Assembly (NCBI RefSeq): GCF_007997295.1
Contig: NZ_VORY01000006.1
Coordinates: forward strand, 62,001 to 126,000
Length of the DNA: 64,000 bases
Direction: 5' to 3'
Source: Gillisia hiemivivida
GTDB lineage: Bacteria; Bacteroidota; Bacteroidia; Flavobacteriales; Flavobacteriaceae
Below, in pieces: positions 1 through 64,000 of the stretch; the stretch's first letter is position 1, and the number at the start of each line of letters is the position of its first letter. The notes under the pieces are model-generated. The model was given only the letters and a program-made list of their open reading frames with translations. It searched no databases and was not told the DNA's origin. The position numbers were made by a program, and so were the translations under genes.

Positions 1-1
1 T

Positions 2-955
2 AAAGAGCATGATTTTCAAGAATGGGGAGATCGCTTAAAGATCCATGGATTGGACCTTAGACATATTCCTAGTGTAGAGATCTTCTGTAATTTTATAGAG
101 CAGCGCTATGAGAGATTAGATATTCTAATAAATAATGCCGCTCAAACCGTACGTAGACCCTCAGGATTTTTTGCGCATTTAATGGATAAAGAAGAATTAC
201 CTTATGATTCTTTACCGCAATTTGCCAAAGATCTTTTAACAGATCATTATAACTCTTTGCAAGAATTAAAATCATTAACAGAAGGCTCTTCAAATAATCA
301 AAATAATGTTTTGCCGGTAACCTGGCATGGACCTGAACCGGGAATAGGATTAAGAGCATCTGCCAAATTATCCCAGATCCCTTATAGTTTTGATAATTCA
401 CTTTCTACAAAGGAGGTGTTTCCAGAAGGAGAACTAGATGCAGATCTTCAACAGGTGGATCTTAGAAAGACCAATAGCTGGAGATTAAGATTAGGAGAGA
501 TAGAAACCACAGAAATGATCGAGGTTCAGTTAGTAAATTCAGTTGCTCCATTTGTTTTATGTAATCGTCTTTCAGATCTAATGAAAAAGCAGAATACTGG
601 TAAGAAGCATATTATTAACGTTTCTGCGATGGAAGGTAAATTCCATAGATTCAAAAAAGAAGATAGACATCCACATACCAATATGGCGAAGGCTGCATTG
701 AATATGATGACGCATACTTCTGCAGGAACATTTGCAAAGGACGGCATATTTATGAATGCAGTAGATACCGGTTGGGTAACAGATGAAGATCCTGCAGAAT
801 TGTCCAAGAAAAAAGTGGAAGTTCATGATTTTCAACCACCTTTGGATATTGTTGATGGGGCCGCCAGAGTAATGGATCCATTATTCGATGGGATAAATAC
901 TGGTAAGCATTGGTGTGGAAAATTCCTTAAAGATTATAGACCTATAGACTGGTAA
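2..955 (+). CDS. SDR-like oxidoreductase, 3' part (5' end outside window)
   Basis: The frame is already open at base 2, so the gene starts before the window and about 317 C-terminal residues are present. They match the C-terminal part of the complete protein at 26001-27551 along their whole length, which identifies the family: a Rossmann short-chain dehydrogenase fold with an N-terminal Cys4 segment (the latter not visible here). Seen motifs are NNAAQ after the central strands and NVSAMEGK at the catalytic-Ser strand. Where YxxxK should stand the sequence reads TNMAK, so Lys is kept and Tyr is replaced by Thr. A VF530 gene follows after 28 bp, suggesting one transcript. Substrate unknown. Confidence 0.85.
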
Positions 956-983
956 GAAATAAAAAAGTTAAATTAGATAACCT

Positions 984-1214
984 ATGGATAATAATAAAAT
1001 ACCTCAAAAACAGCATAACAATCAATTACACGGAGTGAAATTGGTTGATATTATCGAGCGTTTGGTAGAAAAGCATGGATGGGAGAAAATGGGGGAGATG
1101 TTACCTATTAGGTGTTTCACTCACGATCCTTCTGTGAAATCAAGCTTGAAATTTTTAAGAAAAACACCTTGGGCAAGAGATAAAGTGGAGAAAATTTATA
1201 TGCAAGATTTATAA
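984..1214 (+). CDS. VF530 family (DUF2132) small DNA-binding protein
   Basis: This 76-residue protein matches the VF530/DUF2132 family, small helical proteins with a reported DNA-binding fold. Diagnostic stretches are HGVKLVDIIERLVE, then GWEKMGEMLPIRCFTHDPS and SLKFLRKTPWARDKVE at the C-terminus. The first 15 residues are polar and low complexity (DNNKIPQKQHNNQ). It lies 28 bp downstream of the SDR-like gene on the same strand, so co-transcription is likely. The complete SDR paralogue at 26 kb has no VF530 neighbour. Its cellular role is not established, and nothing in the sequence says which DNA it would bind. Confidence 0.85.
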   Translation: MDNNKIPQKQHNNQLHGVKLVDIIERLVEKHGWEKMGEMLPIRCFTHDPSVKSSLKFLRKTPWARDKVEKIYMQDL

Positions 1215-1220
1215 ATATTA

Positions 1221-1686
1221 GTTGTCATTTTTAGCATCGTGAAGAATCTCAATAGAGTTTACTATTTGTTTGAGATTCCTCCTCTGTCGGAATGACAAAG
1301 CTTAATAGTTGTCATTCTGAAAGGAGCATAGCGAATTGAAGAATCTCAAAGAAACATAATGTTTCTGTAAGAGATTCCTAATTTTGTCGGAATGACAAAG
1401 CTTAATAGTTGTCATTCTGAAAGGAGCGTAGCGGATTGAAGAATCTCAAAGTAGCATAATGTTTCTGTAAGAGATTCCTCTTTCTTCGGAATGACAAAGC
1501 TTAATAGTTGTCATTCTGAAAGGAGCGTAGCGGATTGAAGAATCTCTAAGTAGCAGAATTAAATTTTATAAGAGATTCCTCCTTCGTCGGAATGACAACT
1601 TTTTGTTCTGTGTCATTCTGAACATAGTGAAGAATCTCGATGGAGTTTATTATTTGTTAGAGATTTCTCCCTCGTCGGAATGACAA
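1221..1686. repeat. Tandem array of five imperfect palindromic repeats
   Basis: Five head-to-tail units lie at about 1221-1297, 1308-1398, 1408-1497, 1507-1598 and 1611-1686. Each begins with GTCATTCTGA or a variant, continues with GAAGAATCTC, and ends with GAGATTCCT plus TCGGAATGACAA, so each unit can fold into a long imperfect hairpin. Units 2-4 share the spacer AGCTTAATAGTT. The array fills the gap between the convergent VF530 and DUF885 genes. No coding potential was seen. Confidence 0.9.
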
Positions 1687-1725
1687 ATAAAAAATGCACG
1701 AATATCATATAGAATATTCGTGCAT
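1686..1725 (-). terminator. Rho-independent terminator of the DUF885 gene
   Basis: A 12-bp perfect stem pairs 1694-1705 (ATGCACGAATAT) with 1714-1725. Read on the minus strand it is followed by a T-rich run (TTTTTATTT). It lies just past the stop codon of the minus-strand DUF885 gene. Confidence 0.75.
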
Positions 1726-1747
1726 TCGTGGCTTTAAATAAGCTGGA

Positions 1748-3544
1748 TTATTTACTTTCTGCGATCCAACTATCTATTTTATTCTCTAACAATTCTAAAG
1801 GCACACATCCAGTTTCTAGAACCTGATTGTGATACTGTCTTATATCAAATTTATCACCTAATTCCTTTTTCGCCCTTTCTCTTAATTCTATGATCTTAAG
1901 TTGTCCGATCTTATAAGAAAGTGCCTGACCAGGATTGGCCATGTATCTTTCAATTTCAGAAGTTATACCAGCCTCAGACTCTGCTTCATTCTCCATAGAA
2001 TATTGAATTGCTTGCTCTCTGGTCCAACCTTTAGAATGTAGGCCAGTATCTACAACCAATCTAACTGCGCGGTGCATTTCTGCTCCTAACATTCCGAAGT
2101 ATTGGTAAGGATCTGTATAGAGTCCCAATTCTTTTCCTAAGGATTCTGAGTATAAAGCCCAACCTTCACCATATCCGCTATACCATAATGTCTTTCTGAA
2201 ATTTGGCAGCACAGTGCTTTCTTGAGTTAAAGAGATTTGGTAATGATGTCCCGGAATGGCTTCATGCAAGAATAATGATTCATCCGAATATATGTTGTAA
2301 GTCGGTGCATCTGGAATTGGTACATAAAAAATTCCCGGTCTTGTTCCGTCTAAAGAACCTTGGTTATATTCGGCGCTTGCAGAATTCTCTCTAAAAGCTT
2401 CAGTTCTTCTAACTTCAAATTGAGTTTTTGGAGTAACATCAAATAATTTATCCAACTGAGGTTTCATCTTTTCATGGATCGCATTAAAATTTGCGATAAT
2501 ATCTTCAGGTTTGCTATAAGGCATTAACTCCTTATTCTCTCTAACATAATTAAAGAATGACTTTAAATCTCCTTTGAATCCGATTTGCTCTTTCACTTTT
2601 TCCATTTCTGAAGAGATACGCGCCACTTCATCCAATCCTAATTGATGGATCTCTGGTGCCGTCATATCTGTAGTGGTATATAGCTTTATTTGATGTTTAT
2701 AGTAGTCTTCTCCATTTGGGATAGCTGCAATTCCGCTTGTGGTTCTACCAGCCGGTAAGTATTCATTCTTAACAAAATCATGCAATTTTTGATAAGCAGG
2801 AATCACTCTATCCTCAATCATGGAAGTGTAGGACTTCTTTAAATTGGTTTTTTCTTCTTCAGAAAAACCTTCAGGAAAATTAGTGATTGGAGTGTAGAAA
2901 AGATGCTTATTTAGATCTTTTTCGGTCATAGCTTCTAATTGAGGAATCACTTTAACGATCAAGGATTTTGGTAATACATAAGCTTCCTTCATTCCTTCTC
3001 TTAATTTTTCTTCAACAGAATTCATCCAAATTAGATAGCCATCTACACGCTTTTCCCAATTTTTATAATCTTCTACAGTTTTAAATGGCTGCGAACTCAT
3101 TCCACTTGCCAATTGTCCCATACTAAGATTTACAGACCACATTTGGTCTATCGGGAAGAATTCAGAATTACGAAATTTTAAGGTTTCCAAATTTATATCA
3201 GTTTCCCATTTTAAAATCGCCTTGCTCATCTGCTCGGTTTCGGTCAGATTACCATCCTTATAATTTGAAAGTGAATCTTTATAGGAAGTGTAATAATTCT
3301 CTAAGGAATCTCTATATGCTTCAGAAAGTGTATTAGGAAATTGATCGTTATACCTATTATCTCCTGCCGCTGTTGCACTTAATGGATTTAATTTTAAGCC
3401 ATCTTCATAATAATTCTCAAGAAGAGAATTAAAATTGGAACTTACTTTTTCATTGGCTTCTGCTTTATCTTCAGTCTTAACTCCATCTTTGCATCCTATA
3501 AATAAGAGAATTATGATAATTAAGCTTGCTAGTTTTTTGATCAT
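1748..3544 (-). CDS. DUF885 family zinc-peptidase-like lipoprotein
   Basis: This 598-residue protein has a lipoprotein signal: a short basic start, a hydrophobic run, and LFIGC with the lipidated Cys at about residue 18. The mature protein should therefore be membrane-anchored in the periplasm or outer membrane. The DUF885 domain fills the rest. Its hallmark HEAIPGHH (about residues 427-434) followed by YGEGWALYSE looks like a gluzincin-type metal site, with the two His of the first motif and the Glu of the second as likely ligands. The family is presumed to contain peptidases, but substrates are unknown. It is a single gene with its own downstream terminator; no partner is apparent. Confidence 0.88.
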   Translation of the reverse strand: MIKKLASLIIIILLFIGCKDGVKTEDKAEANEKVSSNFNSLLENYYEDGLKLNPLSATAAGDNRYNDQFPNTLSEAYRDSLENYYTSYKDSLSNYKDGNLTETEQMSKAILKWETDINLETLKFRNSEFFPIDQMWSVNLSMGQLASGMSSQPFKTVEDYKNWEKRVDGYLIWMNSVEEKLREGMKEAYVLPKSLIVKVIPQLEAMTEKDLNKHLFYTPITNFPEGFSEEEKTNLKKSYTSMIEDRVIPAYQKLHDFVKNEYLPAGRTTSGIAAIPNGEDYYKHQIKLYTTTDMTAPEIHQLGLDEVARISSEMEKVKEQIGFKGDLKSFFNYVRENKELMPYSKPEDIIANFNAIHEKMKPQLDKLFDVTPKTQFEVRRTEAFRENSASAEYNQGSLDGTRPGIFYVPIPDAPTYNIYSDESLFLHEAIPGHHYQISLTQESTVLPNFRKTLWYSGYGEGWALYSESLGKELGLYTDPYQYFGMLGAEMHRAVRLVVDTGLHSKGWTREQAIQYSMENEAESEAGITSEIERYMANPGQALSYKIGQLKIIELRERAKKELGDKFDIRQYHNQVLETGCVPLELLENKIDSWIAESK

Positions 3545-3744
3545 TAATTTGTGTTTAATATTAGTTATATAAATGTAGGAGAAATCTAACTAATATATAT
3601 GTAGCTGTAAATTAAATATTTAACATCTCTATAGATGAAAAAGAACATTATAAATTGATGTGATTATCTAATATGACAAAGCTATTACTATAAAAAAAGT
3701 GAAAATTAATCATAATTTTAAGTCCTCTCAATTTAATAAAAATC

Positions 3745-3752
3745 TATATTTG
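3745..3752 (+). promoter_or_regulatory. Promoter -7 box TAnnTTTG ahead of the riboswitch
   Basis: TATATTTG matches the Bacteroidota -7 consensus TAnnTTTG exactly. No clear TTTG -33 box is visible at the usual distance. Initiation a few bases downstream would start the RNA at about 3757-3760, exactly where the aptamer's P1 stem begins. Confidence 0.5.
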
Positions 3753-3759
3753 CCGCTAA

Positions 3760-3822
3760 TTATCAAGAATCTCAAAAGAGATAGCAACCTGCAATAACAA
3801 GCAAGGTGCTGAAAATGATAAG
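3760..3822 (+). promoter_or_regulatory. Compact SAM-clan riboswitch aptamer
   Basis: P1 pairs TTATCA (3760-3765) with TGATAA (3816-3821). It is followed by the CAAGA joining segment typical of SAM-I-type RNAs. P2 is only ATCTC-AAAA-GAGAT (3769-3782). P3 holds the conserved GCAACC (3784-3789) and AAGGTGC (3803-3809), with an 8-nt loop at 3793-3800. The order and sequence of these core elements match the SAM-I/SAM-IV clan. The P2 kink-turn, its pseudoknot loop and P4 of standard SAM-I are absent, giving only 63 nt. The P3 loop (TAACA, 3795-3799) could pair with TGTTA at 3841-3845, resembling the extra pseudoknot of SAM-IV-like RNAs. Subclass is uncertain. Confidence 0.75.
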
Positions 3823-3912
3823 CCATTTCTTTGGAACAAATGTTAATCACTACTTCCTTTTTATTGCTTTAATTTCCTTTTTTGAGATTCATAAAAATTT
3901 TGATTTATGAAT
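3823..3912 (+). promoter_or_regulatory. Riboswitch expression platform hiding the start codon
   Basis: Two mutually exclusive pairings are visible. (1) ATTCATAAA (3887-3895) is perfectly complementary to TTTATGAAT (3904-3912), a 9-bp hairpin that contains the ATG at 3907. (2) TTTTGAGATTC (3880-3890) is perfectly complementary to GAATCTCAAAA (3767-3777), the J1/2 and P2 5' strand of the aptamer; the pairing extends to 14 bp (3767-3780 with 3877-3890) including one G-U. Ligand-stabilised aptamer would free 3880-3890 and let the start-codon hairpin form (off). Without ligand, pairing 2 would break that hairpin (on). A small CATTT/AAATG hairpin (3824-3842) lies between. Confidence 0.7.
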
Positions 3913-5262
3913 AATTCTATTGAGACTGAAAAGAAGGTAAATTTTTATGCATTACTACCCTTATTTTTATTTGTTTTAACTTTTTTAGGTGCTGGTATCT
4001 ATTTAGACGATTTTTATGCATTGCCTTCTCCAATTGCCGTAATACTAGGTATAGTGTTAGCACTAGTCATGTTCAAAGACTCGATTAATATCAAAATAGC
4101 TACTCTCTTAAAAGGCTGTGGAGATGACAAAATATTAACCATGTGTCTTATTTATTTGTTAGCAGGTGCTTTTACAGTGGTTTGTAAAGCAACTGGAAGT
4201 GTAGATGCTATTGTAGAACTTGGCTTACAATATATTTCAATTCAGTGGTTGTACGCAGGGGTATTTATAATTGCAGCATTTCTCTCTATAGCAACCGGTA
4301 CTTCTGTTGGAGCAATTGTAGCACTAGGAGCTGTTGTAATAGGTTTTGCAGATACTACGGAGGTGTCTTTAGCAATATTGAGCGCCTCGCTTTTGGGAGG
4401 TGCAATGTTTGGGGATAACTTGTCTATTATATCAGATACCACTATCGCTGCTACTCAATCTTTGCAAGTAAATATGAAAGATAAATTCAGGCAGAATATA
4501 ATTATTGCTGGACCTGTAGCAGTTGTTACCATTGGAATTTTACTTTATCAAGGTTTTGCATTAGATGATAGCATTAAATTAGACTCATCTAATTCAATAG
4601 AAATTATTAAAATAGTACCTTATCTATTAGTGCTAACACTGGCCGTTGTTGGAATGAACGTTTTTGTAGTGCTATTTATAGGAATTCTGGCTGCGGGAAT
4701 TTTAGGGATCTATTACGGAGATTTTGGCTTGCTTGAATTCGCAAGATTATCCTATGAAGGATTTACAAGTATGACAGAGATTTTTTTACTTTCTTTATTA
4801 ACCGGTGGTTTAGCAGCATTGGTAACTAAAGCAGGAGGAATCACATTTCTAATAAATTTTATTACAACTAAAATGAATTCTAAAACTGCTTATTTTGGGA
4901 TCTCAGGTTTGGTAGGTGTCACAAACATGGCTATCGCTAATAATACAGTTTCAATTATTATAATTGGCCCCATTGCAAAACGACTAAACGATCGGTTTAA
5001 ACTGAATCCAAAAAAAGTAGCCTCAGTCCTAGATATTTTTGCCTGTGTCGTGCAAGGTTTATTGCCTTATGGAGCTCAATGTCTTATAATTTTAAGTTTG
5101 GCTGATGGTAAAATAGATTACTTAGATCTAGTAAGTAACTCATGGTATCTTTGGTTATTATTAATAGGTACTCTCCTTTATATTCAGTTAACATCCAGGA
5201 ATACTCCTACTGAGATTCCAACTGAAAAAGAGTTGGTTTTGGAAGAGGTTTTAGCTAATTAA
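3907..5262 (+). CDS. NhaC-family transporter, probable methionine transporter (MetT-like)
   Basis: This 451-residue, strongly hydrophobic protein has about 10-12 predicted membrane helices and belongs to the NhaC Na+/H+ antiporter superfamily. Family-like stretches are SIATGTSVGAIVALGAV and GGAMFGDNLSIISDTTIAA (about residues 118-185), and NMAIANNTVSIIIIGPIAK later. General annotation would be antiporter. The leader carries a SAM-type riboswitch, and NhaC-family genes controlled by SAM riboswitches have been assigned as methionine uptake systems (MetT) by comparative genomics. Methionine uptake is therefore the more likely role. The start is fixed by the leader hairpin, which pairs across ATG 3907. 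Confidence 0.85.
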   Translation: MNNSIETEKKVNFYALLPLFLFVLTFLGAGIYLDDFYALPSPIAVILGIVLALVMFKDSINIKIATLLKGCGDDKILTMCLIYLLAGAFTVVCKATGSVDAIVELGLQYISIQWLYAGVFIIAAFLSIATGTSVGAIVALGAVVIGFADTTEVSLAILSASLLGGAMFGDNLSIISDTTIAATQSLQVNMKDKFRQNIIIAGPVAVVTIGILLYQGFALDDSIKLDSSNSIEIIKIVPYLLVLTLAVVGMNVFVVLFIGILAAGILGIYYGDFGLLEFARLSYEGFTSMTEIFLLSLLTGGLAALVTKAGGITFLINFITTKMNSKTAYFGISGLVGVTNMAIANNTVSIIIIGPIAKRLNDRFKLNPKKVASVLDIFACVVQGLLPYGAQCLIILSLADGKIDYLDLVSNSWYLWLLLIGTLLYIQLTSRNTPTEIPTEKELVLEEVLAN

Positions 5263-5375
5263 TTTGCGATTTTATAAAAATGATACCGTAGAGTTTTAGT
5301 ATAATTTACGACCATTAAAGCTATAAAACTGTACCTTTAAATCGTTACTGTTTTTAGAATTCAAACGTTATTTAT

Positions 5376-5762
5376 ATGAAAAACACAAAGATCAAAAATA
5401 TAAAACTACTAGGCTTTCCTTGGGAAACCAGTGATCCATTTTTATTTTGCGCTCATCACAGAGATGAGTAACCTAAGGGAAATGAACACATGGGGCCTGC
5501 AGCGCCTTTAGATGGAAGAAATATAGGCCAAGATTTTACTATTAAAGATGGTTGGAGAATGTATCATGGTAGCACTATGCATGGGTTTCCATTTCATCCA
5601 CATCGCGGATTTGAAACTATAACCATCAATAAAGAAGGCTATGTAGATCATACAGATTCTTTAGGAGCTGCGGGTAGATTTGGTGCCGGAGATGTGCAAT
5701 GGATGACTGCAGGGAAAGGGGTTCAGCATTCAGAAATGTTTCCACTTATTAAAGAAAATTAA
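5376..5762 (+). pseudogene. Pirin-family pseudogene (nonsense codon and 3' deletion)
   Basis: From ATG 5376 the frame reads 31 residues of a normal pirin N-terminus ([21 protein letters not shown]) and meets TAA at 5469-5471. It then continues in the same frame with [31 protein letters not shown] and [19 protein letters not shown]. The pirin metal-site motif HPHRGFE is intact. Translation ends at 5760 about 128 codons in, where pirins normally continue to roughly 290 residues. Both an internal stop and loss of the C-terminal cupin are thus present. Restart at ATG 5490 would give only a 90-residue half cupin. Confidence 0.85.
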
Positions 5763-5774
5763 ACATGAAATTAC

Positions 5775-5808
5775 AAAAGCAGTCTTTTTTAGACTGCTTT
5801 TTGTTTTT
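5775..5808 (+). terminator. Rho-independent terminator
   Basis: AAAAGCAGTCT (5775-5785) pairs with AGACTGCTTTT (5791-5801), followed by a T-rich tail. It sits 13 bp after the pirin pseudogene stop. It also shows that the open frame beginning at 5765 cannot represent the true start of the next gene. Confidence 0.8.
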
Positions 5809-5872
5809 ATACATAGAAAATACTATATATTTCATTTTAAATAATAACTTTTGCATTTTATACCAAGCCCTA

Positions 5873-6409
5873 ATGAATCCTTTTAAATCGTTTCAAAATT
5901 ATATTGCTGCACAGAAATCTATTAGTTTCTATTTTTTATTCTTAGGAATATTTCTACTTGTTATTGCTGCAGTTTCTAATCTTTATAGTCCAGAAGACGC
6001 TTTTTATGGAGGATTATTTATTGGAAGTTTAACTACTGGATTGTTAATTATGCTGGGAGGATTCTTTTATCGAAATTTCAATGACAAACTTTTTATATCG
6101 GTTGAAAGTAATTATAAAAAAGATAAGGCAATATTCTTAAATAATGAAACAAACAGAATGGAGAAAGTACTCGATGATTTTTCATCGTTTCAAATCATAT
6201 TTACCATTATCATCATTTTGGCAATTGGAGTTATTATCTCATTTAAGATCCCATACATTTCAGGAATTTGCATAGCAATTAGTATATTATTAATTGGGAT
6301 CCTTCTTATTGAAGCTATATCTAAATATTCTATAGATCACTATTCTGAAGAATTACTAAAAGCTCATAGTTCAAATTTTATTTTACAAGATACAGAGTAT
6401 ATTTCATAA
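5873..6409 (+). CDS. Hypothetical protein with four membrane segments
   Basis: The start is placed at ATG 5873 (MNPFKSFQNYIAAQ) because the upstream part of the same frame runs through a terminator hairpin. The resulting 178-residue protein has two hydrophobic hairpins (about residues 18-62 and 107-155). They are separated by a polar stretch rich in Asn and Lys (FISVESNYKKDKAIFLNNET), and the C-terminus is soluble (IDHYSEELLKAH). No family was recognised. It stands alone between the pirin remnant and lpxD. Inner-membrane location is inferred from the helices; no function is suggested. Confidence 0.65.
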   Translation: MNPFKSFQNYIAAQKSISFYFLFLGIFLLVIAAVSNLYSPEDAFYGGLFIGSLTTGLLIMLGGFFYRNFNDKLFISVESNYKKDKAIFLNNETNRMEKVLDDFSSFQIIFTIIIILAIGVIISFKIPYISGICIAISILLIGILLIEAISKYSIDHYSEELLKAHSSNFILQDTEYIS

Positions 6410-6590
6410 GTCTGAATTGATTTATAACGTGATCATCAGAAGATTATAAATAATATTAGCTATGATTATAAGTATTTATCTGATTAACAGCTAAATATAA
6501 ATTAATAGCCCCTATCTTGCCATTTCAAATAAACACCTCATAATTAATAAATAACTACTCGTTATATATTACCCTAAAAATTACCCTAAA

Positions 6591-7583
6591 ATGAACACTA
6601 TTAATATTAAAGAATTAAGCGAATTAGTTAATGGAGAATTAATTGGTGATACAAGTTTGCTTATTACAGGACCAGAACAATTAGAAAGAGCTCAAAGCAG
6701 TCATATTTCTTTTATTGGGAATAGAAAATATATTAAGCTTTGGAACTCATCTAAAGCAATGGCAGCTATAATTAACGATAATATAGATCTTGATCCAGAA
6801 GAAGGTCAGGCTTTAATTCGAGTTAAAAATGCAGATCTGGCAATGGTTAAAATATTGGAAGCATTTGATCCTGGTCAGCCACAGCTAGAATCTGGTATCC
6901 ATGCCACTGCAACTATTCACGAAACTGCTAAGATAGGATCTAATTGTGTGATAGGAGCAGGATGTTATGTTGGGAAAGATGTTGTCTTGGGAGATAATGT
7001 TTTCTTATATCCTAATGTTACTATTCTAGATGAAACAAGTATAGGAAACAATACTACTATCTGGTCTGGAACTGTGATCAGGGAACGAACTGAAATTGGA
7101 AGCTATTGTATTTTTCATAGTAATGTGAGTATAGGATCTGATGGGTTTGGTTACAGACCAAGTGATGATGGCCGCGGATTGGTTAAAATTCCACAAATTG
7201 GGAATGTGGTTATTGGACATCAAGTAGAAATAGGTGCAAACTCCTGCGTGGATCGGGGGAAATTCAGTTCTACTGTCATTGGAGATGGATGTAAGATCGA
7301 TAATTTGGTTCAAATTGGACATAACTCAGTAATGGGACGTTCATGTATCATGGCTGGAGGAAGTGGTCTTGCTGGTTCTGTCACCTTAGGAGATGGGGTG
7401 ATAATTGGAGGTAGCGCTTCTATAAAAGATCATACTACCGTACATTCTGGTGCAACTGTAGGGGGAGGCTCTGGTGTAATGAGTGATGTTGCTGCAGGAA
7501 AAACTGTTTTGGGTTATCCTGCGTGTGATTCCAAGGATATGCTTAAGCAATGGATTGCCCTAAGAAACCTTGCTAAAAACTAA
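6591..7583 (+). CDS. lpxD: UDP-3-O-acyl-glucosamine N-acyltransferase
   Basis: LpxD adds the N-linked 3-hydroxyacyl chain in lipid A synthesis, using acyl-ACP. The 330-residue length is normal. An N-terminal uridine-binding domain (about 1-100, LSELVNGELIGD, ISFIGNRKY) is followed by a left-handed beta-helix of hexapeptide repeats (about 105-300; IGSNCVIGAGCYVGKDVVLGD). The family's GFGYRP segment and catalytic His in QIGHNS (about residue 243) are present, and a helical C-terminus closes the trimer (DMLKQWIALRNLAK). No other lipid A gene adjoins it. In Bacteroidota lpxD often lies beside lpxC, so this could be a second copy. Confidence 0.92.
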   Translation: MNTINIKELSELVNGELIGDTSLLITGPEQLERAQSSHISFIGNRKYIKLWNSSKAMAAIINDNIDLDPEEGQALIRVKNADLAMVKILEAFDPGQPQLESGIHATATIHETAKIGSNCVIGAGCYVGKDVVLGDNVFLYPNVTILDETSIGNNTTIWSGTVIRERTEIGSYCIFHSNVSIGSDGFGYRPSDDGRGLVKIPQIGNVVIGHQVEIGANSCVDRGKFSSTVIGDGCKIDNLVQIGHNSVMGRSCIMAGGSGLAGSVTLGDGVIIGGSASIKDHTTVHSGATVGGGSGVMSDVAAGKTVLGYPACDSKDMLKQWIALRNLAKN

Positions 7584-7679
7584 GAATTTCAAAACTTCAT
7601 TTTAAAGGAATATTCTTTAGCTCAATTTTCATTGAAAATAATGGCTGATTTTTCACTGATTAAAAGCGAAAAGAGTACT

Positions 7680-7687
7680 TACCTTTG
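7680..7687 (+). promoter_or_regulatory. Promoter -7 box of the DEAD-box helicase
   Basis: TACCTTTG matches TAnnTTTG, 14 bp before the helicase ATG, so the leader would be very short. No TTTG -33 box stands at the right distance. Confidence 0.4.
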
Positions 7688-7701
7688 TCAAAAAATATTT
7701 T

Positions 7702-9042
7702 ATGTCAAATCAGTTTTCCAGTTTAGGAATATCAGCAGAGATCACTAAAAGTTTAGAAGAATTAAATATCTCTGTTCCAACTGAGATACAAGAAAAAACG
7801 ATTCCTATTCTGCTATCAAAAACTGAAGACTTTGTTGGTTTAGCAAAAACTGGTACGGGGAAAACTGCGGCATTCGGGTTGCCATTACTTCAACTTATAA
7901 ATGCTGAAGAATCTCATATTCAAGCAGTAATTTTAGTTCCTACAAGGGAACTAGGGCATCAGATACTGAGCAACTTTGAAAGTTATGCTACCAATTTACC
8001 AGATGTTTCAATTACTGCTACTTGTGGAGGAATTCCTATTAAACCACAGATCGAAAGATTATCCAAGCCTACACATATTGTAATTGCAACTCCGGGAAGG
8101 CTTATAGATCTTATAAAACGCAAGACCATAGACCTTTCTATGGTAAACTATTTGGTATTGGATGAAGCCGACGAAATGGTGACTTCATTAAAAGATGGTT
8201 TAGATGAGATCGTAGCAAAACTTCCGAAGAAAAGGAGAACCTTATTATTCTCTGCAACGCTTCCCGGAACCATCAAGCAACTTATCCAAAATTATATGTC
8301 TAAACATGTAATCCAGATAAGTGCTAACATGGAGACCGTTGGGAATCAAGAAATAGATCATCAATTTGTAGTGGTAGAACCTATCGAGAAATTGGAGGTT
8401 TTAATGCATTTTTTATCCTCTAAAGAAGGAGAACGCGGAATTATATTTTGTAAGACCAAAGCTGCAGTAAATAAACTGGCTAAGAATTTAGCCATAAACA
8501 AATTTTCTTCAGGAGCTTTACATGGTAGTTTGTCCCAGCCAATTCGGGATCGCATCATGAAACAATTTAGAGAAGGACATATAAATATTCTTGTAGCTAC
8601 AGATCTTGCTGCCCGCGGAATAGATGTAAAAGAGATCTCCTATGTGGTGAATTACCATTTACCAGATGTGTATGAGGTTTATGTACATAGAAGTGGTAGA
8701 ACCGCCAGGGCAGGAGCAAAGGGGCTTTCTTTAACTGTGATCCAAAATGAGGAAATTCCGGATATTGCGGAATTTCAAGATGAATTGGGAATTGTTTTTA
8801 AAGAATATTCTAAACCCGATGCCCAAAGTGTAGAAGATAATAATACGCTGTTATGGGCAAAGCAAATTTTTAAAACTAAGCCTAACCACAATCTTTCTTC
8901 AGAATTAAAAGATGAAGTAAAGACCATTTTTCATCATTTGACTAAAGACGAATTAATAGAGAAAATGCTAGCTTCTTATGTTCTAAACACTAAGAATGAC
9001 AGCATGCCTAATAATGAGCCACCTAAAAAGAAACGTAGGTAA
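7702..9042 (+). CDS. DEAD-box ATP-dependent RNA helicase
   Basis: This 446-residue protein has all core motifs: the Q-motif (PTEIQEKTIPIL, about 27-38), motif I AKTGTGKT (47-54), Ia PTRELG, Ib TPGRL, II DEAD (about 154-157), III SAT (about 185), V ARGID and VI HRSGRTARAG (about 329-338). The C-terminal extension is short (about 70 residues) and ends in a basic tail, PPKKKRR. It should remodel cytoplasmic RNA, for example in ribosome assembly or cold response. No C-terminal domain such as GUCT is visible to assign it to DbpA/DeaD subgroups. Confidence 0.93.
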   Translation: MSNQFSSLGISAEITKSLEELNISVPTEIQEKTIPILLSKTEDFVGLAKTGTGKTAAFGLPLLQLINAEESHIQAVILVPTRELGHQILSNFESYATNLPDVSITATCGGIPIKPQIERLSKPTHIVIATPGRLIDLIKRKTIDLSMVNYLVLDEADEMVTSLKDGLDEIVAKLPKKRRTLLFSATLPGTIKQLIQNYMSKHVIQISANMETVGNQEIDHQFVVVEPIEKLEVLMHFLSSKEGERGIIFCKTKAAVNKLAKNLAINKFSSGALHGSLSQPIRDRIMKQFREGHINILVATDLAARGIDVKEISYVVNYHLPDVYEVYVHRSGRTARAGAKGLSLTVIQNEEIPDIAEFQDELGIVFKEYSKPDAQSVEDNNTLLWAKQIFKTKPNHNLSSELKDEVKTIFHHLTKDELIEKMLASYVLNTKNDSMPNNEPPKKKRR

Positions 9043-9046
9043 GTTT

Positions 9047-9160
9047 TAATCCCTCATTGAGGGTTTAATTCCCCGAGGCTTGCCTCGAATTTTTAAAAGT
9101 ATTTTCCTCCCGAACCATCGGGACATACCTCGTGGGCTTGCCCCGAGGTTCTTGATTTAA
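9047..9160 (+). repeat. Dispersed gene-end repeat, family B, copy 1
   Basis: The unit begins CCCTCATTGAGGG and continues with CGAGGCTTGCCTCG, CCCGAACCATCGGG and CCTCGTGGGCTTGCC/CCGAGG, ending CTTGATT. It is thus a string of small hairpins. It starts 5 bp after the helicase stop. Related copies are at 10462, 10616, 33937 (inverted), 41548 (fragment) and 55105. Confidence 0.85.
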
Positions 9161-9207
9161 AGGTTAATATTTAAGAATCTTTACTTTTAGCCTTTAAAAA
9201 CAGATCT

Positions 9208-9924
9208 ATGGAATATGTACTTCACAAAGCAGATACAAGGGGACATGCAAATCATGGATGGTTAGATAGCCACCATAGCTTTAGTTTTGCAAATTATCAC
9301 AACCCCGAAAGAATGAATTTTGGAGTGTTACGAGTCTTAAATGATGATATAGTAAGTGCAGGAATGGGATTTGGTACTCATCCTCACCAGAATATGGAAA
9401 TTATTTCTATTCCTTTAGAAGGAGACTTAGAACATAAAGACAGCTTAGGGAATTTAAGTGTGATCCGGGAAGGGGACATCCAAATATTAAGTGCAGGTAC
9501 AGGTATCTCTCATTCAGAATATAATAGAAATAAGGGAGAACAGGTAAAATTTCTTCAGATATGGATATTTCCAAACAAGAGTGATCTTGCTCCCAGATAT
9601 GACCAGATCTCGATTAGGAACCTTCAGAAAAAAAATGAATTCTATCAAGTGCTTTCTCCAAATTCAGATGATGATGGGGTATGGATAAATCAAGAGGCTT
9701 GGTTTTCTATGGGAGAATTCGAAAAAGGTGTTTCTTGTGAATATGAACTTCACAATAAAAATAATGGAGTTTATATATTTGTCCTTGAGGGTTCTATAAG
9801 AATAGATAACAATAAACTCGAAAAAAGAGATGGTTTTGGAATCTGGAAAACAGATAAATTAGAGGTGATTGCAGATTCAAATGCGAAGCTCCTTTTAATG
9901 GAAGTTCCAATGCAAATAAGTTGA
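9208..9924 (+). CDS. Pirin family protein (YhhW-like bicupin)
   Basis: This 238-residue bicupin is of the YhhW type, whose E. coli member has quercetin 2,3-dioxygenase activity. The N-terminal cupin carries the metal-site motif FGTHPHQNMEIISI (His at about 58 and 60) and the second half-site SAGTGISHSEYN (His about 101). The opening VLHKADTRGHANHGWLDSHH is typical of the family, as is the length. The C-terminal cupin is degenerate and probably lacks metal. Cytoplasmic. It is unrelated in subfamily to the broken pirin at 5.4 kb, so the pair is not a simple duplication. Confidence 0.88.
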   Translation: MEYVLHKADTRGHANHGWLDSHHSFSFANYHNPERMNFGVLRVLNDDIVSAGMGFGTHPHQNMEIISIPLEGDLEHKDSLGNLSVIREGDIQILSAGTGISHSEYNRNKGEQVKFLQIWIFPNKSDLAPRYDQISIRNLQKKNEFYQVLSPNSDDDGVWINQEAWFSMGEFEKGVSCEYELHNKNNGVYIFVLEGSIRIDNNKLEKRDGFGIWKTDKLEVIADSNAKLLLMEVPMQIS

Positions 9925-10002
9925 TTTTGGATGATTTAAAAATAGATTCGAATAATTAGATAAAAAGCTGTAATTTCGCGCCTTATTTAAAATGAGGCAT
10001 TT

Positions 10003-10458
10003 ATGAAGCGTGTTAACGAATACAAGAAATTATTTAATGTTGAAAAAGGTTACGATCTTAAACAATTAAAGACTTCTTACAGAAATCTGGTAAAAGAATG
10101 GCATCCAGATAAATTTCAGGAGAGTGATGAAAAGCACGCAGAAGCTGAAATTAAAAGCAAGCAAATTATTGATGGTTACCATTTTCTAGTGAGTATAGCT
10201 CCAGAGACTAAGGCAGCCAATCTTGAAGAATACAATAAAACTACCTCTGAAGCTGGAATTGCCGATTTCCAACATAAAGGAAATTTATTGGAAATATCTT
10301 TTACAGATGGAACTACCTACGAATATTTTGGAGTAAACAAACCTTTATTTGTAAAGCTTGTAAATTCTGATAGACAGTTCAGATTCGCAAAAAGAAATAT
10401 TTTTAATTCTTTCCTTTATAGAAAGTCTAAAAAAGATCAAGAACTTCAACCAGCGTAG
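10003..10458 (+). CDS. J-domain protein with C-terminal KTSC domain
   Basis: This 151-residue fusion begins with a J-domain (about 5-65). LKTSYRNLVKEWHPDKF contains the HPD tripeptide at residues 34-36 needed to stimulate DnaK-type ATPases. From about residue 87 follows a KTSC domain (GNLLEISFTDGTTYEYFGV, then RFAKRNIFNSF), a small domain often found in phage-related or RNA-associated proteins. The J-domain predicts a DnaK partner. The client and the KTSC role are unknown. A TAATTTCG promoter-like box lies at 9971-9978. It is a single gene followed by a family-B repeat fragment. Confidence 0.85.
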   Translation: MKRVNEYKKLFNVEKGYDLKQLKTSYRNLVKEWHPDKFQESDEKHAEAEIKSKQIIDGYHFLVSIAPETKAANLEEYNKTTSEAGIADFQHKGNLLEISFTDGTTYEYFGVNKPLFVKLVNSDRQFRFAKRNIFNSFLYRKSKKDQELQPA

Positions 10459-10461
10459 GTT

Positions 10462-10500
10462 GTCCCCTCATTGAGGGTTTAAATCCCCGAGGTTTTTGAT
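10462..10500 (+). repeat. Family B repeat, fragment (copy 2)
   Basis: CCCCTCATTGAGGG and the GAGGTTTTTGAT end remain. The middle hairpins are missing. It starts 3 bp after the J-domain gene's stop. Confidence 0.7.
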
Positions 10501-10615
10501 GAAAAACAATATTGTAAATTCCAAAAGCACTTGCTGTTTTTGGAATTTGCTTTTAATATCAAGTTTATTATAGCGTTTAATGCATCGTGTAGAAGCTTGG
10601 AATTGATCCTCTATT

Positions 10616-10738
10616 TAATCCCTCATTGTGGGTTTAATTCCCCGTCCCGAACTATCGGGATGCCTCGAATTTTTAAAAGTATTTTCTCCCGAACCATCGG
10701 GACATCTCGTGGGCTTGCCCCCGAGGTTCTTGATTAAA
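10616..10738 (+). repeat. Family B repeat, copy 3
   Basis: A near-complete unit with the extra CCCGAACTATCGGG hairpin inserted after the first palindrome. The same variant recurs at 55105. It occupies the space between the J-domain gene and the EamA transporter. Confidence 0.85.
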
Positions 10739-10747
10739 TAATTACGC

Positions 10748-11596
10748 ATGAATAAAAAGGCGATCTATGCCATTATAATATGTGCCATTCTTGCGGGTGC
10801 TAATGGCTTGCTCATAAAATCTATGACCAGCCTTAGTACCGGAACTATTGCCTGGTTTAGAACGGGAATTCCAATCTTGATCTTGATCCCTTTTTTATGG
10901 AAAGATGGAGAGCTGCATTTTAAAGGAAATAATAAAAAGATGTTACTCGCCTCACTTATCAATGCTGCGAGAATGTATCTCTATTTGCTTGCTTATATTT
11001 ATACTTCTATAGGAAATACCGTTGTACTTTTTTATACCTATCCCATTTTTGTTACTGTTATTGAAGCTATTGCTTTCAAGCAAAAAATAGAGCGGAAACA
11101 AACTATGCTGTTATTATTGGCTTTTACCGGAATTGTGATCACCTATATTGGCAAACCATTCAGTTTTCAATCAAGCGATTTTATTGGAATGCTCGCAGCC
11201 GTTGGAGCTTCAATTGGATATGCTATAACAGTTGTGTTATTTAAGGCAGAGAATGCAAGGTATAGCAAGAACCAAATGATATTTTATCAGAATATAGTGG
11301 GCGCTATTGTTTTTATACCTTTTTTAATTGCAATCCCTTCAGCTACTTTACCAGACCTGGGGATTGGTGTTTTCTACGGTTTTCTAATAGGAATCGTTGT
11401 TTTTAAACTCTTCTTTTTCGGACTCAAACAATTATCAGCTGCTACCGCAACAACCTTGATGTATTTAGAGGTGGTTAGCGCCATATTATTAGGATATTTT
11501 GTACTTGATGAAGCAATTACCTGGAACATTCTTTTGGGAGGTAGTTTTATAGTAACCAGTAGCTATTTAATTTCTAGATTGAATAAAAAGAAATAA
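10748..11596 (+). CDS. DMT-superfamily (EamA) transporter
   Basis: This 282-residue protein has ten predicted membrane helices in two EamA repeats (about 1-135 and 145-278). The start MNKKAIYAIIICAILAGANG places the N-terminus in the cytoplasm. The second repeat contains the usual FFFGLKQLSAATATTLMYLE turn before the last two helices and ends in a basic tail (ISRLNKKK). It is presumably an inner-membrane exporter of metabolites or drugs. The substrate cannot be read from sequence. It is a single gene between a family-B repeat and a terminator. Confidence 0.88.
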   Translation: MNKKAIYAIIICAILAGANGLLIKSMTSLSTGTIAWFRTGIPILILIPFLWKDGELHFKGNNKKMLLASLINAARMYLYLLAYIYTSIGNTVVLFYTYPIFVTVIEAIAFKQKIERKQTMLLLLAFTGIVITYIGKPFSFQSSDFIGMLAAVGASIGYAITVVLFKAENARYSKNQMIFYQNIVGAIVFIPFLIAIPSATLPDLGIGVFYGFLIGIVVFKLFFFGLKQLSAATATTLMYLEVVSAILLGYFVLDEAITWNILLGGSFIVTSSYLISRLNKKK

Positions 11597-11625
11597 ACTT
11601 TACGATATATCTCGTATACCATACT

Positions 11626-11660
11626 AACCACCTTAAGATTTGATTTTGAGGTGGTTTTTC
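11626..11660 (+). terminator. Rho-independent terminator of the EamA gene
   Basis: AACCACCT (11626-11633) pairs with AGGTGGTT (11649-11656), followed directly by TTTTC and a T-rich stretch. Confidence 0.8.
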
Positions 11661-11889
11661 GTTTATTCCAAATTCTTATTGCCTTTTTAATCTTAAAAAC
11701 AGGATGTGTCTCTATCAAAAAGAAAGTTGTTATTCCTATCCAAATATGTAAATGGTTAAGAACCAGACAAGGCAAAGGGAATCACATCTTCCTAATTGTT
11801 AAAGAAAGTCTAAATAGCTATCTATTTAAAACCGAATAGATCTTATATGCGTTTATCTAGTCACATATAATAATAGCAAATCAACAATT

Positions 11890-12489
11890 ATGAAAACTAA
11901 AAACATTTTTAAAGCATTTTTATTCGTTTCAATCCTTTCATTAGGAGCATGTTCATCTTCTAAAGACAAAGCCATGAAAGACAACATGAATATGTCTAAA
12001 GACATGAGCGTGATGGTTGGCGGTGCAGCAATGTATCCTTCAAAAAACATCATTGAGAATGCTGTGAATTCTAAAGATCATACAACTTTGGTTGCTGCTG
12101 TTAAAGCTGCAGATCTTGTAAGCACTTTACAAGGGGATGGTCCATTTACTGTTTTTGCTCCAACAAATGCTGCATTCGATAAATTACCAGCGGGAACTGT
12201 AGCAACGCTTTTAGAGCCTGAAAATAAAATGCAATTACAAAATGTGCTTACTTACCATGTAATTGCTGGAAAATATTCTTCTATGGATATTGTAAATGCT
12301 ATAAAAAAAGGAAATGAAAAAGCAATGTTTACTACCGTTAACGGTGGATTGTTAACAGCAATGATGAAAGGAAGTAACGTAGTTATTACAGATGCTAACG
12401 GTGGAACTTCTATGGTTACTATTGCAGATGTAAATCAGTCTAACGGAGTGATACATGTAGTAAATACGGTTATGTTACCTAAAGCATAA
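11890..12489 (+). CDS. Fasciclin-domain lipoprotein
   Basis: This 199-residue protein starts with a lipoprotein signal (KNIFKAFLFVSILSLGAC; Cys about residue 21). A Met/Asp/Lys-rich linker follows (KDNMNMSKDMSVMVGG), then one FAS1 domain. The H1 box (TVFAPTNAAFDKLPAGT) and the distal NGVIHVVNTVMLP (H2 box) are both intact. FAS1 proteins act in adhesion or surface interaction, so a lipid-anchored envelope protein is expected. The Met-rich linker hints at metal binding but that is only inference. It has its own terminator downstream. Confidence 0.9.
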   Translation: MKTKNIFKAFLFVSILSLGACSSSKDKAMKDNMNMSKDMSVMVGGAAMYPSKNIIENAVNSKDHTTLVAAVKAADLVSTLQGDGPFTVFAPTNAAFDKLPAGTVATLLEPENKMQLQNVLTYHVIAGKYSSMDIVNAIKKGNEKAMFTTVNGGLLTAMMKGSNVVITDANGGTSMVTIADVNQSNGVIHVVNTVMLPKA

Positions 12490-12507
12490 TTCAATTTCTT
12501 ATATAAA

Positions 12508-12536
12508 TAAAAGCGGCTCTTAATGAGTCGCTTTTT
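12508..12536 (+). terminator. Rho-independent terminator of the fasciclin gene
   Basis: AAGCGGCTC pairs with GAGTCGCTT (one G-U) across a TTAAT loop, followed by TTTTT. Confidence 0.8.
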
Positions 12537-12625
12537 GATTCTCAATAGTTTTCTGTGCAGCATTAATATTAATTGCTAAAGATTTAGGATTAATTTAAGA
12601 AAGTCGATAAATCGCATTACACATA

Positions 12626-12730
12626 GAGATTCTTTAGTCCGTTTTACTTTCTTCAGAAAGACAACGCATATTGTTTATTGTCATCCCGACAATAGGAGGG
12701 ATATCTATACTAAGTTCCTTCGATAGTCCC
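12626..12730 (+). repeat. Repeat family E, copy 1
   Basis: About 105 bp beginning TTCTTTAGTCCGTTTTACTT, with CAGAAAGACAACGC, TTGTCATCCCGACAATAGG and CCTTCGATAGTCCC further on. It is nearly repeated at 12902-13004. TTGTC-ATCCC-GACAA makes a small hairpin. The rest of the 587-bp gap before arsR holds no gene that I can see. Confidence 0.75.
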
Positions 12731-12901
12731 TATAATTATCTGGGTATTTTTCAGGATCTACGTACAAATACTTTTAATAATAGAAGCTGAAACAATTCCG
12801 ATAGCTATTGGAAAAGCTTTATGTGAAATAGCGCCATCCCAAAATGATTCTCATTATGTTGCAATAATGTCTTTTCGAGCTGAGTCAAGAAATTTTTAAA
12901 C

Positions 12902-13004
12902 AATTCTTCAGTCCGTTTTACTTACTTCAGAAAGACAACGCTTATTATATATTGTCATCCCGACAATAGGAGGGATCTCCTTACTAAAATCCTTCGACAG
13001 TCCC
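12902..13004 (+). repeat. Repeat family E, copy 2
   Basis: Second direct copy of the unit at 12626, about 276 bp downstream, with scattered substitutions (TTCTTCAGTCCG, CCTTCGACAGTCCC). It ends about 70 bp before the arsR start. Confidence 0.75.
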
Positions 13005-13076
13005 AGAAACTTTTTTTAAAATTAATATCAATTCAGATATATTAATCGTAATATTGCTATATAATAATAAAGCAGC

Positions 13077-13409
13077 ATGGGAATTACTAAAACTGAAATC
13101 TTTACAAAACAGCAAAATGAGATCGCATTAATAGCTAAGGCTTTTGGACATCCTGCTAGAGTTGCCATTTTACAACATTTATTCAAGATGCAAACTTGTA
13201 TTTGTGGAGATCTAGTTAATGAAATTGGATTAGCACAACCAACGATTTCTCAACATTTAAAAGAGCTAAAAAACTTGGGGCTTATTAAAGGGAATGTAGA
13301 GGGCACAAGTGTATGTTATTGCATTAATCCAGACAAATGGAATGAGGCACTCGGCTTATTTAAGGAATTCTTGGTATTACAACCGACTAAACAAAACCAG
13401 TGCAAATAG
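13077..13409 (+). CDS. arsR: ArsR family arsenic-responsive repressor
   Basis: This 110-residue winged-helix protein has HPARVAILQHLF followed by MQTCICGDLVNEIGLAQPTISQHLKELK. The CxC-type metal motif on helix alpha3 (Cys-Ile-Cys within QTCICGDL) and the recognition helix QPTISQHLKEL are standard for ArsR repressors that release DNA on binding arsenite. The next genes encode DUF6428 and an arsenate-reductase-like phosphatase on the same strand with 37-48 bp gaps, so autoregulation of a three-gene operon is expected. No clear operator palindrome was identified ahead of the start. Confidence 0.9.
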   Translation: MGITKTEIFTKQQNEIALIAKAFGHPARVAILQHLFKMQTCICGDLVNEIGLAQPTISQHLKELKNLGLIKGNVEGTSVCYCINPDKWNEALGLFKEFLVLQPTKQNQCK

Positions 13410-13446
13410 ATAAATCAGCATAATATCAATTTTAAAATTTAGAGCT

Positions 13447-13920
13447 ATGAAACTGTCAGAAATAAAAAAAACACTGAAAAATTTAGAAAGCATTGCATTT
13501 GAACTTCCTGACGGCAGTTTAGTGCCACGACATTTTCATGTGACAGAAGTAGGGAAAGTATCTAAACACTTTATTGATTGCGGCGGAACAGAAAGGAAAG
13601 AAGAAGTAGCTAATTTTCAGCTTTGGGAGGCAGATGATTACGATCATAGACTTTATCCTGAAAAATTAGCAAATATTATAGAGCTTTCAGAAAAAATATT
13701 AGAGATGAAAGATCTCGAAATAGAAGTTGAATACCAAGGTGAAACAATTGGTAAGTACGGGTTGGATTTTAAAGGTGAAAATTTTCTTCTAACCAACAAA
13801 TTAACAGATTGTCTTGCCAAAGATAAATGCGGAATTCCTTCAGAAAAAACTAAGGTGAATTTATCTTTTCTTACAAAAGATGAAGGAAATTCTTGTGCTC
13901 CTGGATCTGGTTGTTGCTAG
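13447..13920 (+). CDS. DUF6428 family protein of the ars operon
   Basis: This 157-residue protein matches DUF6428, a family usually found between arsR and the arsenate reductase gene in Bacteroidota. Conserved stretches are VPRHFHVTEVGKVSKHFIDCGG and FQLWEADDYDHRLYPEKL. Cys are at the central CGG, at DCLAKDKCG, and in the terminal SCAPGSGCC. The Cys-rich tail and the HFH motif suggest thiol-metalloid binding, but no biochemical role is established to my knowledge. Its position 37 bp after arsR supports a role in arsenic response. Confidence 0.8.
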   Translation: MKLSEIKKTLKNLESIAFELPDGSLVPRHFHVTEVGKVSKHFIDCGGTERKEEVANFQLWEADDYDHRLYPEKLANIIELSEKILEMKDLEIEVEYQGETIGKYGLDFKGENFLLTNKLTDCLAKDKCGIPSEKTKVNLSFLTKDEGNSCAPGSGCC

Positions 13921-13968
13921 TAGTAACAAAGATATCATTCAAAGATGACACAACTTATAAATTAGAAA

Positions 13969-14577
13969 ATGACACTTCCCAAAATTGAAGCTATAATTAA
14001 TTCATTAGACATTACTTCTATCACTCAAGAACGTAAACTACTATTAGCCCCATTAGTAGTTTATATACAAGAAAAGCTTAATAGTAAAAGTGAGATAAGA
14101 TTAAATTTTATTTGTACCCATAATTCGAGAAGAAGTCATTTCTCTCAGGTTTGGGCTCAGACAATTGCTGAATATTTTAAAGTTGATAATGTAATTTGTT
14201 ATTCGGGTGGAACAGAGGCTACCGCATTATTTCCTATGGTTGCTGAAACCTTGCAAAAATCAGGATTTAAAATAGATGTTCTTGCTGAAGGGACTAATCC
14301 TATTTACAGTATAAAATATTCCGATAATCAACATCCTATTATTGGTTTCTCTAAAACCTATGATTCGAATTTTAATCCAAGTTCAGAATTTGCAGCTATC
14401 ATGACCTGCTCCCATGCCGATGGGAACTGCCCAAGGATTACAGGAGCAGAAATACGAATCCCGATTACCTATGAAGATCCAAAAGTGTCAGACGAAACAC
14501 AGGAGCAGGAAAGTGTTTATAAGGAAAGAAGTTTACAGATAGCTACTGAATTGAAGTATGTTTTTTCTAAAATATAA
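13969..14577 (+). CDS. Arsenate-reductase-type low-molecular-weight phosphatase
   Basis: This 202-residue protein belongs to the low-molecular-weight tyrosine-phosphatase fold. The phosphate loop FICTHNSRRS (Cys about residue 47, Arg six residues on) has the CX5R(S/T) signature, and a second conserved Cys lies in MTCSHADGNCP (about residues 145-153). This longer variant is typical of flavobacterial ars operons and is expected to reduce arsenate. It is the third gene of the operon. The usual next gene, an Acr3/ArsB arsenite pump, is not present: the following gene is an unrelated protein on the other strand. Confidence 0.85.
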   Translation: MTLPKIEAIINSLDITSITQERKLLLAPLVVYIQEKLNSKSEIRLNFICTHNSRRSHFSQVWAQTIAEYFKVDNVICYSGGTEATALFPMVAETLQKSGFKIDVLAEGTNPIYSIKYSDNQHPIIGFSKTYDSNFNPSSEFAAIMTCSHADGNCPRITGAEIRIPITYEDPKVSDETQEQESVYKERSLQIATELKYVFSKI

Positions 14578-14722
14578 CTTCAGCTTCAGCTCAATAAAAA
14601 TACCTGCAAGTACTAGTATTTGAAGGCATTTCCTTTTATTAGATAGATTAAAATTTAAAATTTGAGTTTAAGTCTATGAATCGGGCTCTAATTTATGAAT
14701 ATAATTATCTCCGAAATTTGTT

Positions 14723-15520
14723 TTAACTGTTCCTATAATTTGCACCATCAAATTCTCCTCGGTCATAAAAGTCGTCATCATTTGGATCGTGCTTATTAGA
14801 AGAGTCTCTTTTTTCCCTATCGGCATCATTGGTGGAGTCACTTTCCTTATTAAGATCTCTCCTTTTTCTTTCTTCCTCTAATTTTTTGCGTTCTTCTTCC
14901 AGCTTTAATCTTTCTTCTTTTAATTTATGGCGCTCCAATTCCAGCTTTTGGCGTTCCTCACTCCACTCAGCATCAGTGTTTAAATCTCGTTGAATATGAT
15001 CTGCATCTCTATCTGCATTATATGGAGATTCTTTTTGTGCACGAGAATCCTCGCTGATTTGCTCGTTGTCATGTCTATCTCTATCCCGATTATAACTATC
15101 CATAACAGCGACTTCATAATCCCGATCTACATTATCACCGGTTTTGAATCTTTTCGTTTCTGCAAAGGTTTGGTGATCTATACTTTCGGTATTTACGTAT
15201 TTTTGTTCTTCATTAATGTTTATCATTCCAATAGGCACGATAACGTGATTTTCCCCCTCCTTGTTTACAAACTCCCGAACATCTGAATTGTGGGAATTAC
15301 TATAGGGATCATAATTCGCATCTATGATGGTTTTATCGACCTCTACGTCCAGATAAACCACTCTCAATAAATTTTTATTTACTAAGAGATTATCAACTTT
15401 TCCAATAACTCTGTTATCATGGTCTTTCACTGGCCATCCACGTACATCTGCGTAATGACTGTCTACTTTATAATCTGATAATTCGTCGAGATAGTACAAA
15501 TGTTTTTTTTGTTCTTTCAT
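14723..15520 (-). CDS. PRC-barrel domain protein with charged coiled-coil tail
   Basis: The start is taken at 15520 (MKEQKKHLYYLDELSDYKV), since the longer frame adds an unlikely leader. Of 265 residues, about 15-105 form a PRC-barrel (DVRGWPVKDHDNRVIGKVDNLLV, RVVYLDVEVD). An acidic, Asp/Arg-rich linker follows, then a coiled coil of LE(E)ERxKL repeats (about 185-225). The acidic tail holds DPNDDDFYDRGEFDG. PRC-barrels occur in stress and RNA-processing proteins. The highly charged tail with Glu/Arg repeats may form a single alpha-helix. Monocistronic, convergent with the ars operon; function unknown. Confidence 0.75.
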   Translation of the reverse strand: MKEQKKHLYYLDELSDYKVDSHYADVRGWPVKDHDNRVIGKVDNLLVNKNLLRVVYLDVEVDKTIIDANYDPYSNSHNSDVREFVNKEGENHVIVPIGMININEEQKYVNTESIDHQTFAETKRFKTGDNVDRDYEVAVMDSYNRDRDRHDNEQISEDSRAQKESPYNADRDADHIQRDLNTDAEWSEERQKLELERHKLKEERLKLEEERKKLEEERKRRDLNKESDSTNDADREKRDSSNKHDPNDDDFYDRGEFDGANYRNS

Positions 15521-15735
15521 GATATTTAAAATTTTTAGAATTATAGGTCCTAAAGAAGGAACCAAGAATCTTTTCTATTTTTCATAGAAGGCGTTTAATT
15601 TATATTCAATTTTAATTATAGACAGTTATAGAACCTGTTGAAATAAGAGTAGACTAAAGAAATATTTTCAGGAATCTTAAAACTATCCAATTTCCATAAA
15701 GACTATTACTTAGTAGTAAATTTCCTGAAAGGATT

Positions 15736-15948
15736 TTAAGCAACTTCAGAGGTTAATAAAGAAACTAAGCTATTATTTTGAGGATTTGTTGAAGTTACTT
15801 CCTCAAACTCTGTTGCATTATCATCTGTAAATTCATCTTCATTTGTATCTCCATAGAAGAATAAAAAGAATAACCCTCCAATAACTATTAAAAAAAGAAG
15901 AATCCAAGGCCATACTGGTGTCTTTTTGGTGATCTTTATTTCAGCCAT
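15736..15948 (-). CDS. Small single-pass membrane protein
   Basis: This 70-residue protein has a short basic N-terminus (MAEIKITKKTPVWPW), one hydrophobic helix (about residues 15-34, WILLFLIVIGGLFFLFFYG), then an acidic soluble tail (DTNEDEFTDDNATEFEE). No family recognised. It lies upstream of the PRC-barrel gene on the same strand with a 215-bp gap, so it is not clearly an operon. A stress-associated membrane miniprotein is a guess. Confidence 0.55.
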   Translation of the reverse strand: MAEIKITKKTPVWPWILLFLIVIGGLFFLFFYGDTNEDEFTDDNATEFEEVTSTNPQNNSLVSLLTSEVA

Positions 15949-16200
15949 AATATATTTTGATTGATTAATAGATAATTAAAATTACAGAGATGGAGTTGTA
16001 ATTTTAATAAAGTTCATATAAAGTATTGTTAATTAAGACTTAACAACTTCAACAATATAGGAGGCATGAAATAGAACCATTGAAATTTATATATAAAGAC
16101 CTATTGAATATCTGTACAAAACTTTAAAATCTAGAATGAATTTAAAGTCTGAAGTATAGTTTATGCTTAATATTGCACTTTATTTAAAACACAAAAACTC

Positions 16201-17145
16201 ATGGAAAAAACTCCAAACAAATTACTTGTTGTACTGGCTTTTTTTTCAATTTATGTAATCTGGGGCTCTACATATCTTTTAAATAAAATTGCTGTAAGCG
16301 AGTTAGCTCCATTTATGCTGGCAGCTATAAGGTTTATTATTGCGGGCATTCTCATATTTGTTCTCTGTAAGTTTTTAGGGATAAGCCTTTCTGTTACTAA
16401 AAAACAGTTGAAAAACACCATAATGGCAGGATTTCTGTTTCTCACTTTTGGAAACGGGATTGTTGTTTGGGCTCTAAAATTTGTAGACAGTGGGTTTGCT
16501 GCATTGGAGATCTCTGCTCAACCATTAATAGTCTTGATATTATTACGTGTTTTGGAAGGTCAAAAAATAAAAACCATGTCCTTGATAGGGGTTGGATTGG
16601 GAATTTTAGGAATGTATCTTTTGGTAAGTCAGAATCAAATTATAAGTGATGGGGATTCTATTATTGGAATGGGAATGATCTTTTTATGTTTAGTAAGCTG
16701 GGCATACGGAAGCATTTTTGTGAGTAAGGCAGATCTGCCTGCTAATTATTTTGTAAATACTGGGTATCAAATGATTTCAGGAGGTATTATGCTGATGCTT
16801 GCTAGCTTTGCTTTAGGAGAATCCTGGTCACTTCCGAATACCTGGAGTGGAGAAGTGCAGATCTCTATGGTCCTTTTAATTCTATTTGGAAGCATTGTCG
16901 CCTTTACATCTTTTAACTATTTATTAAAAGTTGTCTCTCCAGAGAAAGTTGCTACTTCAACGTATGTAAATCCAATTATTGCGATGAGCTTAGGCTGGTA
17001 TTTCTTGAATGAACAAATTACGATTCAATCTTCTATTGCTGCTCTTGTTCTTTTAACCGGAGTCTATTTTATCAATACCAAAAAGAAATTAATACTTTTA
17101 GCAAGATTTAAAGGTCGATTGAGACCAAAGAAAGTGGAGATATAA
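16201..17145 (+). CDS. DMT-superfamily (EamA) transporter, YedA-like
   Basis: This 314-residue protein has ten predicted helices in two EamA repeats. The start FFSIYVIWGSTYLLNKIAV with the WGS(T/S)Y signature and FVDSGFAALEISAQPLIVLIL in the first half are typical of YedA/RhaT-type exporters. The second half ends VVSPEKVATSTYVNPIIAMSLGWYFLNEQI, and a basic cytoplasmic tail follows (FKGRLRPKKVEI). Substrate unknown. It is 63 bp upstream of msrA on the same strand, so a shared transcript is possible but no functional link is evident. Confidence 0.88.
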   Translation: MEKTPNKLLVVLAFFSIYVIWGSTYLLNKIAVSELAPFMLAAIRFIIAGILIFVLCKFLGISLSVTKKQLKNTIMAGFLFLTFGNGIVVWALKFVDSGFAALEISAQPLIVLILLRVLEGQKIKTMSLIGVGLGILGMYLLVSQNQIISDGDSIIGMGMIFLCLVSWAYGSIFVSKADLPANYFVNTGYQMISGGIMLMLASFALGESWSLPNTWSGEVQISMVLLILFGSIVAFTSFNYLLKVVSPEKVATSTYVNPIIAMSLGWYFLNEQITIQSSIAALVLLTGVYFINTKKKLILLARFKGRLRPKKVEI

Positions 17146-17208
17146 TAAAAAAATCTCGTTTGTAATATCATTTGGACTTCATAAATTAAATCATATAATT
17201 AACTTTAA

Positions 17209-17766
17209 ATGCTAAGTTCTTTAGAAAAAATTGCTTTAGGTGGTGGATGTCATTGGTGTACCGAAGCTGTATTCCAATCTCTAATTGGAGTTAAAAAAGT
17301 AGAGCAGGGCTATGTGGCGTCCAATGGTGATAATTCAAGTTTTTCTGAAGCTGTGGTTGTACACTTCAATTCAGAAGTTATACCTCTTAAGCGACTTATA
17401 GAAATTCATCTCTACACCCATAGAAGTAGTTCCATGCATAGTATGAGAGGAAAATATAGATCTGCTGTGTACACATATTCCGAAATTCAAAAAGAAAAAG
17501 CAGTAACGATCATAGAAAATCTTCAGCCGTATTTCAATAATAAGCTTATCACGAAAGTACATTCCTTTGAAGCTTTTAAAGCCTCTAGGGAGGAACTTCA
17601 TAATTACTACCTCGACGATCCTCAAAAACCGTTTTGTAAAACTTTTATAGCTCCAAAACTAAAACTGTTACTGGATCAATTTTCAAAAAATATAAAATCT
17701 GATTTGTATATCCGTTTAGAGTCCAGTGACCAAATTATCCTATCTAAAATGGTCGCGTCACCCTGA
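17209..17766 (+). CDS. msrA: Peptide-methionine (S)-S-oxide reductase with MITE-derived C-terminus
   Basis: MsrA repairs methionine-S-sulfoxide in proteins. LGGGCHWCTEAVFQSL holds the active-site Cys (residue 14) in GCHWC, where most MsrAs have GCFWC; the His change is a tolerated family variant. EGYVASNGDN-type and HSMRGKYRSAVY segments are present. The last about 20 codons come from a transposable element inserted after AAATCTGATT at 17695-17704. Removing the element and one target copy restores codons for Asp-Tyr-Lys-Asn-stop, giving an ancestral protein of about 168 residues against 185 now. The catalytic core is intact, so activity is probably kept. Confidence 0.88.
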   Translation: MLSSLEKIALGGGCHWCTEAVFQSLIGVKKVEQGYVASNGDNSSFSEAVVVHFNSEVIPLKRLIEIHLYTHRSSSMHSMRGKYRSAVYTYSEIQKEKAVTIIENLQPYFNNKLITKVHSFEAFKASREELHNYYLDDPQKPFCKTFIAPKLKLLLDQFSKNIKSDLYIRLESSDQIILSKMVASP

Positions 17767-17894
17767 ACTTGTTTCAGGGTCTTATACCACATATTTAAGA
17801 TGCTGAAACTCCCGAAGTCTCGGTACAGCATGACGGTAACAACCTGTAATTAAATAATAAAAAACTATTTACTGGAACAAAAGCGGACATACAG
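17705..17894 (-). mobile_element. MITE copy 1 inside the 3' end of msrA
   Basis: A 190-bp element whose ends match the other two copies in inverted orientation (left TGTATATCCG, right CGGACATACAG). It is flanked by perfect 10-bp direct repeats, AAATCTGATT at 17695-17704 and 17895-17904. Compared with copies 2 and 3 it has about 44 extra bases near the centre (around CTGAACTTGTTTCAGGG). It encodes no protein of its own but supplies the last msrA codons. Confidence 0.88.
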
Positions 17895-17945
17895 AAATCT
17901 GATTATAAAAATTAAAGATAATAAGGATCTACTTTATACTTAAAA

Positions 17946-17990
17946 CAAAAGGGTTCAAAGAACTAAGTTCCCTAAACCCTCTTTTATTTG
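17946..17990. terminator. Possible bidirectional terminator
   Basis: AAAAGGGTT (17947-17955) and AAACCCTCTTTT (17974-17985) can form an imperfect stem with A and T runs on both sides, between the convergent msrA and SDR genes. Confidence 0.4.
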
Positions 17991-18003
17991 ATATAATTGT
18001 AAT

Positions 18004-18747
18004 TTAGAACTCCTGTACAGTAGGTCTAATTACAATCTCATTTACATCTACATCATCTGGTTGCTCAATTGCATACGCAATAGCACGAGCAATAGAATCA
18101 GAAGGAATTGCTTGTTTGTAAAATTCTTTTACGTGTGCAGAACTTTCTTCATGAGAACTTCCATGCTTTAATTCAGATTCTATAGCTCCTGGCTCTATAG
18201 AAGTAGTTCTAATAGCACCTCCAACTTCATGTCTTAATCCTTCGGTAATTGCTCTAACAGCATATTTTGTTCCACTATAAACGGTTCCTCCTGGGCTAAA
18301 AACTTTGATTCCTGCAACAGAAGATAAGTTTATTATATGTCCAGAAGATTGGTTTTGAAATATTGGCAATACAGCGGCAATTCCATAAAGCACTCCTTTA
18401 ATGTTAATGTCAATCATTTTATCCCATTCTTCAACTTTAGTTTCAGAAAGAGGAGCTATTGCCATTAAACCAGCATTATTGATCAACACATCAATCTTAC
18501 CGAAAGAAGAAACAGCTTTGTCAACTAAAGCTTTTACATCTTCAGCCTTGGTTACATCAGTTTTTAAAACTTCAGCTTTTCCACCGTTCTCACGAATTTC
18601 TTTTGCGATTTTCTCTAAATTCTCTATTCTACGAGCTCCTAAAACTACAGATGCTCCTTTGCCTGCTAAATGTCTTGCTGTTGTTTCTCCTAAACCACTA
18701 CTTGCTCCAGTAATTACAACAACTTTTCCTTTTATATTATGTTCCAT
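18004..18747 (-). CDS. Short-chain dehydrogenase/reductase
   Basis: A complete classical SDR of 247 residues. It has a TGASSGLG cofactor loop (about 14-21), an ARR basic patch after beta2 favouring NADP(H), a DVT motif, NNAG (about 89-92), catalytic Ser in NLSSVAG, Tyr and Lys in YSGTKYA (about 153-159), and PGAIES. The closest general type is the clavaldehyde-dehydrogenase-like or YdfG-like SDR that reduces small carbonyls. It is a single gene; the substrate cannot be assigned. An FNR-type palindrome lies about 107 bp upstream of its start. Confidence 0.88.
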   Translation of the reverse strand: MEHNIKGKVVVITGASSGLGETTARHLAGKGASVVLGARRIENLEKIAKEIRENGGKAEVLKTDVTKAEDVKALVDKAVSSFGKIDVLINNAGLMAIAPLSETKVEEWDKMIDINIKGVLYGIAAVLPIFQNQSSGHIINLSSVAGIKVFSPGGTVYSGTKYAVRAITEGLRHEVGGAIRTTSIEPGAIESELKHGSSHEESSAHVKEFYKQAIPSDSIARAIAYAIEQPDDVDVNEIVIRPTVQEF

Positions 18748-19184
18748 TTCTATAAGTTTTAAGTTTAACTATTAAATTCTGATGCAAATTTATGGCTAAG
18801 AAAGTGCTTTGAGGCAGTAGAATTAGAGATTAGGATTAGTTTAACCTGATCGATTGACCTACATCAATTTTAATTCTTAAAACCGACTTAAATTTATCCT
18901 GGGTTTATATAATCACGATATGAACTTGAGTTGGCAAGAATAATTAGATTTGAATATCGATGACACGAGATTAATCCTCTTCAGCAAAAAAAATATCAAG
19001 CAGCAGCAGGGATAATTATAAAGTAAGTTCCAATTCGCTTAGTTATCAATTGCCTATTCTTTTAAAAGCAGCGGTAATTTCATTATTTTTAGCATTGCAG
19101 AAAGTACTAACTGCAGCTCATGATAATCGAATTTATTGCTGATTCAGCATTTAGCTTTCAACTCAAAACACCTTAATTTTTATT
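18748..19184. other. 437-bp divergent intergenic region
   Basis: It separates the divergent SDR and DUF2461 genes. I see no gene, repeat copy or RNA fold beyond the palindrome at 18854-18867. Confidence 0.5.
18854..18867. promoter_or_regulatory. FNR/CRP-type palindrome
   Basis: TTGACCTACATCAA resembles the FNR-family box TTGATnnnnATCAA with one mismatch. It is in the divergent promoter region of the SDR gene. No matching regulator is encoded in this window. Confidence 0.35.
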
Positions 19185-19862
19185 ATGACTTATTTTACTG
19201 AAGATTTTTCGCAGTTTTTCAAGGATCTAGCTGGAAACAATAATACCGAATGGTTTCATGCTAACAAAGAGCGCTATGAAAAGAGTGTAAAAGAACCTTT
19301 TATAGTTTTCATAGGCAAAGTCATAGAAGAAATTAGCAAATTGGATTCTGAGTATCAAATAACTCCAAAAGAATGCATTTTCAGACTGCATAGAGATGTA
19401 AGATTCTCTAAAGACAAATCATCTTACAAATTATTTTCTTCAGCAGTAATTTCGCCAAAAGGCAGAAAAGATAAAAGCATCCCCGGGCTATATATTAGAC
19501 TTTCCCCCGAAGATGTGACCATTATGGGAGGTTGTTATAATCCTTCCACTTTACAACTTCAACAAATTAGAACCGCAATAAGTGAAGATCCAAAAGCCTT
19601 TCGAGCACTTATAGAACAGGATGATTTTAAAGATCAATTTGGAGAAATTAAAGGTGAAAAGAACAAACGTATTCCTAAAGAATTTCAGGAATTGTTTAAA
19701 ATAGAACCGATTATTGCCAATAAGCAGTTTTATTATGGAGCTACGCTATCACCAGAAACAATTACATATAAAAATTTAGATACATTGGTAATGAACTATT
19801 GGAAAACTATGCAACCTATTAATAAGTTTTTAACTGAAGCAATCGATTCCAATGGCATTTAA
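19185..19862 (+). CDS. DUF2461 domain-containing protein
   Basis: This 225-residue protein matches DUF2461 (TIGR02453) over its full length. FFKDLAGNNNTEWFHANKERYE starts the domain. RLHRDVRFSKDKSSYK (about 64-80), with the conserved RDxRFSKDKxPYK-like core, and GLYIRLSPEDVTIMGGCYNPS follow. The fold is presumed enzymatic because of the conserved Arg/Asp/Lys core, but no reaction is known. Cytoplasmic, monocistronic. The start at MTYFTEDF is the first in frame and agrees with family length. Confidence 0.88.
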   Translation: MTYFTEDFSQFFKDLAGNNNTEWFHANKERYEKSVKEPFIVFIGKVIEEISKLDSEYQITPKECIFRLHRDVRFSKDKSSYKLFSSAVISPKGRKDKSIPGLYIRLSPEDVTIMGGCYNPSTLQLQQIRTAISEDPKAFRALIEQDDFKDQFGEIKGEKNKRIPKEFQELFKIEPIIANKQFYYGATLSPETITYKNLDTLVMNYWKTMQPINKFLTEAIDSNGI

Positions 19863-20202
19863 TGAATTTTAAACCGATCGGACTCGTAGGTTATTTCATG
19901 AAATGAACCTTCATTTGGGAGAAAAACAGATGATGGGCAGACTTAGCTTTAGGGTAAACTACAAAATGTCTGCGGAATTCATTTCGACACAAAGAGATTT
20001 ACTGGTTTTAAAAATAAATAGTTTTTCTAAAATTAAAATATTAGCTTTATAAAATATTGAATTTCAAGTGACTATACTTGATACATGGTTTTTTATCTCC
20101 CTGTTCCCAATAAACTTCCCCCCCTAGATTTTGAGAATTAACGAGTTTGATCTGTTGATCTCACATCGGAAAATATATACTAACCAATTAAATTTTCATA
20201 TT
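19863..20202. other. 340-bp intergenic region, nothing recognised
   Basis: AT-rich, no repeat copy and no conserved RNA fold found by eye. A short open stretch in frame with the following gene (from 20131) lacks any sign of translation and is left as leader. Confidence 0.4.
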
Positions 20203-20568
20203 ATGAGTAATGCAGTTTCTATAACAGTTAGCCTAAAGGATTCCTCCAGCAATCCTCCTAAACTCAAACTAAAAGATTCTGAAGGAGATTATTCAGATAA
20301 TGGTCAACTAACTACAAAAGTTAAAAAAGGAGCAAACATTACTTGGATCCCAGATGAAACAAGTGGAATTTCTTCAATAGAAATAGTCAAAAAATCGGGG
20401 GAGTGTGATCTTTTGACTGCCAATCCAACTCCAAATGGCAATAAGTATATTGGTCAGGTCAAAGCTGATCCAGGATCATGTAAAAGTGAAAAATATAGTA
20501 TCAAATTTAAAATAGACGGAGATGATTCTACTTACACCGATGATCCAAAATTAGATCTAAAACATTAG
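20203..20568 (+). CDS. Hypothetical beta-rich protein preceding a nucleotide cyclase
   Basis: The start is placed at ATG 20203 (MSNAVSITVSLKDSS), giving 121 residues. An upstream alternative at about 20131 adds a leader without features. The protein is rich in alternating hydrophobic and polar residues and in Asp, Lys and Ser (NGQLTTKVKKGANITWIPDE, YSIKFKIDGDDSTYTDDPK), which suggests an immunoglobulin-like beta-sandwich. There is no signal peptide. Two Cys (GECDLL, GSCKSE) could pair. Only 4 bp separate its stop from the cyclase start, so the two are very probably translated from one message and may act together. No family recognised. Confidence 0.7.
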   Translation: MSNAVSITVSLKDSSSNPPKLKLKDSEGDYSDNGQLTTKVKKGANITWIPDETSGISSIEIVKKSGECDLLTANPTPNGNKYIGQVKADPGSCKSEKYSIKFKIDGDDSTYTDDPKLDLKH

Positions 20569-20572
20569 TAAG

Positions 20573-22447
20573 ATGATAATAGGAGTGAGTAAAAAGCTTC
20601 TTTTTTTAATAGGCTTATTCCAAATAGTCTTTAATCCACTATTCGGTCAGAATCAAAAATTGGCCGATAGTCTGGTTAGTGTTTACGATGGAAGCACTTT
20701 TAATGGTGACCCGTTACCTCTTTTAAAAGAAATAGCTGAAAATCAAACAGATCCGGATGATATTTTACATTATTCAGAATTATTAATTAAAAATGCCAGA
20801 AAAGATTCTCTTGTAAATACTTTGCTTAGTGGCTACTTACTTAAAGGACATGCTTTTAAGAAAAAAGGGGACAATACGCAAGCCCTAAAAGCTTATTTTA
20901 AAAGTCTCGAATATGCCAATTTAATAAATGACAACAAAGGAAAAGGCTCTATTATTATATCTGTTGCAGACACCTATTCGGAAATGGAAAACCATAATAA
21001 TGCAGAGCGTTATTATCAACAAGGAATAGAAATACTTAGATTAGTAAATGATTCTATAAATTTAGCATCGGCACTGCTAAATGCCGGAGACGAATTTTTT
21101 AATAGCAAAAAGTATGATAAGGCTTTGGCTTATTTTGAAGAGTCGGGCTATATTTTTGAAGCTATAGATTACCCAATAGGAAAGGCATATAATCTTGGAA
21201 ATGTAGGTATGGTGTATGCTGAACAGAGAAAAGATAAATTAGCTGAAGAAAATATTGATGCTGCAATCAGTATTCTTGAAGAATTAAAAGATTACTATCC
21301 CATATCTGTATATTTAACCTACATGTCTGATATCTATTCTAGACAGAACGACTATAAATCTGCTTTTGCTTATGCCAATAGAAGTTTAGAATTAGCTTTA
21401 GCTTATAATTTAAAAAGTCAAATAAGTGACGCCTATCTTCAACTAGCTAGCTTAAGTAATATGACCGGAGATTTTAAAGGAGCATACGATAAATTTAAGC
21501 TTCATATCTCATATAGAGATAGTGTTGTAAATATTTCTTCGGTTCAGCAAATGGCAGAATTGCGCACAAATTATGAGCTTTCTCAAAAACAAACGGAACT
21601 CGATCTATTAGCACAACAAAAGAAAACTCAACAAATAATATTTGTTGCAACTTCCATCGCCCTATTTTTCATTATTCTTTTAGCCATTGGACTCTATAGA
21701 AGAAATAGATTTATAAAAAGGACCAGTAATATTATTGAAGTAGAGAAGGGCAGGTCTGATGAGCTTTTATTGAATATTCTCCCGGAAGAGACTGCGCAAG
21801 AATTAAAAGATTTTGGAAAAGTAAAATCCCGTAGGTTTGAGTCTGTTACGGTATTATTCACAGATTTCAAAAACTTCACACAAGTATCAGAAAATATGTC
21901 TCCAGAGGCTATTGTAGAAAGTGTAGACTTCTACTTCTCTAAATTTGATGAGATCATAGAAAAATATGAGCTGGAAAAAATCAAAACGATAGGGGACTCT
22001 TATATGTGTGCAGGAGGATTGCCTTTTCCATTAGAAGATCATGCATTTAAGATTCTCCTGGCAGCTTTAGAAATAGCAGAATTTGTTAAAGCGAATAGTT
22101 TTAACGATAGCCAATACAAAATCCCATTTGAAGTTCGAATTGGGGTAAATACAGGTGCTGTAGTGGCTGGGGTAGTGGGGAAAAAGAAATTTGCATACGA
22201 TGTTTGGGGTGATACTGTAAATATTGCCTCTAGAATGGAATCTAGCTCAGAATCTGGATTCATAAATATTTCTGAAAACACCTATCAATTGGTTAAAGAT
22301 TATTTTGATTGTGAATATCGAGGGGAAATTCAGGTAAAAAATAGAGGGATGATGAAGATGTATTATGTGCTAAGCTTAAAGGATCACTTGAATCTTATAA
22401 ATACTCTGGAAGGTTATGAGGTTTCAGGAATTAATAACAAAACCTAA
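20573..22447 (+). CDS. TPR-sensor class III adenylate/guanylate cyclase
   Basis: This 624-residue protein has an N-terminal signal (KKLLFLIGLFQIVFNPLFG), then a mostly helical TPR region (about 35-330; ALKAYFKSLEYANLIND, AERYYQQGIEI, ALAYFEESGYIFEA). A membrane helix follows (about 353-373) and a cytoplasmic class III cyclase domain (about 420-605). Catalytic residues look complete: metal Asp in LFTDFKNF (about 429) and in KTIGDSYMC (about 474), the preceding Lys, Asp in YDVWGDTVNIASRMES (about 543), and the transition-state Asn and Arg in the same motif. The Lys/Asp pair favours ATP. A periplasmic TPR sensor controlling cAMP synthesis is the natural reading. Confidence 0.88.
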   Translation: MIIGVSKKLLFLIGLFQIVFNPLFGQNQKLADSLVSVYDGSTFNGDPLPLLKEIAENQTDPDDILHYSELLIKNARKDSLVNTLLSGYLLKGHAFKKKGDNTQALKAYFKSLEYANLINDNKGKGSIIISVADTYSEMENHNNAERYYQQGIEILRLVNDSINLASALLNAGDEFFNSKKYDKALAYFEESGYIFEAIDYPIGKAYNLGNVGMVYAEQRKDKLAEENIDAAISILEELKDYYPISVYLTYMSDIYSRQNDYKSAFAYANRSLELALAYNLKSQISDAYLQLASLSNMTGDFKGAYDKFKLHISYRDSVVNISSVQQMAELRTNYELSQKQTELDLLAQQKKTQQIIFVATSIALFFIILLAIGLYRRNRFIKRTSNIIEVEKGRSDELLLNILPEETAQELKDFGKVKSRRFESVTVLFTDFKNFTQVSENMSPEAIVESVDFYFSKFDEIIEKYELEKIKTIGDSYMCAGGLPFPLEDHAFKILLAALEIAEFVKANSFNDSQYKIPFEVRIGVNTGAVVAGVVGKKKFAYDVWGDTVNIASRMESSSESGFINISENTYQLVKDYFDCEYRGEIQVKNRGMMKMYYVLSLKDHLNLINTLEGYEVSGINNKT

Positions 22448-22940
22448 CTTAATTTCTTTATATAACTAAAATTATTCCAGAAATAAATTAGAAGCCTAAG
22501 ATTATTTTCTTCAAAATAAATTCATTCAATAAAAGATATATTTTTTGCTTAAATAAATAGCTAAAACAAGAAATGGCAACACTAATAGTGAATTATAAAG
22601 TTGAGTAAAAGTTAAAATATCTCCCATTCCTAATATTTGTATTTTAATTAAATTTACCAAGCCTAGAGCTCGAAAAATTGTGGCTCTAAATGATTTTTTC
22701 ACTGAAGCTATTAGGAATGGTGACTAGTAAACAGTATTCATAAATTTGTCAAACTAGATCTAGCAAGAATATTTCTATACTAAATTTAAAACCCAAAAAC
22801 AGTAGTCTTTTTTGAAGTTAAATATTATTTTTATACTTTACTGTAATTCAGTAAGCAATTGGCTGCTTGTTTTAATATTGAAGGCGATTTCCTTTCTATT
22901 AATTTTTAATAGCTAATCAAACATTTGAAAAAGACCACTC
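22448..22940. other. 493-bp intergenic region
   Basis: No gene seen. ATTCCTAATA (about 22626-22635) and TATTAGGAAT (about 22709-22718) form a widely spaced inverted repeat enclosing about 75 bp, possibly an old palindromic element. Confidence 0.4.
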
Positions 22941-23135
22941 ATGGAACTTGTGATTTATATAGTTATTGGAATTGTTGTCGCTGTAGTCATTTACCTTTTG
23001 GTTACAAAAAGTTCAGTATCTCGGGAACATGAGATCAATAATGAAAAGAACAAGAAAACTCAGTTTAATCCTGAAAAGGTTACTGGATCAATGCCCAATA
23101 AGAAAAAAAGTGAGGTTGAGAAAGATAACCAGTAA
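22941..23135 (+). CDS. Small membrane protein with lysine-rich tail
   Basis: This 64-residue protein has one hydrophobic helix at the very N-terminus (about residues 3-21, LVIYIVIGIVVAVVIYLLV) and then a charged tail (EHEINNEKNKKTQFNPEKV, KKKSEVEKDNQ). Flavobacteria carry many such miniproteins. No family was recognised and no operon partner is near. The start has an A-rich upstream region, usual in this phylum. Role unknown. Confidence 0.55.
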   Translation: MELVIYIVIGIVVAVVIYLLVTKSSVSREHEINNEKNKKTQFNPEKVTGSMPNKKKSEVEKDNQ

Positions 23136-23372
23136 GAATTATTCCTTAATAAGCGATTCAATCTTCAGGGTCGGAAAATTTTTCTAAAAGAATAGAGGTC
23201 CTATTTAAAATTGATGCTGGAAACTATCATTAAAGGATAATATATAATCTGTAAAATTCTTATCAGTTTTAGAATTATATATACAGAATTAAAAATAAAA
23301 TCCGCCTTTTTAAAATATTATGTAACATTTAGGGATAAAGGTGGTCTTTTAGATACATCAATCATCCAATAA

Positions 23373-25799
23373 ATGAAATTACCTTTTCTAAGCATCATCA
23401 TGCTTTCCATTTGTATTAGTGCAACCGCACAAGAAACTAAAAAACAACTTCAAATTGAAAGAGCGGAAGAAGCTCCAAAGATAGACGGGTTCCTGGACGA
23501 TCCTGTCTGGGCAAATGCTCAGGAAGCAGGAGATTTTATCCAATTTAGGCCAGATATGGGTGTAAAAGAAAATCTGGAGAATAGAACCGTGGTTAAAATG
23601 GCCTACGATAATACAGCCTTATATATCTCTGCACATTTATACGATGATCCTACAAAGATCTCCAAGCAGCTTTCTAGCCGGGATAATTTTGGAAATGCAG
23701 ATTTCTTCGGATTTATAGTAAACCCTAATAATGACGCTCAAAATGATACAGAATTCTTTGTTTTTGCTTCTGGAACCCAGGCCGATGCTATTTCTAATCC
23801 AAGTGTAGGTGAAGATTTTGGCTGGAATAGCGTTTGGAGCAGTGCAGTAGAGATCGTGGACGATGGCTGGATCGTGGAGATGAAGATCCCATATCGTTGT
23901 CTTAGATTCGATAATAATAACATAGAGACTTGGGGAATACAATTTCATAGAAGTTTTAGAAGGGATGAAACTCAATATACCTGGAATCCTATAGATATTT
24001 CCAAAGGGATTATTGGCTTATACCATGGAGAATTAAATGGGTTGAACGATCTGGATCCTCCAACAAGACTTTCCCTTTACCCATTCGTTTCAACTGTTCA
24101 AAATAATTTTGATGGTGTTTATGAGTCTAACTTCAACGCCGGTTTAGATGTGAAATATGGTCTTACCGAAAACTTCACATTAGATGCTACGCTTATCCCA
24201 GATTTTTCACAAGCTGGATTCGATAATATTACCTTGAACCTTGGACCCTTCGAGCAAACTTTTTCTGAACAAAGACAATTTTTTACTGAAGGAATAGATC
24301 TTTTTTCTAAAGGAAATCTGTTCTTTTCAAGAAGAGTAGGAAGCGCGCCAATCACAGACCCTGTGACTTCTGAAAATGAAGAGGTGGTGGATTTTCCAGA
24401 ATCAGTGAAAGTACTAAATGCAATTAAGATTTCCGGAAGAACAGGAAATGGACTAGGCTTAGGCTTTTTTAATTCCTTTACAGAAAAAGCAGAAGCAACC
24501 ATAGAAAATATAGTAAGTGGAGATAGAAGGAGGGAAGTAGTAGAGCCTTTAACCAATTATAATATTATGGTTGTAGATCAGCAGTTTAATGGGAATTCCT
24601 CTATTGGGATCATCAATACGAATGTAACCCGGGAAGGATCTTTTAGAGATGCAAATGTTACCGCGATCACTTCAGATATAACTAATAAGAGAAATACTTA
24701 CCAGATTCGTGGAGATATAAAAATGAGTAACATCAACCTGGAATCTGGAACTCTAACAGGTTTCAGCACTTTTGTAGCTGCTCGTAAAGCACATGGAAAT
24801 TTAAGATATAGTATAGATCACAGTTATGCAGATACCAAATTTGATCCTAATGATCTTGGTTTGCAGTTTAGGAACAATTATAATAATCTAGGAATAGATA
24901 TTAATTACAGAACTTTTGAGCCTTCCGGTATCTGGAACCGCTATTTCGCTAATTTTTATGTGAACTATACCATGCTGGCAGAACCAAACACCTTCACAGG
25001 ATTTGGATTGGGATTGAGCGCTAACGGAACTACAAAAAAATTGTACGGGATAGGAGGGAACATCAATTTACTTCCCGGAAAGCAATATGATTATTTTGAA
25101 CCTAGAAAAGCAGGAAGTTATTTTATTAGAGAAAATGGAGTGAATTTTAATGGCTGGTTCAACTCAAATAACAATAAAAAAGTATCGATAAATGCCAATA
25201 TTGGTGCTGAATCTTTACTTGAAGACGGACGAGATTATTTTGATTATTGGTTTGGAATTGGACCTCAAATACGTTTCAATGATAAATTTATGATCTCTTA
25301 TTTTTTCTCTAGAGACCATTACCTGGGAGATAGAGGTTATGTAACTCAAGTAGGTGATGATGTAATTTTTGGAGATCGAGATAGAGAAGAGATCGAACAA
25401 ACTTTTAATGCGAGTTATAACTTTAACCCAAATCATACCTTATCACTCACTCTAAGAAATTACTGGGGAACGGTAGATTATGATGATCAATTGTTCAGTT
25501 TGCAGGATAATGGACGAGTTACTAATTCTACAGGCTATACCACTACTAACATTCCAAATAATCCAGATATTAATTTCTCTACCTGGAATTTCGATCTTGG
25601 CTATTCCTGGCAATTTGCACCGGGAAGTTTTGTAACTGCGCTATACCGTAATCAGTTATTCAATTTTGATACTGCAGCTCGAGATTCTTACACACAAAGT
25701 ATAGATACCTTGTTTAAGCAACCTATAAACAATGTGTTTTCTTTAAAGCTTCAATATTTCCTAGATTATAATCAGATCGCCGGAATATTCAAAAAATAG
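23373..25799 (+). CDS. DUF5916 outer-membrane protein with CBM9-like domain
   Basis: This 808-residue protein has a signal peptide (FLSIIMLSICISATAQ). Residues about 25-215 form a CBM9-like domain (IDGFLDDPVWANAQEAGDF, ALYISAHLYDD, WIVEMKIPYRCLRF). The remaining about 590 residues are DUF5916: GLTENFTLDATLIPDFSQAG, EQRQFFTEGIDLF, then many short amphipathic strands ending YFLDYNQIAGIFKK, consistent with a beta-barrel. Members are common in Bacteroidota near carbohydrate loci, but no such locus is here. The role, perhaps glycan binding or channel formation at the outer membrane, is inferred. Confidence 0.88.
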   Translation: MKLPFLSIIMLSICISATAQETKKQLQIERAEEAPKIDGFLDDPVWANAQEAGDFIQFRPDMGVKENLENRTVVKMAYDNTALYISAHLYDDPTKISKQLSSRDNFGNADFFGFIVNPNNDAQNDTEFFVFASGTQADAISNPSVGEDFGWNSVWSSAVEIVDDGWIVEMKIPYRCLRFDNNNIETWGIQFHRSFRRDETQYTWNPIDISKGIIGLYHGELNGLNDLDPPTRLSLYPFVSTVQNNFDGVYESNFNAGLDVKYGLTENFTLDATLIPDFSQAGFDNITLNLGPFEQTFSEQRQFFTEGIDLFSKGNLFFSRRVGSAPITDPVTSENEEVVDFPESVKVLNAIKISGRTGNGLGLGFFNSFTEKAEATIENIVSGDRRREVVEPLTNYNIMVVDQQFNGNSSIGIINTNVTREGSFRDANVTAITSDITNKRNTYQIRGDIKMSNINLESGTLTGFSTFVAARKAHGNLRYSIDHSYADTKFDPNDLGLQFRNNYNNLGIDINYRTFEPSGIWNRYFANFYVNYTMLAEPNTFTGFGLGLSANGTTKKLYGIGGNINLLPGKQYDYFEPRKAGSYFIRENGVNFNGWFNSNNNKKVSINANIGAESLLEDGRDYFDYWFGIGPQIRFNDKFMISYFFSRDHYLGDRGYVTQVGDDVIFGDRDREEIEQTFNASYNFNPNHTLSLTLRNYWGTVDYDDQLFSLQDNGRVTNSTGYTTTNIPNNPDINFSTWNFDLGYSWQFAPGSFVTALYRNQLFNFDTAARDSYTQSIDTLFKQPINNVFSLKLQYFLDYNQIAGIFKK

Positions 25800-25916
25800 C
25801 TCTTTTTAGATATTACTCAAAATGAGCGGAAAGAGAAATTCAATAGCTTGTTTTTTTTGTAAGAAATTGAATTATCATTTTGAAAATTGTTTAAAGTGGG
25901 ATTGGGTTTTAAAAAC

Positions 25917-25924
25917 TACATTTG
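25917..25924 (+). promoter_or_regulatory. Promoter -7 box upstream of the SDR-like gene
   Basis: TACATTTG fits TAnnTTTG, 76 bp before the start at 26001. A -33 box is not obvious. Confidence 0.4.
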
Positions 25925-26000
25925 CGCTTCGAGAAACATAGGATAAAATTCGGATAATTTTAGCTGAAATTTATGCTGAGTTTCAGCTTAAATATTGGTC

Positions 26001-27551
26001 ATGGAGAAGAATGAAACAGAAATAGAAAGAGCGATCACTTCAGCAGAAATTGAAAGTTGCATTGAGGTTTTGTCGCAATTGGTAGAAGATACAGATCAGA
26101 TCTTCGATATTCCCAAGGAACAACGAACCGAACTTTTAAAAGTTGCCGGAATGTTTTCTAGGCCCAATCGCGATGAATTTTCCCGAAGAAAAAAGGATGC
26201 GAAAAAGGCTTCAAAACGCAAGCAAGAAGCCAAAGATAAAACTGCACGTAAAGAAACTGGAATTCGAAATGCTCGAGAAGCTTCCGTATTTGTAGCTCCC
26301 AAATTGCTTCCTATGGCTCACCTAGCCAATAAAGTGAAACTAGAGCTGGAGACACCTAGAAAATGTTATGTCTGCAAAACGGAATTCACTAGAATGCATC
26401 ATTTTTACGATTCTATGTGTACCTCTTGTGGCGATTTTAATTATGCCAAGCGTTTTCAGAATGCCGATGTAAAAGGACAGGTAGCTGTTATTACAGGCTC
26501 CCGTTTAAAAATAGGATATCATATAAGTTTAATGCTTTTGCGTGGCGGAGCAACCGTGATAGCAACCACTCGATTTCCTGTAGACTCTGCTTTGAGATTT
26601 TCTAAGGAAGAAGATTTTACCGAATGGGGTCACCGATTAAAGATCCACGGACTCGATCTTAGGCATATTCCAAGTGTGGAGATCTTCTGCAATTTTATAG
26701 AGCAAAAATATGAGCGATTGGATATCCTCATTAACAATGCTGCGCAAACCGTAAGAAGACCTGCCGGATTCTATCAGCATTTAATGCCTAATGAAGAACG
26801 CCCAATTGCTTCACTGCCTGAATATGCAAGAGATCTTTTAGGGGATCATAGTAACTGTCTAGAGGAGCTAAAATTGTTCAAACCAATAACTTCATCCAAT
26901 ACCAATATGCCGGTAACCTGGCATGGGCCTGAACCTGGAATTGGATTGCGAGCTTCAGCCAAATTATCTCAGATCCCTTATAGTTTTGACAATACTTTGG
27001 TTGCTAAAGAAGTATTTCCAGAGGGAGAATTGGATGCCGACCTGCAACAAGTAGACCTTAGAAAAACTAACTCTTGGCGCTTAAAGCTTGGTGAAATTGA
27101 AACTACAGAAATGCTGGAAGTTCAACTGGTAAATTCAGTTGCTCCGTTTGTGTTGTGCAACAGACTTTCAGAAATAATGAAAAAGGACAACACAGGGAAA
27201 AAGCACATTATAAATGTTTCGGCGATGGAAGGAAAATTCTATCCAGGTTTTAAGGAAGACAGGCATCCGCATACCAATATGGCAAAAGCCGCATTAAATA
27301 TGCTCACGCATACTTCTGCTGGGACTTTAGCCAAGGATGGCATCTTTATGAATGCGGTAGATACCGGGTGGGTTACAGATGAAGATCCTGCAGCCTTAGC
27401 AAAGTTGAAACAGGAGCGTGACGATTTTCAGCCGCCTTTAGATATTGTAGATGGAGCCGCAAGAGTTTTGGATCCTTTATTCGATGGGATAAATAGTGGG
27501 AAGCATTGGTGTGGAAAATTCTTAAAAGATTACAGGCCTATTAACTGGTAG
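26001..27551 (+). CDS. SDR-like oxidoreductase with N-terminal Cys4 segment
   Basis: The start is set at ATG 26001 (516 residues); an in-frame TTG at 25995 is less likely. Order: a helical, Lys/Arg-rich region (about 55-90), a probable zinc ribbon (CYVCKTEF, then [13 protein letters not shown], about 122-150), and an SDR domain from [16 protein letters not shown] (about 165). The glycine motif is atypical (TGSRLKIG), NNAAQ is present, the Ser strand reads NVSAMEGKF, and TNMAK replaces YxxxK, so the usual proton-donor Tyr is missing. [12 protein letters not shown] ends the protein. The copy at the left edge shares all these traits. Reaction unknown. Confidence 0.85.
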
Positions 27552-27642
27552 TAAAGCTTCTATTAGTTGAAAACAATATTTCGTTGATATAAATTCGTTT
27601 TAGTACCATTAACTAACCTGCTTATCTAATCACATATTAACC

Positions 27643-27671
27643 TAATTGGGAGATTCAGAGTCTCCTAATTA
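27643..27671 (+). terminator. Hairpin after the SDR-like gene
   Basis: TAATTGGGAGA pairs with TCTCCTAATTA (one G-U), loop TTCAGAG. No T-run follows, so it may be only an RNA-stabilising stem. Confidence 0.35.
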
Positions 27672-27828
27672 ATTATCAGGATGTTGAACCAATATTCAGA
27701 TAGCTATAAGAACAGCATAACGTAAAATTTCCACTCAACTTTTTTAAATGATTAGCTGGAGAAATTCTCAGATCATTTCTATTTTGAGCAGTATTTATCA
27801 TTCATTTGTACTTTTCCCATCCGATTGA

Positions 27829-28326
27829 CTATAAATTATTTAATTCAGCTAATTTATCTAGTAACAGACTTCTATAATTTTCCATATAATCAGGGAATAA
27901 TGCATTGCGAAAACGCCATGATTTATGAAAACCATCATCATTTTTAAATTCTAAATAAAATCCTCCATTTGCATTTGTGCAATCAGTACAATCCAAATAT
28001 CCATTTGGTTCATTAAATATTTCATTAGGTAACTCAATTATTCAGGATTTATAATCTCGATAATCTACGTTAGTCATCAACTGATAGTTGCCTCCAAAAA
28101 AAGTATTCTCAGGGTAATTAGAATCTATGTCCTTATATATTTTTCCATTATCTATTTTATATATATCAGAACAACCTCCTTCACAGCTTGAATCTGAAAA
28201 CCAGCCAAAAATGAGTATTCCATTTCTTCGCGTATTTTCTTCAATAGTTATATTATCATCTACGGAGTTGCATCCAGAAAGGATGAAAAGTACTAATAAG
28301 CTTAATATAAAATTCAGGTTTTTCAT
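27829..28326 (-). pseudogene. Lipoprotein gene interrupted by an in-frame TGA
   Basis: From 28326 the frame reads a lipoprotein signal (MKNLNFILSLLVLFILSGC) and 94 residues with Cys in DSSCEGGCSD, then TGA at 28042-28044. The same frame continues without gap for 70 more codons (IIELPNEIFNEPNGYLDCTD, GGFYLEFKNDDG, NYRSLLLDKLAEL) to TAG at 27829-27831. The downstream part keeps the look of a coding sequence and resembles small flavobacterial lipoproteins with a Cys/Asp-Gly-Gly-x-Tyr motif. A single base change would explain it. Truncated product or readthrough are the alternatives. Confidence 0.8.
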
Positions 28327-28458
28327 TTCAGTTTATTGTTTTAAATTATTGCTGACTTTTTTTTTCGTTACTAAAGTCAAACCTAGTTAAAATTAAAATA
28401 CGAAACCGGAAAAAGTTATGAGGCTCAACTTCTAACACGTTTAGGACCAGACCCTTAA

Positions 28459-28668
28459 ACTAAGAACTCAACCGAGAATAGCATAAAAAACGAGGAATTA
28501 CCAGAAGGGGTTAAAAAGCTAATCTCCGAAAGATATAGAAATAATAAGATCACCGAAGTGGAGAGGGTAGATAGTGCCAAAAAAGGAGTTTTCTATGATG
28601 TGGAATTCAAGCAGAAAGGCAAAAATAAGGATGTGGAATTTAGAGAAGATGGTACTGTTATAAACTGA
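28459..28668 (+). pseudogene. PepSY-like gene fragment
   Basis: An open stretch of about 70 codons without a usable start. It reads LPEGVKKLISERYRNNKI, ITEVERVDSAKKGVFYDVEF and KGKNKDVEFREDGTVIN-stop. This is the C-terminal half of a PepSY-like (periplasmic, inhibitor-type) protein. The frame is closed by TAA at 28456 just upstream, and no matching N-terminus was found. It lies beside the interrupted lipoprotein gene, so this whole 27.8-28.7 kb stretch appears to be decaying. Confidence 0.65.
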
Positions 28669-28831
28669 ATTTTTATAGATCAAAAGACAATTTGAAGCAA
28701 AATATAGGCTTGCCTAACTATTAAAATAGTTTAAGTCAGAAAATTGAGATGGGAACAAATCTTTCTAATTAAAATAATCTTAGTAGATTAGAGTATATTT
28801 TTTAATTTACTGTAAAATAAAACTCATAAAT

Positions 28832-29197
28832 ATGGAATATGTTTCTATAGCGTTACAACTTATCGTAGGTCTTAGTATCCTCAATGTTTGGCTTATTCAG
28901 TATAATAAAAACACGCAATGGCGTGGAGGTAGTGCAACAACAATTAAAGAGGAATTTGCCGTTTACGGATTACCTCAGTGGAGTCTTTATGTAATAGGCT
29001 TTTTAAAAGTAACTCTGGCTATTCTGCTTATTTGCGGTATATGGTTCCCAGAACTTATAAATCCGGCAGCATTAGGCCTTGCATTTCTTCTCGCAGGATC
29101 TGTTTTCATGCATGTTAAGATTAAAGACCCGGTTAAAAAATCTTTCCCGGCATTTCTATTTTTAGTGCTATGCTTAATACTGGTTTTTATATTATAG
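28832..29197 (+). CDS. DoxX-like membrane protein
   Basis: This 121-residue protein has four predicted helices. LQLIVGLSILNVWLI, WSLYVIGFLKVTLAILLICGIW and LAGSVFMHVKIKDPVKKSFP fit the DoxX-like family, small integral membrane proteins in the inner membrane. The helix-2 GFLKVTLAI motif and the basic loop after helix 3 are typical. It converges with a second DoxX-like gene only 12 bp away. Substrate or redox role cannot be told from sequence. Confidence 0.75.
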   Translation: MEYVSIALQLIVGLSILNVWLIQYNKNTQWRGGSATTIKEEFAVYGLPQWSLYVIGFLKVTLAILLICGIWFPELINPAALGLAFLLAGSVFMHVKIKDPVKKSFPAFLFLVLCLILVFIL

Positions 29198-29209
29198 AAT
29201 TTTCCCTAT

Positions 29210-29557
29210 TTATAAGCTCAATAATAATGCTATAGCGATATAGGCGTTTATTACAGAATAGATAATAGAAGGTGCCGATTGAATAAAACTGTCTCTGATC
29301 CTCAAGCGTACCCCGAATCCCAATAACATGAGTATAGATAAACCTACTGCAGCTACAATACTTAAATAAGGCAGGAATAAATAGCCAATCCCAAGTCCAA
29401 TGGCTCCTATAACTTGTAATGCTCCAATAAGATTTAAATGATCGCTGAGTCCATAACGGATAAACTCAGTTCGCATTTCAGCTGCGAAAAAACAGCTAAT
29501 TCCAAAAAATAGAAATGATAAAGTTGAAAATATTACCAAGAAAGTTAATAATGTCAT
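29210..29557 (-). CDS. DoxX-like membrane protein
   Basis: This 115-residue protein has four helices. FFAAEMRTEFIRYGLSDHLNLIGALQVIGAIGL carries the DoxX-like core, in which helix 2 begins with a conserved Gly-x-Leu-Gln. LLGFGVRLRIRDSFIQSAP is the loop before the last helix. It is clearly related in layout to the convergent gene at 28832-29197 but not similar enough for a recent duplication. Confidence 0.72.
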   Translation of the reverse strand: MTLLTFLVIFSTLSFLFFGISCFFAAEMRTEFIRYGLSDHLNLIGALQVIGAIGLGIGYLFLPYLSIVAAVGLSILMLLGFGVRLRIRDSFIQSAPSIIYSVINAYIAIALLLSL

Positions 29558-29883
29558 TGTATCTATATAGTAAGTGAGTCTGCTATGAGGCTAATACGTT
29601 TACAAATCTAATCAATCCTAGGGTGATTATTTAATTTATGGATTAAGACTAGGAAATACATTCTAAGTATTTAAAATGGTTTTAGTTTTAAATTAGATGT
29701 TTTAAGAAAATTTGCCAAGCCCAGAATTTCAGAAAAAAATATAAGAATAGTAGACACTTAGCTATTTTTGTAAAAGAAACTAAAGGAGCTTTAGAAAATT
29801 TTACAGTCAATGAAATGTCAATTATAGCTTAAGGAAAACTAATGCCAGCATTAAAATTTTCTTCAATCAATTCAAAACAAATT
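29558..29883. other. 326-bp intergenic region
   Basis: No gene or repeat seen. TATTTTTG at 29763-29770 fits the -7 consensus and could start the transcript of the quinone oxidoreductase gene about 113 bp downstream. Confidence 0.35.
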
Positions 29884-30897
29884 ATGAAAGCAATAGGATT
29901 TAAAAAATCGTTACCTATATCAGATAAAGATAGTTTCATTGAGTTTACTGCAGAAAAACCATCTCCTAAGGGATTTGATATTTTAGTTAAAGTTCAGGCA
30001 AACTCAGTAAATCCGGTAGATTATAAAATACGACAGAACGCAGTAAAAGACGAAGTTTTAGAAACTCCAAAAATTATTGGTTGGGATGCGGTTGGAGTTG
30101 TAGAAGCAGTAGGAGAGAATACTAATAAATTTAAGGTGGGCGATGCTGTTTTTTATGCCGGAGATATTAACAGAAGTGGGAGTAATGCAGAATTTCAATT
30201 AATAGATGAACGTATTGTTGGCAAAAAACCTAAAAACCTTAGTATTGCTGAAGCTGCTGCCATGCCATTAACAAGTTTAACGGCCTATGAAGCTTTGTTT
30301 GATCGTATAAGGATAGATCCTGAAAAAGACAAAGGCAAGTCGGTATTGATATTGGCTGGCGCTGGAGGAGTAGGTTCTATCGCGATTCAGTTAGCTAAAA
30401 AATTAGGAAACTTAACCGTAATTGCTACGGCTTCTCGCGAAGACTCTGTAGAATGGTGTAAAGATCTGGGAGCAGATTTCGTAGTAAATCATTATCATTT
30501 AAAAGCGGACTTAGAAAAAATTGGTCATAGCCAGGTAAACTATATTTTAGATTTTGTAGATCTGGAAATGTATTGGGAAGCTGCAACAGAGATTATTAAA
30601 CCACAAGGACATATTTTATCTATTACAGGTAGCAGCAAGCCATTAAATCTAGATCTGCTAAAAAACAAAAGTGTCACCTTTTCTTGGGAATTAATGTATA
30701 CGCGATCTATGTTTACCACCGAAGATATAGAGAGACAACACGAGATCTTAAATCATATCGCAGACCTTCTGGATAACGGCACTATAAGATCTACCTTGAA
30801 TACTACTTTAAATGGTTTTACCGTAGAGAACTTAAAAGAGGCGCACAGGCTACAGGAATCTGGTAAGTCTATTGGTAAAACTGTAATTTTATTTTAA
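29884..30897 (+). CDS. Quinone-oxidoreductase-like alcohol dehydrogenase family protein
   Basis: The start is at ATG 29884 (MKAIGFKKSLPISDKDSF), 337 residues; the longer frame adds an unlikely leader. It is a medium-chain dehydrogenase: a GroES-like N-terminal domain (KVQANSVNPVDYKIR, GWDAVGVVEAVGE) and a Rossmann domain with LILAGAGGVGSIAIQLAKKLG (about 157-177). No structural zinc Cys cluster is present, so it belongs to the zinc-independent quinone oxidoreductase type using NADPH. SREDSVEWCKDLGADFVVNH is typical. It is a single gene; a MITE copy sits 27 bp past its stop. Confidence 0.9.
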   Translation: MKAIGFKKSLPISDKDSFIEFTAEKPSPKGFDILVKVQANSVNPVDYKIRQNAVKDEVLETPKIIGWDAVGVVEAVGENTNKFKVGDAVFYAGDINRSGSNAEFQLIDERIVGKKPKNLSIAEAAAMPLTSLTAYEALFDRIRIDPEKDKGKSVLILAGAGGVGSIAIQLAKKLGNLTVIATASREDSVEWCKDLGADFVVNHYHLKADLEKIGHSQVNYILDFVDLEMYWEAATEIIKPQGHILSITGSSKPLNLDLLKNKSVTFSWELMYTRSMFTTEDIERQHEILNHIADLLDNGTIRSTLNTTLNGFTVENLKEAHRLQESGKSIGKTVILF

Positions 30898-30924
30898 GCT
30901 CCTTATTTTTGAATAAAAAAAATA

Positions 30925-31070
30925 CTGTATGTCCGCTTTTGTTCCAGTAAATAGTTTTTTATTAATTAATTACAGGTTGTTAACTTCATGCTGTCCCGAG
31001 ACTTCGGGGCTGGGTGACGCGACCATTTCAGATGGGATAATTTGGTCACTGGACTCAAAACGGATATACA
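30925..31070 (+). mobile_element. MITE copy 2
   Basis: A 146-bp element from CTGTATGTCCG to CGGATATACA. The terminal 23 bp are inverted repeats of each other with about 18 matches. It is flanked by a perfect 10-bp direct repeat, AAAAAAAATA, at 30915-30924 and 31071-31080. It differs from copy 3 at about eight positions. An internal CCCGAGACTTCGGGG hairpin is present. No open frame of note. Confidence 0.88.
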
Positions 31071-31106
31071 AAAAAAAATAAACAGAAAGCGGTCGTATAA
31101 AGTTGA

Positions 31107-31268
31107 ATGGACTTTGAAGAAAAATCTTTAAAGGCTATTGAATATTTACGCTTCATTGCAGAAGACCATCTAATGTTTTCATATACCGAATAAATCTTTC
31201 CTGAAAATTATGAATCTGTTGCTTATGAATTTATTTATTCTTTCAAAAAGAAATTTTGGAAACCTTAA
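31107..31268 (+). pseudogene. Short decayed open frame, family unknown
   Basis: ATG 31107 starts 28 plausible codons (MDFEEKSLKAIEYLRFIAED) ending at TAA 31191. The same frame continues with FPENYESVAYEFIYSFKKKF to TAA 31266. The continuous helical character on both sides of the stop suggests one broken small gene. The rest of the gap up to the catalase start holds nothing I can name. Confidence 0.3.
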
Positions 31269-31678
31269 GATGCAAAACAACAGATATCCAAACTGAAGCC
31301 TCTAAGAATACGAAATTCTAATTATCACATTTCAAATAACTATTAACTCATTAGGCTATAATTCCTATTAGGTGCCTTTTAATTAATGAATTTTAGCCAA
31401 TTTAAAATTCATTTTTTTTGATATCTCCTCACTTTTTAAAAAATAATTATAGCCTTTTTAATTTATAAGTATATAAAAATCAGTAATTTGAAGCATGCAT
31501 CAGTCTCAGCATGGAGTGATTTAGATATGAGTTAAAAAGCGAAATCTGCCCAAAACCTAAAAGCTTCTTAAAATATTGTCCTTAGTTGGTTTAATGATTA
31601 TTTTTAGTTGAAAATTCTAAATCTTCACACAAAATAGAATTCTAAAAGGAAACATCATATTGACTAAATACCATAAAA

Positions 31679-33820
31679 ATGGCAAAAAAACCGAAGCAAG
31701 ATTCTGCTGAAACCAAAAAGATCGAGCAGCTAAAAAAGGATCATTGGGAAATGAAAGATAGCACCATGACTACTAATCAAGGTCTTAAAGTAAACGACAC
31801 AAATAACTCACTTAAATCTGGAGAACGAGGTTCTACTTTGTTGGAAGATTTTCTACTCAGAGAGAAGATATCACATTTTGATCATGAACGTATTCCAGAA
31901 AGAATTGTGCATGCTCGAGGAAGTGGGGCTCATGGGTATTTCGAGTTATCCAAAGATATGTCGGAATTTACGAAAGCTGGAATTTTCACCGATACCAACA
32001 GAAGGACTCCCGTATTTGTTCGTTTTTCTACAGTGGCGGGCTCAAAAGGTTCTCCGGATTTGGCTCGTGATGTTCGGGGCTTTGCTGTTAAATTTTATAC
32101 AGAGGAAGGAACCTGGGATCTAGTAGGTAATAATATGCCTATTTTCTTTATTCAAGATGCTATGAAGTTTCCAGATCTAATCCATTCTGTAAAACCTGAA
32201 CCTAATAATGAGATTCCACAGGCTGCATCTGCACATGATACTTTTTACGATTTTATTTCGCTAACAACAGAAACATTGCACAATCATATCTGGGCGATGA
32301 GTGATCGTGCTATTCCGCGTAGTTTACGAATGATGGAAGGTTTTGGGATCCATACCTTTAGATTGATCAACGATAAGAATGAATCTCATTTTGTGAAGTT
32401 TCATTGGAAACCGGTTTTAGGAGTGCATTCCGTAACCTGGGAAGAAGCTGTGAAGATAAATGGAGCAGATGCCGATTTCCACCGTCGAGATCTATATGAA
32501 GCTATTGAAGCTGGACAATTTCCAGAATGGGAATTAGGACTACAGATCGTTCCTGAAGCAGATGAACATAAGTTTGAATTCGATCTCTTAGATCCAACAA
32601 AACTGATCCCAGAAGAAATGGTTCCTGTAACCATAGTTGGGAAAATGACCTTGAATAGAAATTCTGAAAATTTCTTTGCAGAAACCGAGCAGGTAGCTTT
32701 CTTACCAGGTCATATAGTTCCAGGAATAGACTTTTCTAACGATCCACTTTTGCAAGGGCGTTTGTTTTCTTATAGAGACACGCAACTTTCTAGATTGGGA
32801 ACTCCTAACTTCCATCAGATTCCAATTAACCAACCCGTAGTTCCAATTCATAACAATCAACGGGACGGCCAAATGCAGGCAAGTATTCCAAAAGGACAAA
32901 CCGCTTATTTTCCAAACTCTTTAAGTGGAGGTTGTCCTCATCTTGCAAAAATGTCTGAAGGTGCATTTCATTCCTATGAAGAGCGCATAGATGCTAAAAA
33001 GATTCGGACACGTAGTGAAAGCTTTAGTGATCATTTCTCTCAACCTGCACTTTTTTACCGAAGCTTAGCGCCATGGGAACAAGAGCACGTAGCAGGAGCT
33101 TATACTTTTGAATTGGGCAAATGTATGCATGACCATATCAAGGAGCGTATGTTGTGGCTTATTGCGCAAATAGACGAAGATCTAGCCGGGAAGGTAGCCG
33201 AAGGTTTAGGAATGAAAGTTCCTAATAATATCCAGAAACCAATTAATCAGGCTATTGGTGCAGATGCCGATCCTAAAAAGCACGAACCGGGACCTAAGAA
33301 AAATTATCTGGACGCTTCTCCTGCGTTAAGCCAGGCGAATACCAAATTTAACAGTATTGCTACCCGTCAGGTTGCTGTATTGTTAGGAGATGGTTTTGAT
33401 GCTAAAAGTTTTAAGTTGATGAAAGCTATGTTAGAGAAAGAAGGAGCCATGGCTAAACTGATTGCACCACATGGTGGAACGGTTAAGGATTCCGATGATA
33501 ACAAGCACAAGGTAGATGCTGCGATCATGACGACAGAAAGCGTTCTTTTTGATGCAGTTTATATTGCAGATGGAAAAAAATCTGTAGATGCATTACTGAA
33601 GCAAGCCAAATTCATCAAATTCGTTAATGAAGCCTTTAAACATTGTAAAGCAATTGCCGCCGATGGAGAAGGGGAGCGCTTGTTAAAAGCCACTTTTGTA
33701 AAAGATCATATGAAGGATAAAGCAATTCATCTAAATGAACAACCAGAAGCCTTTAAGAAAAGCATGGCGCAACACCGTAACTGGGATCGTAGAAGTGTGA
33801 CCGATTCTATTCCGGTATAA
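31679..33820 (+). CDS. katE: Large-subunit (HPII-type) catalase
   Basis: This 713-residue clade-2 catalase converts hydrogen peroxide to water and oxygen. RIVHARGSGAHGYFEL carries the distal His (residue 78). FSTVAGSKGSPDLARDVRG and NNMPIFFIQDA follow. RLFSYRDTQLSRLG carries the proximal heme Tyr (about 365). The extra C-terminal domain (about 570-700; RQVAVLLGDGFDAKSFKLMK) is the flavodoxin/DJ-1-like fold that separates large from small catalases. Cytoplasmic, expected to be a tetramer. Length agrees with the family. Monocistronic with its own terminator. Confidence 0.95.
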   Translation: MAKKPKQDSAETKKIEQLKKDHWEMKDSTMTTNQGLKVNDTNNSLKSGERGSTLLEDFLLREKISHFDHERIPERIVHARGSGAHGYFELSKDMSEFTKAGIFTDTNRRTPVFVRFSTVAGSKGSPDLARDVRGFAVKFYTEEGTWDLVGNNMPIFFIQDAMKFPDLIHSVKPEPNNEIPQAASAHDTFYDFISLTTETLHNHIWAMSDRAIPRSLRMMEGFGIHTFRLINDKNESHFVKFHWKPVLGVHSVTWEEAVKINGADADFHRRDLYEAIEAGQFPEWELGLQIVPEADEHKFEFDLLDPTKLIPEEMVPVTIVGKMTLNRNSENFFAETEQVAFLPGHIVPGIDFSNDPLLQGRLFSYRDTQLSRLGTPNFHQIPINQPVVPIHNNQRDGQMQASIPKGQTAYFPNSLSGGCPHLAKMSEGAFHSYEERIDAKKIRTRSESFSDHFSQPALFYRSLAPWEQEHVAGAYTFELGKCMHDHIKERMLWLIAQIDEDLAGKVAEGLGMKVPNNIQKPINQAIGADADPKKHEPGPKKNYLDASPALSQANTKFNSIATRQVAVLLGDGFDAKSFKLMKAMLEKEGAMAKLIAPHGGTVKDSDDNKHKVDAAIMTTESVLFDAVYIADGKKSVDALLKQAKFIKFVNEAFKHCKAIAADGEGERLLKATFVKDHMKDKAIHLNEQPEAFKKSMAQHRNWDRRSVTDSIPV

Positions 33821-33843
33821 TTTTAAAAAATCATTCTATATTT

Positions 33844-33872
33844 GAAAGCCATCCGAAAGGGTGGCTTTTTTT
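33844..33872 (+). terminator. Rho-independent terminator of katE
   Basis: AAAGCCATCC pairs with GGGTGGCTTT across a GAAA tetraloop (one G-U), followed by TTTTT. Confidence 0.85.
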
Positions 33873-33936
33873 GTTGATATATTTTGAAGAGAGTAGGTAA
33901 AATATTCTTGACTTAAAATTTTCAATTTGAAAAATC

Positions 33937-34074
33937 AAGAACCTCGGGGCAAGCCCACGAGGTATGTCCAAATGGTTTGGGAGGAAAATACTTTTAAAAA
34001 TTCGAGGCAAGCCCGCCTGAATGAAATTCTTTTCGGGCAGGCCTCGGGGGATTAAACCCTCAATGAGGGATTAA
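33937..34074 (-). repeat. Family B repeat, copy 4 (inverted)
   Basis: Reverse complement of the unit at 9047: TCAAGAACCTCGGGGCAAGC at its start and CCTCAATGAGGG at its end. An additional GCCCGCCTGAA...TTCGGGCAGGC hairpin lies inside. It stands between katE and the convergent SDR gene. Confidence 0.85.
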
Positions 34075-34126
34075 AAAATTCCGAAAAACCTAAATTTCCC
34101 GGGATTGTCAAATACATTCAAAAACC

Positions 34127-34948
34127 TTATTTTTTTGAGGGATCTACCGCATCAGATTTAACATTATACTGGTTCTCTTGATATTCTTTACACATAGCAG
34201 CAAAATCTGTTGGTAATATGGTTCTAAAATCGTGTGAATCCTGAGGGATCACTTCCACCATTTTATCTATCATCTCTTTAGGATCAAATTGGTTTTCAGC
34301 CATTTCTTTGGCAGCAGCTTCAATATTTTTTCTAGATGTAAAATGATAGTCTTCATCAAACCATTGCGTAAAGGTATCGTACATTCTATCATTGAAACCT
34401 GTATCATAAGGTCCCGGATTAATTGTTGCCACAGATATTCCCATTGGGGTTAATTCGTCTCTTAAAGATTGTACTATAGATTCGAGTGCATGTTTAGAGG
34501 CATTATAAGATCCTAAATATGGGGAAGTAGTTAATCCTGCTACTGATGAAACGAAAACTAATTTTCCGCTTCCTTTTTTAACCATTTTTTTAATGAAGGG
34601 TTGTGCGAATTCCAGACTAGAAAACACATTGGTCTCCATTACTTCACGAATTAGATCTACAGGCATTTCTGAGACTGGTCCAGAATGACCTATCCCGGCG
34701 TTATTCACCAATATATCTATATCATATTCCCAAGCTTTCTGGCAATCCATGGGATCCAGAATATTTAATTTTATAATCTGTATATTATCTTCTAAGCCAG
34801 CTTTTTTTATGTCTTCTAGTAACCTTGATTTCTGTTCCCATTTATGAACTCCAGCAATGATTTTATGTCCTTTTGCAGCAAGGCCTAAAGCTGCTCCTTT
34901 TCCCAATCCTGATCCTGCACCTGTAATTAAAATTGTCTTCTTAGTCAT
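34127..34948 (-). CDS. Short-chain dehydrogenase/reductase
   Basis: A 273-residue classical SDR: LITGAGSGLGKGAAL (cofactor loop), NNAGIGHSGPV (about 91-94), VSSVAGLTTSP with the catalytic Ser, SYNASKHALES with Tyr and Lys (about 150-154), and NPGPYDTGF. The residues after beta2 (GVHKWEQKSR) are basic, favouring NADPH. The C-terminal 60 residues are longer than in minimal SDRs and charged (YQENQYNVKSDAVDPSKK). Substrate not assignable. Monocistronic. Confidence 0.87.
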   Translation of the reverse strand: MTKKTILITGAGSGLGKGAALGLAAKGHKIIAGVHKWEQKSRLLEDIKKAGLEDNIQIIKLNILDPMDCQKAWEYDIDILVNNAGIGHSGPVSEMPVDLIREVMETNVFSSLEFAQPFIKKMVKKGSGKLVFVSSVAGLTTSPYLGSYNASKHALESIVQSLRDELTPMGISVATINPGPYDTGFNDRMYDTFTQWFDEDYHFTSRKNIEAAAKEMAENQFDPKEMIDKMVEVIPQDSHDFRTILPTDFAAMCKEYQENQYNVKSDAVDPSKK

Positions 34949-35222
34949 TTGTTCTTTATTTTACTTTAAGATATAGAGAACTAACTAAGTCACTTTATTT
35001 TTAGCATACTTTGGGATTGAAATTAACTAGACTTTAAAGCTTATTGGAAATTTACAGGAGGATTTTTTCAGCTATTTTTTATATAACACCTACCTCTAAA
35101 TTCGTATACAAAATAATCTTTGATCAAACCATCAGTAGAATAAATTTTAACAAAAATAACCCAACTTAATATTAATATTGAAAACAAATCCTGAGAGCTA
35201 TCGTATCTTGGACAAAACTACT

Positions 35223-35315
35223 ATGATCTTACCTGCTAGTAAACATCATTACATAAACAAAAGTGGATTGCAGGAAGATCTAGAAAGTTTAAAACAATTA
35301 TTTGAACATCATTAA
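35223..35315 (+). CDS. Possible 30-residue open frame upstream of the ArsC-like gene
   Basis: ATG 35223 begins MILPASKHHYINKSGLQEDL, continues ESLKQLFEHH and stops at 35313. The frame is open upstream to about 35160 and reads NPESYRILDKTT, so this may instead be the C-terminus of a lost gene. It lies 27 bp before the ArsC-like gene on the same strand. The rest of the 394-bp gap shows nothing else. Weak case. Confidence 0.3.
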   Translation: MILPASKHHYINKSGLQEDLESLKQLFEHH

Positions 35316-35342
35316 TATACACACTAGAATAAATTATAGATT

Positions 35343-35708
35343 ATGGATGAAATAGCCACTTCAAAAAATCAGATTACTTTGTATTACAACTCTGAATCGG
35401 GAATAGCAAAGCAAACTTTAGCATATGCTAAAGCTGAAGGATTACCTATTCAGGAAATAGATATTTTAAAAACTAAAATTACCGGAACTCAAATTGTAGA
35501 GCTTGCAGCTAAGTTATATATAGAAGTGGAAGACTTGGTAAATCAAGAACACCCTTCCTATAAATCTCATTTTGAAAATCATAATTTCTCGACAGACGAT
35601 TGGATAAAAATGATCCAACACAATCCGGAAATCATGAACCAACCTATTGCTTTAAGAGGCGATACTACGATTTTGGTAAAAACTCCAACAGATATTATCA
35701 ATATATAG
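35343..35708 (+). CDS. ArsC/Spx-fold protein lacking the catalytic cysteine
   Basis: This 121-residue thioredoxin-fold protein of the ArsC family has ITLYYNSESGIAKQTLAYAK at the site where reductases read CxxS/R, here Ser-Glu-Ser-Gly. IQEIDILKTKITGTQIVELA follows, then the signature end NQPIALRGDTTILVKTPTDI. Because the N-terminal Cys is missing, arsenate reduction is unlikely; a binding or regulatory role is inferred. The pta gene begins 11 bp after its stop, so it is the first gene of an acetate-metabolism operon, not of the ars system at 13 kb. Confidence 0.82.
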   Translation: MDEIATSKNQITLYYNSESGIAKQTLAYAKAEGLPIQEIDILKTKITGTQIVELAAKLYIEVEDLVNQEHPSYKSHFENHNFSTDDWIKMIQHNPEIMNQPIALRGDTTILVKTPTDIINI

Positions 35709-35719
35709 TTTCTAAGTTT

Positions 35720-37837
35720 ATGACTAGTAAACCAACTAACAAAGCCATCTACATTACTACGACAGAACCGAACAGCGGTAAGTCGATTGTCTCTTTAGGG
35801 TTAATGCAAGCGCTATTAGGGAAGGCTGCAAAAGTCGGCTATTTTAGGCCTATAATTGACGACTTTGAAATTGGGAAAATCGATAATCATATAAATACAG
35901 TCTCAACGTATTTCAATTTGGATATAAATTTTAATGATGCTTATGCTTTTACACGAAGTGAAGTTATTAGAATGAAAAACTCGAATAAAGATGAAGAGAT
36001 AATAAGAAAGATTATTGAAAAGTATAAAGCTATTGAAGATCGGTTTGATTTTGTCTTGGTAGAAGGTACTAGTTTTGTTGGGGAAGGCTCTATTATAGAG
36101 TTTGATATAAATGTTTTGATCGCTAAAAATTTAAATGTTCCAGCAATTATTTTAGCTAGTGGAGTTGGAAAATCTTTGGATGAACTTGTGGGGAATCTAC
36201 AAATGGCTTTTGATTCTTATAAGGATAAAGGTGTTGAAGTATTATGCGTTATTGCTAATAAGGTAGAGCAAGAAAATCAAAGCTTAGTAATTTCCGAATT
36301 GGAGAAACACTTGCCTTTAGGAGTTATTGTCAATGCCATTCCGCTAAATCCTATTTTAGCCTATCCGTCAATCAAAGAAATTGTTGATGTTCTCGACGGA
36401 AAAGTACTGTTTGGAGAATCTTATATAAATAATCAAGCTGGTAATTTTAGTGTGGGAGCCATGCAATTGCCCAATTATCTTAAACATTTAAGAGAGAATG
36501 GTTTGGTGATTACTCCTGGTGACAGAGCAGATATTATTCTGGGAGCTCTACAAGCACATATTTCAGATAACTACCCATCTATATCTGGAATATTACTAAC
36601 AGGCGGATTGATTCCTGAAGATTCAATTATTAAACTTATTGAAGGATTATCAGAAATTGTTCCAATTGTTTCAGTGCAAGGAGGGACATTTTCGGTAACC
36701 AATTCTATTGGGAACATAAAATCGCAGATTTATGCGGCGAATACTCAAAAGATAACTACCTCCATCCAAGACTTTGAAAAGTATGTACATGTAGATACCT
36801 TGGTAGAACGGCTTATTACATTCAAAACGAATGGAATTACACCAAGAATGTTTAAGTATAACTTATTAAATCAAGCAAAAGCAAGAAAAAAGCATATCGT
36901 TTTACCTGAAGGAATGGACGAGCGAATTTTAAGAGCGACAAAACAGTTAATTGATCTGGATGCAGTAAAAATTACATTGCTAGGAGATAAAAAACAAATA
37001 GAAGAAAAAATTGCGATGCTTGAAATTGCTTTGGATTTGAACAGCATCAATATTATAGATCCTATCGAATCTGAACATTTTGAGGAATATGCAAAAACCC
37101 TCTTTGAACTTAGGAAACATAAAAATGTGAATATATCCATGGCTAAAGATCTCATGGAAGACGTTTCTTATTTTGGTACCATGATGGTTTATAAGGGCGA
37201 TGCAGATGGAATGGTTTCTGGGGCAGTTCATACTACACAGCATACCATACTTCCGGCACTTCAGATTATAAAAACGATACCAGAAGCTTCTATTGTTTCT
37301 TCCGTATTTTTTATGCTTTTGGAAGATCGCGTTTCTGTGTATGGAGATTGTGCCATTAATCCCAACCCTACATCAGGGCAATTAGCTGAAATTGCCATTT
37401 CATCTGCCGCTACCAGTTTGGCTTTTGGAATTGAACCTAAAATAGCAATGCTATCTTATTCTTCTGGCACTTCGGGAGTGGGAGAAGATGTGGAGAGGGT
37501 TAGGAAAGCAACAGAAATTGTTAGAAGCAAAAGACCAGATCTTAAAGTGGATGGTCCTATTCAATACGATGCAGCGGTAGATATTAAAGTAGGTAAATTA
37601 AAACTTCCAAATTCTGAAGTTGCGGGACAAGCCAATGTCTTTATTTTCCCAGACCTTAACACAGGAAATAATACTTATAAAGCAGTGCAGCGAGAAACCA
37701 AAGCATTGGCCATTGGACCTATTATTCAAGGTCTGAACAAACCCGTTAACGATCTAAGCAGAGGTTGTACCACAGACGATATTTTTAATACCGTTATTGT
37801 TACGGCAATACAAGCACAAAATGTTCAAAATAAATAA
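35720..37837 (+). CDS. pta: Phosphate acetyltransferase
   Basis: The start is ATG 35720 (MTSKPTNKAIYITTTEPNSG); an earlier in-frame start would overlap the previous gene. The protein has 705 residues, the long Pta type. An N-terminal P-loop domain (TTEPNSGKSIVSLG, about 14-27) is followed by a DRTGG-like regulatory domain (about 215-330; ITPGDRADIILGA). The catalytic PTA domain (about 375-700) has KKHIVLPEGMDERILRA, MVSGAVHTTQHT, YSSGTSGVGEDVERVRKA and GPIQYDAAVD. It interconverts acetyl-CoA and acetyl phosphate in the cytoplasm. ackA follows after 5 bp. Confidence 0.95.
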   Translation: MTSKPTNKAIYITTTEPNSGKSIVSLGLMQALLGKAAKVGYFRPIIDDFEIGKIDNHINTVSTYFNLDINFNDAYAFTRSEVIRMKNSNKDEEIIRKIIEKYKAIEDRFDFVLVEGTSFVGEGSIIEFDINVLIAKNLNVPAIILASGVGKSLDELVGNLQMAFDSYKDKGVEVLCVIANKVEQENQSLVISELEKHLPLGVIVNAIPLNPILAYPSIKEIVDVLDGKVLFGESYINNQAGNFSVGAMQLPNYLKHLRENGLVITPGDRADIILGALQAHISDNYPSISGILLTGGLIPEDSIIKLIEGLSEIVPIVSVQGGTFSVTNSIGNIKSQIYAANTQKITTSIQDFEKYVHVDTLVERLITFKTNGITPRMFKYNLLNQAKARKKHIVLPEGMDERILRATKQLIDLDAVKITLLGDKKQIEEKIAMLEIALDLNSINIIDPIESEHFEEYAKTLFELRKHKNVNISMAKDLMEDVSYFGTMMVYKGDADGMVSGAVHTTQHTILPALQIIKTIPEASIVSSVFFMLLEDRVSVYGDCAINPNPTSGQLAEIAISSAATSLAFGIEPKIAMLSYSSGTSGVGEDVERVRKATEIVRSKRPDLKVDGPIQYDAAVDIKVGKLKLPNSEVAGQANVFIFPDLNTGNNTYKAVQRETKALAIGPIIQGLNKPVNDLSRGCTTDDIFNTVIVTAIQAQNVQNK

Positions 37838-37842
37838 GAAGC

Positions 37843-39027
37843 ATGAATATATTGGTAATTAACTCTGGAAGTTCCTCTATAAAATTTCAGTTAATACAAA
37901 TGCCTTCCGAAGCATTATTATGCAGTGGGTTGATAGAGCGGATAGGTGAAAAAGATGCCATTCTAAGTTATATAACAAATACTGTTAAGCTTCAGAAAAC
38001 AGATTACATATCTAAGCACAAACAAGGGCTCAACAAGATTGTCGATTTACTGCTTGATGCTGAAAATGGGGTTATTAAGAACATCAAAGAAATCGAGGCG
38101 GTTGGACATCGTGTTGTACATGGAGGAAATTCATTTTCTAATACTGCTCTAGTTACTCCTGAAGTGAAGCGAAAGATTCAAGAATTTGCTGTTTTGGCAC
38201 CTTTGCATAATCCTAGCAATCTTGAAGGTATCTTAGTAGCCGAAGAAGATTTTCCTTTCGCAAAACAAATTGCTGTTTTTGACACTGCTTTTCATCAAAC
38301 AATTCCTGAAAAGGCCAGGAAATATGCAATCCCTAATAATTTTTATGAAGAACAAGGTATTCAGGTCTATGGTTTTCATGGAACAAGTCATAAGTATGTT
38401 TCTGAAAAGGCCATTGCTTATCTGCAACTAGAAAAATCTAAAATCATAAGTATTCATTTGGGCAATGGTTGTAGTATGACAGCAGTTGTAAATGGAAAAA
38501 GTGTAGACCATAGTATGGGTTTTGCTCCTTCTAATGGACTCATTATGGGTTCACGAAGTGGTGATATAGATCATTCAGTTATATTCTATTTAGTTGATAG
38601 TCTGGGTTATAGTTTGGAGGAAGTAAATAATCTTCTTACTAAAGAAAGTGGAATGCAAGGTCTCACCGGATCCAATGATCTAAGAGATATAGAAAAGGAA
38701 GCTGAAAAAGGGAATTCGGAATGCATTTTAGCCTTGGAGATGAATGCGTATCGAATTAAAAAATTCATTGGTACTTACGTCGCGGTAATGAACGGATTGG
38801 ATGCCATTATTTTTACCGCAGGTATTGGGGAGAATTCCAGTATGATAAGGAAGCTTGTTTGTACAGATATGGATTTCTTCGGAATTGATCTGGATGAATC
38901 AAAAAATGAAGAAAAATCTCAAGAGTTACGAGAAATAAATTCCAGTATTTCTAAAGTGAAAGTACTAGTTGTTCCAACCAATGAAGAATTAGAAATTGCG
39001 AAGCAGGCTTTTGGATTGCTTACTTAA
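37843..39027 (+). CDS. ackA: Acetate kinase
   Basis: This 394-residue enzyme interconverts acetyl phosphate and acetate with ADP/ATP. Both signature regions are present: MNILVINSGSSSIKFQL at the N-terminus and VVHGG with FDTAFHQTIPEKARKYAIP (about 147-165). VYGFHGTSHKYVSEKA, IHLGNGCSMTAVVNGKSVDH and DAIIFTAGIGENSSMIR are in order. It forms the usual pta-ackA pair, separated by 5 bp, so overflow acetate production or acetate use is encoded here. No terminator was recognised after it. Confidence 0.96.
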   Translation: MNILVINSGSSSIKFQLIQMPSEALLCSGLIERIGEKDAILSYITNTVKLQKTDYISKHKQGLNKIVDLLLDAENGVIKNIKEIEAVGHRVVHGGNSFSNTALVTPEVKRKIQEFAVLAPLHNPSNLEGILVAEEDFPFAKQIAVFDTAFHQTIPEKARKYAIPNNFYEEQGIQVYGFHGTSHKYVSEKAIAYLQLEKSKIISIHLGNGCSMTAVVNGKSVDHSMGFAPSNGLIMGSRSGDIDHSVIFYLVDSLGYSLEEVNNLLTKESGMQGLTGSNDLRDIEKEAEKGNSECILALEMNAYRIKKFIGTYVAVMNGLDAIIFTAGIGENSSMIRKLVCTDMDFFGIDLDESKNEEKSQELREINSSISKVKVLVVPTNEELEIAKQAFGLLT

Positions 39028-39108
39028 CTTTTTACAGCATTCTTATGGCTGGACGAACTAGAGTTCTTTAATGATTTCCTAGTTGAACCTATTTATATTG
39101 AGAGATTC

Positions 39109-39879
39109 TTATGCTGCAGAATATCTGTTGAATAGACTTACTTGTAAGGCTTTTTTAGAATCTTTCAAAAGTTGCTTAACTTCTTCTAGTGTATTATTTC
39201 TTATTTGAGCAATTTCTTCTAGAGCTAGCTCTTCGTTAGTAAATAATTCAAAGACCTGGCGCATTGCCGGAGGTAAATTATGTAGCACCATTTCAATGTG
39301 ATGTTGAAGTTGCTCTTTACTTAGATGTTTATCAATTTTTTCAATCATGGCTTTTTCCTTATCCTCAATAAATACGTGATTTAAGGTATAGTCATTATGA
39401 TTGTAAGACATATCATCCAATTCCTCGATCATTAGTAGATCTCCGCCACCGTCTGTACTATATTTTTCCTGCATTTCAACCCATTCTGGTTTGGAATAAT
39501 CATCTATATTTCTAAAGAAAAGATCATCAAATTCTTCTTCTATAATAGTGTCTTCCAACAAGGCATTGGTTTTTATAAATAACCAGTGATAAAAATCTTT
39601 TTCATGTTCAACTTCATCAATGTTATCATAGATTTCAATGAATAATTGATCGATAAAATCATCGGCTTTATATTTCCCTTTGGAGAAATGTCCTTTTTTT
39701 ATCGCTGTATTTAATCTTCTATTTATATAATTTCTTAATTCGGGAATTATCTTTAGTACTAATTGATTAAAAGATTTTTTCTCGTCCTCTTTTTTTAGTT
39801 TAATAAGATCGGGAAATGATTTTGTTACGAATAGACGGAATTCCCTTTTGCTTTGGTAATAAGATATATTTGATTGCAT
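39109..39879 (-). CDS. Sigma-70-family-like RNA polymerase sigma factor
   Basis: This 256-residue protein has a C-terminal region-4-like helix-turn-helix (about 195-250; LPPAMRQVFELFTNEELAL, EEIAQIRNNTLEEVKQLLKDSKKALQ), as in ECF sigma factors. The N-terminal half (about 35-115) is helical and could be a diverged region 2 (RNYINRRLNTAIKKGHF, FYHWLFIKTNALLED), separated by an unusually long acidic linker. It is longer than typical ECF factors (about 180 residues) and no anti-sigma gene adjoins. An FNR-type palindrome lies 58 bp upstream of its start, suggesting stress or oxygen control. Confidence 0.72.
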   Translation of the reverse strand: MQSNISYYQSKREFRLFVTKSFPDLIKLKKEDEKKSFNQLVLKIIPELRNYINRRLNTAIKKGHFSKGKYKADDFIDQLFIEIYDNIDEVEHEKDFYHWLFIKTNALLEDTIIEEEFDDLFFRNIDDYSKPEWVEMQEKYSTDGGGDLLMIEELDDMSYNHNDYTLNHVFIEDKEKAMIEKIDKHLSKEQLQHHIEMVLHNLPPAMRQVFELFTNEELALEEIAQIRNNTLEEVKQLLKDSKKALQVSLFNRYSAA

Positions 39880-39937
39880 AAGATGACTGCTTTAATGGTT
39901 TAGGTATAAAGATGCAATCTTGAGGCTTAATAAAAAA

Positions 39938-39949
39938 TGATAAAGATCA
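39938..39949. promoter_or_regulatory. FNR/CRP-type palindrome
   Basis: TGATAAAGATCA has TGAT and ATCA half-sites four bases apart. It stands between the divergent sigma-like gene and the BON-domain pseudogene. Confidence 0.35.
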
Positions 39950-40043
39950 GTAAATAAAAAATATACAACACTGACCTCCAGTTTTTAAACACTATTTGTG
40001 TGAGTTACATTTGTATAGTTTATTTATTGTTTCATTAAAAAAA

Positions 40044-40326
40044 TTATGAGATCAAATTGAAGTATTAAGGAAGACGTTTTAGCCGAATTAGCTTGGCACC
40101 AAAAATCGATGAAACTTAAATTTGTGTTATTGTGGAAAGAGTTATAATAACAGTTGTTGAGGTTGTAGATGGTCACACCTAAAAACGCTCTGCAGAAAAT
40201 GCTGTAAAAATCATTTGTTGTGTAAGAGCGCTGGCTGAAGATATTGAAGTTAAATATGCTTATCTTTTTAAAAATCTATACAGATATTGCAACTTCTGCT
40301 ATTATGGCTTTGAAATCATTTAAAAA
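40044..40326 (+). pseudogene. BON-domain protein pseudogene with several stops and a frameshift
   Basis: Reading from ATG 40044 gives MRSN-stop-SIKEDVLAELAWHQ. Then, in another frame, IDET-stop-ICVIVERVIITVVEVVDG, SAENAVK, VRALAEDIEVKYA, and after another shift TDIATSAIMALKSF. Together these spell a typical flavobacterial BON-domain protein (osmY-like envelope stress family). At least three stop codons and two frame changes show it is dead. The remainder of the 667-bp gap contains one more palindromic stretch near 40345-40390. Confidence 0.82.
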
Positions 40327-40546
40327 TTCTCTCAGTCCAAAGCATGCTTGCTCCCTAGTCGAAAGGATAGGAGGGAAGCAAGAATATGGATAGCATGATA
40401 CAACTATTTTTAATTAGAGCACATTTTATGTAAGCCTGTACTTGTTTTTCCGATTAATACTATTCAAAATCCTTTCAAAAAAGAGTCGATAGTGATATTA
40501 GTTTATCCCAGTATCCGACTCAAATGTTACAATCGATTATACATTT

Positions 40547-41551
40547 ATGAAAACTCAACATACAAAATATTCCATATTAGACCTTGCTTTAGTTTCTGAA
40601 GGTCAATCGCTGAAACAAACCTATAATGGCGCACTTGAATTGGCACAACATGCCGAATCTTTTGGTTACACCCGCTATTGGTTAGCAGAACACCATAATG
40701 CTCCAAATATTGGAAGTAGCGCTACCTCTGTACTAATTGGTTATCTAGCCGAAGGTACAAACACACTTCGCATTGGTTCTGGAGGAATTATGCTACCCAA
40801 CCACTCGCCATTGATCATTGCTGAACAATTTGGGACTTTAGCATCCTTATATCCAAACCGAATTGATCTCGGCTTGGGGAGAGCTCCGGGTACAGATAGA
40901 GATACAGCTCAAGCCATTCGCTCAGATTTTATGCAAGCAGCACAGTCTTTTCCTGCGGAATTGGATAAGACAGAAAAATACTTTTCTGCAGAGAATGCGA
41001 GTGCTAAAGTCCGTGCCACAGTAGCAGAAGGAGTGGAGGTTCCCATCTATATTTTAGGTTCCAGTACAGATAGTGCACATCTAGCTGCAAAAAAAGGATT
41101 GCCTTATGCTTTTGCTAGCCACTTTGCGACAACCCATTTATGGGACGCGATAGAAATTTACCGTAAAGAATTCCAAGCATCAGAGGGCTTAAAGGAACCT
41201 TACGTAATGGCTGGGGTAAATATTATTATTGCAGATACAGACGAAGAAGCTCAACGTTTGTATACATCCTTAATACGAATGATCGTGGGTATATTTACCG
41301 GCAAACGAGATTATGTGCAACCGCCAACAGAAATGACTGCTGAATTAGAGGAGATCCTGCGACACCCTCAAATACACCAGATGTTGAAGTATTCTTTTGT
41401 TGGTAGTAAAGCTACAGTAAAAGCTCATGTAAAAGATTTTATGGAGCAAACCAAAGCTGACGAACTAATTGCCGTAACTAATATTTATGACGTGAAAGAC
41501 AGGATTAGATCTTATGAATTATTTGCGGAAATCATGAAGGAACTGAATTAA
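40547..41551 (+). CDS. Luciferase-like (LLM class) flavin-dependent oxidoreductase
   Basis: This 334-residue TIM-barrel flavoprotein matches the YhbW-type LLM family. SILDLALVSEGQSLKQTYNG starts the fold. YTRYWLAEHHNAPNIGSSAT (about 45-64), RIGSGGIMLPNHSPLIIAEQFGTLASLYPNRIDLGLGRAPGTD and PIYILGSSTDSAHLAAKKGLPYAFASHF follow. It should bind reduced FMN and oxygenate an unknown small substrate. Length is normal. It has a terminator after the stop; no flavin reductase partner is nearby. Confidence 0.9.
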   Translation: MKTQHTKYSILDLALVSEGQSLKQTYNGALELAQHAESFGYTRYWLAEHHNAPNIGSSATSVLIGYLAEGTNTLRIGSGGIMLPNHSPLIIAEQFGTLASLYPNRIDLGLGRAPGTDRDTAQAIRSDFMQAAQSFPAELDKTEKYFSAENASAKVRATVAEGVEVPIYILGSSTDSAHLAAKKGLPYAFASHFATTHLWDAIEIYRKEFQASEGLKEPYVMAGVNIIIADTDEEAQRLYTSLIRMIVGIFTGKRDYVQPPTEMTAELEEILRHPQIHQMLKYSFVGSKATVKAHVKDFMEQTKADELIAVTNIYDVKDRIRSYELFAEIMKELN

Positions 41552-41571
41552 ACCCTCAATGAGGGATTAAA
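41548..41571 (-). repeat. Family B repeat fragment (copy 5)
   Basis: CCCTCAATGAGGG with flanking TTAAA remains. The fragment overlaps the stop codon of the flavin oxidoreductase gene. Confidence 0.55.
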
Positions 41572-41590
41572 TATTTTTATTGATATAGTT

Positions 41591-41632
41591 ACTGGATAAT
41601 ACAACTTAAGAGGTATTATCCAGTTTTTTTTG
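41591..41632 (+). terminator. Strong rho-independent terminator
   Basis: CTGGATAATAC (41592-41602) is perfectly complementary to GTATTATCCAG (41613-41623), followed by eight T. Confidence 0.9.
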
Positions 41633-41675
41633 AGTTAGAACTTACAATTCTACACAGTTTGTACTCCTGCTCAAA

Positions 41676-41722
41676 CCTGTTTTATATAAGAATCAGCCAC
41701 TGGCTAATCCATTTCTTAGAGT
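41676..41722. repeat. Palindromic repeat family D, copy 1 (diverged)
   Basis: CCTGTTTTATATAAG, then GAATCAGCCACTGGCTAATC, matches the core of copies at 43361 and 48362. The outer arms are eroded. Nothing else was recognised in 41633-41996. Confidence 0.65.
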
Positions 41723-41996
41723 AATTAGCATCTATGAGTAGCATGTGTGAAATGGAATTAAAATATTATCTTTAATATTATGACAATTACATAATGCAGA
41801 AAACGTCTTCCCGTTTAATTTTATGTAGTTCTATTATAAACAAGTTGTCCTATAATTAATTGATTGCTGCTATCTATTTGGGGAATATCGTAAAGGAGGG
41901 AATTAATAAATATGATGTTATTATAGATATAAATATGACTTTAAAAAGTTAGAAGGATCGCGTGTTTTATACGAATCATTAATCAAAAGATCAGGT

Positions 41997-43190
41997 ATGT
42001 TAAAAAATGTTTTATTAGAACGCGAAATATACTCCTCAGAAGAACATAAAATGACCCAAAAAATGATTCAGGATTTCATCAAGAATGAAATTATGGATCA
42101 CACAGAAGAATGGGAAAAAAATGGAATGGTTAGCCGAGAGATCTGGGAACGTGCCGGAGAATTAGGTTTGCTGTGTATTGATATGCCTGAGGAATATGGC
42201 GGAAGTGGTTTGGATTTCAGCTTTAGCGCATTATTCATTGAAGAACTGGCAAAAGAAGGAGTCAGTGGGCCAGGGTTTTCATTACACTCAGATGTTATTG
42301 CTCCATATCTTTTAAAGTATGGAACTGAAGCTCAAAAGCAAAAATATCTCCCTAAAATGGCTTCAGGAAAAATGATCACATCCCTTGGTATGACCGAGCC
42401 AAACTGTGGTAGTGATCTTCAAGCTATCACAACAAACGCGGTAGATAAAGGAGACTATTATTTGGTAAACGGACAGAAAACCTTTATCACAAATGGTTAT
42501 ATGAGTGATATGTCTATAGTAGCAGTAAAAACCAATACAGGAACAGAGAAAGAAGGCGTGTCTTTATTAATTATGGAAAGCGATTCTAAAGGTTTTGAAA
42601 AAGGAATTCCTTTCAAAAAAATTGGAATGAAAGCCCAGGATACCTGTGAATTATTCTTTGATGATGTGAAAGTTCCAAAAGAAAATTTATTAGGAGAAGA
42701 AGGATCAGGTTTCAAAATTATGATGAAAGAATTAGCTAGAGAGCGTTTAATAGTAGCGCTTAATGCTATAGGTGGGGCAGAAGGAGCCATTGAAAAAACT
42801 ATTGAGTATACTTCTACAAGAACTGCTTTTAAGCAACCCATTGCTGGTTTCCAAAACACACAATTTAAACTTGCTGATTGTGCTACACAATTACAATTGC
42901 ATCAAGCCTTTTTAGATCGTTGTACACTATTATTATCAGATCATAAACTAACTGCCGAAAGTGCTTCAATGGCGAAATATTCCGCAACAGAAATGCACTC
43001 TAAAGTAGTAGATGAATGCTTACAGTTATTTGGAGGTTATGGTTATATGTGGGATTACCCAATTGCCCGAATGTATGCAGATAATAGGGTAGCCAGAATT
43101 TATGCTGGAACCAATGAGATAATGAAAGTGTTGATAGCTCGAGGTTTGTTTAAAGAACTGTTTCAACAGATGAAAGCAACGAAAAAATAA
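41997..43190 (+). CDS. Acyl-CoA dehydrogenase
   Basis: This 397-residue flavoprotein catalyses the first beta-oxidation-type step. It has LLCIDMPEEYGGSGLDFSF, SLGMTEPNCGSDLQAI and TFITNGYMSDMSIVAVKT in the middle strands, and CLQLFGGYGYMWDYPIARMYAD and RIYAGTNEIMK at the end. In the last motif the position of the MCAD catalytic Glu is Ala (YAGT), as in long-chain and isovaleryl-CoA dehydrogenases. The base is then expected on helix G, probably the Glu in GGAEGAIEKT (about residues 258-267). Standalone gene without ETF neighbours. Confidence 0.92.
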   Translation: MLKNVLLEREIYSSEEHKMTQKMIQDFIKNEIMDHTEEWEKNGMVSREIWERAGELGLLCIDMPEEYGGSGLDFSFSALFIEELAKEGVSGPGFSLHSDVIAPYLLKYGTEAQKQKYLPKMASGKMITSLGMTEPNCGSDLQAITTNAVDKGDYYLVNGQKTFITNGYMSDMSIVAVKTNTGTEKEGVSLLIMESDSKGFEKGIPFKKIGMKAQDTCELFFDDVKVPKENLLGEEGSGFKIMMKELARERLIVALNAIGGAEGAIEKTIEYTSTRTAFKQPIAGFQNTQFKLADCATQLQLHQAFLDRCTLLLSDHKLTAESASMAKYSATEMHSKVVDECLQLFGGYGYMWDYPIARMYADNRVARIYAGTNEIMKVLIARGLFKELFQQMKATKK

Positions 43191-43360
43191 CAATAAAAAC
43201 TTAAGATAATTGCTGATACAGTTAATTACGGATTTTTCAGCTCCTTAAATACCAGAATTTTAATAGTATCAATTAAGTGCTCAGCTTATGGGCTTTTTTC
43301 CATAGTTTTGAATTATTGCTTAATAAAGTGCGTAAAACAACATGATCTCGGTAAAGCTTG

Positions 43361-43401
43361 TTTTAATTATGAATCAGCCACTGGCTAATCCATAATTAAA
43401 A
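43361..43401. repeat. Palindromic repeat family D, copy 2
   Basis: A 41-bp near-perfect palindrome: TTTTAATTATG, AATCAGCCACTGGCTAATC, CATAATTAAAA. Flanking bases (AGCTTG before, GTGTTCTATAATG after) are also shared with copy 3 at 48362. Confidence 0.85.
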
Positions 43402-43507
43402 GTGTTCTATAATGTTCTGCGGGGAGTTTATCCTGAGCGTAGACGAAGTTATTATCTCAAATCTTCTTTGATTTTTTTTTTCTAAAAACTTCTTTATAAA
43501 TGTAATG

Positions 43508-43551
43508 AAACCCTCTTTGGGGTTCACGAGCTCCTATTTCTCAAATAGGAG
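43508..43551. repeat. Pair of short hairpins
   Basis: AACCC...GGGGTT and CTCCTATTT-CTC-AAATAGGAG lie next to each other in a gene-free stretch. A run like AGCTTGCCGAAGGATAGGAG follows. They are probably further intergenic palindromic repeats. Confidence 0.5.
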
Positions 43552-43762
43552 AGGAGCGAGTAAATACTCTTTGCCCGAAGCGGTCCTGAGCTTGCCGAAG
43601 GATAGGAGTGAAGTGGGAAGGTTTATGGAATGGGATTATTCTATCTAATTTTCAATGGATTACGTAATTCCGTAATTAGTTTCTTACTAAAATTGTTTAC
43701 AATTGAATTCTCCCTATTACTATATATAAATTATTAATTAAAATTTTGTCTCGCTTCATAGT

Positions 43763-43882
43763 ATGTTAAATAGAGAAGAGCAAGTCTTTCCAGAATTAAA
43801 AAAAATTGACGATATAAGTTTACTTGAGCTTCTTTGTAAAACTAATAAAAATGAAGTTTATTATGAATTCGTAAATGGCTAG
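43763..43882 (+). CDS. Short open frame (39 residues), doubtful
   Basis: ATG 43763 gives MLNREEQVFPELKKIDDISL, then LELLCKTNKNEVYYEFVNG, stop at 43880. The LLELL...NEVYYEF pattern faintly resembles the first helices of ECF sigma factors, so this may be the head of a lost gene. No continuation was found downstream. Confidence 0.25.
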   Translation: MLNREEQVFPELKKIDDISLLELLCKTNKNEVYYEFVNG

Positions 43883-43922
43883 TTTGGAAAAAGGTGGGAT
43901 TAAATATACCCTCCCTTATAAA

Positions 43923-43962
43923 TGCATAGTCCTATAAAACGTTAGTTTTATAGGACTATGCA
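43923..43962 (-). terminator. Perfect 18-bp hairpin after the M20 peptidase gene
   Basis: TGCATAGTCCTATAAAAC and GTTTTATAGGACTATGCA flank a GTTA loop. On the minus strand it lies 13 bp past the stop and is followed by TTTATAAG, so it may terminate or protect that transcript. Confidence 0.6.
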
Positions 43963-43974
43963 AAAAAATAGATG

Positions 43975-45297
43975 TTAATGATTAAGCCTTTCAATAATCA
44001 TTGAAGAAAAATAGTTTACTCCTGTTTTGATGCATTCTTCATCTACTTCAAAGTTAGGAGTGTGCGGCATAGCAACAATACCTTTCTCAGGATTTGATCC
44101 ACCTAAAAAGTAATAGACACCTGGCACAGTTTTCTGAAAATATGCGAAATCATCACTAAATTGAAGTGGGGGGACCCCATATAAGGGTATAACACTTTGT
44201 TTTCCATATATACTAGAAATACTTTTCATAGTTTCATTGGTCAATTCTTCGTCATTCATAGGTGTTTCCATAACAGGCAACCCTTTCTGAAGATTAAACC
44301 GAACAGAAAGTAATTCTTTAGAATACTTAGAAGTTTCAATTTTGTTTTTAATCAAGGCTAAAAACGAATTCATTTTTTCCTTATCACTAGCATTAAGTAA
44401 TACTCTTATTTTCAATGTATCGTTAGATTTTTTAACATCAAAATAGAGCTTATCCATCAATGCGGTATAATCTTTATAAATTGTATTTGGATTAGTTACT
44501 CCTAACTCAGGGCTAAATAAATTGTTATTATCCCAAAATTCAGCGTTTGGACCATATGTTTGAGCATTGGTCATCAATTCTTTTGTAAAATCGACTAAAG
44601 AGTCTTGATTATTAGACGCTTTATATTCTAATTCAACAACCGTTAAATGAGCAAATACATTTGCTGATTTAGTGGCTATAGTACCAACAGGGTATGGAGA
44701 CACATGCAGCCCATATATTTCATCAGGTTTAATCAGATTAAATAATCCATCTGCAATCATTGCTTTTGCACCTTTATTAAGTTCTTCCGCAGGTTGAAAA
44801 ATAAAATAGATGGTACCTTCTAATTTTTCCTTTTGGTTTGCCAAAACATTGGCGATTCCCATTCCTATGGTAGTATGTACATCATGACCGCAAATATGCC
44901 TTACACCTTCATTTTTTGATGAAAAATCCACAACATCTGGTATATCTGACGGCATTGCATCAATATCGGCTCTCCAAGCAATTCGTTTCCCAGCTCGACC
45001 AGTATTTAAGATCCCAACGACACCATAGCCTCCCACACCTGTTTTAACTTCGAGTCCTAAGGCTAATAAATAAGCAGCAATCTCTTCTGAAGTTCTTTTT
45101 TCTTTCCCTGACACTTCAGGATTCATGTGAAAGTCTCTACGAATTTTCACAAGACTATCAAAAATCTTTTCTGTGTGCGATTGAACAGATTGATGAATTG
45201 AAGATGGAGTTGTTGCATTTTGACCAAATGTAAACAGCCCATAAAGCAGAAATTGTAAGATTAACGCGGTTCGGATTATTTTTGTAACTAAAGTCAT
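43975..45297 (-). CDS. M20-family amidohydrolase/peptidase, exported
   Basis: This 440-residue protein has a signal peptide (IIRTALILQFLLYGLFTFG). The M20D domain shows VRHICGHDVHTTIGMGIAN (metal His/Asp, about 134-150), FIFQPAEELNKGAKAMI with the catalytic Glu pair, an inserted dimerisation domain (about 215-335) and GVPPLQFSDDFAYFQKTVPG. HTPNFEVDEECI carries the last metal His. Family members hydrolyse N-acyl amino acids or related amides. The signal peptide puts this one in the periplasm. Monocistronic. Confidence 0.9.
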   Translation of the reverse strand: MTLVTKIIRTALILQFLLYGLFTFGQNATTPSSIHQSVQSHTEKIFDSLVKIRRDFHMNPEVSGKEKRTSEEIAAYLLALGLEVKTGVGGYGVVGILNTGRAGKRIAWRADIDAMPSDIPDVVDFSSKNEGVRHICGHDVHTTIGMGIANVLANQKEKLEGTIYFIFQPAEELNKGAKAMIADGLFNLIKPDEIYGLHVSPYPVGTIATKSANVFAHLTVVELEYKASNNQDSLVDFTKELMTNAQTYGPNAEFWDNNNLFSPELGVTNPNTIYKDYTALMDKLYFDVKKSNDTLKIRVLLNASDKEKMNSFLALIKNKIETSKYSKELLSVRFNLQKGLPVMETPMNDEELTNETMKSISSIYGKQSVIPLYGVPPLQFSDDFAYFQKTVPGVYYFLGGSNPEKGIVAMPHTPNFEVDEECIKTGVNYFSSMIIERLNH

Positions 45298-45471
45298 TTT
45301 TTTATTGTTTAAATTAATACTGGTGCAATATCCGTTTAACCTTCTTCTCTAAATAGTCATTTTTGCCAGAGTATCGTAACGGGGAGTTGAACTGTAATCA
45401 ACCGTCCTATTTATACATCTATTTCTTGAAATGAATTATTTTTGTTGGCCTCACGATAAATTTTTAGCCTC

Positions 45472-45583
45472 CTGAATTCGTAATAGAAAGCTTAACTAGA
45501 TGATTGAACTAAGGTTCTATTTTAGGAGTGCTAGTCTTAGCAACGATTTGTCCGTGATTGATTCTGTAGAATGTATTGCGATA
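45472..45583 (-). pseudogene. Relic of a LytTR response-regulator C-terminus
   Basis: The minus strand reads NTFYRINHGQIVAKTSTPKI, EP, a stop, then FNHLVKLSITNS. The intact regulator just upstream has NTFYRINRGQILAKSSIQKM, DPY, then FNHRVKLSISNP. The alignment is gap-free, and TAG stands where the intact gene has a Tyr codon. No other part of a second regulator gene is left. It lies past the hairpin following the intact gene. Confidence 0.85.
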
Positions 45584-45632
45584 CATGAAACACATTTAAA
45601 GGGAGAAAAAAGTATTGCATTCTGACATTTAA

Positions 45633-45672
45633 ATCGAGAACCCAGTCTATAAATTTAGACTGGGTTCTCGAT
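45633..45672 (-). terminator. Perfect 17-bp hairpin after the LytTR gene
   Basis: ATCGAGAACCCAGTCTA pairs perfectly with TAGACTGGGTTCTCGAT across a six-base loop. On the minus strand it is followed by TTTAAATG, a weak T-run. Confidence 0.6.
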
Positions 45673-45726
45673 ATGCAAATTTCTTTGGATAAGAAAATAA
45701 TGAAATCATTCCTTCTTGTTGCCTTC

Positions 45727-46479
45727 CTATGTATTCATCCATTTCTTGAAATCACTGGTCTTTGGTCTGCTAACAATAAATTCTTGGTCGCGTGGATTGG
45801 AAATAGAAAGTTTAACCCGATGATTGAAATAAGGGTCCATTTTCTGAATGGAAGATTTAGCTAAAATTTGCCCACGATTGATTCTATAGAATGTGTTTTG
45901 ATCCAACGAATCAAATAATTCATCCATTGTTTCATCGATAATAAACCGCTTATTTGAAGTCACACCAAAAGTGATGCTATCCTCAGAATAGCAATACAGC
46001 AGTTCTGAAACTTTAATTTGTACAAACCCATTTCCCTCTTTGACCAACAAGCCTTCTCTTTTAGCGGTTGACTGCATACTACCAAGTAGTTGCTTTAATA
46101 TGGAAGGATCGATACCAGTTGGTTTATTGGATTTCAAGAATTTATCCAAAGCATCATTCAAATCATCTTTTTGAATGGGTTTTAACAGATAATCTACACT
46201 ATTCACTTTAAATGCTTGGATAGCGTATTGATCAAAAGCCGTTGTAAATATAATCGGAGCTTCTACCTCTATTTTTTGAAAAATCTCAAAGCTCAATCCA
46301 TCGGCCAGTTGGATGTCCATAAATACCAAATCAAGGGTAGTGTTTTTTTGAAACCATAGTATGGCATCTTCAACGGTATCTATGATATCCAACAATTCAT
46401 AATCGAAAGTACACGCTTTTAGCATGCGTTGTAATTGGCTTGCCGCCCGTGGTTCATCTTCAATTATTAATATTTTCAT
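45727..46479 (-). CDS. LytTR-family response regulator
   Basis: This 250-residue protein has a receiver domain (about 1-118) with acidic residues in IIEDEP, phosphoacceptor Asp55 in VFMDIQLAD, Thr in IIFTTAFDQYAI (about 83), and Lys in YLLKPIQKDDL (about 104). A LytTR DNA-binding domain follows (about 150-248; LLVKEGNGFVQIKVSELLYC, FYRINRGQILAKSSIQKMDP). Its start overlaps the end of the upstream kinase gene by 20 bp, so the two form a translationally coupled pair. Targets unknown; such pairs often control nearby transport or envelope genes. Confidence 0.92.
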   Translation of the reverse strand: MKILIIEDEPRAASQLQRMLKACTFDYELLDIIDTVEDAILWFQKNTTLDLVFMDIQLADGLSFEIFQKIEVEAPIIFTTAFDQYAIQAFKVNSVDYLLKPIQKDDLNDALDKFLKSNKPTGIDPSILKQLLGSMQSTAKREGLLVKEGNGFVQIKVSELLYCYSEDSITFGVTSNKRFIIDETMDELFDSLDQNTFYRINRGQILAKSSIQKMDPYFNHRVKLSISNPRDQEFIVSRPKTSDFKKWMNT

Positions 46480-47545
46480 GGCTATTCTTTTGTTCTGATG
46501 TTTTTAATAAGGGAAGGGAAACAGAAAATTGATTTCCGTCATTTTGTATGTCAACTGACTTACTTGTAATCAGCGCATACCGCTTTTCGATATTTTTAAG
46601 CCCAACCTTAATTGATGGTAGTTGGGTCGATTTTACTTGGATTCTATTATCCACAATAATAGAATCATCTTTGATATTTATATGTACCTCTAGTGGTTTA
46701 GCTTTGGAAATTACATTGTGCTTAATCGCATTTTCCAATAAAAGTTGCAAACTCATTGGCACAATCATAGCATCAAGCGACGCTTTAGGAATATTCCAAT
46801 TCAATTTTAAATTATCTCCAAACCGTTCAGATTGTATGTGGATATATGCTTTGGAAAATTTTAATTCATCTCGAAGCGTAATCAAATTGGCGTTGCCCGA
46901 TTCTAAGAGAAAGCGGTACATATCCGATAGTTTGTCTACAAATTCGGTTGCATTTTCCTTGGAGTTTTGGTCGATGATATCACGTAGCGTATTAAGGGTA
47001 TTAAAGAAAAAGTGCGGTTGGGCCTGATTTCGTAATGCGTCTAATTGTGCTTGTACTACCGCCTGTTTTGATTGTTCTTCTTCCCTAACCGAATTTTTGA
47101 GCCGTATGTTGTAATAAATAGCTTCATATATCGCCATTATCATGGTGGTTATTAAAATACTGATCAACAGCATTTTAATCCTAGGTGCGCCATCAACGTA
47201 ATTAACGCCGGGAATTAATGATATTAGTGTACGACCTATAAAATCTACAAGAAAAACCGTACAAACGATAGCCAGAAAAAACAACGCATTACGCTTTGCA
47301 TCATCACGAAAATCGGGGTATTTTTTTCGTAAAAAAATCATAGTCGCTCTTAATATTAACCAATAGATAATGCCAAGAAATAGCGAAAATCCCCAACTGA
47401 AAGCTGCTTCAACGAAAGAAAGAACCTCATTTGAATAATTGGAAAGGTAGGCCGTAACAAAACTAATAATTAGGACTCCAATTACAGAAAACCAAAAGTC
47501 ATTAAAGCCTATATATTTTATACGTTTCTTCTTGTTGACAAGCAT
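46460..47545 (-). CDS. LytS-type sensor histidine kinase
   Basis: This 361-residue protein has four predicted membrane helices (about 12-140) with short loops and no large sensory domain. A His_kinase region follows: QAQLDALRNQAQPHFFFNTLNTL, with the phospho-acceptor His at about 177. The ATPase domain has MQLLLENAIKHNV (N-box) and LKNIEKRYALI. The sequence between helices 3 and 4 is only about 30 residues, so the signal is probably sensed within the membrane. It is coupled to the LytTR regulator by a 20-bp overlap. Confidence 0.9.
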   Translation of the reverse strand: MLVNKKKRIKYIGFNDFWFSVIGVLIISFVTAYLSNYSNEVLSFVEAAFSWGFSLFLGIIYWLILRATMIFLRKKYPDFRDDAKRNALFFLAIVCTVFLVDFIGRTLISLIPGVNYVDGAPRIKMLLISILITTMIMAIYEAIYYNIRLKNSVREEEQSKQAVVQAQLDALRNQAQPHFFFNTLNTLRDIIDQNSKENATEFVDKLSDMYRFLLESGNANLITLRDELKFSKAYIHIQSERFGDNLKLNWNIPKASLDAMIVPMSLQLLLENAIKHNVISKAKPLEVHINIKDDSIIVDNRIQVKSTQLPSIKVGLKNIEKRYALITSKSVDIQNDGNQFSVSLPLLKTSEQKNSHENINN

Positions 47546-48361
47546 ATTAATTCGATTGTAGTTTAACTAGGTATTATTCCTAAGTTCTTGTTAGTAGCAC
47601 TCAAATTGCACAACGGTTTCTTGATTCATAAGTTTTAAATTTAAGAATAATAAGATTAAGTAGCGGGTCAAATATTTAACCTTTGGCTAGTTTATAAAAT
47701 GACTTTATATTCAATCGTCGTTAAGTGTGGTTGAATTGTAAAATTTGTGTCTTGATTTTTTTGTTTAGCTCACGCGTTACTATTTTATTGGAGTTCGTGA
47801 AGCTCCTAAAGTCGATTTCTTTTTTCATCAAGGAAAAAAGATAATAATTAAACATTAATAGTAACGATTTCTAATCTCGGTTCTTAATTCTTATTAAGCA
47901 GCTGAAATCAAAAAAGGATGAATTAGAATACAATTAGAGCAAGTGCTTAGAAATTATCTCATAGAGTAATTTTAAGCTGTTGCGGCAAACTCACGAGAAT
48001 CGCGTAGAAAAAAATCTTGCAGGATTATTATCGAATACGCGATTTTTAAATGAATCTAAAAGCTTAGCTTTTTTTTGGATCTGGCAATGCGGTTGGTCCC
48101 GAAGCTTCGGGAGTGTTTTAAAAATGATTGCATCTGCAATTATATTTTAAATAAACAATAAGCATCCCGAGTAATCGGGAGCAGCGGCAATTTTATGCAT
48201 CGGCTACGGGTCAGCAAAGGCGCCACGGCAAATTAAGTGAGATATTTTACATAGTATAAATTATAGCTATCAAATATTCAAGAACATTCCAGTAAAACGG
48301 CTTTGACATAATATTTCGATATAGTATAGTAGGGATTATATCAAAACCTCGTAAAACCTTG
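47546..48361. other. Long gene-free stretch (816 bp)
   Basis: No coding sequence recognised. It holds a 10-bp inverted repeat CGTTACTATT / AATAGTAACG (47775-47784 and 47857-47866) and two GC-rich hairpins, CCCGAAGCTTCGGG (about 48099-48112) and CCCGAGTAATCGGG (about 48166-48179). An unusually GC-rich patch near 48190-48230 contrasts with its surroundings. A decayed element is possible but not shown. Confidence 0.45.
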
Positions 48362-48402
48362 TTTTAAATATGAATCAGCCACCGGCTAATCAATATTTAA
48401 AA
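48362..48402. repeat. Palindromic repeat family D, copy 3
   Basis: 41 bp: TTTTAAATATG, AATCAGCCACCGGCTAATC, AATATTTAAAA. Against copy 2, T-to-A in the left arm is matched by A-to-T in the right arm, so pairing is kept. CCTTG before and GTGTACTATAAT after are shared flanks. Confidence 0.85.
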
Positions 48403-48734
48403 GTGTACTATAATTTATATTATGTAAAACAGAATATTTAGAAGTTCCATTTCTCCTTTTTTTTTAGCCGGTTTAAAGAAAATGATTAAACAGTAACTTT
48501 CTGAAGTTCTTCCACTTCACTGTAATATTAATGAAAAAGCTTGCTGAACCCTATTTGTAAAATTTGGAATACATATAATCTCTTTAGCTTTTAATTTTAA
48601 AGTTGACACATAACCCTTAATTTCCAACTTTCTCTTTCAAACTAACCTCAGTCCATTTTTTTTTCTTCTAAATACTTCAGACTTTAAGCGCTTTGAGTTC
48701 TGTGTTTTTATAATCAATGAGTTATTTTTGCCCG

Positions 48735-49949
48735 ATGCAAAAAAATATCAGGACTTCGCAATTTGAATTTGTGGCGCTTATGGCGTCCCTTATGTCTGTG
48801 GTGGCATTAGCGATCGATGCCTTATTGCCTGCTCTGGATATTATTGGGATTTCAATTGGGACTGTAAAAATCGTAGATAACCAATTGCTTATCACGATGA
48901 TCTTTCTTGGTCTTGGATTTGGTCCTTTGGTTTTTGGCCCTCTTTCAGACAGTTTAGGGAGAAAACCAGTGGTATACATGGGTTTTGCCCTATTTATCCT
49001 TGCTAGTTTTATCTGTGTAAATTCAACAAGTTTAGAAATGATGGTGGCAGGACGGATCTTGCAGGGAATTGGCCTTTCTGCTCCCAGAACAATGAGTATT
49101 GCTATTATTCGCGATATGTACAGCGGAGACCATATGGCGCGTATCATGTCTTTTGTAACCGTTATTTTTATATTGGTTCCTGTGGTTGCTCCGGCTTTGG
49201 GTAAATTTGTTCTTGATTACTACAACTGGCATGGGATCTTCTATATTCAGGTACTCATCAGTATTTTAGTTTCGTGGTGGTTTTGGAAACGACAACCCGA
49301 GACTTTATCAATTCAAAACAAAAAAAGATTTTCTAAAAAGGGTTTTATAGGTGAATTTAAAGAACTGATAAAATATAAAAGGACCATTGGTTTTACCGTT
49401 ATTGCCGGATTTATTACCGGATCTTTTATGGTTTACCTAAGCAGTTCACAGCAAATATTTCAGAATCAATATAATTTGAAGGAAGAGTTTCCATTCATTT
49501 TTGCAGGACTAGCAATATCTATAGGTTCGGCTGTTTTCCTCAATGGGATTTTGGTTATAAAGTATGGGATGGAAAAGTTGATCACAATAGCCTTGGTTTC
49601 ATTTTTCGTGATCTCGGCGACATATATTGCCTTATTTTATAATACCCCGAATCCCGATGTTCGTATTTTGTTCTTGTTTTTTGCACTGCAATTTTTTAGT
49701 ATTGGTTTTCTCTTCGGAAATCTACGCGCAATGGCTATGGAACCTGTGGGGCATATTGCCGGGATTGCTGCTGCCATTACCGGCTTTATTTCCACTATAA
49801 TGGCAGTTCCTATCAGTATCTTTATTGGAAGGTTTATTTCTGAAACAGCTTTGCCACTGTTTATTGGTTTTTCAATATGCGCGGCCTTGTCAATTGGTTT
49901 GCTTATTTACTTAAAATCAGATGAGATACCAACCACCGTAACTCCCTGA
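48735..49949 (+). CDS. Bcr/CflA-type multidrug MFS transporter
   Basis: This protein has 404 residues from ATG 48735. An in-frame ATG at 48717 adds six residues, but a TAnnTTTG-like box (48723-48730) overlaps them. It has twelve predicted helices. VALAIDALLPALDIIG with the conserved Asp in helix 1, FGPLSDSLGRKPVVYMG (loop 2-3 motif A, about 65-81) and QGIGLSAPRTMSIAIIRDMYSG (motif C region) are characteristic of the DHA1 Bcr/CflA group. MEPVGHIAGIAAAITGF is in helix 10-11. It is expected to be a proton-coupled drug exporter. Confidence 0.88.
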   Translation: MQKNIRTSQFEFVALMASLMSVVALAIDALLPALDIIGISIGTVKIVDNQLLITMIFLGLGFGPLVFGPLSDSLGRKPVVYMGFALFILASFICVNSTSLEMMVAGRILQGIGLSAPRTMSIAIIRDMYSGDHMARIMSFVTVIFILVPVVAPALGKFVLDYYNWHGIFYIQVLISILVSWWFWKRQPETLSIQNKKRFSKKGFIGEFKELIKYKRTIGFTVIAGFITGSFMVYLSSSQQIFQNQYNLKEEFPFIFAGLAISIGSAVFLNGILVIKYGMEKLITIALVSFFVISATYIALFYNTPNPDVRILFLFFALQFFSIGFLFGNLRAMAMEPVGHIAGIAAAITGFISTIMAVPISIFIGRFISETALPLFIGFSICAALSIGLLIYLKSDEIPTTVTP

Positions 49950-50005
49950 AAAACAATAGTATAACCGATATTTAACAGAACAATAATTGCAAGCAGTTAG
50001 CAAAC

Positions 50006-50087
50006 CTACTTTTTAATAATCCTGGATTTATCAGTTAAACCCTTAACTTCTATATTAGGCTTCCCATATACAGACACCTTACTTTTC
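50006..50087 (-). pseudogene. Relic of a DUF2807 protein C-terminus
   Basis: The minus strand reads KSKVSVYGKPNIEVKGLT, DKSRIIKK, stop at 50006-50008. The intact DUF2807 protein at 51006-51833 ends KSKVFVYGNPEIDLKGLT, NSSRIIKK, stop. About 27 codons survive. The relic overlaps the last bases of the upstream 121-residue gene in a different frame, implying a deletion that joined the two. Confidence 0.85.
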
Positions 50088-50444
50088 TTCTACAACGGCT
50101 ATTGGTTGTATTTCGCTTTTAACAAGTCTATAAATTTTTAATTGCGGCCGCGTTAATATATTTTTCATTTCTATAGTTTCTCTTGCCTGCATTCTATAGA
50201 GCATGTCAAGTTTATCTTTTGCTGTATACCTTTTTTCAATTTTAGCACGTTTAATCAAGAATTCTTCGATCTTCTTTTCAAATAGCACAAATTGATTTGC
50301 ATCTAATGATAATTGTTTATTATATTCCTTGGTTATTCGTTCTGCTTCGGCATCATGCGATTCGGTATTTTTTTGCGTATAAACGTCCTGTGCAGATAAT
50401 ACACTGCTAAACATGATTGCCAGAATTAATAGTATTTTTTTCAT
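50079..50444 (-). CDS. Hypothetical exported helical protein
   Basis: This 121-residue protein has a clear signal peptide (MKKILLILAIMFSSVLSAQ). The mature part is helical and charged (AERITKEYNKQLSLDANQF, LFEKKIEEFLIKRAKIEKRY, LDMLYRMQARETIEMKNIL). The layout resembles Spy-like or periplasmic helical-hairpin proteins but I cannot assign a family. Its last codons (VVEEK) run into the DUF2807 relic, so the natural C-terminus could be altered. Confidence 0.65.
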   Translation of the reverse strand: MKKILLILAIMFSSVLSAQDVYTQKNTESHDAEAERITKEYNKQLSLDANQFVLFEKKIEEFLIKRAKIEKRYTAKDKLDMLYRMQARETIEMKNILTRPQLKIYRLVKSEIQPIAVVEEK

Positions 50445-50599
50445 AATTATAGTATTGACCTTAATATAATAGTAAATCCAATAGTTATCAAATTCTTTAA
50501 ATAATTTTTAGGAGTTTTATTGAAAAACTAACATACTTTAAGAAAAATTCTTTAAAACACTCAGTTTCAACTGTAATTTCAAAATCATAATTATTTTTT

Positions 50600-50745
50600 C
50601 TGTATGTCCGCTTTAGTTCCAGTAAATAGTTTTTTATTAATTAATTACAGGTTGTTACCGTCATGCTGTCCCGAGACTTCGGGACTGGGTGACGCGACCA
50701 TTTCAGATAGGATAATTTGGCAACTGGACTCTAAACGGATATACA
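50600..50745 (+). mobile_element. MITE copy 3
   Basis: A 146-bp element, same length and ends as copy 2 (CTGTATGTCCG to CGGATATACA). Flanks ATTATTTTTT (50590-50599) and ATTTATTTTT (50746-50755) are an imperfect 10-bp duplication (8 of 10). It sits upstream of the minus-strand hypothetical gene at 50079-50444, 155 bp from its start. Confidence 0.85.
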
Positions 50746-51005
50746 ATTTATTTTTCAATTCTATTTCTATAAGTGAGAATGGCTTTTCTCTCTTAACGCT
50801 CCACCTCTATTTCAACAGAAGCGATCCAAATAAATGCTTGTTCAATTGCTGGGATTAATTTTTGTAAAAATCTTAAGAAATCGCTGTTGTAATGTTTTGT
50901 CTTATCTAATGCCCCTATCTTTTAAGAAAACGATTATCTAGAAATTTTGGAGACTTTAGCTTAAGCATCTATTCTATAATAAACTTGTTTATTATAGCAG
51001 AAATT

Positions 51006-51833
51006 TTACTTTTTTATTATTCTGGAACTATTAGTGAGTCCTTTCAAATCAATCTCCGGATTGCCATACACAAATACCTTACTTTTTCCTTCGGCATTTA
51101 TAACTAAATTTTTAGTTGCACGAATATAAATATCGGTGTTGTTGGAAGCATTTAGGATCGCTGTCCTAGCTTTCATTTTCTTGGCTTTCAATTCGGCTGA
51201 ATTTTTTAAGTTAAAAACGGCATCATTCACTTTACCATCCATGTCTAACTGTGCCGACTTTGATAATTGTGCGCTTAAGTTGTTAGCATCAAGCTTTAGC
51301 TTTAGATCTGACCGATCACTAATATTCACAGTAACATCCTTAGATTGCATATTGATTTTACCTCCTGAATTCTTATTTAAAACAATGCTTCCTTCCTTGG
51401 ACTCTATATCGAGATCGAACTTTGTAGATTGATTTCCTGTAAAACTAAAAAAATCTGACGATAGAGTTCCTTGAGTTTCAAGTTCTGCGTCATCATTCAA
51501 TATAATAGTTGAAATTCCTTTTACACTCAAAATAATCTCTAATTTTTTACTTCCAGTAATCTTTGCCGTGGTATGTAATTTGAGAACCCCATTCTCAACC
51601 TCTATACTTACTACATCTGCAAGGTTTTGATCTGTAGTAAGTACATAACCGTTCTTTTTACTTTGTAAAAGAGTAACTTTTAAATTATTGTTGATCTCTA
51701 AAGCACTGAATTCCTTGTCTATAGAATTACTTACAGAAATGACTTCCTTATCCCCTTTAATTTTTTCCTTTTTTTGAGCTACACTTAAATAAGCTAGACA
51801 AACAAAGAATATAAAGCATAATTGTTTTTTCAT
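51006..51833 (-). CDS. DUF2807 (GIN domain) exported protein
   Basis: This 275-residue protein has a signal peptide (QLCFIFFVCLAYLSVAQ). DUF2807 follows: FSALEINNNLKVTLLQSKKN at the domain start, LEIILSVKGISTIILNDDAELETQG, and many short beta strands with repeated Ser/Asp/Asn turns ending AEGKSKVFVYGNPEID. Such right-handed beta-helices form the head of surface or periplasmic proteins of unknown ligand. A 27-codon relic of a second copy lies 1 kb downstream. Monocistronic. Confidence 0.88.
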   Translation of the reverse strand: MKKQLCFIFFVCLAYLSVAQKKEKIKGDKEVISVSNSIDKEFSALEINNNLKVTLLQSKKNGYVLTTDQNLADVVSIEVENGVLKLHTTAKITGSKKLEIILSVKGISTIILNDDAELETQGTLSSDFFSFTGNQSTKFDLDIESKEGSIVLNKNSGGKINMQSKDVTVNISDRSDLKLKLDANNLSAQLSKSAQLDMDGKVNDAVFNLKNSAELKAKKMKARTAILNASNNTDIYIRATKNLVINAEGKSKVFVYGNPEIDLKGLTNSSRIIKK

Positions 51834-52086
51834 GATTTCTTATATTGAAGAACCGTAGAAATAAACTCTCAAAATCTAGTGTTTACTTCATCGCCTTTTA
51901 TAAATATACGACACAAGAACCTGTTTTTTAACAGTTTGTGACTATTATTTATTAATTAAGAAATAAAAAAAGCAATTTTAAAGCAGATAAGATTCTCCTA
52001 AAAATTCTTTAAAAATAGAAGCCCCCTCCCCTCTTCTGTACTAAATATTGTAATTTCCCGCTGACTAAAAATCTAAGATTTTATAT

Positions 52087-53014
52087 ATGTCAGGAAATTC
52101 TAAGATAGCTATCTAAGGTGCAATAGGCGCAAATATATTAATTGCAATTGGGAAATTTTTTGCTGCTTTCTTTACCGGAAGTTCAGCAATGCTTGCCGAA
52201 GGAATCTACTCTTTAGTTGATAGATACCGGTAATGGATTATTACTCCTATTAGGGATAAAACGCTCAAAACAAGAACCAGATGAAATGCACCCTTTTGGA
52301 TATGGCTTAGATGTCTATTTCTGGAGTTTTGTAGTGAGTATTCTCATTTTCGCTTTAGGGGGCGGATTTGCAATTTATGAAGGAATCCATGCGCTTCAAG
52401 ATCCGCATATTATAGAAAATCCTACCTGGAACTATGCCGTTCTTATTGCCGCTTTAATATTTGAAGGTACCGCTCTTTATTTAGCTTTAAAGACCTTCAA
52501 CAAGTCTAGAGCTTCATCTGGAAACTTAATGAAGAATATAGTACAAAGTAAAGACGCCGCCACATTTGCGGTAATTATTGAAGATACTGCAGCAATTATA
52601 GGTTTAAGTATCGCTTTATTAGGCGTATTTCTATCTCAACAACTGCAAAACCCCTATCTAGATGGAGCTACTTCAGTTTCAATTGGAGTTTTATTGCTGG
52701 TGGTTGCTACATTCTTGGCGAAAGAAAGCAAGGGCTTGCTACTAGGAGAAAGCGCCAGTCCAAAAGTAATTGCTTCCGTAGAAAAGATCATGAAAGAGCA
52801 TCCAAGTGTAAAAGATTGGGCACTACCACAAACGATGCATTTTGGGCCAGAGAGTATTCTTTTGGTTATCGAAATAGATCTAATAGATTCTATGGAATTG
52901 ATGGAAGCAGAAAACACTATGGTTAAAATTCGGGCTGAGATACAACGCCAAGAACCTACCATTACAAAAGTATTTATCCAATCTTCCCATAACCTGCACC
53001 CTAAGCTTTCTTAA
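52087..53014 (+). pseudogene. Cation-efflux (CDF) transporter gene, nonsense codon plus frameshift
   Basis: ATG 52087 begins MSGNSKIAI, then TAA at 52114, then in frame GAIGANILIAIGKFFAAFFT and AMLAEGIYSLVD. A tandem GATAGATA at 52219-52226, against an expected single GATA, adds four bases. The rest follows in another frame: TGNGLLLLLGIKRSKQ, HPFGYGLDVYFWSF, then about 240 residues with IEDTAAIIGLSIALLG and DGATSVSIGVLLL. These are the helices and metal-site segments of a CDF zinc/cation exporter (HPFGYG; E-D in helix 5). The 3' part alone could not make a full transporter. Confidence 0.87.
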
Positions 53015-53038
53015 GTGTATTTTAAACTGAGGATCTTG

Positions 53039-53055
53039 ATGATAAAAACTATCAT
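53039..53055. promoter_or_regulatory. Perfect palindrome upstream of hpf
   Basis: ATGATA-AAAAC-TATCAT, perfect six-base arms, 90 bp before the hpf start. It could be an operator of a dimeric regulator. No regulator is identified. Confidence 0.35.
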
Positions 53056-53144
53056 AAATCTTTGCTAATTCTAGGCTGCTGGCTTGTTTAAGTTTAGGAA
53101 AATGGGTTTCTTAGGAGTAATTATTAACTGTAAAAAACAACAAT

Positions 53145-53444
53145 ATGGAAGCTATATTTCAATTTGTTCAACTAACTAAAAGTGAGCGTTTAGAAGAATT
53201 AACTCAGAAAAAACTAGATAAATTAGAAAATAAATATGATTGGATAATCCGTGCAGATGTATTCTTTAAGAAACAAGACGGAATGGAGCCTAAAGGATTT
53301 ATTTGCAATATAAAAATAAGTGTTCCCGGACCACTGGTTTATGCGGAATCTAATGAAACATCATTTGAAGCAGCTATGGCTGAAACGGTAAGTGATCTAG
53401 ATAGACAACTTTCTAAGCGCAAAGCACAAATGAATACGCATTAA
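53145..53444 (+). CDS. hpf: Ribosome hibernation-promoting factor (short HPF/RaiA)
   Basis: This 99-residue protein of the short HPF type binds the 30S subunit in stationary phase or stress and blocks tRNA and mRNA sites. Features are QFVQLTKSERLEELTQKKLDKLENKYDWIIRADV (helix then strand), NIKISVPGPLVYAESNETSFEAA and DLDRQLSKRKAQ with the basic C-terminal helix. No long C-terminal dimerisation domain is present. It is followed by a strong terminator and preceded by a palindrome, so it is a small stress-regulated unit. Confidence 0.9.
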   Translation: MEAIFQFVQLTKSERLEELTQKKLDKLENKYDWIIRADVFFKKQDGMEPKGFICNIKISVPGPLVYAESNETSFEAAMAETVSDLDRQLSKRKAQMNTH

Positions 53445-53462
53445 TTCCTTAGAGAATTTTTT

Positions 53463-53498
53463 AAAAGGTCTGAAGTTTAATTATTTCAGACCTTTTTT
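53463..53498. terminator. Bidirectional rho-independent terminator
   Basis: AAAAGGTCTGAA pairs perfectly with TTCAGACCTTTT. A T-run lies on the plus side and an A-run on the minus side, so it can serve both hpf and the convergent FNT gene. Confidence 0.88.
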
Positions 53499-53515
53499 AG
53501 CTTTAACTTTTTAAT

Positions 53516-54376
53516 CTAATCTACACTATATACAAAGGCACGATATTTTAATAATGCAACAAACACAACTCCACCAATTGCATTTCCTAATAATGCGACA
53601 CTTTCAAATACCATATAATCTGAGATTGTGATTTTTGGTGAACTTAAAAGTCCAGCAAAAACTTCAACATTGCCAACAATACTGTGATGTAAACTCGTAA
53701 AGGCCATAATTCCAGTAATCATAATGATTAATAGTATTCTACTTACAGTTTCTTGCGCCGAAGATAGCATCCATGAAAGTAAGCCCATTAACCATCCCGC
53801 CAATACTGCACTAACCAATATTACTTGAGGTGAAAATGAAGTAACGTGACTGGCAATTTTTTCGACCGCAAGTAGGTTAAAAATACCTAAAGCAGGACCA
53901 ATCCAAATTAATAGGGCAGATATTACCCAGCCTCCAACGAGATTTCCTAAAATCACCAATCCCCATAATTTTAGCAGATTTGTGATAGATTGCTTATTAT
54001 TTAAAACCGGCAAGCTCAACAAGGAGGTTTGCTCTGTAAAGAGTAAAGATCTTCCTAAAATAACCAATATGAATCCTGCAGGATATACAAAGGTCATTAG
54101 TTTAAATATGGTGTCTTCGGCAACCTTACCACTAAAATAAGTATACACAGTACACATCAGTAAAAAACTAAAACCAATCTCTAGTCCTGCAGTAAAAGAA
54201 GATAATGCTATAAAACCGGGACTGCTACCAAAAACAGCCTTCCCTTCTTCCAACTGATCATTTAAAATCTCTCCATGTTCGCTTGCTTTGTTTTCATCTC
54301 CAGTATCTTCATGTTCTTTTAATTCAGAGTCAATATTTTTTTGTTTCTGTTCTTTATTTTTTTCTTCTTTTTCCAT
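53516..54376 (-). CDS. Formate/nitrite transporter (FNT) family channel
   Basis: This 286-residue protein has a charged N-terminal arm (about 1-45, KEEKNKEQKQKNIDSELKEH), then six predicted helices with the FNT pattern. SSFTAGLEIGFSFLLMCTVY (helix 1), PAGFILVILGRSLLFTEQT (helix 2 and the omega-loop LFTEQT), and TSLHHSIVGNVEVFAGLL (helix 5 with the His channel residue) are recognisable. GNAIGGVVFVALLKYRA closes the protein. It is a pentameric passive channel for small anions such as formate, nitrite or hydrosulfide; the specificity is not readable. The long acidic/basic N-terminal arm is unusual. Confidence 0.87.
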   Translation of the reverse strand: MEKEEKNKEQKQKNIDSELKEHEDTGDENKASEHGEILNDQLEEGKAVFGSSPGFIALSSFTAGLEIGFSFLLMCTVYTYFSGKVAEDTIFKLMTFVYPAGFILVILGRSLLFTEQTSLLSLPVLNNKQSITNLLKLWGLVILGNLVGGWVISALLIWIGPALGIFNLLAVEKIASHVTSFSPQVILVSAVLAGWLMGLLSWMLSSAQETVSRILLIIMITGIMAFTSLHHSIVGNVEVFAGLLSSPKITISDYMVFESVALLGNAIGGVVFVALLKYRAFVYSVD

Positions 54377-54448
54377 ATTTACTTAAAGGATTTATTCTTT
54401 CCTTTCTCAAGTGATTCCCTTATGTAACTGGTTTTTTTTATAATATAT

Positions 54449-55075
54449 CTAGGGAATCAACTTTTCTAATTCCTGTCTGTTCAAAGATTTCCCATAGATT
54501 TTTTGATCTGGATCCATTATCTTAGTTTTAGTTAGATCTCCTACATACACTGCATCGAAACCAATATCTTCAATCAATTTCCTGGTAATCTCTTTGCTTT
54601 CCTGATCTTGTGCGGCATAAGGTACTGCCAGTTTATCGGTTTCTTTAAAGGCTCTATTCTTTAAATGATCTGCATGGATAGTATTAAATGCTTTTGAAGT
54701 CTTAGCAGTATTAAATTTCATGGCAGTATATTCAGATGCATTTCTATTAGAGTCTTTTACTTCCTGGGCCATTTCTCCATCTCTTTCCGGATAAGGATTG
54801 GTAGCATCTATAATTACTTTTCCACCATATTCCCCAGCATATAATTCAGATAATCTATCTATGGCCTTATATGGAACTGCCAACAAATACACATCTGCAT
54901 TTTCTTCAAATGCCTTTTCGATACTTACGGCTTTAGAATTTCCGCCAGCTTCTCTTACAATATCATTTAATTCCTCTGGATGTCTGGAGCTGAACAAAAC
55001 TTCATGCCCTGCTTTGGCCCAATGCTTACCAAGATTCCCACCAATATTTCCACTTCCTATGACTCCTATTTTCAT
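54449..55075 (-). CDS. F420-oxidoreductase-like NAD(P)-binding protein
   Basis: This 208-residue protein starts MKIGVIGSGNIGGNLGKHWA with GxGxxG (7-12). Then follow VLFSSRHPEELNDIV, VYLLAVPYKAI, VIIDATNPYPERDGEMAQE, and a conserved late GFDAVYVGDLTKTKIMDP. This is the NADPH-dependent F420-reductase family, but flavobacteria do not make F420, so it probably reduces another substrate with NADPH. A 72-bp gap precedes the FNT gene on the same strand; common transcription is possible. Confidence 0.82.
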   Translation of the reverse strand: MKIGVIGSGNIGGNLGKHWAKAGHEVLFSSRHPEELNDIVREAGGNSKAVSIEKAFEENADVYLLAVPYKAIDRLSELYAGEYGGKVIIDATNPYPERDGEMAQEVKDSNRNASEYTAMKFNTAKTSKAFNTIHADHLKNRAFKETDKLAVPYAAQDQESKEITRKLIEDIGFDAVYVGDLTKTKIMDPDQKIYGKSLNRQELEKLIP

Positions 55076-55104
55076 GATTTTACTTTTTTTGATTAGTTAT
55101 TTCT

Positions 55105-55320
55105 TTAATCCCTCCTTGAGGGTTTAATTCCCCGTCCCGAACTATCGGGATACCTCGAATTTTGAAAAGTATTTCCCTCCCGAACCAACGGGACATACCT
55201 CGTGGGCTTCTTGCCCCGAGGTTCTTGAATCCCTCCTTGAGGCTCTGAATATAATTTACAAAGTATTATTCTCCAGAGCCATAGGGACCTACATCTAGTG
55301 GACTTAGCCCGAGCTTATTG
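55105..55320 (+). repeat. Family B repeat, copy 6 with degenerate tail
   Basis: 55105-55230 is a full unit including the CCCGAACTATCGGG hairpin variant shared with 10616. From 55229 a second, strongly diverged copy follows (CCCTCCTTGAGG to CCGAGCTTATTGAT). It fills the gap between the aconitase and F420-reductase-like genes. Confidence 0.8.
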
Positions 55321-55322
55321 AT

Positions 55323-57308
55323 CTATTTATGCAAATCTTTTTCTTCAAGTTTCTCCTTAAACTCATTAATAATTCCACCTTTCAGTAAAATGCTTATTTG
55401 TCTATCACTTAAGCTATGTTTGCTAGGGATTTCTAGAAACTCGCCATTTTTTTTCTTGATGATCACCGAAATTTCTTTTCTTTCGGAAACATTGCTTGGC
55501 AGATTTTTAAAGGAAACCATGTCTCCTTGTTCTATTTTATCATAATCGGCTATGTCTATAAATTCTAAAGGCAGAATACCAAAATTCACCAAGTTTTGCC
55601 ATGCGATCCTAGCATAGCTTTTAGCCAAAACTGCTACTTGACCTAAAAACTTAGGGGCTAAGGCTGCATGTTCCCGACTAGATCCTTGGGCATAATTTTC
55701 TTTTGCCACAACTATATGTCCCCCATGATCATTTTTGGCCTTCATCGCACGATCATAAAAAGTATCATCTATCACGGTAAATGAATACTTACTGATCTCT
55801 GGTAAATTACTTCTAAAAGGCAATACCTCTGCTCCTGCTTTCAAAATTTCATCTGTAGAGACATTGTCTCCCATTTTTAAAAGTACGGGAACGTTATAAT
55901 TTTCTTGTAACTTTTCTATGTTAGGCAAACTTTTAATATTTGGACCTTTTATTAGATCTATATGAGACCCATCTTCCAAAGGAGCTACCAACATCTCTTT
56001 ACTTATAATTTCCATTTCTGGTTGAACATATTTTGGATAACTCATTTTATACAACTTTTCCAGATCCCGAGGGTCCGTGATCTCACCAGTTAATGCTGAA
56101 GCTGCTGCGGTTTCTGGACTACATAAATGCACCATATCGTCTTCTGTTCCAGATCTACTAGGGAAATTTCTAGGCATCGTTCTCAGGCTAATGGTATCTG
56201 ATGCTGGGGCTTGTCCCATTCCAATACATCCCATACATCCAGATTGATGAAATCTAGCTCCTGCTTTAATTAGATTTCCAAAAGCTTTGTTATCTATCAT
56301 ATTCTGGATGGTCTGTCTTGAAGTAGGATTCACATCAAAAGAAACATCATTGTTCACCGATTTATCTTTTACAATGGCACCAGCCATCCAAAAATCTCGC
56401 AATCCAGGATTTGCAGAAGAACCTAGTACTACCTGACTAATTTTTTTTCCAGCCACTTCACTTACAGGAACTACATTTCCTGGGCTTGTTGGCAGCGCAA
56501 TTAAGGGTACAAGATCATCCAAAATTATTTCTTCGTGAAGATCATATTCACAACCCTCATCGGCTAAAAGTTCGCTCCAATCTTCTTCCCTATCTTGAGA
56601 CTTCAAAAATCGTTTGGTTTCATTATCACTAGGGAATACAGTGGTAGTTGCTCCTAATTCTGCTCCCATATTGGCAATTACATGCCTATCCATAGCGCTC
56701 AAATATTTTAAGCCTTCTCCATAATATTCTACTATTTTTCCTACTCCACCTTTTACATCGTGCCTACGTAACATTTCCAATATCACATCTTTGGCACTTA
56801 CCCAGTCTGGTAATTTTCCAGATAGTTTTACGCCCCAAACTTTAGGCATCTTCACAAAATAAGGTTTCCCTGCAATGGCTGCTGCAACATCTAAACCTCC
56901 CGTACCAATAGCCAACATTCCTAAAGATCCCGCAGCACAACTGTGACTGTCTGATCCTACCAATGTTTTTCCTGGTTTTCCAAAACGTTCCATGTGCACA
57001 GGATGACTCACCCCATTTCCCGGCCTGCTATACCACAATCCAAATCTTTGCGCAGCAGAGAGTAGGAATAAATGATCATCAGCATTTTTGAAATCTGTTT
57101 GTAAAAGATTGTGATCTACATATTGCACCGCAACTTCGGTCTTTGCTTTTTTAAGGCTCATAGCCTCCAACTCCAATTGTACTAAGGTTCCTGTTGCATC
57201 TTGCAGCAAGGCTTGGTCTATCTTAATTCCAATTTCTTTTCCTGGAATCATCTCACCTTCTAATAGATGCGATTTAATTAGTTTTTGAGTAACGTTTAGT
57301 TTTTGCAT
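55323..57308 (-). CDS. Aconitate hydratase (Aquifex-type short aconitase)
   Basis: This 661-residue [4Fe-4S] enzyme interconverts citrate and isocitrate. SDSHSCAAGSLGMLAIGTGGLD is the N-terminal substrate loop. Cluster ligands are in HQSGCMGCIGMGQAP (about 353-360), with further Cys in MVHLCSPETAAA (about 394). NYAQGSSREHAALAP (about 563-575) with the catalytic SSREHA motif marks the swivel domain. The length and these motifs match the short aconitase class (TIGR01342-like) rather than the 750-residue AcnA. Cytoplasmic TCA cycle or related. Monocistronic. Confidence 0.9.
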   Translation of the reverse strand: MQKLNVTQKLIKSHLLEGEMIPGKEIGIKIDQALLQDATGTLVQLELEAMSLKKAKTEVAVQYVDHNLLQTDFKNADDHLFLLSAAQRFGLWYSRPGNGVSHPVHMERFGKPGKTLVGSDSHSCAAGSLGMLAIGTGGLDVAAAIAGKPYFVKMPKVWGVKLSGKLPDWVSAKDVILEMLRRHDVKGGVGKIVEYYGEGLKYLSAMDRHVIANMGAELGATTTVFPSDNETKRFLKSQDREEDWSELLADEGCEYDLHEEIILDDLVPLIALPTSPGNVVPVSEVAGKKISQVVLGSSANPGLRDFWMAGAIVKDKSVNNDVSFDVNPTSRQTIQNMIDNKAFGNLIKAGARFHQSGCMGCIGMGQAPASDTISLRTMPRNFPSRSGTEDDMVHLCSPETAAASALTGEITDPRDLEKLYKMSYPKYVQPEMEIISKEMLVAPLEDGSHIDLIKGPNIKSLPNIEKLQENYNVPVLLKMGDNVSTDEILKAGAEVLPFRSNLPEISKYSFTVIDDTFYDRAMKAKNDHGGHIVVAKENYAQGSSREHAALAPKFLGQVAVLAKSYARIAWQNLVNFGILPLEFIDIADYDKIEQGDMVSFKNLPSNVSERKEISVIIKKKNGEFLEIPSKHSLSDRQISILLKGGIINEFKEKLEEKDLHK

Positions 57309-57350
57309 TTTTTTTTAATTTACATTTGAAAATATCAATTTTAGATGGAT

Positions 57351-57384
57351 TTTGCTCTCTGTTTAACAATATCTTATAGCTTTG
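57351..57384 (+). promoter_or_regulatory. Promoter with -33 TTTG and -7 TAGCTTTG
   Basis: TTTG (57351-57354) and TAGCTTTG (57377-57384) are 22 bp apart, within the Bacteroidota spacing. They lie about 60 bp before the following membrane protein start. Confidence 0.55.
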
Positions 57385-57442
57385 TATGCTCAATAATAGA
57401 AAATTAAGAAGTACAAGAAAAACATCTAAATCCTAGAACGGT

Positions 57443-58009
57443 ATGAATATTATTGTAAAACGAGCTATTGCTGGAGGCGCGGTTTCCGCAATTATAATGG
57501 GAATTGGAACTTATATTTTGGGGGAAGTTTCAGGATATCAAGCTAAAGAATTGCTTTCCACTTCATTGTCAGGAGTTAATATGCTTTGTAATACGGTGAT
57601 CTTAGGATCTTCTACTATTCTGGCACTAATGTTACCCTTGATTAGCTTAAGTACAGGTTCAAATTCTAGACTTACTAAAGTGCATTATAGCCACGTCTTA
57701 ACTATTGCAAAATTTGTTACAATTCTCATTATCGCCTCGGTAATTACCTTTTTAATGTTGAATTTACCCATTACAGAAAGTGAAGAAGTTCCTAGCTCTT
57801 GGTTTACTATAATATATTATATAAGTCTAGCAATGGCTGCAATCTTAGGTGGAGGATTTGTAGCTATAGTAACTATGCTTTACGAAACAATTTCTAATAT
57901 AATATTAATTGTTGGCTTTGGTGTAAAAGACCATCCTATGGTAGAAAAAGCTGAAGAAGAGGCAGAAGAGGCTAAAGAAGAAGCCAAGGAAAACACAGAG
58001 GAACAATAA
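57443..58009 (+). CDS. Hypothetical membrane protein with acidic coiled tail
   Basis: This 188-residue protein has four predicted helices (about 7-27, 44-66, 88-112, 125-158). It begins with a basic NIIVKRAIAGGAVSAII and ends with a highly charged EKAEEEAEEAKEEAKENTEE, an amphipathic helix. No family was recognised. The tail should be cytoplasmic. A credible promoter stands ahead, and it is monocistronic. It may be an envelope-stress or mechanosensing type protein, but that is only a guess. Confidence 0.65.
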   Translation: MNIIVKRAIAGGAVSAIIMGIGTYILGEVSGYQAKELLSTSLSGVNMLCNTVILGSSTILALMLPLISLSTGSNSRLTKVHYSHVLTIAKFVTILIIASVITFLMLNLPITESEEVPSSWFTIIYYISLAMAAILGGGFVAIVTMLYETISNIILIVGFGVKDHPMVEKAEEEAEEAKEEAKENTEEQ

Positions 58010-58196
58010 AGTCTAAATTAGGGAAAAATAGTGCTTAGAAGTATAAAACACCAAGCATGAAAATAAAAAAGACTACTCGAGAAATAATTTTCAGAAACAT
58101 TTACCGGAACTTTAATTTTTCAAAAATAGGAAAACTAAAATTGTGATTAATGCGAAATTATTTAGGGAATAGTCCTTTTTATATTTTTTTTTCAGT

Positions 58197-58919
58197 CTAA
58201 GCCTGCATTCTACTAAGTTTATTTAAAATATCTGTTTGATCTCCATCTTCTAAGTTGAAACCTGGTTTCCCATGTAAAGGAAAAAGATAACTGAATGATT
58301 CTTCAAAGGCTCCCCAACTTTCGGCCAGTCCAAATTCAGAATTTTTACTTTCCATCGTTGGTCTGGAAAAGGTGTTTAAGTCTTCAGAATAACCAGAACC
58401 TACGGCATCTTCCCCTGTAAATAACATTCCGTCATTAATATCAGAATAGATTAAGATAGATCCGCCACCATTACCAGGTAAGTCGTAGATTTTTAATCCG
58501 AAATGTTTGGTTATCTCCTGCTTGCCAGTAATATCCTTTAAACTATAATCATCCTTAATCGAATTTCTTGGGTGGGCAAAGATGGGTGCTTCTCCAGCAT
58601 CTTTAGATAATGTTTTTAGATCCGAATATGCATTTTTATAAACCGAAGAATTACTAAGAATAATTCCTTTTATAGTATATCCATCTGTTACAAGTTGCTT
58701 TACAGCTTTAAGAGTTTCTTTTTCTACGACATCTATTAAAAGGATATCTTTTCTATTAATATGCCTAATTGCATATCCTTGATTAAATCCGTTCTCTTGT
58801 TCGCTTCCTTTAATTATAAAAGTATCGGGAATCAACTTTAAAAATTTCCCAATAGCTCCTTGTTCAATAAATTCGGCTGTTTGGCTATGTAAAATTTCCA
58901 TTTTATCTACTTTCTTCAT
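58197..58919 (-). CDS. Metallo-beta-lactamase-like protein lacking the HxHxDH motif
   Basis: The start is at ATG 58919 (MKKVDKMEILHSQTAEFIEQ), 240 residues. The layout follows the MBL fold: LLIDVVEKETLKAVKQL (strand and helix), IKGIILSNSSVYKNAYSDL where HxHxDH should be, GMLFTGEDAVGSG (GxD-type loop) and LFPLHGKPGF as the late His loop. The main metal-binding motif is replaced by Asn/Ser, so hydrolase activity is doubtful. It lies downstream of the PPTase of the polyketide-type cluster with a gap of 84 bp and may belong to it. Confidence 0.6.
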   Translation of the reverse strand: MKKVDKMEILHSQTAEFIEQGAIGKFLKLIPDTFIIKGSEQENGFNQGYAIRHINRKDILLIDVVEKETLKAVKQLVTDGYTIKGIILSNSSVYKNAYSDLKTLSKDAGEAPIFAHPRNSIKDDYSLKDITGKQEITKHFGLKIYDLPGNGGGSILIYSDINDGMLFTGEDAVGSGYSEDLNTFSRPTMESKNSEFGLAESWGAFEESFSYLFPLHGKPGFNLEDGDQTDILNKLSRMQA

Positions 58920-59003
58920 AAGATATTTTGGTTTTAAATTATATTTAAAGTTACAAAAGGACTGCAACTAATGCCAACCCCTTTAGTATTGTTTAACGAG
59001 TAT

Positions 59004-59579
59004 TTAGGAGTTCATTAACGCGATTGCAAAAGCACTAAACCTACCGTGATGCGAAAGAGAAAATACCTGACTGGTATTTAGATTCCTACTGAACAACTGG
59101 GGGATGTTTTGTTTATTTTTTTGAATCCATAAGTTGGATTTCTGCTCTTTTAAAAGCAAGGAATATTCTGTAAATAATTTGTCTTTTAGAATATCTTCAT
59201 CTTGAAAAATTTTTATAGAAGTATTGATGTTCTTCTCCAAAGTAGCCGTACTGTGAATATTAGCTCTTGTAATTCTTGAAAAAGTAAAATAAGATTGATT
59301 ATTGGTCCTTACAATTCCTTGAAATTTATTTTTCTCTTCTGATATAATTTCACACTGAAAACTAAGCGGATTGTACTTTCTGGGTAAATCAAACTGGCGC
59401 TGATGTGCTTTGTATGTTGCTTCTTTCAAAGACCAGAATAGTTGAAGGGAAATTTCAGGCTTTTCGGAATCTAATATAGCGGTTTGCTCTGCTGAAGAAA
59501 ATAATTTATTCAAATACCGGGGACTCTTCCAATTTGGAGAGATTGGAATTTCAAGATCTATAATATCATTCCCAATCAA
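59004..59579 (-). CDS. 4'-phosphopantetheinyl transferase
   Basis: This 191-residue PPTase loads the phosphopantetheine arm on carrier proteins. MIGNDIIDLEI opens the protein with the Mg-binding Asp pair, and LFWSLKEATYKAHQR (about 48-62) carries the conserved WxxKEAxxK motif. It is small, single-domain and AcpS-like in length but follows the Sfp-type motif order. Its ATG overlaps the stop region of the carrier protein gene by 4 bp, so the two are translationally coupled and the carrier is its likely substrate. Confidence 0.88.
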   Translation of the reverse strand: MIGNDIIDLEIPISPNWKSPRYLNKLFSSAEQTAILDSEKPEISLQLFWSLKEATYKAHQRQFDLPRKYNPLSFQCEIISEEKNKFQGIVRTNNQSYFTFSRITRANIHSTATLEKNINTSIKIFQDEDILKDKLFTEYSLLLKEQKSNLWIQKNKQNIPQLFSRNLNTSQVFSLSHHGRFSAFAIALMNS

Positions 59580-59827
59580 TTCTCCAATTTAGTTAAGATA
59601 ATTCTCTTTGCATCTCCAGCAGTAAGCATCCCTTCCATAGAAGTGTTGTCTATCTCTATATTAAACTCGTCTTCTACATCAAGGATTACATCTACCAGAT
59701 TTGCTGAATTTATTTTGAGATCCGATATAAAGTCGGTGCTATCGCTAAAATCTTCCAGGCCTTCTTTGCGTTGAACATAAGGAGTAACGATTGCTTTTAT
59801 TTTTTCTAAAATTGTTTTATCGGTCAT
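59576..59827 (-). CDS. Acyl carrier protein
   Basis: This 83-residue ACP has a four-helix pattern. LKINSANLVDVILDVEDEF holds the attachment Ser at residue 41; the usual Asp-Ser-Leu is Asn-Ser-Ala here. FNIEIDNTSMEGMLTAGDAK is the recognition helix and loop. It is not the housekeeping acpP by context: it is flanked by a PPTase (overlap 4 bp) and, upstream, by a ketosynthase, both on the same strand. Confidence 0.85.
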   Translation of the reverse strand: MTDKTILEKIKAIVTPYVQRKEGLEDFSDSTDFISDLKINSANLVDVILDVEDEFNIEIDNTSMEGMLTAGDAKRIILTKLEN

Positions 59828-59948
59828 GGAGCTAATATAAAATGAATTGTATGTGACTAATTAAAAATACTCTTTTTAGTGATTTTTGAGATCAGAAAAA
59901 CTAAAAATTATAAAACAGTGACCTGAAACCTGAATCTTGAAACCAGAA

Positions 59949-61226
59949 TCAGCAAACATAATTATATTTCTTAAATATCACCACCGCATTCACATCGCCA
60001 AAACCAAAACTCGCTTTTGCTAGAATGTTGATTGGCTTTTCAATAGTTTTTCTTGGAATACGCTCTTCAGAAATTAGATCTAGTATATCAGGATGTATTT
60101 CTTCACAGTTGATATTTGGAAAGATAAAACCTTTATCTAGTTGCAACACACTGGCCACACATTCTATACTTCCTGAAGCACTTAAGCAATGTCCCGTCAT
60201 CCCCTTTAGAGAGTTGATGTAAGGAAAATCATTCTCCAGATGCAATGCTTTTACCCAGTTTTCAATTTCTACAGAATCCTTACTTGTGGCGGTTAAATGC
60301 CCATTTATAGAATCTATTTCTGCAGCTGATATGCTTGAATTTATTAAAGCGCCAGTGATGCAACGCTGTACGGCTTCGTTATTGGCTGCGGTCATACTTC
60401 CCTCTCCCCGTTGCCCACCACTATTCACTTCTCCCCCCAATACTTCTGCATAAATTTTCGCTCCTCGCTCCAGTGCCGACTCTAGATCTTCTAGGATTAG
60501 TGCCCCTGCTCCACTTCCGGGAACAAAACCAGAGGCCTTAGCACTCATAGGTCTGGATGCTTCTTCAGGATTATCATTATAATTTCCCGGAAGAATTCGC
60601 ATAGCATCAAATCCGCCCCATATATAAGGCCCATGGTCACCACAACTCCCAACAAGCATTCTTTTAGCTTTTCCAGCTTTAATACGCTCATAGCCCATTA
60701 AAAGTGCTTCCGTTCCGGTTGTACATGCAGATGAATTTGTAGTTACCTGATTCCCACAGCCTAAAATACCTCCCAAATAAGCACTTATGCCGCTGGCCAT
60801 AGTTTGGATCACGCTAGTGCTGCCTAAACGCCTCGTTTTTCCTGCATCTATTAAATGAATGGCTTCTCTAAATTTATCTACTCCTAAGATCCCGGTTCCA
60901 AAAATGATTCCTGTGTCCCAATCTGGAGAAGCATTTTCTGCGATCTCAAGCCCGGCATCTATAAATGCATCGGTACCTGATACAACTCCATAAACAATTC
61001 CGCTACTATTCAAACCACGTCGTTGTAAAGGAGTGAAATATTCTGATAGTTTTTCTTCAGAAATAGAAGGCTTCCCTCCTATCTGGCAACTAAAATTAAG
61101 CTCTTTAAGTTGTGGATGAAAAGTGATTCCGCTTTTACCTGTTCGAAGTGCTTTTTCAAATTGAGGGATGCTCGTCCCATTGGGAGCACAAATTCCTAAT
61201 CCTGTAATTACAACTCTTTTTTCCAT
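59949..61226 (-). CDS. Beta-ketoacyl-ACP synthase (FabF-like)
   Basis: This 425-residue thiolase-fold condensing enzyme has its catalytic Cys in TTNSSACTTGTEAL (about 168). The two His are in SINGHLTATSKDSVE (about 309) and GMTGHCLSASGSIE (about 345), and the glycine-rich end is ILAKASFGFGDVNAVV. ETTRP-type FabF signatures are replaced by a divergent N-terminus, MEKRVVITGLGICAPNGTSI. It is single and without an adjacent chain-length factor gene. Located upstream of the ACP gene, it probably elongates an acyl chain for the type III PKS. Confidence 0.88.
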   Translation of the reverse strand: MEKRVVITGLGICAPNGTSIPQFEKALRTGKSGITFHPQLKELNFSCQIGGKPSISEEKLSEYFTPLQRRGLNSSGIVYGVVSGTDAFIDAGLEIAENASPDWDTGIIFGTGILGVDKFREAIHLIDAGKTRRLGSTSVIQTMASGISAYLGGILGCGNQVTTNSSACTTGTEALLMGYERIKAGKAKRMLVGSCGDHGPYIWGGFDAMRILPGNYNDNPEEASRPMSAKASGFVPGSGAGALILEDLESALERGAKIYAEVLGGEVNSGGQRGEGSMTAANNEAVQRCITGALINSSISAAEIDSINGHLTATSKDSVEIENWVKALHLENDFPYINSLKGMTGHCLSASGSIECVASVLQLDKGFIFPNINCEEIHPDILDLISEERIPRKTIEKPINILAKASFGFGDVNAVVIFKKYNYVC

Positions 61227-61300
61227 TTTTAAATATCCTGAATTTTGGGGAAATTATCCTATATCATTTGTCTTGATTCTTGAATCTTGTCTCTAGAATC

Positions 61301-61328
61301 TTGATTTTTGATTTTTGATTTTTGATTC
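61301..61328. repeat. Four 7-bp tandem repeats
   Basis: TTGATTT repeated three times and TTGATTC once, between the ketosynthase and FabZ-like genes. AT-rich simple repeats that may vary in number. Confidence 0.6.
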
Positions 61329-61334
61329 TTAAAT

Positions 61335-61784
61335 TTAAGCCTTCATCATTCCCGAAATCGTTCCTCTGCAAACCAATTCATTTTTATTATTGAACATTTC
61401 TACCGCACATTTTAGTTTGTTGAATCTAAAATATTCTTTTTTAGAGACCACTTTCACTTGTTCTCCTGGATAAATTGGTACAAAGAAATCTATCTGAGTA
61501 GAACTCAGCGCAATTTGAACGTCTTCTGTTGTTATTTTTTTTTCTTCATCTAAATCATTCAGAAGGAAGATCCCTAAACATACCACCCCAATCTGTGCCA
61601 TACATTCAGTTAAGATCACTCCGGGTGTTACAGGGTAATCTTTAAAATGTCCTTTATAAAAATGAGAATCCTCAAGAAATCTATAGGTTCCAGTACACCC
61701 CTGTCCATCTAACTGTAAAATTTCATCTACAAAGAGAAAGGGTTTTGTATACGGAAGTGCAGAAATTATTAAATCAAAACTCAC
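61335..61784 (-). CDS. FabZ-like 3-hydroxyacyl-ACP dehydratase
   Basis: This 149-residue hot-dog protein has FLFVDEILQLDGQG, FYKGHFKDYPVTPGVILTE with catalytic His46 and Glu60, and QIDFFVPIYPGEQVKVVSKK. The motif HFxxxPVxPGV is the FabZ signature. Not a housekeeping fabZ by location: it is embedded in the minus-strand cluster, 52 bp after the reductase gene. It should dehydrate 3-hydroxyacyl intermediates on the cluster's carrier protein. Confidence 0.87.
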   Translation of the reverse strand: MSFDLIISALPYTKPFLFVDEILQLDGQGCTGTYRFLEDSHFYKGHFKDYPVTPGVILTECMAQIGVVCLGIFLLNDLDEEKKITTEDVQIALSSTQIDFFVPIYPGEQVKVVSKKEYFRFNKLKCAVEMFNNKNELVCRGTISGMMKA

Positions 61785-61836
61785 CTGATTATTCGAAATT
61801 TGGGTTAATTAGTTTAGATAGCCGCTTTTGGATAAA

Positions 61837-62631
61837 TTATTTAAGATGTTCGCCACCATTTACAGGAATTATAGTCCCTGTGATCCAACTAGCTTCATCC
61901 TTACTTAAAAGATATACCACATTGGCAACATCATTTGGAACAGTTAAACGCTTAAAAGGATTACGTTTTAGTGCATGCATTCTCAAAGTTTCATTTCCCG
62001 GAATCATTTGAAAAGATCTTGTAACGGTAACTCCTGCCTGAATACAGTTTGCTCTAATTCCATATCTTGCAAATTCCAAAGCCATACTTCTCGTAATAGA
62101 TTCTAGAACTACTTTTGCTGCAGAAACAGCTGCATAATTTTCCCAAGCTTTCTTATTTCCTTCACTTGTAAAAGAAATAACACGGCCATCTTTTGCAAAT
62201 AATCCTGCCTGGTATACAGCTTCAGTCCAGTCGTATAAACTCAAGGCCATAGCATCTATGGTGATCTGGAAATCTATATTTTCTAAAAAAGGACCTTCGC
62301 CACTCATCGGCTTTAAATTACCTTTGGCAATACTGTGTACCAAAGTTCTTATTTTACCTTTCTCTCCAAGAATACTTGTAATTTCCTTTATAAGATCTGC
62401 CCTTTTTTCCTTTTGTACAGCATCTACATTAAAACTTTCTAACTGAACACCAGAATTTCTGATGTCCTCAAAAGCTTCTTCTATATCAGGGATCTCCGAC
62501 TTCCTATCCCTATGGATAATTATAATATTCATGCCATGTTTGGCAAGTTTTCGGGCTGTTGCTAGTCCAAGTCCGCTGCTGCCTCCTAGGACCAAAGCCC
62601 AGTAATTAAGATCTTTAAATTCTGCTACCAT
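61837..62631 (-). CDS. SDR-type ketoacyl/enoyl reductase with YX6K site
   Basis: This 264-residue SDR has a divergent glycine motif, LGGSSGLGLATARKL. The active site reads NYAAVSAAKVVLE, Tyr followed six residues later by Lys, as in FabI-type enoyl-ACP reductases rather than FabG (YX3K). ALEFARYGIRANCIQAGVTV and GTIIPVNGGEHLK complete the fold. NADH preference is possible (HRDRKS after beta2 is basic, so NADPH is not excluded). Its start overlaps the end of the type III PKS gene by 7 bp. Confidence 0.8.
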   Translation of the reverse strand: MVAEFKDLNYWALVLGGSSGLGLATARKLAKHGMNIIIIHRDRKSEIPDIEEAFEDIRNSGVQLESFNVDAVQKEKRADLIKEITSILGEKGKIRTLVHSIAKGNLKPMSGEGPFLENIDFQITIDAMALSLYDWTEAVYQAGLFAKDGRVISFTSEGNKKAWENYAAVSAAKVVLESITRSMALEFARYGIRANCIQAGVTVTRSFQMIPGNETLRMHALKRNPFKRLTVPNDVANVVYLLSKDEASWITGTIIPVNGGEHLK

Positions 62632-63677
62632 TCTATTAAAATTCGTTGAGCCGAAAACCCGGGGCCAAAACTTAAAAGTAAACCCTGCTCTCCTTTTGGA
62701 ATGTCCTTTTTAAGGAATCTTTCCAAAACGTAAAGAACGGTAACGCTACTCATATTACCGTAAAGACGAAGTACTTCCCGGGTATCGTCTATATTCTTCC
62801 CTAAGGTACCAAAAAGATCAGACACTGTTTGTACTATCTTTCTTCCACCTGGATGAAAAATAAGATGATCAACTTTTTCTATAGAACTACCATTCTTTTC
62901 TAAAAAAGGATAAATAATATCTGGAAAATGATTAGAAATTGTTTCGGGAACAGTTTCATCAAGAATCATTTGCAATCCAGAATTGGCTAAATGGAATCCC
63001 ATTAAATGGGTAGCATCAAAAAAGTGATACATCTCTTCGCCAATGATCTTAGGTCCCACGGCATCGTCTTCAGATGAAAGCAATACGCAGGCTGCACCAT
63101 CTCCAAAGATAGCAGCACTCACCATATTAGCCATGCTGAAGTCTCCCAATTGAAAAGTAGCAGTTGGACTTTCTACGGCAACTATGGCTGCTCTTTTTCC
63201 TGGATTGGCCTGTAAAAATTTATGAGCGTAGATCATTCCTGAGATCCCGGCAGCACACCCCATTTCGGTAACAGGGAGTCGGGTGATATTTTGCTTCAGT
63301 TGTAATTCATTAATAAGATAGGCATCTAGAGAAGGAATCATGATCCCAGTGCAACTAACGGTGATAATGAAATCTAAAGATTCAGGTTGCCAGTTGTTCT
63401 CTTCTAATGCAGATTTTAATACATCCTTCCCTAATTTCTTTACTTCCCGAACATAGATATTATTTTTTTCTTCAAAAGAAGTCGCTGTAAAAACTTCCTC
63501 AGGAGCCATTATGGAATATCGCTTATCTACCCCAGCGCCTTCAAATATTTTAGTGATCTTTCTTTTAAATCGTTCCTCCTTTTCGCCTAACCATTCTTCC
63601 ACCAACGGAATAATATCTGAAGTTTCTCTATAATATTTTGGAAGTTCTTTTTGAACACTAATAATTCTTACACTCAT
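62625..63677 (-). CDS. Type III polyketide synthase (chalcone-synthase-like)
   Basis: This 350-residue homodimeric condensing enzyme extends an acyl-CoA or acyl-ACP starter with malonyl-CoA. Catalytic triad: Cys about 141 in TEMGCAAGISGM, His about 275 in IFHPGGRKIV, Asn about 307 in LYGNMSSVTVLYVLERF. SCTGIMIPSLDAYL and FGDGAACVLLSSED are also type III PKS features, and LSFGPGFSAQRILIEW ends the protein. The chain acceptor is expected from the ACP, ketosynthase and dehydratase next door; resorcinol or pyrone products are inferred. Confidence 0.9.
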   Translation of the reverse strand: MSVRIISVQKELPKYYRETSDIIPLVEEWLGEKEERFKRKITKIFEGAGVDKRYSIMAPEEVFTATSFEEKNNIYVREVKKLGKDVLKSALEENNWQPESLDFIITVSCTGIMIPSLDAYLINELQLKQNITRLPVTEMGCAAGISGMIYAHKFLQANPGKRAAIVAVESPTATFQLGDFSMANMVSAAIFGDGAACVLLSSEDDAVGPKIIGEEMYHFFDATHLMGFHLANSGLQMILDETVPETISNHFPDIIYPFLEKNGSSIEKVDHLIFHPGGRKIVQTVSDLFGTLGKNIDDTREVLRLYGNMSSVTVLYVLERFLKKDIPKGEQGLLLSFGPGFSAQRILIEW

Positions 63678-63683
63678 AGGGGG

Positions 63684-64000
63684 TTATTTTTTTAAGATCC
63701 AACGGTATCGGAAAGCCCATTTCCATTCAATACTATGTGTTTGAGCCGGAATTTTGTTTGCTAATTTTTTTAGATCATTCTTTTTAAAACCACGAAGAAT
63801 AGAGGTTAGTCCATCTTTTCTTGCAATTTCATTATTAATGAAAACTCTACAAAAAGCTTGAAACAAAACGTAAGCGATTTTACTTCGCTGAAGATCATTA
63901 ATAATTACACCCAATTGGGACTGTTCCTTAAAGATGTTTAGTAATTCCAAGATCTCTTCATTTTTGAAATGATGCAGCGTCAAGGTACATAGAACAATGT
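63684..64000 (-). CDS. SAM-dependent methyltransferase, C-terminal part (cut by window)
   Basis: The open frame runs to the window edge. IVLCTLTLHHFKNEEILELL carries the late Rossmann strand and helix of a class I methyltransferase, followed by LQRSKIAYVLFQAF and SIEWKWAFRYRWIL. Only about 105 C-terminal residues are here. It stops 6 bp before the type III PKS start, as expected for an operon. Likely methylates the polyketide; the substrate is not known. Confidence 0.7.
   Translation of the reverse strand, partial: IVLCTLTLHHFKNEEILELLNIFKEQSQLGVIINDLQRSKIAYVLFQAFCRVFINNEIARKDGLTSILRGFKKNDLKKLANKIPAQTHSIEWKWAFRYRWILKK

Follow-up and report, generated by a model that had tools for sequence, protein, structure and literature searches.

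The SAM-I/IV class of riboswitches is described as combining features of SAM-I and SAM-IV, with a P2 helix without internal loop (PMC2864571), and, relative to SAM-IV, as missing PK-1 and having P4 (PMC6890682); the sequence of its crystal structure, 4L81, is given in PMC5393176. NhaC-family MetT proteins are presented as probable methionine transporters with S-boxes (SAM-I) upstream in Firmicutes (PMC2940859), and MetT of gammaproteobacteria is placed under MetJ (PMC3228920). In translational sequestor/antisequestor riboswitches, as outlined in PMC2258182 and PMC10907184, the ligand disrupts an antisequestor and the sequestor forms. Flavobacterial and other Bacteroidetes mRNAs are reported to be without Shine-Dalgarno sequences; in Flavobacterium johnsoniae, structure around the AUG and an A at position -3 are reported to tune initiation (PMC6847099). 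The locus described here lies in a 64,000-nucleotide stretch of the Gillisia hiemivivida genome (the window) and joins a known aptamer and a known kind of target to an expression platform that is specific to the lineage and, by prediction, conceals the start codon. Translational riboswitches in a phylum without Shine-Dalgarno sequences seem little studied, judging by the few hits in our literature searches, and no description of this platform in flavobacteria was found in the literature searched, which covered little subscription literature.

We consider it likely that this locus is a SAM-I/IV riboswitch turning translation of a MetT-like methionine transporter OFF when SAM is abundant. Its features are as follows.

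3745..3752, + strand: promoter box TAnnTTTG (TATATTTG), letters read directly, immediately 5' of the aptamer
3755..3850, + strand: SAM-I/IV riboswitch aptamer (Rfam RF01725)
3760-3765 with 3816-3821, + strand: P1, 6/6 pairs Watson-Crick
3769-3773 with 3778-3782, + strand: P2, 5/5 pairs, AAAA loop
3783..3810, + strand: P3 with the conserved GCAACC / AAGGTGC core (Rfam alignment)
3795-3799 (P3 loop) with 3841-3845 (3' tail), + strand: PK-2 pseudoknot, pairs kept in 63 leaders
3823-3825 with 3832-3834, + strand: P5, 3 bp (Rfam alignment)
3767-3780 with 3877-3890, + strand: antisequestor (long alternative pairing), 14 bp, one G-U
3887-3895 with 3904-3912, + strand: sequestor hairpin, ATTCATAAA with TTTATGAAT, 9/9 pairs, ATG 3907-3909 inside
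3907..5262, + strand: NhaC-superfamily transporter gene, 451 aa, probable MetT-like (Pfam PF03553, 80.1 bits)

The Rfam covariance model of the SAM-I/IV class, RF01725, matched positions 3755-3850 at 59.9 bits (gathering threshold 41.1; model 1-99 of 99), which was the single hit of a whole-window cmscan at gathering threshold; no other RF01725 match turned up genome-wide at E ≤ 10. A genome-wide search with RF00162 (SAM-I) at the same E limit returned two matches, of 81.6 and 15.3 bits, both away from the window aptamer, and RF00521 gave nothing above cut-off in the genome. The first-pass annotation had described a 63-nt SAM-clan aptamer over an NhaC-family gene; clan and gene family were borne out by the RF01725 and PF03553 scores, as were the coordinates of the TAnnTTTG box and all six pairs of P1, but the aptamer proved to be longer, P5 and PK-2 having been overlooked. 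The annotation had also set the missing P4 and minimal P2 apart from SAM-I. There is indeed no P4, since the gap from P3 to P1 is GAAAA (3811-3815) only, and no RF00162 match, but this is compatible with an ordinary SAM-I/IV aptamer: the Rfam structure line of RF01725 has no P4 pairs, so a missing P4 does not rule out membership, and the window P2 is a continuous helix of five pairs closed by a 4-nt loop and does not have the internal loop found in SAM-I and SAM-IV. A new aptamer class, considered on account of the missing P4 and short P2, was rejected because RF01725 fits end to end; judged by its sequence, the aptamer is an ordinary member of the known SAM-I/IV class. The TAnnTTTG box, which we take to be of the Bacteroidota -7 promoter type, has look-alikes at the same place in some relatives' leaders (e.g., L003, L008 and L009). 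The window aptamer shares with the described class the core, the simple P2, P5 and a PK-2 between the P3 loop and the 3' tail (PMC2864571, PMC6890682, PMC5393176), and differs from it in having no hairpin P4 between P3 and P1, one that PMC6890682 gives the class and that is reported for the solved structure. A further difference is that ~60 nt follow PK-2 here and hold a switch arm of their own, which is complementary to P2.

Of 16 genomes in the genus, 9 contained RF01725 (G007 with a match at a contig end, without nhaC), as did, under strict filters, 54 of 397 genomes drawn from the family. RF01725 matches, a transporter search of genome contigs (74 loci) and the surrounding regions supplied 145 loci in total, 104 of them with an NhaC match; the SAM-I/IV pattern preceded 73 of these 104, and after 31 had been dropped and 10 duplicates merged, 63 distinct leaders remained, spanning Gillisia, Lacinutrix, Olleya, Cellulophaga, Flavobacterium, Elizabethkingia, Myroides and others. 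The 31 comprised 27 without detectable SAM-I/IV pattern, two that carry RF01725 yet were missed by the leader pattern (L040 and L115), one without in-frame start (L014) and one without PK-2 (L117). In L014, from the same-genus genome G013, the nhaC frame is seemingly broken after ~90 codons, and the riboswitch and, by eye, the matching arm persist. Clustering by leader similarity chained 49 of the 63 into one group, and NhaC identity was used in its place to thin the set to 24 representatives below 80%, 11 below 70%, 9 below 65% and 6 below 60%.

All five pairs of PK-2 were found in 58 of the 63 leaders and four of five in the other 5. Its first pair was T-A in 39 leaders, C-G in 20 (a two-sided change) and mismatched in 4, and its last pair A-T in 30, G-T in 24, G-C in 8 and mismatched in 1. 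For the SAM-I/IV structure (Trausch 2014), a pseudoknot is reported to take part in switching. The outer strands of P2 read ATCTC/GAGAT in 51 leaders, ATTTT/AAAAT in 4, ACCCC/TGGGT in 3, ACCTC/GAGGT in 2, and ATCCC/TGGGT and ATCCT/AGGAT in 1 each, with 1 unparsed; P5 strands among relatives were CCA/TGG, CCG/CGG and CCAAA/TTTGG. The PK-2 pairs and the two-sided changes over the 63 leaders argue for a ligand-binding fold that is probably maintained.

With SAM bound, P1, P2, P3 and PK-2 would hold the 5' half of the leader and leave the arm (3877-3895) free, whereupon 3887-3895 would fold onto 3904-3912, hide the start codon and keep ribosomes off; without SAM, the arm would pair back to the P2 5' strand and loop (3767-3780), opening P2 and loosening the start-codon hairpin. 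Computation supports the aptamer class, the arm-P2 pairing between lineages and the low accessibility of the start region. SAM would be the ligand and translation, not the RNA level, the presumed output, and OFF is the direction to be expected if the transporter replenishes methionine. The scheme resembles the general sequestor model (PMC2258182, PMC10907184) in that the ligand would disrupt the antisequestor and let the sequestor form; it departs from it in that no Shine-Dalgarno sequence is to be expected in this phylum, in that the AUG and codon 2 are themselves paired, and in that the arm pairs with the aptamer 5' half (P2, or P1/J1-2 in some relatives). As in the S-box metT leaders of Firmicutes (PMC2940859), a SAM riboswitch stands over an NhaC-superfamily gene. 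The aptamer class is another one there, with premature transcription termination, where start-codon sequestration is predicted here.

In the folding model, the window AUG was unpaired with a probability of 0.00 when the aptamer was forced, 0.40 in the free leader and 0.69 when the long pairing was forced; the ligand-free value of 0.40 at 37 C fell to 0.25 at 20 C. The first-pass annotation held that the sequestor and antisequestor exclude each other. They do share 3887-3890, but this is only 4 nt. In the ligand-free structure predicted to be most stable (-32.7), the start hairpin is intact and stands next to a long pairing of 10 bp, the full long pairing coming to -32.3; because the two coexist in this way, the ON state would free the AUG only in part. 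The model, which leaves out PK-2, ligand and kinetics, made the aptamer fold 6.4-6.8 kcal/mol weaker than the ligand-free folds and, in ensemble energy, 8.4 weaker than the free leader. Among the 63 leaders, the AUG was freer in the full leader than in the tail alone in 52 (mean 0.34 vs 0.24) and freer than with shuffled P1/P2 in 42 (0.28), and neither relation held at 11 representatives.

The long pairing was confirmed as it had been annotated: GAATCTCAAAA (3767-3777) and TTTTGAGATTC (3880-3890) are complementary at every position, and the duplex extends to 3780/3877 for 14 bp with one G-U. When the tail (3846-3906) was dinucleotide-shuffled, 14 of 5000 shuffles reached a duplex energy of -19.0 or lower; of 2000 shuffles, 16 contained 11 nt perfectly complementary to the aptamer and 14 contained a 14-nt complement with G-U. 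For the 9-bp hairpin holding the ATG, likewise confirmed with 9/9 pairs, 4 of 2000 such shuffles formed a stem of that length over the AUG. Each window pairing is uncommon, not impossible, in an AT-rich tail, and the comparison of relatives weighs more. For this comparison, duplex energies were computed between each leader's P1/P2 region and either its own tail or tails permuted from the other leaders, a swap test designed to separate maintenance of a pairing from plain sequence conservation. The own tail gave a mean of -10.8 kcal/mol versus -9.0 for permuted tails in the 63 leaders (z = -6.3, P = 5e-5), and the advantage persisted at 24 (z = -5.2, P = 5e-5), 11 (z = -4.0, P = 1e-4), 9 (z = -3.9, P = 5e-5) and 6 representatives (z = -3.3, P = 0.0017). 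It was also seen after removal of the seven Gillisia leaders (P = 5e-5 for 56 leaders and for 21 representatives) and of these plus the seven strongest others (P = 5e-5 for 49 leaders, P = 0.004 for 16 representatives). A control segment, the codons from +10 on, gave no own-tail effect (P = 0.16-0.33), and a P5-region control displayed a relatedness effect in the 63 leaders (z = -5.0) that was gone at 6 representatives (z = 0.2).

The partner of the arm differs by lineage, being the 5' strand and loop of P2 in Gillisia, the P2 loop and 3' strand in Lacinutrix/Olleya, P1/J1-2 in several Flavobacterium leaders, and a longer and quite different P2 in Myroides; strongly changed P2 loops accompany changed tails, e.g., in Myroides, Soonwooa and Cloacibacterium. 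A corresponding arm and start hairpin were found in all seven Gillisia leaders, the arm being individually significant in 5. Across the whole set, the long pairing was individually significant against shuffled tails in only 21 of 63 leaders and not in the other 42, with P above 0.5 in 12, including all four Elizabethkingia, and none of the 10 Lacinutrix/Olleya leaders reached 0.05. Within a lineage there was no own-tail advantage (Gillisia, n = 7, P = 0.59; Lacinutrix/Olleya, n = 10, P = 0.22; Flavobacterium, n = 11, P = 0.88). This comparison supports an arm-P2 pairing that appears to be maintained, that is, matched, between lineages and not within them.

Accessibility of the start region (-14..+6) was computed by folding the tail and first codons alone. 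The region was unpaired at 0.41 in native leaders versus 0.53 with shuffled tails (63 leaders), the native tail giving the lower value in 59 of the 63 leaders and in 20 of the 24 and 7 of the 11 representatives. Blocking the arm raised accessibility in 52/63 leaders and in 21/24 and 9/11 representatives, and did so more than blocking a random stretch in 43/63, 17/24 (P = 0.002) and 6/11 (P = 0.21, not significant). The AUG was predicted to be paired (> 0.5) in 51 of the 63 leaders, and in 57 the stretch predicted to pair with the start region from upstream overlaps the arm. Codon 2 varies by lineage (AAT, GCA, ACA) and the predicted partners vary too, a match that exists by construction and is descriptive. 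Position -3 of the window gene is T, because the TTT before the ATG belongs to the stem. In the swap test, the region -12..+9 gave P = 5e-5 (63 leaders), 3e-4 (46) and 0.013 (24) and was not significant at 11, 9 and 6 representatives (P = 0.11, 0.16 and 0.48); the AUG with codons 2-3 alone gave P = 0.003 (63 leaders) and 0.002 (46), and P of 0.10 and above at 24 or fewer representatives. The P5 control behaved similarly to the region -12..+9 (P = 5e-5 for 63 leaders, then 0.012, 0.11 and 0.59), and as the start-hairpin signal is no better than this control, relatedness may explain it. The start-codon hairpin is the weaker leg of the platform compared with the long pairing. Comparison of homologous leaders thus supports the long pairing, which is matched between lineages, and the low accessibility of the start region; the hairpin's own swap test did not exceed its control.

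A true SAM-I/IV riboswitch might instead act on transcription, by termination or Rho access, or on RNA decay, with the start hairpin being secondary. U-rich stretches do lie between PK-2 and the start codon, and mRNA levels are reported to respond to translational riboswitches as well (PMC11487190), but an intrinsic terminator as the output was rejected, no terminator-like site having been found in 3600-4000, and the start codon sits inside the 9-bp stem with start-region accessibility lowered in 59/63 leaders; we regard control at these levels as quite unlikely. The translational switch as first annotated gains from the matched long pairing, the low start accessibility and the lack of a terminator, but its exclusivity is only partial. 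It is also conceivable that the aptamer alone is functional and that the tail pairings of the window are chance products of an AT-rich sequence, control running by another route such as PK-2 alone. Individual pairings do arise in 0.2-0.8% of shuffles, many relatives are individually non-significant and the matched-tail signal is absent within lineages; against this, the own-versus-swapped tests hold between deeply diverged relatives, P2 loops and tails change together between lineages, and the Gillisia leaders have their arm and start hairpin in seven of seven cases (five arm-significant), which makes chance pairing very unlikely.

On the side of the gene, a reading as sodium/proton antiporter or other NhaC-superfamily amino-acid transporter is independent of the switch mechanism. 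The protein scored 80.1 bits with PF03553 (Na_H_antiporter) against a cut-off of 23; the best named models were antiport_nhaC (TIGR00931, 84.6 bits, far below the 370-bit equivalog cut-off) and ArcD, likewise far below its cut-off. A PDB sequence search with the transporter returned nothing and hence no substrate hint from structure, and an NhaC relative with an undescribed role is placed under a lysine riboswitch in PMC11477304. Across lineages, the gene is nevertheless tied to two classes of SAM riboswitch, and the MetT literature (PMC2940859, PMC3228920), as far as it describes these proteins, speaks against a substrate other than methionine, a possibility that we judge unlikely. The product is probably a MetT-like methionine transporter, and the data strengthen the case for this NhaC branch as a methionine transporter. 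An Rfam scan took in 20 of the 27 patternless loci (leaving out L066, L067, L078, L080, L081, L103 and L116) and found neither SAM-I nor SAM-I/IV before 15 of them, from Kaistella, Chryseobacterium, Firmicutes and others. The remaining 5 are the Pontibacter loci (L068, L083, L085, L089 and L091), and in each of these SAM-I stands upstream of the nhaC relative. SAM-I and SAM-I/IV thus replace each other over one gene family. A DNA search of window positions 3700-5262 against a phage collection gave no match. The divergent neighbour of the locus is a DUF885 protein (1748-3544, minus strand; PF05960, 568.5 bits), and similar protein starts adjoin the riboswitch in L004 and L005.

Elsewhere in the same genome, the 81.6-bit SAM-I site (RF00162; L146 1501-1653) precedes a metH-like gene (PF02574, 333 bits). 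It is like the window leader in having a downstream arm complementary to the aptamer 5' half, and inspection by eye suggests a start-codon hairpin as well; it is unlike it in its SAM-I aptamer and in a longer arm that covers P1, J1/2 and P2. A set of 41 SAM-I leaders, the best-scoring matches in genus and family, was assembled, of which 38 were cut by Rfam match lengths (L168, L187 and L196 were dropped, and L167, at the SAM-I/IV site of genome G004, was excluded); representatives were chosen by tail similarity, and the starts in L157 and L183 are probably too far upstream. Among these 38 best-scoring matches, a metH-like protein start followed 28 by eye, and the aptamer 5' half preferred its own tail (z = -6.7, P = 5e-5 for all 38; P = 1e-4 for 12 representatives), with no own-tail effect in a control taken from the aptamer middle (P = 0.11-0.54). 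The arm, in many leaders of the 38 some 40-50 nt before the start, was individually significant against shuffles in 29; the AUG was less accessible than with shuffled tails in 33, and blocking the arm raised start-region accessibility in 35. Since these SAM-I leaders have the same architecture, it is not peculiar to the window or to SAM-I/IV. We give an even chance to the broader proposal that in Flavobacteriia, which are without Shine-Dalgarno sequences, SAM-I and SAM-I/IV riboswitches share a platform whose downstream arm pairs either with the aptamer 5' half (P1, J1/2, P2) or with the start codon and codon 2. If true, translational riboswitches would have found, throughout this lineage, a way to work without a Shine-Dalgarno sequence, in which the AUG itself is switched. 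The leaders offer a compact, testable model with the start codon as the switched element, and the P2-loop and tail variants between lineages form a natural series that could be used as ready-made compensatory mutants.

Other RF01725 hits are without nhaC downstream (L015-L017, L023, L029, L032, L043, L128 and L135), L015-L017 being three copies on one 32.6-kb contig (G012). Many of these nhaC-less hits belong to a second sequence subtype (CAACCGAG...ACGGTGG) before small hypothetical genes, and one site precedes a VapE-like gene (PF05272); the VapE-like neighbour and the second subtype are hints that mobile elements may carry SAM-I/IV-like riboswitches.
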